A DNA stretch of 33,204 nucleotides from NCBI GenBank assembly GCA_016199585.1, contig JACQGM010000423.1, positions 1-33,204 on the forward strand. Direction: 5' to 3'. Both the position numbers and the translations under genes were made by a program. Below the pieces are notes generated by a model. The model was not told the DNA's origin. It made no database searches and saw only the letters and a program-made list of their open reading frames with translations. Of this stretch, positions 1-33,204 are shown piece after piece (positions within the stretch are counted from its first letter, which is position 1; each line of letters opens with the position of its first letter). The DNA is from Armatimonadota bacterium (GTDB taxonomy: Bacteria; Armatimonadota; JAAZEB01).

Positions 1-1531
1 GCGTGATGGTGACGATGGTCTCTTCCTCAGCGATGATGTCTTCCTCGCCGATCTCTCGCGCTTCGGTCGGCACGATGCGGGTGCGGCGGTCGTTGCCGTA
101 CTTGTCGCGGATCTCCTTCAGGTCGTCGCGGATCAGGCCGACGACCTTGGTGGGATCGGCCAGGATGTCCTCCAGGTAGGCGATGCGCTTCACGACCTGG
201 CGGTATTCGTCCTCGACCTTGCGCTGCTCGAGGCCGGTGAGGCGCTGGAGCTGCATCTGCAGGATCGCCTCGGCCTGCGGGTGGGAGAGGCCGAAGCGCT
301 CCACCAGGCGCAGGCGGGCGGTGTGAGGATCGGGCGATTCCTTGATCGTCTGGATCACCGGGTCGAGGTTGAGGAGGGCGATGCGGAAGCCTTCGAGGAT
401 GTGGGCGCGGTCCTTGAGCTGGCGCAGCTCGTAGCTGCTGCGGCGGGTGATGACCTCCTTGCGGTGCTCCACGAAGTGGTAGATCACGTCGCGCAGCGTC
501 AGCACGCGCGGCTGCTCGTCTACCAGGGCGAGCATCAGCACGTGGAAGTTGGTGCGGAGCTGGGTGTGCTTCAGCAGGTAGTTGAGCACCTTCTTCGGCT
601 GGCTGTCGCGCTTCAGCTCGATGACGATGCGCATGCCGTGCTGGTCGGAGTAATCATGGATCGCGCTGATCTCGGTGACCTTCTTCTCCTTCACCAGGTC
701 GGCGATCTGCTCGATGAGGCGCTTCTTGCTCACCTGGTAGGGGATCTCGGTGACAACGATCGCCGTCCTGCCCCCTTCCACCGGCTCGATGGTGGTCTTG
801 GCCTGCATGACGACGCAGCCGCGGCCGGTTTCGTAGGCCTGACGGATCCCCCGGGTGCCGAGGATGAGCCCGGCCGTCGGGAAGTCCGGCCCGGGAATGG
901 CCGTCATCAGCTCATCCACGCTGAGCTCGGGGTTATCCAGGTAGAGAAGGATGCCGTCGCACAGCTCGCGCAGATTGTGGGGCGGGACGTTGGTGGTGTA
1001 GACCACCGCGATGCCCATGCTCCCGTTCATCAGCAGGTGCGGAACGCGCGCGGGAAGGACGACCGGCTCATCCTCCTTCTCGTCGTAGTTGGGCACCATG
1101 TCCACGGTATCGCGAGCGATGTCGGCGACCATCTCCTGGGCGAGGGGCGCCATCCGCACCTCGGTGTAGCGCATCGCCGCCGGCGGGTCGTCATCCACGC
1201 TCCCGAAGTTGCCGTGCCCGGCGATGAGCGGGTGGCGCGACTTGAACTCCTGCACCATGCCGACGATGGTGTCGTAGATCGCCACGTCGCCGTGCGGGTG
1301 GTAGCTTCCCATCACATCGCCGACCACGCGCGCCGACTTGAACCAGGGGCCGGTGGGACCCATGTTGTTGTTGTGCATCGACCAGAGGATGCGGCGGTGC
1401 ACCGGTTTGAGGCCGTCTCGGACGTCGGGGATGGCGCGCTGCTTGATGGCGCTCATCGAGTAGACGAGGAACGACTTCTTCATCTCCTCCTCGATGCTGA
1501 TGGGAACGACCTCTCTCGCGATCTGGCTCAT
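1..1531 (-). CDS. gyrA: DNA gyrase subunit A, N-terminal 510 residues (3' end outside window)
   Basis: Breakage-reunion subunit of DNA gyrase, which introduces negative supercoils using ATP hydrolysed by GyrB. The visible part covers the winged-helix and tower domains. Catalytic Tyr122 lies in PPAAMRYTEVRM, and the numbering matches E. coli GyrA exactly. The quinolone-determining segment reads GSYHPHGDVAIYDTIV, so position 83 is Val instead of the usual Ser, with Asp87 kept. The loop normally written GIAVGMATNIPPHN reads GIAVVYTTNVPPHN. The ATG at 1531 has a GGAGGTGG Shine-Dalgarno at 1533-1540. The C-terminal beta-pinwheel and GyrA box lie beyond the window, so a ParC-type paralogue cannot be strictly excluded, but GyrA is much the likelier. 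It is transcribed from a promoter about 275 bp upstream through a repeat-containing leader. A long open frame on the opposite strand is a shadow. Confidence 0.93.
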   Translation of the reverse strand, partial: MSQIAREVVPISIEEEMKKSFLVYSMSAIKQRAIPDVRDGLKPVHRRILWSMHNNNMGPTGPWFKSARVVGDVMGSYHPHGDVAIYDTIVGMVQEFKSRHPLIAGHGNFGSVDDDPPAAMRYTEVRMAPLAQEMVADIARDTVDMVPNYDEKEDEPVVLPARVPHLLMNGSMGIAVVYTTNVPPHNLRELCDGILLYLDNPELSVDELMTAIPGPDFPTAGLILGTRGIRQAYETGRGCVVMQAKTTIEPVEGGRTAIVVTEIPYQVSKKRLIEQIADLVKEKKVTEISAIHDYSDQHGMRIVIELKRDSQPKKVLNYLLKHTQLRTNFHVLMLALVDEQPRVLTLRDVIYHFVEHRKEVITRRSSYELRQLKDRAHILEGFRIALLNLDPVIQTIKESPDPHTARLRLVERFGLSHPQAEAILQMQLQRLTGLEQRKVEDEYRQVVKRIAYLEDILADPTKVVGLIRDDLKEIRDKYGNDRRTRIVPTEAREIGEEDIIAEEETIVTIT

Positions 1532-1550
1532 GCCACCTCCCTGGGCTGTG

Positions 1551-1574
1551 GAAACATTGAAACATGGAAACATG
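1551..1574. repeat. Three tandem 8-bp units GAAACAT(T/G) in the gyrA leader
   Basis: The plus strand reads gaaacatt, gaaacatg, gaaacatg without gaps, followed by gagac. It ends about 10 bp from the gyrA Shine-Dalgarno, so on the mRNA the units read CATGTTTC just before the ribosome-binding site. The units are not palindromic. It resembles short low-complexity intergenic repeats that recur in some bacterial genomes; that comparison is from memory. Confidence 0.7.
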
Positions 1575-1685
1575 GAGACAGCGGCTCCGAGGGTAAGCCA
1601 TTGCGCCGGCCGATGCCGCATCGCTCCGGCAAGCGGCCCACGCCCATCCTTCGGATCGGCGCCTCCAGACCTCGCGGCACCCCCA

Positions 1686-1792
1686 ACCAACAGGGGAACT
1701 CCCGAGATTGCCGGAGCGCCCGCGCAAACGGGCCACACCCTCGACCAACAGGGGAACTCCCGAGATTGCCGGAGCGCCCGCGCAAACGGGCC
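1686..1792. repeat. Perfect 49-bp direct repeat, two copies, in the gyrA leader
   Basis: Copy 1 is 1686-1734 and copy 2 is 1744-1792. They are identical over 49 bp and separated by a 9-bp spacer (period 58). Each copy contains a small hairpin, GCCCG-CGCAAA-CGGGC. Both lie between the inferred gyrA promoter and the gyrA start codon, so they would be transcribed in the 5' untranslated region. I see no protein signal here. Confidence 0.85.
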
Positions 1793-1812
1793 GGAACCGG
1801 GCAGACAGGTAT

Positions 1813-1842
1813 AGTATAACAGAATCTACCTTAATACGTCAA
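1813..1842 (-). promoter_or_regulatory. Sigma-70 type promoter for gyrA
   Basis: On the minus strand TTGACG (1842-1837) is followed after 18 bp by TATACT (1818-1813). The expected transcription start near 1806 gives a leader of about 275 nt containing both 49-bp repeats and the 8-bp tandem units. The AT-rich context stands out from the GC-rich surroundings. Confidence 0.65.
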
Positions 1843-2073
1843 GAGCCAGGATCGGAAAAGAACAGGTGTGATGAGTTGTGACGCCGCCACCAAGATAGGC
1901 AGAGGCCGCCCCGCCATGCGCATCCAGGTCCCCCGGCGCCAGACCGCGGCCGCCGCCGAGATCCTGCGGGCGCGCGGGTTCCCCCGCACCGAGCCGGAAG
2001 CGGCATTGGCCCCCGGGGGGTACGGCACGGGACCGATCAGCGGGGCAGGACCTCCCGAGCACCGGCGGGAACT

Positions 2074-2319
2074 GTGAGTGGTCAACGCTCTGGAGGCGGC
2101 ATCAACCCCCGGCAGGCATTCGCACGAAAGTACGGCGACGATCGCGAAGACAGCTTCTGGGTGCGCGAGCAGAAGCCCAAATCGGTGCTGGGGCGCCTGC
2201 GCGACCGGGGCCTCGTGTTCGTCGGGCGCGCCCCGAGCATCGTTCCTCGAGGACTGGCGCTGGTGGTGCCGGCGGAGCTACGTGCGCCGCTCGCGGAGCT
2301 CTTGGGAGGGGCGGCTTAG
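2074..2319 (+). CDS. Hypothetical small protein, 81 aa
   Basis: I do not recognise this protein. The frame starts with GTG, runs 81 codons and has high GC at third positions, especially after residue 25. It is basic and soluble-looking, with a charged N-terminal half (FARKYGDDREDSFWVRE) and a hydrophobic C-terminal half (GLVFVGRAPSIVPRGLALVV). No signal peptide or membrane helix is seen. The start is uncertain because the Shine-Dalgarno is weak. The GTG overlaps the TGA of a 53-69 codon frame beginning at 1868 or 1915, which is low-complexity and may not be a gene. No promoter is evident upstream on this strand. Confidence 0.45.
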   Translation: MSGQRSGGGINPRQAFARKYGDDREDSFWVREQKPKSVLGRLRDRGLVFVGRAPSIVPRGLALVVPAELRAPLAELLGGAA

Positions 2320-2381
2320 AACGGGGCGGCGCCGCCACAGTAGGAGAACCCGATGATTGGCGCCTACGTCCAAGCCATGAA

Positions 2382-2446
2382 GGGCCTTCCCGTCGCCGGA
2401 TGATCCCCTGTCCCCGGCGGGGGACTCAAGAGCGACGAGAAGGCCC
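2382..2446. terminator. Nested hairpin between the 81-aa ORF and the pilin gene
   Basis: A 15-bp arm at 2382-2396 pairs with 2432-2446 with one mismatch (gggccttcccgtcgc against gcgacgagaaggccc). A second small stem, GTCCCC...GGGGAC, lies inside the loop. It is between convergent genes, so a bidirectional terminator is the simple reading. No T-run follows, so a structured RNA is possible. A 16-codon ORF (2353-2403) preceded by TAGGAGAA runs into the left arm. Confidence 0.45.
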
Positions 2447-2520
2447 ATCACGCCGGCTCATGCGTAGTGCCCTGCCGATAGCGGCCCCGACGCGGGCTGC
2501 ATCCTTGGCCCGATCCGGGA

Positions 2521-3261
2521 TCAGTCGGCCTGAATGGTCCACATCTCCGGCTTGCTGGTGTGCAGCACGAGGAACTTCACGTGCCCGTCCGCGTAGACCG
2601 CGTTGACGCCGTTGAGGTGCTTGGATCCCACCCGGCGCCGATCGCGGGACCTGCTTGCCTTCGGGTCACCCCAGATGTGGTTGTCCTGCCAGACATTGAG
2701 CGACGGATAGATGTTCTGGTCGGGCGCCGCGATCTCGACGATGAAGATGGTGCCCGATGGATCCTCTACCATGGTGTCTGAGACCGGCGGCTGAGAGTAG
2801 GGTTGGTAGTGGGGGAAGAACCCGGTCTTAGGCCTGTACTGGGGGTACATGACCCAGCTATACAGGGTGTTCATGCAGTAGCTGAACGGCTTCCCGCCGT
2901 TGTCCGTTCTGGTCGGCGTGGCCGCGTCCGTCGTCCGCGCATACCCGGATGGGCACTTGAGGAAGGACTGGTTCTTGACGTAGGGCTGCACCAGATCGTC
3001 GAACCAGTATCCTTGGTTGACCAGATCCTGCATGTTGTAGAACATGCGGGATGGAACGTAGCAGCCGTCGTAGTCCTGCATGTACATGATGCAGCCCATC
3101 CCGAGCTGCTTCATGTTGTTCATGCAGGACGTCTTGCGCGCGTTCTCCCGTGCGCGGGAGAAGACCGGGAAAAGTATCGCCGCCAGAATAGCGATGATCG
3201 CTATGACGACGAGCAACTCGATCAGAGTGAAACCATTCGATCTGCGATCCTTTCGGTTCAT
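2521..3261 (-). CDS. Prepilin-type N-terminal cleavage/methylation domain protein (H-x9-DG family)
   Basis: A type IV pilin-like or pseudopilin protein of 246 aa. After a short basic leader ending in Gly comes [20 protein letters not shown], the prepilin peptidase site and hydrophobic helix, with the conserved Glu5 of mature pilins. [16 protein letters not shown] and [19 protein letters not shown] follow, then a C-terminal [17 protein letters not shown] carrying the H-x9-DG motif. This architecture is abundant in Armatimonadota, Planctomycetes and Lentisphaerae; individual members have no established role. The ATG at 3261 is preceded by AGGAGG and overlaps the stop of the LacI-type regulator in an ATGA junction, so the two genes are probably translationally coupled. 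A start 33 bp further upstream would put extra residues before the leader and is less likely. Confidence 0.93.
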
Positions 3262-4400
3262 CGGAATCCTCCTTCTGTCATCGACGGTAGCCATCCTTCA
3301 GGACGAACACACGGAACCTCCCAGTTTTCGTTCCTCCTTCCCCGCCCCGCGAGTGCCGCGCCGCAGGACGCGCGCACCACCAGGCGCGGCTTCAGGCGGA
3401 CCACCTGCGGGGGCCGGTCCTCGTCCGGGCGCTCGATCCGCTCGAAAAGGAGCGCCACCGCCTGTGCCGCCTGCTCCCTCACCGGCTGCGCCACCGTGGT
3501 GAGGGGAACGGGGGCGAACGCGGCCATCTCGATGTCGTCAAACCCGACGACCGCCATCTCCTCGGGAATCCGGACGCCCGCCTCCGCCAGCGCTCTCATC
3601 ACCCCGAAGGCGTACCGGTCGTTGCTGCAGAAGACGGCCGTGGGTGGCGGCCGGCGCGTCAGCAGTTCCCGGGCGGCCTCATAGGCGCAGACGCAGTACC
3701 CCTCGTCGTCACCGGTCGAGGGGCGAACAAAGATCGGTTCCTCGCCGGGACAACCGTGCTCCGCCAGGGCCTGCCGGTAGCCCAGATGGCGTTCGGCCGA
3801 CTGGGGAGCCGCGGGACGACCGCCCAAGAGGCAGATGCGCCGGTGCCCCAGTTCCAGGAGGTGCTTGGTGAGCAGGTAGGCGCCCGCCATCCGATCCACC
3901 GTGACCACGTCGGCGGGCACGCCCTCCAGCGGCTCCAGGCTGACGACCGGGATCCCCGTCTCGATCAGCTCGCCCAATGGCCCGGGGTAGTCGAGGCCGG
4001 AGTTGAGGACGAGAACTCCCTCGACCGCGCCGCTGGCGAACTCCTGAGCGAACCCGAGCTGCACGCCGTTCAGCTCAGCCGGATGCCGGTAGCGCAGGAG
4101 CGTGCGGTAGCCCCGCTCGCGGATGGCCGCCTCCAGCGCGTGCAGCTTCGTGAGGCTGACGCCCTGCCCCAGGGCCCACGCGAGCACCCCCACCGTCTCG
4201 CTCTTCCCCGTGCGAAGGTGGCGCGCGTGCAGGTTGTGCCGGTACTTCAGCCGCCGGGCCGTCTCCAGCACCCGCTCGCGCGTGGCCGGACCGATGCGGT
4301 GTGCCTCCCCCTTTCCGTTCAGCACCACCGAGACCGTGAATACCGACACCTGCGCCTCCCGCGCCACGTCCCGCATCGTCAGTCGTCCGCTGCCCGCCAT
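3258..4400 (-). CDS. LacI/GalR-family transcriptional regulator
   Basis: A 380-aa ligand-responsive DNA-binding repressor. Residues about 6-53 form the LacI helix-turn-helix and hinge ([20 protein letters not shown], then [16 protein letters not shown]). The rest is a periplasmic-binding-protein-like sensor domain, including [35 protein letters not shown] and [20 protein letters not shown]. About 25 C-terminal residues after VVRASCG are beyond the usual end of the family. The ligand cannot be read from sequence, but a sugar is typical. A GGTGGG precedes the ATG. A near-consensus promoter with a palindrome over the start site lies just upstream, suggesting autoregulation together with the coupled pilin gene. 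Confidence 0.93.
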
Positions 4401-4430
4401 CCCACCATTCCCTCATCCATAAAGCATTAG

Positions 4431-4444
4431 CCTATTCGATTAGG
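4431..4444. promoter_or_regulatory. Putative LacI-family operator (autoregulatory)
   Basis: The sequence cctattcgattagg is a 14-bp palindrome symmetric in 6 of 7 base pairs with a central CG, as is usual for LacI/GalR operators. It covers the predicted transcription start of the regulator gene, where binding would block initiation. Which protein binds is inferred from position. Confidence 0.5.
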
Positions 4445-4448
4445 GCAC

Positions 4449-4477
4449 ATTGTAGCAGGGCATCGCGCGCTTGTCAA
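4449..4477 (-). promoter_or_regulatory. Sigma-70 promoter of the regulator-pilin operon
   Basis: On the minus strand TTGACA (4477-4472), 17 bp, then TACAAT (4454-4449). The -35 box matches consensus and the -10 box has one change. The predicted start near 4442 lies inside the operator-like palindrome. Confidence 0.8.
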
Positions 4478-4519
4478 GGGGGTCTTCAGCATCTGCTTGA
4501 CGTGGCTGCCCCCCACCCC

Positions 4520-5422
4520 TCAAGCCCGGGGGTGCGCCTTCTTGTATGCCTCGTGCAGGCGGCCGGTGGAGACGTGGGTGTAGATCTGGGTGGTGGCGAT
4601 CTGGGCGTGGCCGAGCATCTCCTGGATGGTGCGCAGGTCGGCGCCGCCGTCGAGGAGGTGGGTGGCGAAGGTATGGCGGAGAGTATGGGGCGTGATGTTC
4701 TTCACGATGCCGGCGGCGCCGGCGTGCTTCTTGACCACCCGCCAGAAGCCGGAGCGGCTGAAGGGCCGGCCCCGGTCGGTGAGGAAGAGCTCGGGGGCGC
4801 CGGCTCCATCCCACTGCGGGCGGACGTGCTCCAGGTAGCGCCGCAGCCACTCGGTGGCGTGGCGGCCGATGGTGACGGGGCGCTCCTTGCCCCCTTTGCC
4901 GAAGCAGCGGAGCCACCCGCCCTCCAGGTCCAGATCCTCAAGGCGCGCCGCAAGGATCTCGGAGATGCGCATCCCGGAGCAGTAGAGGGTTTCGAGCATG
5001 GCGCGGTCGCGGATCCCGTTGGGATCGCGGGAGTCGGGCGCCTGGAGCAGGGCATCCACTTCCTCGCGGGTGAGGACGCCGGGGACGCGCCGGTCGGTGC
5101 GGGGGGCATCCACCGTCGCCGCCGGGTTGGTGGTGAGGTAGCCTTCGCGGCAGAGGAACTTGCCGAAGGTGCGCAGCGCCGCCAGCTTCCGCCCGATGCT
5201 GGCCGGCGTCAGCCCCTGTCGCCTCAGGTGGCGGAGAAAGCGGTGGATGTCGGCATCGCCGAGGGTCCCCGGGGCGTCGTGCCGCTCCGGCCCCAGAAAC
5301 CCGCAGAACTGCTCCAGGTCGCGCCGATAGGCGGCGCAAGTGTGCGGCGAAAGCCCGCGCTCGACTGTGAGCTGGCTCACGAAGTCCTCGGCCAGTTCCG
5401 GGAGCGTGGGGACGGGAGACAT
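4520..5422 (-). CDS. Site-specific tyrosine recombinase, XerD-like
   Basis: A 300-aa tyrosine recombinase of the XerC/XerD type, which resolves chromosome dimers at dif sites. Residues 5-95 form the SAM-like DNA-binding core (LSPHTCAAYRRDLEQFCGFL). The catalytic set is complete: Arg152 in SGMRISE, Lys176 in GKGGKERPV, His246 and Arg249 in HTLRHTFATHLLDGG, His272 in GHAQIATT and nucleophile Tyr281 in QIYTHVS. Length and NGIRDRAMLETLY resemble XerD more than XerC, but the assignment to one paralogue is tentative. I take the ATG at 5422. An upstream ATG at 5458 would encode residues read from a repetitive palindrome. It follows rplT in the same direction and may be cotranscribed, with a strong palindrome in between. 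Confidence 0.9.
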   Translation of the reverse strand: MSPVPTLPELAEDFVSQLTVERGLSPHTCAAYRRDLEQFCGFLGPERHDAPGTLGDADIHRFLRHLRRQGLTPASIGRKLAALRTFGKFLCREGYLTTNPAATVDAPRTDRRVPGVLTREEVDALLQAPDSRDPNGIRDRAMLETLYCSGMRISEILAARLEDLDLEGGWLRCFGKGGKERPVTIGRHATEWLRRYLEHVRPQWDGAGAPELFLTDRGRPFSRSGFWRVVKKHAGAAGIVKNITPHTLRHTFATHLLDGGADLRTIQEMLGHAQIATTQIYTHVSTGRLHEAYKKAHPRA

Positions 5423-5443
5423 CAGTTGGGAGTTCCGCGCTCC

Positions 5444-5489
5444 GAGTTCAACGTTCAACGTTCAACGTTGAACGTTGAACGTTGAACTC
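5444..5489. repeat. 46-bp perfect palindrome: GA-(GTTCAAC)3-(GTTGAAC)3-TC
   Basis: Three GTTCAAC units (5446-5466) are followed directly by three GTTGAAC units (5467-5487), flanked by GA and TC, giving perfect symmetry over 46 bp. It lies between the rplT stop and the recombinase start, ending 21 nt from that start codon. It could form a cruciform in DNA or a 20-plus-bp hairpin in RNA. There is no T-run, so a canonical terminator is not indicated. Confidence 0.9.
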
Positions 5490-5502
5490 TAGACTCCGAA
5501 AC

Positions 5503-5871
5503 TCACGCCGCCGGCAGCGTGGCGTGCTGTCGGGCCAGGCTCACCACCCGGGCGAAGCCGTCGCCGTCCCTAACGGCCATGTCGGCCAGCATCTTGCGGT
5601 CGATGGCGACACCGGCCTTGTTCAGGCCCTCGATCAGGCGGTTGTAGGGGAGGCCGTTCAGGCGGCTGGCCGCGCTGATACGGGTGATCCAGAGGCGGCG
5701 GAAGTCGCGCTTGCGCTGCCGCCGGTCGCGATAGGCGTACTGGCCGGCGTGCATCACCGCTTCGTGGGCCTGTCGGAACAACCGGTGCCGTGCGCCCCGG
5801 TACCCCTTCGCCAGCTTCAAGACCGCATTATGGCGTTTGCGGGTCATCATCCCGCGCTTCACTCGTGCCAT
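5503..5871 (-). CDS. rplT: 50S ribosomal protein L20
   Basis: A 122-aa large-subunit protein that binds 23S rRNA early in 50S assembly and in many bacteria represses its own operon. It matches the family over its whole length: [20 protein letters not shown] at the N-terminus, then [20 protein letters not shown] and [26 protein letters not shown] lies 5 bp before the ATG. It is the third gene of infC-rpmI-rplT, 22 bp after rpmI. Confidence 0.98.
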
Positions 5872-5893
5872 GGTAACCTCCCGGGAGTACGGA

Positions 5894-6094
5894 TCAGAAA
5901 GCGTACGGCAGGTTGCGCCGGATCTCCCGCGCGTAGTCGCCGGTCACTTGCTCCTCGCCGGCGAGTCGGCGGGATTGGCCGGGCGATTTCCTGAGCATCA
6001 GGTGCCCCTTGAACGCGTGGCGGCGCACGATCTTCCCTGAGCCGGTCACCCCAAATCGCTTGGCGACCGACTTCCGGGTCTTCATCTTCGGCAT
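5894..6094 (-). CDS. rpmI: 50S ribosomal protein L35
   Basis: A 66-aa basic large-subunit protein. [20 protein letters not shown] followed by [20 protein letters not shown] is diagnostic of L35. GGGGAGAGG lies 4-5 bp before the ATG at 6094. A longer frame starting at 6211 would add residues unlike L35 and is rejected. It lies between infC and rplT, the conserved order. The 113-bp gap to infC is unusually long for this operon and contains a stable nested hairpin. Confidence 0.96.
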
Positions 6095-6124
6095 CAACGC
6101 CTCTCCCCTCACAAAACACGAACC

Positions 6125-6168
6125 GCTCCGCCGACTGGCTGCCGGCATGGCGCGCCGGCCGGCGGAGC
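6125..6168 (-). promoter_or_regulatory. Nested hairpin in the infC-rpmI gap, possible L20/L35 control element
   Basis: An 8-bp outer stem (GCTCCGCC 6125-6132 with GGCGGAGC 6161-6168) encloses an inner stem GCCGGC (6141-6146 and 6154-6159). It lies 31 nt or more upstream of rpmI. L20 is known to bind leader or intercistronic RNA structures in this operon in other bacteria. No homology to those is claimed; the role is inferred from position. Confidence 0.4.
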
Positions 6169-6207
6169 AGCCCGGAGCATCTCTCGGCATCGGCCGTGGC
6201 GCGGCCG

Positions 6208-6726
6208 TCACTTCGGACTGAGGATCATCGTCATCATCCGACCCTCGAAGGCAGGCTGCCTCTCGACACTGGCGACATCGGAGGTCAGTTGAACGATCCT
6301 CTCCATCAGCCGCTTGCCGAACTCAGGATGGGTGATGGACCGCCCGCGGAACATCACGCTGATCTTCACCTTGTCGCCCTCGCCCAGGAACTTCATGGCG
6401 TTCTTCAGCTTGAAGCTCAGATCGTGGTCGTCGATCTGCGGCTCCAGCCGAATCGTCTTCAGTTCGGTAGCGCGGGACTTCCGGTGCGCCTCACGGTCCT
6501 TCTTGCTCTGCTCGTACTTGTAGCGCCCGTAATCCATGATCTTGCACACCGGCGGGGCGGCGTGCGGGGCGACCTCGATCAGATCCATCCCCTTCTCACG
6601 GGCCAGTTCCAACGCCTGGCGCAGGGAGACGATCCCCCTCTGCTCTCCCTCGTCGTCAACCAGCCGTACTTCACGAGCGCGGATTCGATGGTTCACGCGC
6701 AGACCATGGTCTCTGTCTCTGTCGAT
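6208..6726 (-). CDS. infC: Translation initiation factor IF-3, probable AUC start
   Basis: IF-3 binds the 30S subunit, prevents premature 50S joining and checks start codon and initiator tRNA. The protein aligns over its length: [40 protein letters not shown] (N-domain), then [20 protein letters not shown] and MMTMILSPK (C-domain). The annotated start is ATC at 6726 (172 aa), because GGGAGGG (6740-6734) lies 7 nt upstream of it and the frame stays open. The alternative GTG at 6696 has no Shine-Dalgarno and would remove residues preceding the conserved VNHRIR. Rare start codons that IF-3 itself discriminates against are the known basis of infC autoregulation, and AUU is used in E. coli. It is the first gene of the infC-rpmI-rplT operon. 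Confidence 0.95.
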
Positions 6727-6832
6727 GCTCAGTCCCTCCCGGTAACAGTAATCGCACTGATTTCATGGGTGTGGCGGTTGTTCCGAACGGCTGGTCCGCA
6801 GGCTCGGGCCACCACATAGCCATATTTAGAGG

Positions 6833-6861
6833 AGTATAGCACAGCGGGCGCAGCTTGTCAA
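6833..6861 (-). promoter_or_regulatory. Sigma-70 promoter of infC-rpmI-rplT
   Basis: On the minus strand TTGACA (6861-6856), 17 bp, TATACT (6838-6833). The leader to the infC ATC is about 100 nt, long enough for regulatory structure. It is divergent from the glycerate kinase promoter 56 bp away. Confidence 0.8.
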
Positions 6862-6916
6862 CGCCAGGAATCGGCGAATCGACGGGGCGGGCCCCCGTCC
6901 GCGCGCCGTCCTCGCA

Positions 6917-6946
6917 TTGACACTCGTCCCCTCTTTGTGCTATCGT
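6917..6946 (+). promoter_or_regulatory. Sigma-70 promoter of the glycerate kinase gene
   Basis: TTGACA (6917-6922), 18 bp, TATCGT (6941-6946), placed 35 bp before the preferred ATG. The -35 box is consensus and the -10 box is weaker. Confidence 0.6.
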
Positions 6947-6980
6947 ATCATCGGATGCCGCGTGAGGGATGCCGCAGAAG

Positions 6981-8123
6981 ATGCGAATCGTGGCCGCGCC
7001 GGACTCGTTCAAGGGGAGCCTGACGGCGCTGGAGGTGTGTGACGCCATTCGGCGCGGGATCGGGAGCGTGGACCCCACGATCGTGGTCGACTCGGTGCCG
7101 ATGGCCGACGGCGGCGAGGGCACCGTGCAGTCGCTGGTGGATGCCACCGGGGGGCGCCTGCTCGCCCTGGCGGTGACCGGCCCCCTGGGTGAGCCGGTGC
7201 AGGCGCGCTACGGACTGTTGGGCGACCGCGAGACCGCCGTCATCGAGATGGCGGCGGCATCCGGCCTGACGCTGGTGCCCTCGGAGCGGCGCAACCCGCT
7301 CATCACCACCACCCGCGGCACGGGCGAGCTGATGCGCGCGGCGCTGGAGCAAGGCTGCCGGCGGCTAATCATCGGCATCGGCGGGAGCGCCACCAACGAC
7401 GGCGGCGCGGGGATGGCTCAGGCCCTCGGCGCCCGCCTCCTCGATGCCCGAGGACGACCGATCGGCCCCGGGGGCGGCGCCCTCGGTGACCTGGCCTCCG
7501 TGGATGTCAGCGGCCTGGACCCGCGCCTGGCCGGAGTCGAGATCGTCGTGGCGTGCGACGTGGACAACCCGCTGACCGGGCCGCGCGGGGCAGCCGCCAT
7601 CTACGGCCCGCAGAAGGGGGCCTCGCCGGAGATGGTGCGTCGCCTGGACGCCCATCTGGCGCACTACGCGGCAGTGCTCCGTCGCGATCTGGGCAAGGAT
7701 GTGGCGGGAGCGCCGGGCGCGGGCGCGGCCGGCGGCCTGGGCGCCGGGCTCCTCGCGTTCACCGGCGCCACGCTCCGCCGCGGCGTGGAGATCGTGATGG
7801 ACGCCGTGCGCCTGCGTGAGCGGCTGCGCGGCGCCAGCCTGGTGATCACCGGCGAAGGGCGCACCGACGGCCAGACCGCGTTCGGAAAGACGCCGGCGGG
7901 CGTCGCGCGCGCCGCCGCGGAGTGCGGCGTGCCGGTGATCGGACTGGTGGGATCTTACTCGGAGGATGCCGGCATCGTTCACCAACACGGGATTCATGCG
8001 CTGGTGAGCATCCTCCACGAGCCGATGTCGGCCGATGAGGCGATGGCGCGGGGCGCCATTCTGGTGGAGCGGGCAGCCGCCGAGCTGATGCGCACTCTGG
8101 CCGTCGGCCGTCTTCTCTCTTGA
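6981..8123 (+). CDS. Glycerate 2-kinase (GarK/GlxK family)
   Basis: Phosphorylates D-glycerate with ATP, feeding it into glycolysis. The 380-aa protein shows the family signature from the start (MRIVAAPDSFKGSLTALEVC), then DSVPMADGGEGTVQSLV, IGIGGSATNDGGAGMAQALG, VVACDVDNPLTGPRGAAAIY, GAGAAGGLGAGLLAFTGA and VITGEGRTDGQTAFGKTP. I chose the ATG at 6981 because the family begins at (M)(K/R)IVIAPDSFKG. An in-frame ATG at 6969 is only just downstream of GAGGG and may be used instead. The next gene lies in the same direction, so the two may form a small carbohydrate-acid unit. Confidence 0.93.
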   Translation: MRIVAAPDSFKGSLTALEVCDAIRRGIGSVDPTIVVDSVPMADGGEGTVQSLVDATGGRLLALAVTGPLGEPVQARYGLLGDRETAVIEMAAASGLTLVPSERRNPLITTTRGTGELMRAALEQGCRRLIIGIGGSATNDGGAGMAQALGARLLDARGRPIGPGGGALGDLASVDVSGLDPRLAGVEIVVACDVDNPLTGPRGAAAIYGPQKGASPEMVRRLDAHLAHYAAVLRRDLGKDVAGAPGAGAAGGLGAGLLAFTGATLRRGVEIVMDAVRLRERLRGASLVITGEGRTDGQTAFGKTPAGVARAAAECGVPVIGLVGSYSEDAGIVHQHGIHALVSILHEPMSADEAMARGAILVERAAAELMRTLAVGRLLS

Positions 8124-8186
8124 GTGCGGGTAGCGCGCGAGCGTACCGGGGACCGTGCGTGTCGCGCGCCAGGAGTATCTGGAGCG

Positions 8187-9023
8187 ATGGAACTCGGTCT
8201 ACTGACCGTGCCCTTCGGCCAGCGGTCGCTGGCGGAAGTGGCGGCCTTCGCGTGCGACGCGGGCTTCGATGCCCTGGAGATCGCCGCCGGGCCCGGCAGC
8301 GCCCAGGTTGATCCATCCTGCTTCAGCGGCCAGGCCGCCGAGGCGGTGGGGCAGTGCCTCGAGTGCGTCGGCCTCGGCATCTCCTCCCTGGCCTACTACG
8401 CGAATCCGCTCGACCCGGTCCCGGAGCAGCGCCGGGCCGTCCTCGAGCACCTGATCCGCACCATTGACGCGGCGGCCGCTCTCGAGGTGCCGGTGGTCTG
8501 CACCCTGGCCGGGAATCCCCTGCCCGGGCAAGACAGGATGCGGACCATCGAGGAGGAATTCCCCCTGGCGCTGCGCCCGGCCGTGGACCACGCCGGTGAG
8601 AAGGGGATCCGCATCGCCTTCGAGAACTACCACGCCACCATCCTCCAGAACCTGGAGCACTGGCGGCGCGCCTTCGAAGTGCTCCCCGACGCGCACGTCG
8701 GCCTCAATTTCGATCCCTCCCACCTCGTCTGGCAGGGGATTGACCACCTGGCGGCCATCGAGGAGTTCCGCGACCGCATCTTCCACACGCACGCCAAGGA
8801 CGTGGCAATCAACGAGCGCCGCCTGCGGCGGATCGGCTGCCTGGGCAGCGGCTGGTGGCGCTACGTCATCCCCGGCCACGGACGCATCCACTGGGGCGAA
8901 ACCATCGGCGCCCTGCGCGCGGCCGGCTATCGCGGCGTCCTCTCCATCGAGCACGAGGACAGCGCCCTCGGCTGTGAGGAGGGGTTCGTGGTCGGCGCCC
9001 GCTTTCTTTCGCAGTTCCTCTGA
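8187..9023 (+). CDS. Sugar phosphate isomerase/epimerase family protein (xylose isomerase-like TIM barrel)
   Basis: A 278-aa AP-endonuclease-2/xylose-isomerase-like TIM barrel, a family of metal-dependent isomerases and epimerases of sugars and inositol derivatives. Candidate metal ligands are Glu in RIAFENYHA, Asp and His in LNFDPSHLVW, His in FHTHAKDVA and Glu in LSIEHED. The start at 8187 (MELGLLTVPFG) follows GGAG and AGGAG. An upstream GTG at 8124 would add 21 residues without family resemblance. The substrate cannot be assigned. It lies 63 bp after the glycerate kinase gene and is probably cotranscribed. No clear terminator follows. Confidence 0.88.
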   Translation: MELGLLTVPFGQRSLAEVAAFACDAGFDALEIAAGPGSAQVDPSCFSGQAAEAVGQCLECVGLGISSLAYYANPLDPVPEQRRAVLEHLIRTIDAAAALEVPVVCTLAGNPLPGQDRMRTIEEEFPLALRPAVDHAGEKGIRIAFENYHATILQNLEHWRRAFEVLPDAHVGLNFDPSHLVWQGIDHLAAIEEFRDRIFHTHAKDVAINERRLRRIGCLGSGWWRYVIPGHGRIHWGETIGALRAAGYRGVLSIEHEDSALGCEEGFVVGARFLSQFL

Positions 9024-9181
9024 AGCAGACGCCCTCGCCGGGCCGAGACCACCGTCTCCATCCGCGCAAGCGGCTGGCCGCCAGGTATCCCGGATGCCTC
9101 CCTGAGCACGAAGCCGCCTCGAGTGACGTGCCACTCTGCGCTTGGTGACCGCTTCACCGTTCCCTGGTCTACCCGGTGCGC

Positions 9182-9207
9182 GTTTGGCTTTCCCTCCAGG
9201 TGGGTAT
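9182..9207 (+). promoter_or_regulatory. SigB/SigF-like promoter upstream of the diheme peroxidase
   Basis: GTTTGG (9182-9187), 14 bp, GGGTAT (9202-9207), about 227 bp before the start codon. It aligns without gaps with the element upstream of the secretin (minus strand, 17978-18003): the shared 30 bp read TTTGGC N7 CC N GGTGGGTA N GG N AC. The match to the SigB/SigF class is from known consensus (GTTT N12-16 GGGTA). The cognate sigma factor is not in the window. Confidence 0.55.
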
Positions 9208-9398
9208 GGTACGTCTGTATCTTGACCTTGCGCTTGGGCTGTGGACACCCGGCCGCCGACCCGGCGCCGCGCTGCTCGAAAACCCCGCGCGCGCAAACAT
9301 GCGATAGAGGTGCGATACAAGACGGTCGCCCGCCGGTCCCGCACGACGTCGCGCTTTGCCGCCCTCTTTGGCGTGCGCACGACCGGGCGCGCACCGCC

Positions 9399-9415
9399 AC
9401 AGGCGAGACGCCTGT
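9399..9415. repeat. Small hairpin ACAGGCG-AGA-CGCCTGT before the peroxidase gene
   Basis: A 7-bp perfect stem with a 3-nt loop, ending 5 bp before the AAGGAGGGAGG ribosome-binding region of the next gene. It looks like a mobile-looking intergenic micro-repeat that I recall from other high-GC bacteria. That recollection is unverified. Confidence 0.6.
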
Positions 9416-9433
9416 CGGGAAAGGAGGGAGGGT

Positions 9434-11647
9434 ATGCGGAGTGAGAGACGGCTCGTGGCCCGCCGCGCGTGGGTGAGCGCGCTCTGCTGGATCGTTGGCC
9501 TGGCGGTTGCGGTGCTGGCGCCCCAGTTGGCCAATACGGCGGAGGAGCCGAGCAACGCGATCGACGCGATCAGGATCAGCGATGTGCCGATCCCGGAGCC
9601 TGCCAACCTGTCGGAGTTCGTGGTGAACCGGCAGGCAGCCATTCAGTTGGGCAAGGCGCTCTTCTGGGACATGCAGGTGGGCAGCGACGGCGTTCAGGCC
9701 TGCGCCACCTGCCACGCCGAGGCCGGCTCCGACCACCGGACCGGGAACGCGGTCAGCCCCGGACTGTTGGACCAGACCGCCGGGGCACAGCCGCCGGTCT
9801 TCAACGTCGGGCAGGACCCGCCGAACCCACCCCGCTCGCACCCCAACGGCACGGTGATCGCGGCGGACTACCCCTTCTACCTCCCCACGATCCCCGATCA
9901 GAAAGTGGATGGGGACAACCCCTTCCAGAGGGAGCACAACGATGTCACCTCGTCGCAAGGCGTGCGGAGCACGCTGTTCCAGAGGATCGTCAAGGGGAAC
10001 CCGGTGGACGAGGGAACACCCCTCCCGGACGACGTGTTCAACGTCGGGGACCCGACTGATGACCGAGCGCGACGCGTGGAGCCGCGCAATACCCCCACGA
10101 TGATTGACGCGATCCGCAACACGGCCCAATTCTGGGATGGCCGGGCCAACTTCTACTTCAACGGCGTGAACCCCTTCGGCCCCGCCTCCGCCGACGCGCG
10201 CATCCTGGTGAACACCGGGGGAAACGTCTCCCTGGTGGCGATTGACCTGCCGTTCAGCAGCCTGGCGTCTCAGGCCGTCGGGCCGCCGCTGAGCGACTTC
10301 GAGATGTCGTGGGCACTCCGCACCTTCGCCAAGCTGGGGAAGAAGATGCTGAGCCTGACGCCGCTGGGCCTGCAGTACGTAGCTCCCACGGACAGCGTCC
10401 TCGGCCCCATCGCGCGCTCCACGACCGCCGGCGCGGTCGGCACCCGCGGGAAGCCCTCGGGTGGCGGGAAGCCTCCCGGCGCCGGCGGCATCAACGGGCT
10501 GGCCGTCTCCTACTCCGACCTGATCAAGCAGGCGTTCGCCGGCAAGCTGTGGAACTCGAACAAGACCGTGGTCATCATCCCCGGCACCGCCGACACGCAC
10601 TCCCCCACCGCCGAAGATCCGCGCACGTTCGTACTGGACAACGGCACGGTGACGATCAAGTCGGGGAGGCCCACGGGCGAGAATGAGTTCACCCAGATGG
10701 AGGCCAACTTCTCCTTCTTCTGGGGGATGGCGATCCAGCTCTATGAGGCCACCCTGGTCTCGGACGACACGGAGTTCGACAAGGCCGTGCGCGGCGAGGC
10801 GACCCTCGACGCCGCCGAACAGCGAGGGAAGGAGATCTTCCAGGGAGTGGGCAAGTGCGAGAACTGCCACGGAGGCCCTGAGTTCACCAACGCCTCGGTG
10901 CGCAACACCCTGCACCTGAGCGACAACAACGACCACCGCGTCGAGTTGATGACCATGGGCGACGGCAACCTGGCCTTCTACGACAACGGCTTCTACAACA
11001 TCAGCCAGACCCGCACCCTGGCGGATATCGGCCGCGGGGGAAGGCATCCGTTCGCCAACCCGATACCGTTGGCGTGGTCCGATCTGGCGGTCGTGAAGGC
11101 GACAAACCCGGGATCGCTCCCGGCGCGGCTGCTGCCGTTCATTCCCGAATTGCCGGGCGAACTGGAGGGCAACCGCACGGCCACCAGGGGCGCCCACAAG
11201 ACGCCGGGCCTGCGCAACATCGCGCTCACCGGGCCTTACTTCCACAATGGCTCGGCGCGCACCCTGCGCCAGGTGGTGCAGTTCTACGTCCGCGGCGGCA
11301 ACTACCCGGATGCCAACATTAACGACCTGGACCCCGATATCGGGGTCATCAGGACATCGCATCCGGACGGGCCGATCCTGAGCTCGGATGACCAGAACGC
11401 CCTGGTGGCGTTCTTGCTCACCCTCACCGACGATGACGTGCGGTGGGAGCGATCCCCCTTCGACCACCCGGAGCTGTGGCTTCCCCTTGATGGGTTGGCG
11501 GCGACCCTGGCCGAGGTGAAGCAGCCCGGGCGCGGGCAGCACCTCCCGGCCGTGGGCGCCGAGGGGCGCACCCAGGCGCAAGGACCGCTCCGGCCGTTCC
11601 TGTGGGACGACAGCGACTCCGAGCTAGATTACCACACCCAGGAGTAG
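9434..11647 (+). CDS. Large diheme cytochrome c peroxidase / MauG-like protein, exported
   Basis: A 737-aa exported c-type diheme protein of the cytochrome c peroxidase/MauG superfamily, which reduces peroxide or performs high-valent iron oxidation in the periplasm. A basic N-terminus and hydrophobic helix (AWVSALCWIVGLAVAVLAP) form a signal peptide or anchor. Heme motifs are CATCH (90-94) and CENCH (475-479). Downstream, ALTGPYFHNGSARTLRQVVQ is typical of the C-terminal heme domain. The two heme motifs are about 385 residues apart, against roughly 145 in classical peroxidases, so a large insertion is present. The start is set by AAGGAGGGAGG at 9421-9431. It follows a SigB-like promoter, and strong hairpins end the gene. 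Neighbouring multicopper oxidase genes suggest linked redox chemistry; the substrate is unknown. Confidence 0.88.
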   Translation: MRSERRLVARRAWVSALCWIVGLAVAVLAPQLANTAEEPSNAIDAIRISDVPIPEPANLSEFVVNRQAAIQLGKALFWDMQVGSDGVQACATCHAEAGSDHRTGNAVSPGLLDQTAGAQPPVFNVGQDPPNPPRSHPNGTVIAADYPFYLPTIPDQKVDGDNPFQREHNDVTSSQGVRSTLFQRIVKGNPVDEGTPLPDDVFNVGDPTDDRARRVEPRNTPTMIDAIRNTAQFWDGRANFYFNGVNPFGPASADARILVNTGGNVSLVAIDLPFSSLASQAVGPPLSDFEMSWALRTFAKLGKKMLSLTPLGLQYVAPTDSVLGPIARSTTAGAVGTRGKPSGGGKPPGAGGINGLAVSYSDLIKQAFAGKLWNSNKTVVIIPGTADTHSPTAEDPRTFVLDNGTVTIKSGRPTGENEFTQMEANFSFFWGMAIQLYEATLVSDDTEFDKAVRGEATLDAAEQRGKEIFQGVGKCENCHGGPEFTNASVRNTLHLSDNNDHRVELMTMGDGNLAFYDNGFYNISQTRTLADIGRGGRHPFANPIPLAWSDLAVVKATNPGSLPARLLPFIPELPGELEGNRTATRGAHKTPGLRNIALTGPYFHNGSARTLRQVVQFYVRGGNYPDANINDLDPDIGVIRTSHPDGPILSSDDQNALVAFLLTLTDDDVRWERSPFDHPELWLPLDGLAATLAEVKQPGRGQHLPAVGAEGRTQAQGPLRPFLWDDSDSELDYHTQE

Positions 11648-11661
11648 CCCGAGGCGCTTTC

Positions 11662-11696
11662 GGGAGGCCCTCCCGCGCTTCGCGAGAGGGCCTCCC
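11662..11696. terminator. Strong bidirectional terminator hairpin
   Basis: An 11-bp perfect stem, GGGAGGCCCTC (11662-11672) with GAGGGCCTCCC (11686-11696), extended by an inner CGCG stem in the 13-nt loop. It lies 15 bp after the peroxidase stop and serves both convergent genes. Confidence 0.8.
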
Positions 11697-11731
11697 GTCC
11701 CTGCCGGTCGGGGTGACGATCCCCCCTCTCA

Positions 11732-11754
11732 GGCCGGGGACGTCTGCCCCGGCC
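11732..11754. terminator. Second hairpin at the convergent junction
   Basis: GGCCGGGG (11732-11739) pairs with CCCCGGCC (11747-11754) around a 7-nt loop, 17 bp beyond the protease stop codon. It is probably a terminator for the minus-strand protease gene. Confidence 0.6.
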
Positions 11755-11771
11755 CGTCGGCGTCTTCGCGC

Positions 11772-13139
11772 TCATAGGCCCCCGGCGTTGAGGAGTGGAT
11801 CGGGGATGCCGTCGCTATCGCCCTGGTAGCCATCGGCGAGGGCGGGATCGAACCCCCTGTCCCGCAGCGCCGACCTCACCTGCGCCGGGTCAATCCTCCG
11901 GGTGAGGTCCGGCGCCTCCGCACCGGGAGCGGCCAGGGCAAGCTGCCCGGCGATGTAGAGCGCCGCGGCGCCGGCCACGTGCGGGCTGGCCATGCTGGTG
12001 CCCGACATGGTGGCGTAGGTGCCGCCCGGGTAGGTCGAGTGGATGTTCACCCCGGGCGCCGCGATGCTCACCGCGGCGCCGTAGTTGCTGAAGGAGGCGA
12101 ACCAGTCGTCGCGCCCGTAGGTGGTGCGGCGCCCCCGGCCGCCCGGCAGCCCGTCCGTATCCACGATGGCGGAGACGGTTATCGCATCCGGACAGCTCGC
12201 CGGGCTATAGTTGCCCGCGTCGAAGGAGTTGTTCCCGGCGGCCACGGTGTAGGTGAGCCCGGCCGCCACCGACCTGCTGATCGCCTCGTTGAGCGGATAG
12301 TAGAACGTGCCGCCCAGGCTCATGTTGACGACGTGGATGGGAGGACCCTGGGTGCCATCATCCATCATGCCGCTGGCGTGGCGGGTCACCCAATCCACCC
12401 CGGCGATGACCCAGGAGTAGTAGCCGGAGCCGTTGCGGTCCAGCACCTTCACCGCGTAGAGCGGCGCGCCGGGGGCGACGCCTGCCACGCCCACCCCGTC
12501 TCGCCGTGCGGCGGCGATGCCGGCCACGTGGGTGCCATGACCATGGTCGTCGTTCCCCGAGGCAACCCCTTCCACGGCGCTGAACTCGCCAACCACGTTG
12601 AGATCGGGGTGCTGCCGATCGATGCCGGTGTCGATCACGGCGATGCCCACATGCTGCGCACCGATCTCGCTCACCCGGGCGTTCTCCGCGTCCACGCGGT
12701 TGACACCGGTGGGAATCTCGCCGCTGACGCTGGTGCCCTTGTCGGGTCTGCCCGCGACCCGCTCCATGGGGTCTATGATTCGGATCATCTGGTCGGCATA
12801 GACGCCGGCCACCGCCGGGTCGGCCGCCAGGTGCCGCGCCTGGTCCGCGGAGGCGCGGCCGGCGAAGCCCTGCACTGCGGTGGTGTAGACCACATCCGGC
12901 ACGATATTGTACCGGCGGGCGACGTCGCTGCCAACGATGCCCGGCTTCACCAGAACGATATAGCGCGACGCGCCGGCCCGCGCGACGCGCGAGTCGGCGA
13001 CCATCGTCGGGCCGCCGCCGGCGTTCCCTGACCGGCCCCCGATGGCGCCGCACCCCTGGAACGCGGTGGTCGCCAGCGCCAGACCGGCCATGACGACTCC
13101 CGCGCCCGGGAGCTTCCTGTGCTTGCGTACATGTGTCAT
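11772..13139 (-). CDS. Subtilisin-like serine protease (S8), exported, with I9 propeptide
   Basis: A 455-aa secreted peptidase. Residues 10-30 are hydrophobic and end in FQGC, a possible but non-ideal lipobox. Residues about 57-122 resemble the inhibitor I9 propeptide (SRYIVLVKPGIVGSDVARRY). The catalytic triad is Asp170 in AVIDTGID, His201 in GHGTHVAGIAAARRDG and Ser382 in SGTSMASPHVAGAAALY, with oxyanion Asn303 in VAAGNNSFD. Proteinase K-like spacing is evident. The C-terminus ends in GDSDGIPDPLLNAGG, a fragment resembling a calcium-binding TSP3 repeat. The start at 13139 has AGAGAAG upstream. A longer frame from 13322 adds low-complexity residues before the signal peptide. The gene is divergent from the multicopper oxidase pair and convergent with the peroxidase. 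Confidence 0.93.
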   Translation of the reverse strand: MTHVRKHRKLPGAGVVMAGLALATTAFQGCGAIGGRSGNAGGGPTMVADSRVARAGASRYIVLVKPGIVGSDVARRYNIVPDVVYTTAVQGFAGRASADQARHLAADPAVAGVYADQMIRIIDPMERVAGRPDKGTSVSGEIPTGVNRVDAENARVSEIGAQHVGIAVIDTGIDRQHPDLNVVGEFSAVEGVASGNDDHGHGTHVAGIAAARRDGVGVAGVAPGAPLYAVKVLDRNGSGYYSWVIAGVDWVTRHASGMMDDGTQGPPIHVVNMSLGGTFYYPLNEAISRSVAAGLTYTVAAGNNSFDAGNYSPASCPDAITVSAIVDTDGLPGGRGRRTTYGRDDWFASFSNYGAAVSIAAPGVNIHSTYPGGTYATMSGTSMASPHVAGAAALYIAGQLALAAPGAEAPDLTRRIDPAQVRSALRDRGFDPALADGYQGDSDGIPDPLLNAGGL

Positions 13140-13331
13140 CGCTTCTCTGTCGCCGCCACCGGTGGGGCCGCGAACCGCCCGGCGACGGCAGCCTCCGCTC
13201 GCTTCCCTGCAACCATCCTGCCACTGTGCGGCGTGCCGCGATGGTTTCGGCACTGCCGGGGAGCGGCGTCTCGGGGTCCGCCACGGGGGCGCGGGCAGGT
13301 AGCCCACGGGCATAGGAAACACGGTGGTGGA

Positions 13332-13358
13332 GTTTGGGCGGGTGCCCTATTGGGGTAT
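13332..13358 (+). promoter_or_regulatory. SigB/SigF-like promoter upstream of the multicopper oxidase pair
   Basis: GTTTGG (13332-13337), 15 bp, GGGTAT (13353-13358), about 210 bp before the first oxidase start. The -35 and -10 hexamers are identical to those upstream of the diheme peroxidase. The 13140-13567 intergenic region otherwise holds a long leader with a GC-rich hairpin around 13451-13480 and no gene that I can support. Confidence 0.55.
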
Positions 13359-13567
13359 AAGCGATTGCCAGCGAAACCGAACGCAGGCGTCCCCGCCCGC
13401 CGGAGCGTGCATGGCACCGATCGAGGCGGCACCGCCACCCCCCGACCCACGCATCCTGCCCGGCGGTGAGCCGGGATGCTGTCGGCGCGCCCTGTTGTTG
13501 GACCCGCGCGCCGCTGCCGGCAGAGCGCACGGCGGCGGCAGGAAGACCCAACGGTTGGGAGAGGAGT

Positions 13568-14776
13568 ATGGATAGACGTAAGTTCGTGAAGGTCAGCTTG
13601 GGCAGCCTTGCGGCGGTCGTGGCGGAGTCGGTAGCGGCGCCGCTGATGTTCCGCGGCTCGGAAGTCTTCGCAGGGCCGGGGAGTCCGCCGCGCGGCAGAA
13701 CCGGCATCAAGATCGACATCACCGAGGTGTTGGTCGAGATGATCGACCTGACCCAGGTCTACATGTGGGCGTTCGCGGATGGCAAGGCCGGCCCGCGCAT
13801 TCCGGGAACCTATTACTTTGTTCGCGAGGGAGATCCTCTCGACATCAACATCACCAACCGCCTGGATGAGCCGCACGCGTTCGCCATCCTGTCCCGCCCG
13901 GACGGCACCTTCGTGGCGCACACGGGTACCATCGCCCCGAGGAGTTCCTCGCGGCTGCAATTCAACGCCCCGGCGGCCGGCACCTACCTGTACCTGGACC
14001 CGCTGAACAGCCCGGTCAACCGCGTGCTGGGGCTGCACGGCGCCCTGGTGGTGCTGCCCGCGGCGGGGAACACGCCCTACACCAACCCGCCTGCCAGCGT
14101 GCAGGCGCTCTTCGACCACCTGGGCAACAGCCCCCACTTCCCGGGCAGCCCGTGGGACCCGGCCCGCACCTGGATCTGGGTGTTCAACACCATCGACCCC
14201 GCGTTCAACGCCCTGGCCCAGGAGAACCAGGTCATTGACCCGTTAGACTTCCGGGCCCGGTTCCTGCCGCGCTACTTCACGCTCAGCGGCAAGTCGGGCT
14301 TCTTCGCCGCGCACGACCCGCAGATCTCCCCCCACGGGCAGGTGGGCCAGCCGGCGCTGGTCCGCATCCTCAACGCCGGCATGGCGACGCACTCGTCGCA
14401 CATCCACGGCAACCACGTCTACCTGCTCTCCGAGAACAACCAGGTGCGCTCCAATCTGCTCTGGGTGGACACGTGGGCCCTGCCGCCCGCGTGCCGCGTC
14501 GACTGGCTGCTGCCGTTCATGCGGCCGCCCGACCAGGCGGACGGCGCCTGGCCCCCGGTACAGGAACTCGCCCTCGTATTGGGGGATGGCAGCCGGCTGA
14601 ACCCGCTCTCCTACCCCAACCACTGCCACACGGAGATCTCCCAGACGGCGGCCGGCGGCAACTATCCGTCGGGAGCGATCGCCCACTTCGAGATCACCGG
14701 GGATCTGAACGGCCCATTCCCGACGGCGGGCGGGAGCCATGCGACGGCACGGAGAAAGGAGGCGCAGCGTGGCTAG
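13568..14776 (+). CDS. Multicopper oxidase subunit 1: Tat-exported, trinuclear-site half with degenerate type-1 site
   Basis: A 402-aa two-cupredoxin protein. The N-terminus MDRRKFVKVSLGSLAAVVAE is a twin-arginine signal. The first cupredoxin domain (about 48-165) lacks copper ligands: EPHAFA stands where HWHG would be expected. The second (about 200-380) has HSSHIHGNH (His275, 278, 280) and PNHCHTEIS (His352, Cys353, His354). The His and Met that complete a type-1 copper site after HCH are absent (TEISQTAAGG). It can therefore supply four His to a trinuclear cluster but not a normal type-1 site. GAGGAG precedes the ATG. The stop overlaps the GTG of the next oxidase gene by 8 bp, suggesting coupled synthesis. 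It probably acts in the periplasm; the substrate is unknown. Confidence 0.87.
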   Translation: MDRRKFVKVSLGSLAAVVAESVAAPLMFRGSEVFAGPGSPPRGRTGIKIDITEVLVEMIDLTQVYMWAFADGKAGPRIPGTYYFVREGDPLDINITNRLDEPHAFAILSRPDGTFVAHTGTIAPRSSSRLQFNAPAAGTYLYLDPLNSPVNRVLGLHGALVVLPAAGNTPYTNPPASVQALFDHLGNSPHFPGSPWDPARTWIWVFNTIDPAFNALAQENQVIDPLDFRARFLPRYFTLSGKSGFFAAHDPQISPHGQVGQPALVRILNAGMATHSSHIHGNHVYLLSENNQVRSNLLWVDTWALPPACRVDWLLPFMRPPDQADGAWPPVQELALVLGDGSRLNPLSYPNHCHTEISQTAAGGNYPSGAIAHFEITGDLNGPFPTAGGSHATARRKEAQRG

Positions 14777-15866
14777 GGGACCAAATCGACCGCGAGGACT
14801 CACCGTCCTCCGGCGCGACCCGATCGAGGACGAGATGCATTTCCGGAAGTTCTACTGTCCGCCGACGGAGCCGAACTTCACGCCGGACGCGGTGACGCCG
14901 ACGGTGCAGATCCGCAGGGAACTGATGCGCAACATCGACCTGACGATGCCCGATGGCAGAGAGGTCGAGATGTGGGTGGTAGAAGACCCGGACGCGCCGG
15001 ACGGCGAGCGGCGGCAATTCCCATCGCGCATGGTCCGGGTGAGCCGGGGCGAGATCGTCCATGCCAGGGTGGGCGCGCACACGAACACCCACACCATCCA
15101 CTGGCACGGCATCGAGCCGTGCCCTGCTCACGATGGCGTGGGCAAATCGACCTTCGAGATCTCGGGGAACTACACCTACCAGTGGCAGCCTCGCTTCTCC
15201 GGCACCTACCTCTTCCACTGCCACAAGAACACTGTGCTCCACTTCGAGATGGGCCTTTACGGGTATCTCATCATAGACCCGCCAGGGACGGACCCGAACG
15301 TCTTCCCCCGGCGGGCGTTCGACGGCGGACCGGTGTACCACGTGGAGGCCTTCTGGGCCGGCGACGAGATCGACTCGCGCTGGCACACCCTGGGCCATGA
15401 CGCCTTCATGCGCGGCTGCGACATCGACGCGCCGTTCACCACGGACGGGTTCCTGAACGAGTTCAACCCGGACTACTTCGTGGTCACCGGTGTGCCCTCG
15501 GTCGCCGGGCAACCGATCACCGACGCGCGCGTGACCATCAACGCCGTCGTGGGGCAGACCATCCTCATCCGCGTCCTGAACGGCGGTTACTGCATCCAGA
15601 ACTACTCCCTGCCCGCCCTGGGCGCGCAGGTGATCGCCGTGGATGGCCGGGCATTGGGTCAAGCGCCGTTCGGCCAGTACTCCCAGCCCTACGCGCTCCC
15701 GGCCGGGACGCCGCTGTCACTGACCACCGCGCGGCGCGCCGACCTCCTGATCACCCCCACGGCCGCGCAGGTCGGCGCCCACCGCGCCCGCGTGGAGTTC
15801 GTCCACTGGATCAGCGGTGAGGTGCTGCACGTGGCGGAGACCCTCATCCAGGTGGCTGCCGCCTGA
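14769..15866 (+). CDS. Multicopper oxidase subunit 2: type-1 site plus trinuclear half, no signal peptide
   Basis: A 365-aa protein with two cupredoxin domains. Domain 1 (about 45-170) has THTIHWHGIEP (His108, 111, 113) and LFHCHKNTVLHFEMGLYG (His150, Cys151, His152, His158, Met161), a complete type-1 set plus four trinuclear His. Domain 2 (about 235-362) has the fold signature ILIRVLNGGYCIQNYSLPAL and VIAVDG but no copper ligands. The GTG start is set by AAAGGAGG ending 6 nt before it, and it overlaps the upstream oxidase stop. Neither this start nor an in-frame ATG at 14739 provides a signal peptide or Tat motif. The copper-ligand complementarity with the upstream protein suggests one heteromeric oxidase. 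Confidence 0.88.
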   Translation: MARGPNRPRGLTVLRRDPIEDEMHFRKFYCPPTEPNFTPDAVTPTVQIRRELMRNIDLTMPDGREVEMWVVEDPDAPDGERRQFPSRMVRVSRGEIVHARVGAHTNTHTIHWHGIEPCPAHDGVGKSTFEISGNYTYQWQPRFSGTYLFHCHKNTVLHFEMGLYGYLIIDPPGTDPNVFPRRAFDGGPVYHVEAFWAGDEIDSRWHTLGHDAFMRGCDIDAPFTTDGFLNEFNPDYFVVTGVPSVAGQPITDARVTINAVVGQTILIRVLNGGYCIQNYSLPALGAQVIAVDGRALGQAPFGQYSQPYALPAGTPLSLTTARRADLLITPTAAQVGAHRARVEFVHWISGEVLHVAETLIQVAAA

Positions 15867-15876
15867 GCGTGAGTAC

Positions 15877-15905
15877 GGGGAGTGCCCGGACAGCGGGCAC
15901 TCCCC
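15877..15905. terminator. Terminator hairpin between oxidase pair and secretin
   Basis: A 12-bp perfect stem, GGGGAGTGCCCG (15877-15888) with CGGGCACTCCCC (15894-15905), and a 5-nt loop. It lies 10 bp after the oxidase stop and 21 bp before the convergent secretin stop, so it is probably bidirectional. Confidence 0.8.
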
Positions 15906-15926
15906 GGATGCAGAGGGAGTGTTCCC

Positions 15927-17822
15927 TCAAGCGGCGGATGACAGAATCGTCGGCGTGATGAAGATCAGCACCTCGCTGGATCCCCGCCGCTTGCTGCGGA
16001 AGCGGAAGAGCTCGCCGATCAGCGGCAAGTCGCCCAGGGCGGGCACTTTCTGCATCGTCACGATATCCTCGTCGCGGATCAGCCCGCCGATGGCCAACGT
16101 CTCACCGTCGCGCAAGCGCACCACCGTCTCGACGGAGCGCTCGGAGGTGTTCGGCACCTGGCCACCGTCGCCGGTGGCGGTGAAGCCGGTAATGACGTTC
16201 ACTTGCGGGCGAATGTCGAGGGTGATCGCGCTGTCGCCGCCGATGCGCGGGGTGACACTGAGCACCACGCCGACGTCCGCGGAGCCGATCTGCACCGTCG
16301 TGCCGTTGATGCCCGCAACGCGGCTCTCGAGGTAGCGGATCGTATCGCCCACGTGGATGCTGGCTGTGTTGCCGTCGAGCACGGCGATGCGCGGATTGGC
16401 GAGGAGCTGCGCCTGATCGCTGCTCACCAACGCCTCCAGGGTCGCGTTGAGGCTCACCGGCACGTGCCCGAAGCGGCCGAGCTCCATTCCCGGCGCCACG
16501 CTGGTCGTGCCGCCCACGGGCGCCACCTCGTGGATCCCGAAGGTGCTCCAGTTCCAGGTGACGCCGAGCCGCGTCAGGTCATTGAGCGAGACATCGGCCA
16601 CCTTCAGGTCAATCATGACCTGCGGCGGCGGCACGTCGAGCTGCTCCAGATACTCCCGAACCGGGGGGATATTCTCGGGCTGCCCGATCAAGACGAGTGT
16701 TCGCGTTGTGCTGCCCTCGGGGATGGCGATGGTGGATCCCTCGCCGGGCGGCAGCGACTGCCCGGGCCCCGAGCGTGGCACCGACGGCGCCAGGGCCGCC
16801 ATGGCCGTCCGCACCGCAGCGTCGGGGTCCGCAGCGCCAGCCTGGCCGGCATCTGCGGCCGGTCCGGCCGCGGGTGCCGCAGGCGGCTGCCCGCCGAGCA
16901 CCAGGTTCAGGAGGGCCGCGGCGGGGTCGGCGGCCGGCTGATGGCGAGCACCCGAGGGTGGAGCCCCTTTGACCGAGGGGAGCACGGGCGTCGGTGCCGG
17001 CGTGATCACCACCGGCGGCAGGATCCTCGCCTTCATCAGGCCTTCGACGATCCGTCCGGCCTCAACCGCGCTGACCCACTTGAGCGTGTACATCTGCAGG
17101 GCCAGCTTGGGTGGCCTGGCCGCCGTGCCAGGCGGCGGCGCCGACGAGGGCGGCGGCGCCAGGGCCGGCACGGCGGCCTCGAGGGCCCGAATCCCCTCCT
17201 GCGCCAACTGAACTTGCTCCGCCGCGCCGAACAGCACGAGCACGTGCTTCTCGACAGCTTCCACTCGGAGGCCCGGAGCCAGTTTCTGCACCAGGCCCAC
17301 CACCTCGGCAGCCGGCACTCGCGTGGTGCGAACCGTTCGCATCTCCGGCGGTGTGGCAGAGGCGGTCACCGAGAGAGCGGCCTGCTCACCCGGTTCGCCC
17401 GAGGGCGGGAAGACGACCCGACCGCGAGAGCCGGCGGGAAAGAAGGTCGCGGTCTGGTCGCGCGGGCACACGAGGTACATGTTCCCGTCCCGACCATAGG
17501 CCAACCCCGTGGAGCGCACGACATACTCCAGGGCTTCCTCCGGCGCGCGGTTGCGCATGCGTATGGTCACTTTCCCTGTGACCCCTGGTGTGACGATGAT
17601 GTCCGCGCCAATCTGGATGGATAGCGCTGTAAGCACATCCTGGACGCTCGCGTCAACGAAGTCCAAAGAGATGAGTCGTTGGTTGCCCACCTTGGCGCCC
17701 ACGGCCGGCGGCGCCCCGGGGGCGGCGTGAGTCACGGCGATCGGCGCTCCCGGTAGACCGAGAGCAGCACCGCAGAGTGCTGCCTGGAGTCTCAACCGGC
17801 CGCTCCTCCGACGTGTGTCCAT
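15927..17822 (-). CDS. Secretin (GspD/PilQ family), outer-membrane channel
   Basis: A 631-aa secretin, the ring-forming outer-membrane gate of type II secretion or type IV pilus systems. After a signal-like region (LRLQAALCGAALGLPGAPIA), residues about 48-120 form an STN/N0-type domain (ISLDFVDASVQDVLTALSIQ). Ring-building segments follow at about 160-215 and 240-275, separated by Pro/Ala-rich linkers. The C-terminal half holds the secretin domain (QVMIDLKVADVSLNDLTRLG), NPRIAVLDGNTASIHVGDTI and the closing VPALGDLPLIGELFRFRSKR. No other secretion or pilus genes adjoin, so it is an orphan here; the prepilin at 2521 is a possible partner. The ATG at 17822 follows AGGGTGCAGAGC. A SigB-like promoter lies about 156 bp upstream. 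Confidence 0.93.
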   Translation of the reverse strand: MDTRRRSGRLRLQAALCGAALGLPGAPIAVTHAAPGAPPAVGAKVGNQRLISLDFVDASVQDVLTALSIQIGADIIVTPGVTGKVTIRMRNRAPEEALEYVVRSTGLAYGRDGNMYLVCPRDQTATFFPAGSRGRVVFPPSGEPGEQAALSVTASATPPEMRTVRTTRVPAAEVVGLVQKLAPGLRVEAVEKHVLVLFGAAEQVQLAQEGIRALEAAVPALAPPPSSAPPPGTAARPPKLALQMYTLKWVSAVEAGRIVEGLMKARILPPVVITPAPTPVLPSVKGAPPSGARHQPAADPAAALLNLVLGGQPPAAPAAGPAADAGQAGAADPDAAVRTAMAALAPSVPRSGPGQSLPPGEGSTIAIPEGSTTRTLVLIGQPENIPPVREYLEQLDVPPPQVMIDLKVADVSLNDLTRLGVTWNWSTFGIHEVAPVGGTTSVAPGMELGRFGHVPVSLNATLEALVSSDQAQLLANPRIAVLDGNTASIHVGDTIRYLESRVAGINGTTVQIGSADVGVVLSVTPRIGGDSAITLDIRPQVNVITGFTATGDGGQVPNTSERSVETVVRLRDGETLAIGGLIRDEDIVTMQKVPALGDLPLIGELFRFRSKRRGSSEVLIFITPTILSSAA

Positions 17823-17977
17823 GCTCTGCACCCTATCCCTCGCTCGATGATCGTACCATTGGGGGTGATGCCACGCAGTGGCCCGCGTCAGCCCCTGCCC
17901 CGCGAAGGCACTCCGCTGCTGAAACCGGGGAGCGCAGGAGCCTCTGGCGCGGGCAGAGGGCGAATCCGTACTGTCCC

Positions 17978-18003
17978 TTACCCACCGGGCACACCCGCCA
18001 AAC
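17978..18003 (-). promoter_or_regulatory. SigB/SigF-like promoter upstream of the secretin
   Basis: On the minus strand GTTTGG (18003-17998), 14 bp, GGGTAA (17983-17978). Hexamers and spacing match the peroxidase element, and 8 consecutive bases around the -10 (GGTGGGTA) are identical. Confidence 0.5.
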
Positions 18004-18228
18004 CCGTGCTGTGCGAGAGAGAGCACAGCAGCGCCGAGCGAGCGAGGCACAGATGGGAAGGGATGGCACCGCAGCGAGGGGACACGCGGAAACCAGGGGC
18101 CGCGCCACCGGCGCGCGGGGGGGCGGTTGGCGCCGGCAGGCTCGCCGGCAGCGGGGTGCTCGCGAGTCACAGCGGCGTGCGGAAGGCAGCGAGTAGTCAA
18201 CTGCGGGAACGGCGACTCTCGACGCAGC

Positions 18229-18294
18229 GGGGGCGGAGCAGCGCGAAGCGCCAACCGCGAACGCGATGGTGCTGCCGCGTGGGCCTCCGCCCCC
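18229..18294 (-). terminator. Large GC-rich fold downstream of the GYD gene
   Basis: GGGGGCGGAG (18229-18238) pairs perfectly with CTCCGCCCCC (18285-18294). The 46-nt interior contains further short stems (CGCG-AA-CGCG). It lies 35 bp past the GYD stop. There is no T-run, so it may be a terminator or RNA-stabilising structure. Confidence 0.4.
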
Positions 18295-18328
18295 TGCCGA
18301 TGTGTCGCCAGGGCATCGCCGGCGACCG

Positions 18329-18613
18329 CTACTTCAGCGCGGACACCAGCTCGTCCACCGAGAGCGCCGCCAGCGTCGTCACCCGAATGCTGCCGCGGGA
18401 AGACAGCTCGGTGGATACCCGCGCGATCGTCTTGTTGTCCGGCGCTTCGACGACGTTGACGAAGTCGTAGGGACCCAAGACGGCATACTGGGCGGTGATC
18501 TTCACGCCGAGCGCCTCCACCTCCCGGTTGACTTCCTTGATGCGCTCGGGGTTCTTCTTGAGGGTCTTCGCGCCCTCGTCGGTCAACGTGCTCAACAGGA
18601 TATAGGTCGCCAT
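18329..18613 (-). CDS. GYD domain-containing protein
   Basis: A 94-aa small soluble protein of the GYD family (ferredoxin-like fold; function not established). Recognisable are MATYILLSTLTDEGAKTLKK, AQYAVLGPYDFVNVVEAPD with the GxYDfV signature, and a C-terminal VTTLAALSVDELVSALK. GGAGG lies 5 nt before the ATG at 18613. A second in-frame ATG at 18625 is possible. Its leader contains an 8-bp hairpin (18663-18683). It is divergent from the cyclase operon, with about 175 bp between the starts. Confidence 0.88.
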   Translation of the reverse strand: MATYILLSTLTDEGAKTLKKNPERIKEVNREVEALGVKITAQYAVLGPYDFVNVVEAPDNKTIARVSTELSSRGSIRVTTLAALSVDELVSALK

Positions 18614-18752
18614 CTCTTCCTCCATGCTGCGGGGTTGGTCCGTGCCCTTCCGTAACCCGGGCGCCAGGCGGCGCGCGCCTGGCACGGGCGTGCTCCTTTG
18701 GTTCGCGGTGGGGGTGCCCGGCACCTCCTGCGCCGCGGGCGGTCGCTCAAGT

Positions 18753-18782
18753 TTGCCTCGTTCAGGGCCATAATAGTATAGT
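18753..18782 (+). promoter_or_regulatory. Sigma-70 promoter of the cyclase operon
   Basis: TTGCCT (18753-18758), 18 bp, TATAGT (18777-18782). The predicted transcription start (about 18789) coincides with the first ATG. This favours the downstream GTG at 18807, which has AAAGGA before it, unless the message is leaderless. Confidence 0.55.
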
Positions 18783-18806
18783 GGGAGAATGGCGAAAGGA
18801 ACAGGC

Positions 18807-20747
18807 GTGAGGACTGGCAGTCACCGGTATCTACGCCGGCGCGCCGCAGGCCTGCTGGTGTCCCTGGTGCTCGGGGCCATAGCCGTCTCGATCTACCCCC
18901 GCCTGGAGCCCCTTGAACGCCGCACCTGGGATTCCCGTTTCATTCATCGCGGAGCGCGCGCCACCAGCAGCCAGGTCGTCATCGTCGCGATTGACGAGAA
19001 GAGCGCCGACTACGAGCCCTGGCTGGAAGAGCCGCAAATCATCTGGGGTCCGCACTACGCGGCGGCCATCCAGAACCTGAACGCCTGGGGCGCGCGGGCG
19101 ATCGGGTTCGACTACGTCCAGCGGGTCTCCACCCAGGCCCTCGCCGAGCGCTTCGGCCTGGATGTTACCTACGATCAGCACTTCGCCCAGGCGCTCCTCG
19201 CCGCCCCCAACGTCGTCCTTGCCGCCATCCACAAGGGATCCCGGCTCATCCTGTGGGTGGACCAGCTCCTCTGGCCCGCCATGAGCTTCGATGGCCGCGA
19301 GAACATCGCCATCGCCAACTACGTGAAGGGCGAGACCGCCGATCTCGGCGTGGTGCGCTCCTTCGAGCCCCTATGGGACGGACAGCCGGCGCTGCGCTCG
19401 TTCGCGCTCCGCCTCGTGGAACGGGCGGCGCCCGGATCCCGGGAGGGAGCCGGCCAGCGGGCGGAGCGCCAGGGCGCACGGAGCATCACCCTCGGCCAGA
19501 TGCGCATCCCGCTCTACCGCGATGGCACCGTGCCGATCAACTACGTCGGGCCGCCCGGTTCCATCCCCACCTACTCCTTCTGCGACATCGCCGAGGGCCG
19601 CAAGCCCCCCGGCGCCGATTTCCAGGGCAAAGTCGTCATCATCGGCGAGGCATACTTCGGCACGCAGGACCTCCATCTGACGCCCTATTCCGCCGGCCAG
19701 CCCGCCGACAAGCAGGACATGTACGGCGCGGAGGTCTGGGCGAACGCGGTGGCCACGCTCCTGGATCGGCGCTTTCTCGCCGCCACCGAAGTGCCCACCG
19801 GGCGCGCGATCCTGCTGGCGCTGGCGCTCGGCAGCGGCGTCCTCTTCCTCGGCACCGGCCTTGGCGTGGGTGCCGCCATCTGCGTTCTGTCTATGGCGCT
19901 CTGGCAGTTCGCCTGTCACTGGCTCTTCCGCGCACACGACTACCTGCTGCTCATGTACGCGCCGCTCGCGCTCATCCCCGGCAACTACTTCGCCATCACC
20001 GCCTACCGCTTCTTCACCGAGGAGCGGGAGAAACAGCAGATCAAGCGCATGTGGGAGCGCTACCTCAACCCCGCTCTCGTGCGCCACCTCCTCGAGCACC
20101 CCGAGGACCAGGCGCTGGGGGGGAAGCGCACCGCCGTCACCGTCCTCTTCTCAGACATTCGGGGCTTCACCGCCATGTCCGAGCGGATGACGGCGCAGCA
20201 GGTGGTGCGGATCCTGAACGAGTACCTCACCGAGATGACCGAGGTCGTCATGGCCCGGGGGGGAGTGGTGGACAAGTACGTGGGCGACGCGATCATGGCG
20301 TTCTGGGGCGCCCCGCTCCCCTGCGAAGATGGACCGGAGCGCGCCGTGCGAACCGCCCTGGGGATGATGGAGGCCCTCGCCCGCCTGAACGAGCGCTGGC
20401 GATCCGAAGGCGTGGGGCAACTCGAGATCGGCGTCGGCATCAACACCGGCGAGGCCGTCTTCGGCAACATCGGCTCGCCCCACAAGATGGACTTCACGCT
20501 CATCGGCGACACCGTGAACCTCGCCTCGCGTCTCGAGAGCCTGACAAAAGAGCTGCGGGTGGGAATCATCATCGGCGAGGCGACAGCGAAGCAGCTCGGA
20601 CCGCAGTTCCGCGTTCGCGCGCTCCCCTCGGCGATGGTGAGAGGTGTCAGCGACCTGGTCGCCATCTACACCGTGGATGGCGTGGCACAGACGACCCCCC
20701 CGACGCCGGAGCCGCCGGCGTCCCGCCCGACGGAGGCCAAGCGATGA
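18807..20747 (+). CDS. Adenylate cyclase with CHASE2 sensor domain
   Basis: A membrane-bound class III nucleotidyl cyclase making cAMP, 646 aa from the GTG or 652 from the ATG at 18789. An N-terminal helix (AAGLLVSLVLGAIAVSIYP) is followed by an extracytoplasmic CHASE2 domain (VVIVAIDEKSADYEP, GFDYV, FQGKVVIIGEAYFGTQDLHL). Three helices follow at about 345-400, then the catalytic domain. Metal-binding Asp occur in VLFSDIRGFTAMSE and VDKYVGDAIMAFWG. The latter's Lys and the Asp of DFTLIGDTVNLASRLES specify adenine, and Asn/Arg of the last motif are the transition-state residues. The stop overlaps the start of the M48 protease gene (ATGA). I prefer the GTG because the -10 box sits directly before the ATG. 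The CHASE2 ligand is unknown. Confidence 0.92.
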   Translation: MRTGSHRYLRRRAAGLLVSLVLGAIAVSIYPRLEPLERRTWDSRFIHRGARATSSQVVIVAIDEKSADYEPWLEEPQIIWGPHYAAAIQNLNAWGARAIGFDYVQRVSTQALAERFGLDVTYDQHFAQALLAAPNVVLAAIHKGSRLILWVDQLLWPAMSFDGRENIAIANYVKGETADLGVVRSFEPLWDGQPALRSFALRLVERAAPGSREGAGQRAERQGARSITLGQMRIPLYRDGTVPINYVGPPGSIPTYSFCDIAEGRKPPGADFQGKVVIIGEAYFGTQDLHLTPYSAGQPADKQDMYGAEVWANAVATLLDRRFLAATEVPTGRAILLALALGSGVLFLGTGLGVGAAICVLSMALWQFACHWLFRAHDYLLLMYAPLALIPGNYFAITAYRFFTEEREKQQIKRMWERYLNPALVRHLLEHPEDQALGGKRTAVTVLFSDIRGFTAMSERMTAQQVVRILNEYLTEMTEVVMARGGVVDKYVGDAIMAFWGAPLPCEDGPERAVRTALGMMEALARLNERWRSEGVGQLEIGVGINTGEAVFGNIGSPHKMDFTLIGDTVNLASRLESLTKELRVGIIIGEATAKQLGPQFRVRALPSAMVRGVSDLVAIYTVDGVAQTTPPTPEPPASRPTEAKR

Positions 20748-23068
20748 AGCGGGAACACTCCTGCCTGCCGAGAGCGACACTCATCCTCGTGGCTTTCCTG
20801 TTCGCCTTCGCCTCCGCGGCCGGGGCCGCGGAGGACCCGGCCGCCGACCTGAAGAAGGAGCGCCAGGCCGGCGCCGCCTTCTTCGCGCATTTCCGCCAGC
20901 GCTTCGGCTTGAGCGACAACGAGCGTTACCGCAGCATGGCCAACGAGGTGCTCTACCGGCTGAGCCGCGCCTCGGGAGAGCGCCCCGAGCTGGAGTGGCA
21001 CTCGGCCGTCCTGAAGTTCCATCCCGCAAACCCGGTGGGCCGCAACGCCTCGGCATGGCCCGGCGGCTACGTCCTCACCGACGACGCCTTCATGGATCTG
21101 ATGTGGGAGGCGTCCGGCAAGGACGAGCGGCGCATGGAGGGCATGGTGGCCGGGGTGATGGCCCACGAGGTGGGCCACGTGATGAACCGCGACACCGACG
21201 CGCTGGTGCGCCTCTACTTCCAGCAAGCCGAAGCCAGCCCGGCGCGCATCGCGAACACCCTCACCTCGCGTCCGGCGACCCTCCTTGTTCGCGCCGCCGA
21301 GCAGCGCCGCAGGGAGGACGAGGCCGACCGCGCCGGCGCCTTCTACCTCCTGCGCGCCGGCTACAGCATCAAGGAGATGATCGGCGTGTTCGAGCACATG
21401 GCGCGCGAGGAGATCGGCGAGGTCCTCTTTACCAGCGAGCTGGACCACGCCCGCTCCGCCGACCGAGTCGCCAACCTCCTGCGCGTGCAGGCGGAGGTGG
21501 CCGAGGACCAGACGCGCTTCGATGAAGCCGTGCTCCTCCTCAAGCTGGATGCCGGCGGCGCCGAGTTGGCGGGGGCCATCGCCGACCTGGAGCGCGTGCG
21601 CCGTCATTTCCCCAACAGCACCGCCGTGCGCCACGCCCAAGCCGTCGCCTGCCACCGCAAGTACCTCGCCAGCGTCGCCCCGACCGACCAGCGCTTCCGC
21701 CCCGCGTTCGCCTTCTACCGCTTCCGCGCCCTGCGCGCCGAGACCCCCCCGGAACCGGACGTGCAGAGCCTGCAGCAGGCCGCCGACCTCTACCAGGAGA
21801 TCCTGCGCCGGGGCGAGAAGACCGAGTATGCCGGCCTGGACCCGACGGTGGGCGCCTACGCGCTCGCCCTGGCGCAGTTGGGCCGGCTGGATCCGGCGCT
21901 CCGGTGGGCGCGCCGGGCGACATCCCTGGCGCCCGACGTCTGGCAGCACTGGAACACCCTCGGCAACGTGCTCCAGGCGCGCGGCGATGCCGCTGGCGCC
22001 GCGGATGCCTACGCCCGGGCGCTCTCGCTGGCGAGCGCCCGCTACCGCCTGGATCAGATCCTGAAGGCCGTGCATGGCGGGGGCGGCAGCGCCGGGGCGA
22101 TCGCCGCCGGACGCATCGCCCTGATGGAGGTTGGTCCCGCCATCTTCGGACTGGCGTGCGCGCAACAGGAGGCGGGGAACACCGGACCAGCCATCGGGCT
22201 TCTCCGCCTTTACCTGGCATTCGACGGGGAGAGCGAGTGGTCCCAGGTTGCGGCTGCGCGGCTGCGGGCGCTCGGGGGACCGCCACTCCCCCTGCGCGTC
22301 ACCGAGTTGGCCGGCGTGCGCGTGGGTGCCGACCGCAAGACGGTCGAGGAGACCCTCGGGCCGCCGGAAGCGCAGGGAAAGTCCGAGGAGGGAGCGCGCA
22401 TTCTCAAGTACCTCAAGCGCGGCGTGCGCGTGGTGCTGGAGGATCAAGAGCACGTCTCAGCCCTCATCGCGATGAGCCCTTTCTCCGGCGAGGTGGGCGC
22501 CGCCGGGGTGGCCTTGGGCGCCCCCGCCGCGGATCTGGCGAGCGCCTTCGGCAACCCGATCATCCGACAGGAAGTCTCGCCGGACGTCGCGGTGTGGGAC
22601 TACCCGCCCTCCGGCCTCACCCTGGTAGTGGGGCGAAAGGGCCTCGAGCAGGCGATCGTCTATGGCCGCCCGGAAGATGCGGCGCCCCCTGCGCCTGCCG
22701 CGGTCATCCCCGAGCTGCCACGGGCATTCGCGGTGCAGCCGGGCGACACTCGGGAGCAGGTCGAGAAGGCTCTCGGCGCGCCGTCTCAGGTCAGCGGAGA
22801 CGGCGTCTGGGTCTACCCGGAGCGTGGGCTGCGGGTGCGCTTTGGCGCGGAGGGGCGCGCGGCGCGGGTTGTCGTCACACATCCCTCGGCGGAAGCGGTC
22901 GCCGGCATCCATCTGGCCGATCCGGCGTCTAAGATCCAGGAGGTGCTCGGGGAGACACCGGCGAGCCTCAACTTCGACGACACGGTGACTTACACCGCTC
23001 CTGGCCGAGGCCTGGCGTTCATCGCCCGCGACGGCCGGGTTGTCACCATGACGCTATTCCAGTTGTGA
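20744..23068 (+). CDS. BepA-like M48 metalloprotease with TPRs and C-terminal BamE/SmpA-like repeats
   Basis: A 774-aa exported protein. A signal peptide spans about 1-28. The M48 peptidase has zinc motif HEVGH (141-145) and third ligand Glu193 in EDEADRAGAFYL; His235 in LDHARSADR matches the position of the BepA gating His. Residues about 270-510 are TPR-like. From about 520 come four repeats, each beginning with G-x-x-x-(G/A) and containing (L/F)G-x-P followed by a W/Y-rich strand: 523-580, 587-643, 661-716 and 720-774. This resembles the SmpA/BamE fold. BepA (M48 plus TPR) in E. coli cooperates with the BAM complex; fusion to BamE-like repeats is unusual. GGAGG lies 7 nt before the ATG, which overlaps the cyclase stop. 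Confidence 0.88.
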   Translation: MKREHSCLPRATLILVAFLFAFASAAGAAEDPAADLKKERQAGAAFFAHFRQRFGLSDNERYRSMANEVLYRLSRASGERPELEWHSAVLKFHPANPVGRNASAWPGGYVLTDDAFMDLMWEASGKDERRMEGMVAGVMAHEVGHVMNRDTDALVRLYFQQAEASPARIANTLTSRPATLLVRAAEQRRREDEADRAGAFYLLRAGYSIKEMIGVFEHMAREEIGEVLFTSELDHARSADRVANLLRVQAEVAEDQTRFDEAVLLLKLDAGGAELAGAIADLERVRRHFPNSTAVRHAQAVACHRKYLASVAPTDQRFRPAFAFYRFRALRAETPPEPDVQSLQQAADLYQEILRRGEKTEYAGLDPTVGAYALALAQLGRLDPALRWARRATSLAPDVWQHWNTLGNVLQARGDAAGAADAYARALSLASARYRLDQILKAVHGGGGSAGAIAAGRIALMEVGPAIFGLACAQQEAGNTGPAIGLLRLYLAFDGESEWSQVAAARLRALGGPPLPLRVTELAGVRVGADRKTVEETLGPPEAQGKSEEGARILKYLKRGVRVVLEDQEHVSALIAMSPFSGEVGAAGVALGAPAADLASAFGNPIIRQEVSPDVAVWDYPPSGLTLVVGRKGLEQAIVYGRPEDAAPPAPAAVIPELPRAFAVQPGDTREQVEKALGAPSQVSGDGVWVYPERGLRVRFGAEGRAARVVVTHPSAEAVAGIHLADPASKIQEVLGETPASLNFDDTVTYTAPGRGLAFIARDGRVVTMTLFQL

Positions 23069-23090
23069 CGCGGGGGGGGAGTGGCGCGGG

Positions 23091-23498
23091 ATGGCGAAGA
23101 TCCTGCTCGTGGATGACGAGCCGAACATCGTGAAGCTGACCAGCCTGCACCTGCGACGCCAGGGGCACGCGGTAATCTCCGCCGAGAACGGCGCGGCGGC
23201 GCTTCTCTCCGCCCGCGACGAGGAGCCGGATCTGATCGTGCTGGACGTGTTGATGCCGGTAATGGATGGCTTCGAGGCGCTGCGCGCCTTGAAGGCGGAC
23301 CCGAAGACCCGGGGCATTCCGGTGATCATGTTCACCTGCCGCGCCCTCGATGAGGATATCGCGCACGGGCTGTCGGAGGGCGCCGATCTGTACATGACCA
23401 AGCCTTTCGACATGAACGGGCTCGTCCTCGCCATCGGGCGGATACTCGCGGCGCGGACCTTCGGTGAGCATCCCTCCGCGCCAGCGAACAGCGATTGA
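23091..23498 (+). CDS. Single-domain response regulator (CheY-like receiver)
   Basis: A 135-aa receiver with no output domain. The acidic pocket is Asp8-Asp9 in LLVDDE, the phospho-acceptor is Asp52 in LIVLDVLMPVMDG, and the conserved Lys is in YMTKPFD. Thr/Ser switch and Tyr positions look ordinary. A G-rich Shine-Dalgarno lies about 10 nt upstream. It is 22 bp behind the M48 protease and very likely the third gene of the cyclase operon. No kinase is in the operon; the partner is unknown. The stop codon overlaps the -35 box of the next gene's promoter. Confidence 0.93.
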   Translation: MAKILLVDDEPNIVKLTSLHLRRQGHAVISAENGAAALLSARDEEPDLIVLDVLMPVMDGFEALRALKADPKTRGIPVIMFTCRALDEDIAHGLSEGADLYMTKPFDMNGLVLAIGRILAARTFGEHPSAPANSD

Positions 23499-23523
23499 CA
23501 TTCGGGCGCTTGTCTGCTATAGT
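23495..23523 (+). promoter_or_regulatory. Sigma-70 promoter of the Met-rich lipoprotein gene
   Basis: TTGACA (23495-23500), 17 bp, TATAGT (23518-23523). It starts within the last codons of the receiver gene, so the lipoprotein gene has its own near-consensus promoter. Confidence 0.75.
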
Positions 23524-23598
23524 AGGTAGTGTCGGGTGGATTGGCCCCGGGGCCCGCGTGCTCGCCCCCGGATGCCGCCCACGGTGGCCGGAAAGAAG

Positions 23599-24546
23599 AT
23601 GCCGATGAGACCCTTCAAGCAGTATCACTTCCTCTACCTTACGGGCATCCTGCTGCTGGCGCTCCCCCTGATCGGCGCCGGATGCGGTCGCGACGATACA
23701 GCGGTTGCGCCCGGGAATTCCGCCGTGCCGTCTCCGGACATGAGCACCAGCATGGGACCCGGCGGGGCGGCCGGTGAGCCCGGGATGCCGTTTGACCCCA
23801 CGGGAGGTCTCGGTGGCTTCCCGCCCGGCATGATGCCGGGCATGGCCGGGATGCCAGGCATGTTCGGCATGCCGGGCATGGCGATGGCGCCCGGCCCCAC
23901 GCTGCACACCGAGGAGCCGATCCTCTTCCGCGAGATGAGAGACGGCCGGGGTGAGCCGCTTCGGACCAAGGAGGTGGCGGTCAAGCAGCCGGACGGGAGC
24001 GTGATCCGCTACCTCAGCTTCCGCTACTACGCCCGAGGAGAAGCCGACTCGGTGCTCCCGATCCTTGATCCCAGTATCGAAGGCCCGATCAGCCTCGGCT
24101 CCACCTGGCACGTCTACATGCCGATCCACCTCGCGCGGGAAGAGCGGCGGCCCGGGGAGTGGGAGAATCTCTTCTACACCCACGTCATGCCGGACAAGCA
24201 GGCGATGGCCAACGCCATCCACGCCGCCGAGGCGCGACTGACGGCGCTCCGCCAGCGTGTCTACCGGCAGCCGGTCTACGCGGTGGATCTGCTGGCGGGC
24301 GAAGACATTCCTCCGGGCGCGTGGGCCCAGGCCGGCGACTCCATCGCCTCGTCCACCGAGATGCCCTACCAGCGCGCCCGCGAGTACCTGCGGCTCGCGC
24401 AGCAGGCCGAGGACCAAGGCCACCCCGAACAGGCCCGGCTCTTCGCTGCTGCCGCCGCCAAGGCCGTGGCTCAGTTGATCGACGAAAACGGCTGCGACGC
24501 CGACGCGCTCTACCTCTACGAGAAGATCGCCCGCGAAACCCGCTGA
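23599..24546 (+). CDS. Putative lipoprotein with Gly/Met/Pro-rich linker
   Basis: A 315-aa protein of unknown function. Residues 9-28 are hydrophobic and end at Cys29 (LPLIGAGC), a plausible though not ideal lipobox. A low-complexity segment with eight Met in about 19 residues (78-96; GMMPGMAGMPGMFGMPGMAM) links it to a folded C-terminal region. That region includes ILFREMRDG, SVIRYLSFRYYARGEADSVL and THVMPDKQAMANAIHAAEAR, and it ends in a helical TPR-like stretch. ATG 23599 and ATG 23605 are both possible; AAAGAAG precedes the first. The Met-rich piece could bind Cu(I) or Ag(I), or be a flexible tether. A terminator-like hairpin follows. Confidence 0.75.
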   Translation: MPMRPFKQYHFLYLTGILLLALPLIGAGCGRDDTAVAPGNSAVPSPDMSTSMGPGGAAGEPGMPFDPTGGLGGFPPGMMPGMAGMPGMFGMPGMAMAPGPTLHTEEPILFREMRDGRGEPLRTKEVAVKQPDGSVIRYLSFRYYARGEADSVLPILDPSIEGPISLGSTWHVYMPIHLAREERRPGEWENLFYTHVMPDKQAMANAIHAAEARLTALRQRVYRQPVYAVDLLAGEDIPPGAWAQAGDSIASSTEMPYQRAREYLRLAQQAEDQGHPEQARLFAAAAAKAVAQLIDENGCDADALYLYEKIARETR

Positions 24547-24619
24547 GTGAAGCGGTCCCGGTTCCGGATGGCGATGTGCTCGGATCGGGCACCCCCGCGC
24601 CGGTGTGATCCCGCGGTGG

Positions 24620-24678
24620 GAGGGGCGAAGCACCGCGCGGCGGCCGCGCGCCCCGCGCGTTCCGGTGCTCCGTCCCTC
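24620..24678. terminator. Imperfect terminator-like hairpin
   Basis: A 16-nt arm (24620-24635) pairs with 24663-24678 at 14 of 16 positions, with wobble pairs at the others. The loop is very GC-rich. It separates the lipoprotein gene from the convergent small membrane protein gene. Confidence 0.5.
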
Positions 24679-24720
24679 TCCGCGCTATCGCGGCGGGCCG
24701 CCGGTGCCGGCCCGCGCCGT

Positions 24721-24957
24721 TCAGCGGCGGATCTCCTGCGAAGGCCGCAGCAGCTTGTTGAACATCCCCATGTTCAGGATCGTGGGCGCCCACAGGCCGA
24801 CGAAAAGGCTCCACTGGCGCTTCCCGACCAGGAAGAGGACCAGCGACGTGATAATCGAACCGAGCATCCCCGCGAAGTACGCCGTCGAGGAAAGGTTCTC
24901 CAGCTTCTGCATCGGCTGCTCTACCAGTTTCTGCGCCGACTCCATCGTCACTGCCAT
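24721..24957 (-). CDS. Small two-helix membrane protein, unknown function
   Basis: A 78-aa protein with two transmembrane segments: TAYFAGMLGSIITSLVLFLV and, after GKRQ, WSLFVGLWAPTILNMGMFNK. The N-terminal part is an amphipathic helix (ESAQKLVEQPMQKLENLSS). I recall similar short proteins with an SLFVGLWxPT motif in several phyla, with no known function. AAGGAGG lies 7 nt before the ATG at 24957; the ATG at 24963 is too close to it. The gene is convergent with the lipoprotein gene and divergent from the thioredoxin gene. No promoter is recognisable. Confidence 0.82.
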   Translation of the reverse strand: MAVTMESAQKLVEQPMQKLENLSSTAYFAGMLGSIITSLVLFLVGKRQWSLFVGLWAPTILNMGMFNKLLRPSQEIRR

Positions 24958-25181
24958 ATCCATGCCTCCTTCGTTCCGAACACTCAATCGCGAAGACCAT
25001 CGTGATCCCCGCTCCGGCGCTCTTTCCCCGCACTGAGGATCGGAAAACCCGGCCGCGGTACCAGAGGCGGTGATGGCGGCATCGGCGGCGAGGCACACCG
25101 CCGCGATCTTCGCCGATGCGCCCCTGCCGCAGCGGCCGAGTAGCCCGAGGCGCCGGCACGGGTGCCAAGCTGTACCCCAGT

Positions 25182-25207
25182 GTTTCATCCGGTTCGCTAC
25201 CGGGCAT
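25182..25207 (+). promoter_or_regulatory. Weak fourth SigB-like candidate before the thioredoxin gene
   Basis: GTTTCA (25182-25187), 14 bp, GGGCAT (25202-25207), 89 bp before the ATG. It shares spacing and GTTT with the three stronger elements but has C for T in the -10. The rest of 24964-25295 holds no gene that I can support. Confidence 0.25.
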
Positions 25208-25295
25208 GCTCCGTCAACGGCGGACCCATGTACCCGGGCATCAGTTCCCGGACGCCGCTCGCAGGCCTCAGGCGGGAGGCGGGGGAGGGGTCGGA

Positions 25296-26159
25296 ATGGT
25301 ACGGACGCGATGGGTGGCGGCGGCTGCAATGATCGGCTGGCTCCTGACGGCCGGCGGCGCGCGTGCTGAGGGCATCTCCTGGGGGTCCAGCGTGAAAGAT
25401 GCCCTGACGGAAGCAGCCAGGGATGGCCGGCTGGTGATGATCGGTTTCTCCGACGAGGATTGCACCTGGTGCGACCGGATGGACGGCGAGACGCTCGCGA
25501 GCCCCGAGGTGATCGAGATGGCGAAGCGGTTCGTCCCGGTGCGGATCGAGGTGGACAAGACGCCCGAGGCCGCGCGTGAGTACGGCATCGAGGGCGTGCC
25601 CAGCTTCGTCTTCCTGGAGGCGCCCGGCGACGAGGTGGCGCGGATGGAGGGCTTCATGCCCGCCCCGGCGTTTGTGGCGCGCCTGAACGAAGTGCTGGGT
25701 GAGCAGGAGCGGGTGGCCGCGCTCGTCCGCCAGGTCGCCGAGAAGCCGCAGGACTACGCGGCAAAGGCGGATCTCGCGCGCATCTACATCGAGCGCCGCA
25801 ACGGCGACAAGGCGGCTCCCCTGGTGGATGCGCTGGCGGCGCTCCCCCGCGACAGTGAGAACGTGCCCAAAGACATGGCGGACCTGCTGCTGGGCACCGG
25901 CATCGCCTACGGGTCGCGCGGCAACAACGACCGGGCGCTGGTCTACCTGGCGAAGGTTTCCGAGGGTTACCCGGACACCGAGGAAGCGGAATGGGCCGGA
26001 TTCTTCACCGGGCTGGCTCTCGGCCTCAAAGGCGAGCGCGAAGCTGCGATCGCCCAGCTCGAGAAGATGGTAGCGACGGCGAAGAACGAAGCGATCCGCG
26101 AGCGCTCCCGGATGCTCCTGGAGCGGTTCCGGGAAGCGCCCCCCGTGCCGAGCCTGTAG
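25296..26159 (+). CDS. Exported thioredoxin-fold protein with C-terminal TPRs
   Basis: A 287-aa protein. Residues 1-24 form a signal peptide (WVAAAAMIGWLLTAGGARA). A thioredoxin-like domain (about 28-145) carries the redox-active pair Cys56-x-x-Cys59 in DEDCTWCDRM and the cis-Pro loop GIEGVPSFVFLEAPG. It resembles the DsbD gamma-domain/thioredoxin_7 group, which reduces periplasmic disulfides. The remainder is helical with TPR-like pairs (AAKADLARIYIERRNGDKAA, then GIAYGSRGNNDRALVYLAKV). GGGAGGGG lies about 5 nt before the ATG. An upstream frame from 25116 is not coding-like. It is convergent with the dehydrogenase gene. Confidence 0.9.
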   Translation: MVRTRWVAAAAMIGWLLTAGGARAEGISWGSSVKDALTEAARDGRLVMIGFSDEDCTWCDRMDGETLASPEVIEMAKRFVPVRIEVDKTPEAAREYGIEGVPSFVFLEAPGDEVARMEGFMPAPAFVARLNEVLGEQERVAALVRQVAEKPQDYAAKADLARIYIERRNGDKAAPLVDALAALPRDSENVPKDMADLLLGTGIAYGSRGNNDRALVYLAKVSEGYPDTEEAEWAGFFTGLALGLKGEREAAIAQLEKMVATAKNEAIRERSRMLLERFREAPPVPSL

Positions 26160-26190
26160 ACCGACGGGTGAGCCGCCGGACGAGTGAAGG

Positions 26191-26228
26191 GTGATGGGTG
26201 ACGAGTGGGATCACCCGTCACCCATCAC
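26191..26228. terminator. Hairpin of GTGATGGGTGACG repeat between convergent genes
   Basis: A 17-nt arm (26191-26207) pairs with 26212-26228 with one mismatch and a 4-nt loop (ggat). The flanks repeat related words (acgagtgaagg, actcgtcat). It is the only sequence between the thioredoxin and dehydrogenase stops, so it is probably a bidirectional terminator. Confidence 0.65.
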
Positions 26229-26231
26229 TCG

Positions 26232-27239
26232 TCATTGGTCCAGGGCAGCGATCACTGCGTCGGTCACCTGCTGGGTCGTGGCCGGGCCGCCCAGGTCGCG
26301 CGGATGATGGGCGGGATCGGCCAGCACCTGCGCCACGGCGCTCTCGATGCGCGCGCCCGCCTCTTCTTCGCCCAGGTGCCGGAGCATCATCGCGGCAGAG
26401 AGGATCACCGCCGCGGGGTTAGCCAGCCCTTTCCCGGCGATGTCCGGGGCGCTGCCGTGTACGGCCTCGAAGACGGCGTAGTCGGTGCCCAGGTTCGCTC
26501 CCGGCACCACGCCCAGGCCGCCCACCAGGCCGGCGCACAGATCGGAGAGGATGTCGCCGTAGAGATTCTCCATCAGCAGGAGCTGGAAGCGCTGGGGCCG
26601 CGCCACGAGGTGCATCGCCGTCGCGTCCACGATCAGCTCCTCGTATTCGATGTCGGGGTAGCCCCGGGCCACCTTGCGCGCGCACTCCAGGAAGAGCCCG
26701 TCGCTCATCTTCATGATGTTGGCCTTGTGTACGGCCGTCACCTTCGTGCGCCCGGTCGCCACCGCATGGGCGAAGGCGAACTCGCTGATCCGAGTGCTGG
26801 CCTTCTCGGTGATGATCTTCAGGCTCTCCACCACCCCGGGCACCACCAGGTGCTCGATGCCGGAGTACTCCCCCTCGGTGTTCTCACGGATGATCACCAG
26901 GTCCACGTCGCGAAAGGGCACCGGCACCCCGGGGAGCGTCTTCACCGGACGCACCGAGGCGAAGAGATCCAGGGCCTTCCGCAGCGCCACGTTGGGGCTG
27001 GCGAAGCCGCGCCCCACCGGCGTCGTGAGCGGTCCCTTCAGCGCCACGCGGGTGGCCTTGATGCTGTCGAGGACCTGGTCCGGCAGGGCGCTGCCGTACT
27101 TACTGACGACCTCGGCGCCTGCCTCCGCCACCCGCCACCGGATGTCCACCCCCGCCGCGGCCAGCACTTCACTGGCCGCTCCGGTCACCTCCGGGCCGAT
27201 GCCGTCGCCCGGTATCAGCGTGATCTCGTGCGCGCTCAT
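26232..27239 (-). CDS. Isocitrate/isopropylmalate dehydrogenase family protein, probably NAD-dependent isocitrate dehydrogenase
   Basis: A 335-aa metal- and NAD(P)-dependent beta-decarboxylating dehydrogenase. Motifs are ITLIPGDGIGPEVTGAASEV, substrate loop SPNVALRKALDLFASVRPVK, VIIRENTEGEYSGIEH (typical of NAD-type isocitrate dehydrogenases) and HKANIMKMSDGLFLE with the catalytic Lys. The metal-binding MENLYGDILSDLCAGLVGG and cofactor loop VHGSAPDIAGKGLANPAAVI follow. VDATAMHLV replaces the more usual VDN/AAxMQLV, so the substrate could be another 2-hydroxyacid such as homoisocitrate or isopropylmalate. GGGGGGA lies about 7 nt before the ATG. The gene appears monocistronic and convergent with the thioredoxin gene. 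Confidence 0.9.
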   Translation of the reverse strand: MSAHEITLIPGDGIGPEVTGAASEVLAAAGVDIRWRVAEAGAEVVSKYGSALPDQVLDSIKATRVALKGPLTTPVGRGFASPNVALRKALDLFASVRPVKTLPGVPVPFRDVDLVIIRENTEGEYSGIEHLVVPGVVESLKIITEKASTRISEFAFAHAVATGRTKVTAVHKANIMKMSDGLFLECARKVARGYPDIEYEELIVDATAMHLVARPQRFQLLLMENLYGDILSDLCAGLVGGLGVVPGANLGTDYAVFEAVHGSAPDIAGKGLANPAAVILSAAMMLRHLGEEEAGARIESAVAQVLADPAHHPRDLGGPATTQQVTDAVIAALDQ

Positions 27240-27259
27240 GCAGATGTCCCCCCCACCCC

Positions 27260-27289
27260 ATTATTGTCCCCGGCGGGGAGAGAACGCAA
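27260..27289 (-). promoter_or_regulatory. Possible promoter of the dehydrogenase gene
   Basis: On the minus strand TTGCGT (27289-27284), 18 bp, AATAAT (27265-27260), about 20 bp before the ATG. The spacer contains a small TCCCC-GGC-GGGGA hairpin. The match is moderate. Confidence 0.35.
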
Positions 27290-27333
27290 AGCGATGCGGG
27301 TCCGGCCGTGGGAGGCAATGGCACAGGGCCGCG

Positions 27334-27996
27334 TCAGCCCACGTACAGGGAGTATATCTCGCTGACCGGCACCGGGCGGCGGGAGGCAGCGGCGATGTCG
27401 CGTCCCTCATGCGTCCAGAGCGGCGGAGCGATGGAGAGGCACTGGTCGCCGCCGATGAGCGCAACTTCGTCCTGCCACCCCGGCCAGCGCAGGCTTTGGT
27501 AGAAGCGCGCCAGGTCGCCGCTCAGGATCCACACCAGGAGCTGGCTGTAGGTCATCTCCTCCATCGCCTCCCACGCCAAGGTATCGGGAGCGAAGTAGCA
27601 GGCATGATGGTGTCCGGGTCCCAGTGCGCCCCCGTCGAGGGCGAAGAACCCACCCACAATGTCGTCGGCCACCAGAACGAACGGCGGCGGCTCGTCCTCC
27701 CGGGTCACCGACCGGCCCCAGTTCCATCCCGGCAGTGAGCGCGGCAGCCGTGGATGCCCGGAGCCGAGCACGCGCAGCCATCCGTGGTCCACCAGCAGCC
27801 CCCCGGTTTCATAGATGACGGCTCCCAGCGGGCTGCGGGTGCTCACTTGCGCGGCGAGGAGCGCCTCGCTGCGGGCGGGATCTGATGCAGGGAGCACTTC
27901 CGCGCGGTTGGTGGCGGCGCGGATCCATCGCGAGACGAGCGGCCAGGCCGGCGCGTCACTCTCGATCAGCTCAGCCAGAGTGCGCCTCGCGATCAT
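27334..27996 (-). CDS. DUF2625 family protein
   Basis: A 220-aa soluble protein resembling the DUF2625 family, of unknown function. Typical features are LIESDAPAWPLVSRWIRAAT, SEALLAAQVSTRSPLGAVIYETGG, LLVDHGWLRVLGSGHPRL and WNWGRSV, followed by VLVADDIVGGFFALDGGALG and YSQLLVWILSGDLARFYQSLRW. GGGAGG lies about 6 nt before the ATG at 27996. The HPt coding sequence overlaps its start by 26 bp, so it is the last gene of a LuxR-HPt-DUF2625 unit. That position may be accidental; no signalling motif is seen. Confidence 0.8.
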   Translation of the reverse strand: MIARRTLAELIESDAPAWPLVSRWIRAATNRAEVLPASDPARSEALLAAQVSTRSPLGAVIYETGGLLVDHGWLRVLGSGHPRLPRSLPGWNWGRSVTREDEPPPFVLVADDIVGGFFALDGGALGPGHHHACYFAPDTLAWEAMEEMTYSQLLVWILSGDLARFYQSLRWPGWQDEVALIGGDQCLSIAPPLWTHEGRDIAAASRRPVPVSEIYSLYVG

Positions 27997-28390
27997 CTTG
28001 TCCTCCCGCCGGTTCGTCGGGCGTGAGAATGCCGGCAGACGGGCGGCTCCCGCCGGGGTCATCCAGGGAGCGCCGGAGAGCTCGCAAGAGGGCGGTGACT
28101 TGCCGGCAGTAGTGGGGATGATGGTCGGGGCCGCGCTGCCGCAGCGCCTCCAGGCAGAGCTCCAGGTCGTGGGCGCACCGTGTGACCGTGCTGAAGCCGA
28201 ACACGCCGGCCGAGCCGGCCACGTTGTGCGTGAGGCGCTCCAGGGCCAGCGCCCGGGCGACGTCCCACGGCCCGGCGCAAATCTCCCCCCAGGTGATCTC
28301 GATGCCCGCCACCGCCTCGTGCAGGTGAGCCAGGTAGGAATCGCGCAGCCGCTCGAGCTGGAGGCGGAGCGCCGCGCTCGGATCGGACAT
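27971..28390 (-). CDS. Histidine phosphotransfer (HPt) domain protein
   Basis: A 139-aa helical phosphotransfer protein. The phospho-acceptor candidate is His55 in LERLTHNVAGSAGVFGF, where the family usually has H-x-L-K-G-S; the Lys is replaced by Ala. A second helix follows (TVTRCAHDLELCLEALRQRG), and the last 30 residues are polar and probably disordered. The ATG overlaps the stop of the NarL-type regulator (TGATG), and the 3' end overlaps the DUF2625 start. It probably relays phosphate from the hybrid kinase at 29783 to a regulator; this pairing is inferred from proximity. Confidence 0.85.
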   Translation of the reverse strand: MSDPSAALRLQLERLRDSYLAHLHEAVAGIEITWGEICAGPWDVARALALERLTHNVAGSAGVFGFSTVTRCAHDLELCLEALRQRGPDHHPHYCRQVTALLRALRRSLDDPGGSRPSAGILTPDEPAGGQDDREAHSG

Positions 28391-29085
28391 CAGTGGTCGT
28401 CCTCACGCGCCTTTGGGTCGCCGGCGGCATCCTCCACTTCGGCGGCGAGGATGCCGCGGCGGATCGCATAGCGCACCAGGTCCACCTGGGTGCGCAAGCC
28501 CAGCTTGCGCATCATGTTGGCGCGGTGGATCTCCACGGTGCGCGGGCTGATGAAGAGGCGCGCGCCGGTCTGCGCGTTCGTCAGTCCTTCCGCGGCGAGG
28601 TGCAGCACTTCACGCTCGCGCCCGCTGAGCGATTCGTAGAGATCCAGCTCCGGGCTGGTCCCGCGTTCGGCGTAGGCCTCGATGGCGCGTTGAGCCAGCG
28701 ACGGGCTCAGGAAACGCCGGCCCTGCGCCGCCTCCCGGATGGCGTGGATCAGTTGGTCGGGAGTGGCATCCTTGAGGACGTAGGCCGTCGCCCCGGCGCG
28801 GAGCGCCTCAGTGACGTAGGCTTCGCGCGAGTGCATCGAAAGGATGACCACGCGGGTGAGCGGAGAGCGCTCCCTGACTTGCCGGATCACCTCCAGGCCG
28901 TGGATGCCGGGCATTCCGAGATCCAGCACGAGTACGCACGGCTTGACGCGCTCGACAATACGGATCGCCTCGACTCCGTCCCCGGCCTCCCCCACCACCT
29001 CGATATCGCTCTGAGCTGCGAGCAGCACACGAAGACCCTCGCGGACGATGTGATGGTCTTCCGCGAGTACGGTAGTAATCGCCAC
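28390..29085 (-). CDS. NarL/FixJ-family response regulator with LuxR-type HTH
   Basis: A 231-aa transcription factor. The receiver domain (1-120) has Glu9-Asp10 in VLAEDHHIVREGL, phospho-acceptor Asp55 in VLVLDLGMPGIHG and Lys in YVLKDATPDQL. The LuxR helix-turn-helix (about 150-210) reads LSGREREVLHLAAEGLTNAQ, then LFISPRTVEIHRANMMRKLG. The GTG start at 29085 follows GGGAGGTG. A longer upstream frame has no receiver similarity. It is the first gene of the LuxR-HPt-DUF2625 unit, downstream of the kinase and receiver genes in the same direction. Target genes are unknown. Confidence 0.93.
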   Translation of the reverse strand: MAITTVLAEDHHIVREGLRVLLAAQSDIEVVGEAGDGVEAIRIVERVKPCVLVLDLGMPGIHGLEVIRQVRERSPLTRVVILSMHSREAYVTEALRAGATAYVLKDATPDQLIHAIREAAQGRRFLSPSLAQRAIEAYAERGTSPELDLYESLSGREREVLHLAAEGLTNAQTGARLFISPRTVEIHRANMMRKLGLRTQVDLVRYAIRRGILAAEVEDAAGDPKAREDDH

Positions 29086-29143
29086 GGTGTCACACCTCCC
29101 GGTTCGGAGAGTCCCCACCGGCGAGGGGGCATAGGGACCCTTC

Positions 29144-29201
29144 GCCGCCGCTGTTTTCGCCAGCGGCGGCGCGCCTCCTGCCCGGCTATCGAGAGGCGCG
29201 C
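29144..29201 (-). terminator. Two strong hairpins between the kinase unit and the NarL-type gene
   Basis: GCCGCCGCTG (29144-29153) pairs with CAGCGGCGGC (29161-29170), a 10-bp stem. GCGCGCCTC (29169-29177) pairs with GAGGCGCGC (29193-29201), a 9-bp stem. They share two bases, so they may be alternative folds. Terminator or attenuator are both possible. I see no other gene or clear promoter in 29086-29377. Confidence 0.5.
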
Positions 29202-29377
29202 GCGGCGCACAGGGGATTCCCCACGCCCAGTTACGTGCAGGTACGGATATATGTCCCACCGAACATAGGCCATGATAGAAGCAAGGGTGCTTGCAGCCTT
29301 CTCGTGGGCAGATGAGGAGGCTGCGGGCACTGTAAACCACCGGAGAGAAGAGCGATGGCCGACAAGCAACAGGCCAC

Positions 29378-29764
29378 TCACCCACTCTCCCAAAGACGCC
29401 GCACTTCATCGGAGAGCGCCATCGGATCGAAAGGCTTGGTGATGACGCCCAGGGCGCCCAACTCACGGTAGCGCGCCACCTCGTGCGGCTGCGCCTTCGC
29501 CGTCACGAAGACCACCGGCGTCTCCGCCGTGCTCGGCAAGCCGCGCAGGGCCTTCAACGTCGTCGGGCCATCCATGCCCGGCATCATCACGTCGAGCAGG
29601 ACCAGCTCGGGGCCGAACTCCGGCGCCACCTGCAGCGCCTCCGCCCCGGAGCCGCACACTCGAACCGTGAAACCTCCCACGACCTCAAGTGCCAGCCGCG
29701 CTACCTCCTGAATGTCCGGCTCGTCCTCGACGAAGAGGATGCGGGTCAGCGTTTGCTTCGGCAT
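29378..29764 (-). CDS. Single-domain response regulator
   Basis: A 128-aa receiver without output domain. Acidic residues are in ILFVEDEPDIQE, the phospho-acceptor is Asp58 in LVLLDVMMPGMDGPTTL, and the Lys is in GVITKPFDPMALSDEV. GGGAGGG lies 7 nt before the ATG. It begins 18 bp after the hybrid kinase stop, so it is cotranscribed and probably a target of that kinase. Confidence 0.94.
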   Translation of the reverse strand: MPKQTLTRILFVEDEPDIQEVARLALEVVGGFTVRVCGSGAEALQVAPEFGPELVLLDVMMPGMDGPTTLKALRGLPSTAETPVVFVTAKAQPHEVARYRELGALGVITKPFDPMALSDEVRRLWESG

Positions 29765-29782
29765 CGGGTTCCCTCCCGGCGA

Positions 29783-32700
29783 TCAACAGCCGTTGCGGAT
29801 CACCGAGGTGATCGTCTCCAACAACTCCGCGTTCGTCGTGCGCGACTTCACCAGCGTCGCCGCCACCTCTCGGACCAACTGCGGCTCCACTTCCCGCGCC
29901 GAGAAGATGACCACGGGAGTGGTGGGCTCGCCATGCCGATGGAGCAGAGGGAGGATCTCCAGCCCCGATCCGTCGGCAAGGGCCAGGTCGAGGAGCACCA
30001 GGTCGTAGCGCTCCCGCGAGAGCCAGTCGCGCGCCGTGCCAAGGTCCGCCGCCGGCACCACGTCGGCCACGTCTTCCAGGATCATCGAGACGAGGCTGAG
30101 GATGTCGGCGTCGTCTTCGATGTGCAGGATGAGCGGGCGGCGACCCGAGCGGGCGCGGACGGCATCGCGCAGCGCAGCGGCGAGGCGGTCCTGGTCAATC
30201 GGCTTCTCCAACCAGTCTACCACGGCCAGGGCATCGCCGTTGAGTAGCTGCCGCCCGGTGGAAGCGACGACCGAGACGACGACTACCGGCAAGTACTGCG
30301 TGTACTCCTGCGTGCGCAGCTCGCGGATGAGCGAGAGCCCGTCCTGGCCCGGCAGGAGGATGTCCACGGTCATGGCGGCGTAGGGCGTGCGGGCGAGGGC
30401 CGCCTTCGCCTGCTCCGCGTCGTAGGCGGTGTCGGCCTCAAAGCCGGCCTGGTCGAGCATCATCCGCAGGAGATTGGCCACGTCGGCATCGTCTTCCACC
30501 ACCAGGATGCGCGGCCGCGCGGATGGGCGAGGCTCCGGCCGCGCAGCGGGGATCTCCTGCCACACCGGCAGATCGAAGAAGAAGGTAGTGCCGGCGCCCG
30601 TTTCCGTCTCGAACCCGATCTGGCCGCCGTGCCGGTCTATGATCGCCTTGCTGATGCTCAAGCCGAGGCCGGTGCCCCCCTTCTGGCGCGAGTCCGAGGC
30701 GTCGGCCTGGGCGAACTTCTGGAAGACCTGCTCCCGGAATCCGTCTGGAATGCCCGGCCCTCGGTCGCTGACGCTCACGCGCACGGCGTGGTGGAGCTGC
30801 GCGATGCCCACCGTCACCACGCCCCCGTGAGGAGAGAACTTTGCCGCGTTGGAGATGAGGTTCGCCATCACCTGGCTGAGGCGGTCGTCATCCCCGAGCA
30901 CGCGCGCCCCGGCGGCCTCGTCTTCCAAAGCGATGCTCACGCCGAACTGGCGGGCGTAGGCTTCATTCGCCTCGAGGGCGCTCCGGACGAGAGGCGCGAT
31001 CGCCACGGGGCGCATCCGGAACTCCATCCGCCCCGACTCGATCTTCTCGATGTCGAGGATGTCGTTGATCAAGCGCACCAGGCGATCGCTGTTGTTCAGC
31101 GCGATGCTCACCAGGCTGCGGGCTTGCGCCGGCAGCTCTCCCACGACGCCGCCCTCCACCAGCCCGAGCGCGCCCCGGATTGACGTGAGCGGCGTGCGCA
31201 GCTCGTGGCTTACGGTGGAGATGAACTCGTTCTTCATGCGATCGATCGCCTTGCGCTCGCTGATGTCCTGCTTGATTGCGATGAAGTGGGTCACCTGCCC
31301 CTGCGCATCGCGGACGGGAGTGACAGTCATCTCCTCGGCGTAGTGATGGCCGTCCTTGTGGCGGTTGGTCAGCTCCCCGCGCCAGGAACGTCCCGCGAGG
31401 ATCGTCTCCCACATCTCCCGGTAGAACGCTGCGCCCTGGCACCCGGACTTCAGGAGGCGTGGCGTCTGCCCGACGACCTCCTCGGGCGAGTAGCCGGTGA
31501 GGCGGGTGAAAGCGGGATTGGCCCACTGGATGGTGCCGTCACCGCCGGTGATCATGATGGCGTTATCGGCGGCTTCGAGGGCGGCCGCCTGAAGGCACAG
31601 GTGTTCCTCGGCCAGGACGCGCTGTGTAATGTCGCGGACGGTCACCACGAACTGCGGCTCCGCGTCGCTCCGCTCGCCCTTGCGGGCCGCAGAGAGTTCG
31701 AACCACCGGCGGCCGTCCGGCACGTCCAGGGAGTAGACGGCGCCATGATGGTGGCCCGTCTCGGCCGCCTCCTGGAGCGCCCGGGTGATGATCCGACTGG
31801 CCTCTCCGGGGAGCACCTCGTCGATCCGCCTACCAAGGAAGACCTCGGGCGGAGCATAGAGCGCCTGCTCCTGCGGCGCGTGGCAGCTCTGGATCCTCCC
31901 TCCCGCATCCACCTCGAACATGAGGTCGGGCACCGCCCGCAGGGTGGCCTGCAGGCGGTCGAGCGTCTCGTGCAGGGCTGCCTCCGCGCGGCGGCGCTCG
32001 GTCATGTCGCGGGCGATGGCGGACGCGCCCACGATCTCGCCTTCCGCGTTCCGCACCGGCGATACGGTGAGCGAGACGTCCACGCGCGTGCCATCCTTGC
32101 GCACGCGAACGGTCTCGTGGTGCTCGACGCGCTCCCCCCGGGCGATGCGCCCCAGGATTGCGAGGGTTTCAGCCGCCCGGTCGGGAGTGACAACGATGCT
32201 GATCGGGCGGCCGCGGACTTCCTCGGCCGCGTAGCCGTACAGCCGCTCGGCCGCCGTGTTCCAACTGCGGATGATACCGTCCAGCGTCTTGCCGATGATC
32301 GCGTCGTTTGAGGACTCGACAATCGCGGCGAGTTCAACGACGGCGTCTTCCGCCTGCTTCCCCTCGCTGGCATCGGCCTGATCCAGCCACGCCGCGTTGG
32401 CCTCGCGCTCGGCCCACGCGCCCAGGTCGCGCAGCGTCTCCAGGTCCCCCGGGGCCATCTGCCGCGGCTTCACGTCGGCGATGCAGAGCGCGCCGATCCG
32501 GCTGCCGTCCAGGGCGTGGAGCGGCTGGCCTGCATAGAAACGAACACACGGCGCCCCGGTGACCATCGGGTTGCCGGCGAAGCGGGGGTCGAGCCGCGTG
32601 TCCGCCACCACGAGCGTCTCATCCTCTGCGATGGCGTGCGCGCAGAAGGAGAGATCGCGCGGTATCTCACACACCGCCACGCCCACTTGCGACTTGATCC

Positions 32701-32872
32701 ACTGGCGGCGCTCGTCCACCAACGAAACCGCGGCCATCGGCACCGCGAAAACGCGCGCGGCCAGGCGCGTGATCCGGTCGAACCGCTCCTCCGTGGGCGT
32801 GTCCAGGATACCAAGGGCGCGCAGCGCGGCGACCCGGCGGCGCTCATCAGGCGGCAGGCTGGGCTGGCTCAT
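29783..32872 (-). CDS. Hybrid sensor histidine kinase: GAF-PAS-PAS-PAS-HisKA-HATPase-REC-REC
   Basis: A 1029-aa soluble multi-sensor kinase with no transmembrane segment. The GAF domain is about 20-160 (FDRITRLAARVFAVPMAAVS, LSFCAHAI), and three PAS domains lie at about 178-298, 302-424 and 427-545. HisKA has His556 in STVSHELRTPLTSIRGALG. The ATPase has NLISNAAKF, VSDRGPGIPDGF and GGTGLGLSISK. REC1 has Asp837 (TVDILLPGQDG) and REC2 has Asp962 (LVLLDLALADGSG). None of the PAS domains has the NCRFLQ motif of LOV photoreceptors. The ATG at 32872 follows GGGAG and a consensus promoter; a longer open frame reads through the promoter and is rejected. It has no HPt of its own; a separate HPt gene lies 1.4 kb downstream. 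Confidence 0.95.
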   Translation of the reverse strand: MSQPSLPPDERRRVAALRALGILDTPTEERFDRITRLAARVFAVPMAAVSLVDERRQWIKSQVGVAVCEIPRDLSFCAHAIAEDETLVVADTRLDPRFAGNPMVTGAPCVRFYAGQPLHALDGSRIGALCIADVKPRQMAPGDLETLRDLGAWAEREANAAWLDQADASEGKQAEDAVVELAAIVESSNDAIIGKTLDGIIRSWNTAAERLYGYAAEEVRGRPISIVVTPDRAAETLAILGRIARGERVEHHETVRVRKDGTRVDVSLTVSPVRNAEGEIVGASAIARDMTERRRAEAALHETLDRLQATLRAVPDLMFEVDAGGRIQSCHAPQEQALYAPPEVFLGRRIDEVLPGEASRIITRALQEAAETGHHHGAVYSLDVPDGRRWFELSAARKGERSDAEPQFVVTVRDITQRVLAEEHLCLQAAALEAADNAIMITGGDGTIQWANPAFTRLTGYSPEEVVGQTPRLLKSGCQGAAFYREMWETILAGRSWRGELTNRHKDGHHYAEEMTVTPVRDAQGQVTHFIAIKQDISERKAIDRMKNEFISTVSHELRTPLTSIRGALGLVEGGVVGELPAQARSLVSIALNNSDRLVRLINDILDIEKIESGRMEFRMRPVAIAPLVRSALEANEAYARQFGVSIALEDEAAGARVLGDDDRLSQVMANLISNAAKFSPHGGVVTVGIAQLHHAVRVSVSDRGPGIPDGFREQVFQKFAQADASDSRQKGGTGLGLSISKAIIDRHGGQIGFETETGAGTTFFFDLPVWQEIPAARPEPRPSARPRILVVEDDADVANLLRMMLDQAGFEADTAYDAEQAKAALARTPYAAMTVDILLPGQDGLSLIRELRTQEYTQYLPVVVVSVVASTGRQLLNGDALAVVDWLEKPIDQDRLAAALRDAVRARSGRRPLILHIEDDADILSLVSMILEDVADVVPAADLGTARDWLSRERYDLVLLDLALADGSGLEILPLLHRHGEPTTPVVIFSAREVEPQLVREVAATLVKSRTTNAELLETITSVIRNGC

Positions 32873-32920
32873 CGTCTCCCGTCCGTCCGGGGTCCTGACC
32901 CCCGGGCTCGTGCCGATTAC

Positions 32921-32949
32921 ATTATAGCGCCCCGGGCGCGCGAGTGCAA
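32921..32949 (-). promoter_or_regulatory. Sigma-70 promoter of the hybrid kinase operon
   Basis: On the minus strand TTGCAC (32949-32944), 17 bp, TATAAT (32926-32921). The -10 is consensus and the leader is about 40 nt. Confidence 0.75.
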
Positions 32950-33204
32950 CGGTGGTTGTTGGCAGCCCAGCGGCTCCGCCCCGGGAGGCGAAGAAGATCC
33001 CGGGCGAGCGGCACGCGCCGGTTCCCCGACCGCACCACAGGCACTCAGAGCCTCGAAGTCGCAGAGCCTGGTGCGCCACCTCTGTCGTAACGTACCGTAT
33101 CGCCCACTTGGGTTGCCAGAGGAGATCGCCTCCTCCCTGTACTACTAACTTGTTTTCCGCTACCCCCCGGATGAGGTTTGACCGGACGCTCGGTTGGGGC
33201 ACAA
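32950..33204. other. Upstream flank of the kinase gene, no feature supported
   Basis: The sequence is open in one minus-strand frame that runs into the kinase. That frame crosses the promoter, has no ribosome-binding site at its start and does not resemble a known domain. No tRNA, repeat or terminator was found. Confidence 0.4.

Follow-up and report, generated by a model that had tools for sequence, protein, structure and literature searches.

Organization of the gene pair

The window, a stretch of 33,204 nt from an Armatimonadota bacterium (contig JACQGM010000423.1, positions 1 to 33,204), carries two overlapping genes on its forward strand, here called A and B. Gene A (13568..14776; ATG at 13568, stop codon TAG at 14774-14776) encodes a two-domain cupredoxin subunit of 402 aa that is predicted to be exported by Tat, and gene B (14769..15866, also + strand, with the start codon GTG at 14769) encodes a two-domain cupredoxin subunit of 365 aa with a type-1 (T1) copper site. 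The two coding regions overlap by 8 nt, and the Shine-Dalgarno sequence of gene B, AAAGGAGG (14755-14762, + strand), lies inside the 3' end of A, 6 bases 5' of the GTG. The coupling of the genes and the ribosome-binding site of the second, which had been proposed in a sequence-only reading of this DNA, were thus confirmed. On the opposite strand, the pair is flanked by genes for a secretin (GspD/PilQ-like, 15930-17780) and a subtilase (11775-13136). No A-B pair other than this one was detected in the genome, an assembly of 449 contigs that is approximately 80% complete.

When the proteins were compared with Pfam, both B and A matched Cu-oxidase_3 and Cu-oxidase_2, the latter being weak in A: the score of A was 26.8 for PF07732 (cut-off 21) and 19.1 for PF07731, just below the cut-off of 20.4, and B was above the cut-off for both families. 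The overall similarity of the pair to characterised oxidases was low, and the closest solved structures, none of which is closely related to the pair, were those of two-domain oxidases and nitrite reductases. An assignment to the copper nitrite reductases was rejected, as A scored 25.8 with TIGR02376 (cut-off 296.3) and B gave no match.

Copper ligands of A and B

The copper ligands were counted in 29 A-B pairs from Chloroflexi, Poribacteria, Deltaproteobacteria, Alphaproteobacteria, Actinobacteria, and the window's own phylum. In A, the conserved motifs are in domain 2. The motif H275SSHIHGNH283 (14390..14416, + strand) contains the trinuclear cluster (TNC) ligands H278 and H280, and H352-C-H354 (14621..14629, + strand) contains two T3-type TNC ligands; H278, H280, H283, H352, and H354 were invariant in all 29 pairs, in agreement with the earlier claim that the first protein holds four trinuclear histidines (H278, H280, H352, and H354). 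Cys353 was poorly kept, being Cys in 5 of 29 orthologs and D, S, or G in the others, and the later T1 His and the axial residue are missing, showing that A has no T1 site. The His at the first T1 position (H275), which was substituted in 6 of the 29 pairs, is present in the window, and the statement that the first protein lacks the T1 His and Met therefore holds for the later His and the axial residue only. Domain 1 of A (residues ~45-165; 13700..14062, + strand) is a D1-type cupredoxin domain devoid of the TNC/T1 ligand set: there were no conserved HxH sets at the positions aligned with the ordinary D1 ligands, and an invariant Asp144 occupies the position expected for the T1 Cys.

The invariant residues of B (H108, H111, H113, H150, C151, H152, and H158 in 29 pairs) are all located in domain 1. 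The motif H108TIHWH113 (15090..15107, + strand; 29/29) provides T1 His108 and TNC His111 and His113, and the motif H150-C151-H152-KNTVL-H158-FEMGL163 (15216..15257, + strand) provides TNC His150 and His152, T1 Cys151 and His158, and Leu163 at the axial position. The H, C, H, and H of the latter motif were found in 29/29 pairs, and the axial position (T1 His+5) was occupied by Leu in 22/29 and by Met in 7/29. It is at His+5 that the usual axial Met of the type-C two-domain oxidases aligns, and the solved oxidase 3gdc likewise has a Leu there. M161 (T1 His+3) was Met in 15/29 pairs and Phe, Tyr, Leu, or Ile in the remainder. Four trinuclear His and a full T1 site had been read from the second protein; the His and Cys ligands stood, and the axial residue is Leu163, not Met161. 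To judge from these alignments, the T1 site of B is complete save for a Leu that is probably non-coordinating. Domain 2 of B (residues ~185-365; 15321..15863, + strand) is a D2-type cupredoxin domain without copper ligands, and no His in it was conserved throughout the 23 pairs aligned. Each protein thus contains one ligand-free cupredoxin domain, A domain 1 and B domain 2, as had been anticipated.

Taken together, the eight trinuclear His, the T1 Cys, and both T1 His were invariant in 29/29 pairs, and the His were always split 4+4. Since all eight cluster His are kept in every pair, the ligand split cannot be due to chance. The multicopper oxidase signature (eight His in four HxH motifs plus the T1 Cys-His2) was complete only when A and B were considered jointly, and this was so in 29/29. 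One might suppose that A and B form a relic with a copper-storing or structural role, in which the ligands have been retained and the oxidase activity has been lost, as the low overall similarity to characterised oxidases and the axial Leu in place of Met in most members could suggest. However, the T1 and trinuclear ligands are strictly kept across wide divergence, and the Leu is shared by an oxidase of solved structure (3gdc), and of the explanations considered we give this one the least weight.

Distribution and pairing in other genomes

The same gene pair was found in related genomes, in accordance with what the sequence-only reading had suggested looking for; at least 29 pairs are known across several phyla, and some of the loci sampled come from metagenome-assembled genomes. 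When a genome collection was scanned, four B relatives were found in groundwater genomes (two Chloroflexi, one Poribacteria, and one Deltaproteobacteria), with an A relative immediately upstream wherever the upstream sequence sufficed. These four genomes contain up to five pairs each, always in the order A then B; the five pairs of one deltaproteobacterial metagenome-assembled genome (G294; L012, L047-L050) are paralogous. More pairs were present in the class of one of the Chloroflexi genomes, adjacent save at contig ends, and in a plasmid collection Indioceanicola profundi was found to carry two. The ortholog search in the window's phylum (291 genomes) gave generic oxidases only.

Among 297 genomes from the phylum to which the deltaproteobacterial relative belongs, there were 15 strong A and 15 strong B matches, which were paired 1:1 and fell in the same eight genomes. 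Occurrence of each protein alone in many genomes, which would have spoken against a shared enzyme, was thus not observed. A directly precedes B at every locus with room for it, with Paenarthrobacter aurescens as the one exception, and the pairwise distance matrices of A and B were correlated with r = 0.91 (0/5000 permutations). In two named genomes, the annotation of A reads hypothetical or 'Tat domain' protein and that of B describes an oxidase on its own, and on one of two plasmids of I. profundi the two genes bear the labels 'hypothetical protein' and, for the other, 'multicopper oxidase domain-containing protein'. With such labels, the enzyme is easily overlooked.

A fused version of the two genes had also been sought. 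On plasmid NZ_CP084562.1 of Arthrobacter sp. FW305-BF8 (L108 5719-8066), A and B are nearly fused into a single coding stretch: the reading frame of A continues, uninterrupted by a stop codon, into the N-terminal region of B, and the frame shifts within B near a GGGG run. The locus represents either a fusion that has decayed or a genuine one that contains a sequencing error. It is the only near-fused locus among the sampled genomes, in which no in-frame, uninterrupted A-B fusion was found. Its neighbours are Nramp, a metal-dependent regulator, and another multicopper oxidase. The sole lone A seen is AAur_pTC10171 of P. aurescens TC1 plasmid pTC1 (L107 5416-6996), and here a decayed B fragment (L127 3001-3259) lies approximately 7 kb upstream of A.

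Export signals

The N-terminus of A, MDRRKF, contains the twin-arginine motif RRKF (residues 3-6; 13574..13585, + strand). An RR-x-F/V start followed by a hydrophobic stretch was present in 20 of the 21 A orthologs listed, and likewise in the A of the window; the exception was the P. aurescens protein, which has RWSF. When 23 B proteins were inspected by motif and hydropathy judgement, not by a dedicated predictor, none had a recognisable signal peptide. Among two-subunit redox enzymes, it is known for a passenger protein to be carried across by a partner that bears the Tat signal. Because A bears the sole export signal (Tat) and B has none, we infer that B is probably exported together with A, which is consistent with an A-B complex forming before export.

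The possibility was considered that A and B only have an operon in common and are separate homo-oligomeric enzymes or copper-binding proteins. In its favour, homotrimers are known in the family of two-domain cupredoxins to which both belong, and P. aurescens TC1 holds an A with only a remnant of B. On the other hand, the genes occur 1:1, B lacks a signal for its own export, and A domain 1 and B domain 2 are ligand-free throughout, leaving a homotrimer of either protein short of eight His. An active homo-oligomer of each protein had been named by the sequence-only reading as contrary to its proposal; by this ligand count, an independent homo-oligomeric A or B was rejected. We regard the operon of two separate enzymes as very improbable.

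Origin of A and B

Ordinary type-C two-domain oxidases, with the T1 site in D1 and eight His per chain, are present in the phylum that contains many of the pairs, and profiles of D1 and D2 were built from such oxidases. The D1 profile gave 30-50 bits with A_D1 and 58-95 bits with B_D1, and the D2 profile gave 22-53 bits with A_D2; the opposite profile gave at most 16 bits. B_D2 was matched weakly by the D2 profile, with 12-18 bits in the short clade and near zero in the long-chain clade. Profile-profile alignments with the type-C oxidases spanned both domains of A and both domains of B, and in the tree A formed one clade and B formed one clade. The pair thus shares common descent and the D1-D2 order with type C (weakly in the case of B_D2), but not the location of all eight His and the T1 site in one polypeptide, since A has four His and no T1 site, and B has four His and the T1 site.

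The domain profiles and the alignments over both domains argue for descent from a whole oxidase and against a cut in the middle of a gene. On this evidence, A and B each derive from a whole two-domain (type C) oxidase by duplication and complementary loss: the gene of a homotrimeric two-domain oxidase would have been duplicated, after which the A copy lost the D1 ligands and the B copy lost the D2 ligands.

Structure models

A and B were read as a single chain by means of an artificial one-base step at A residue 401, and the alignment contained 37 ortholog rows. A programmed frameshift linking A and B is not proposed; the joined reading (P0003) is artificial and served for modelling only. AlphaFold2 gave a pTM of 0.84 and a mean pLDDT of 80 for the A+B chain, and a pTM of 0.85 for the ortholog pair L048. 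In Foldseek searches, the best matches of the window model were ceruloplasmin, MnxG, and clotting factors (TMq 0.47-0.52, with whole-length alignments), and three-domain laccases gave 0.27-0.31; the L048 model gave TMq 0.41-0.44 with ceruloplasmin/MnxG and 0.23 with a two-domain laccase, which covered one half only. Most superpositions with these ring proteins had a high rmsd, 8-16 Å over all columns, and a single chain of tandem cupredoxins may bias the predictor towards a ceruloplasmin-like arc. In the models, a single ring superposition seems to accommodate both halves, with A2|B1 seemingly falling at an even/odd domain contact. It is an even/odd domain contact that bears the trinuclear cluster in the ring proteins (PMC3600357).

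The proposed enzyme

We propose, with a probability of roughly 80%, that A and B are subunits of one extracytoplasmic multicopper oxidase that originated by duplication and complementary loss and has its trinuclear cluster at the A/B contact. The coupling of the genes, the ligand split and its conservation, the pairing, the distribution of the export signals, and the parentage of the domains are shown by the sequences; the physical complex, copper loading, catalysis, co-export, stoichiometry, and substrate are inferred. Judging from the division of the ligands, the enzyme most likely works only once the two different proteins have joined. The A|B contact is the expected site of the cluster, since two-domain oxidases hold their cluster between the protomers of a trimer (PMC13151041). 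The cluster would form where A domain 2 (His278, 280, 352, and 354) docks on B domain 1 (His111, 113, 150, and 152). The sole type-1 copper would be bound in B by His108, Cys151, and His158, with Leu163 at the axial position, and would be joined to the cluster via His150-Cys151-His152. Electrons of the reducing substrate would thus enter at the T1 site of B and pass through Cys151 and the flanking His150 and His152 to the cluster, and O2 would be reduced to water at the A/B interface, with A domain 1 and B domain 2 acting as scaffolding. The complex is likely to fold while still in the cytoplasm, and B would leave with A by the Tat route.

One cluster at the interface of a heterodimer, which electrons would reach through subunit 2 only, had been proposed originally. 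The ligand split and the pairing support a single cluster between two different subunits, and the lack of a T1 site in A agrees with the proposed route of the electrons, but a heterodimer is not established: since the parent type forms homotrimers, the complex could equally well be a heterotrimer (A2B, AB2, or one with a third chain). For a heterotrimeric ring of A2B, AB2, or A, B, and another two-domain protein, with one cluster at A2|B1, we consider the chances to be about even; such a ring would be a form of the enzyme proposed here and does not compete with it. Such a ring would be in line with the trimeric structure of the two-domain oxidases, in which the cluster lies between protomers (PMC13151041), and with the second split family described below, which encodes three chains, one of them ligand-free. 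In addition, at locus L138 a further two-domain oxidase-like gene (4037-5077, C-terminal HCHVESHADAGM) directly follows A-B and may encode a third ring chain. Conversely, most A-B pairs, including that of the window, have no adjoining third cupredoxin gene, and the high pTM was reached with one A and one B.

With regard to the neighbours of the proposed oxidase, a gene for a large di-haem cytochrome c peroxidase (CCP_MauG) with two CxxCH motifs (9356..11647, + strand) is present in the window and recurs near A-B, six loci in all having such a gene. The other five are L110 (14846-18073), L113 (4451-6577), L117 (2203-5097, 5704-7395, and 13734-16670; L010 is the same locus), L119 (6482-8734), and L124 (3070-5220). 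CCP_MauG is a possible electron-transfer, maturation, or functional partner. A CusB-like adaptor with YHS domain(s) is encoded by two A-B loci (L109 10985-15929 and L116 12368-14731), in L109 beside a CusA-like RND pump. The neighbours alone, i.e. the di-haem peroxidases, Cus-type efflux genes, and Nramp, hint at a metal ion or a cytochrome as the electron donor, and we tentatively consider such a substrate as likely as a phenol.

Comparison with known systems

A second family of split oxidases is encoded by three adjacent genes in the order B'-A'-C', where B' has the T1 site and half of the cluster, A' has the other half cluster, and C' is ligand-free. Such loci are L082 (685-4947), L083, L084, L085, L086, L087 (1130-4738), and L088, as well as those of Cupriavidus metallidurans CH34 (NC_007974.2, L125 6948-18695) and Paraburkholderia largidicola (L126 7302-18721); in Burkholderiaceae, C' is the start of a protein of ~2,700 aa. 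The family differs from A-B in its gene order, in the Sec-like signal peptides on the chains inspected, and in forming a separate clade in the tree. It is probably a second, independent division of the ligands, and its products would form a ceruloplasmin-like ring with one cluster. The literature searched contained no description of this three-gene split.

To our knowledge, each of the two-domain oxidase types (A, B, and C) is defined on the basis of a single chain, and so are the six-domain proteins. The literature searched, from which subscription papers and preprints were mostly absent, described no multicopper oxidase that is heteromeric or split and has its ligands spread over more than one gene. 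We are inclined, with some reserve, to view the pair as a new class of obligately heteromeric oxidase, in which a homotrimer with several identical clusters has given way to one cluster per A|B, with Tat piggyback export and with a second origin as a three-gene ring. The pair is likely to be a new case of Tat co-export, and nature would here provide a trinuclear copper cluster that could be dismantled and then reassembled from two separate proteins. A descent from two-domain oxidases, by tripling within the chain and loss of sites, has been proposed for ceruloplasmin, the clotting factors, and MnxG (PMC3600357). In A-B a comparable loss of copper sites has taken place between separate genes, which makes that evolutionary step open to study in living bacteria.

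Three known groups resemble the pair in part. The copper nitrite reductases (NirK/AniA) are two-domain cupredoxin trimers with copper between the protomers; they are, however, homotrimers with one type-2 copper, whereas a trinuclear cluster is predicted for A-B. In ceruloplasmin and MnxG, as in A-B, several cupredoxin domains are free of ligands, and one trinuclear cluster, as predicted for A-B, lies at an even/odd interface; they have their T1 sites in even domains and the cluster at D6|D1 or D2|D3 (PMC3600357). These proteins consist of one polypeptide, whereas A-B is split into two two-domain chains, with the T1 site in the odd (first) domain of B, and thus does not have the six domains per chain and the even-domain T1 site of a six-domain oxidase. 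The type-C two-domain oxidases (e.g. PDB 2zwn and 3g5w; L092-L099) are like A-B in their D1-D2 order and in having the T1 site and half of the cluster in D1 and the other half in D2, as is the case across B and A. Unlike these homotrimers, in which every chain carries all ligands, A-B has its ligands distributed over two genes, with one ligand-free domain in each protein.
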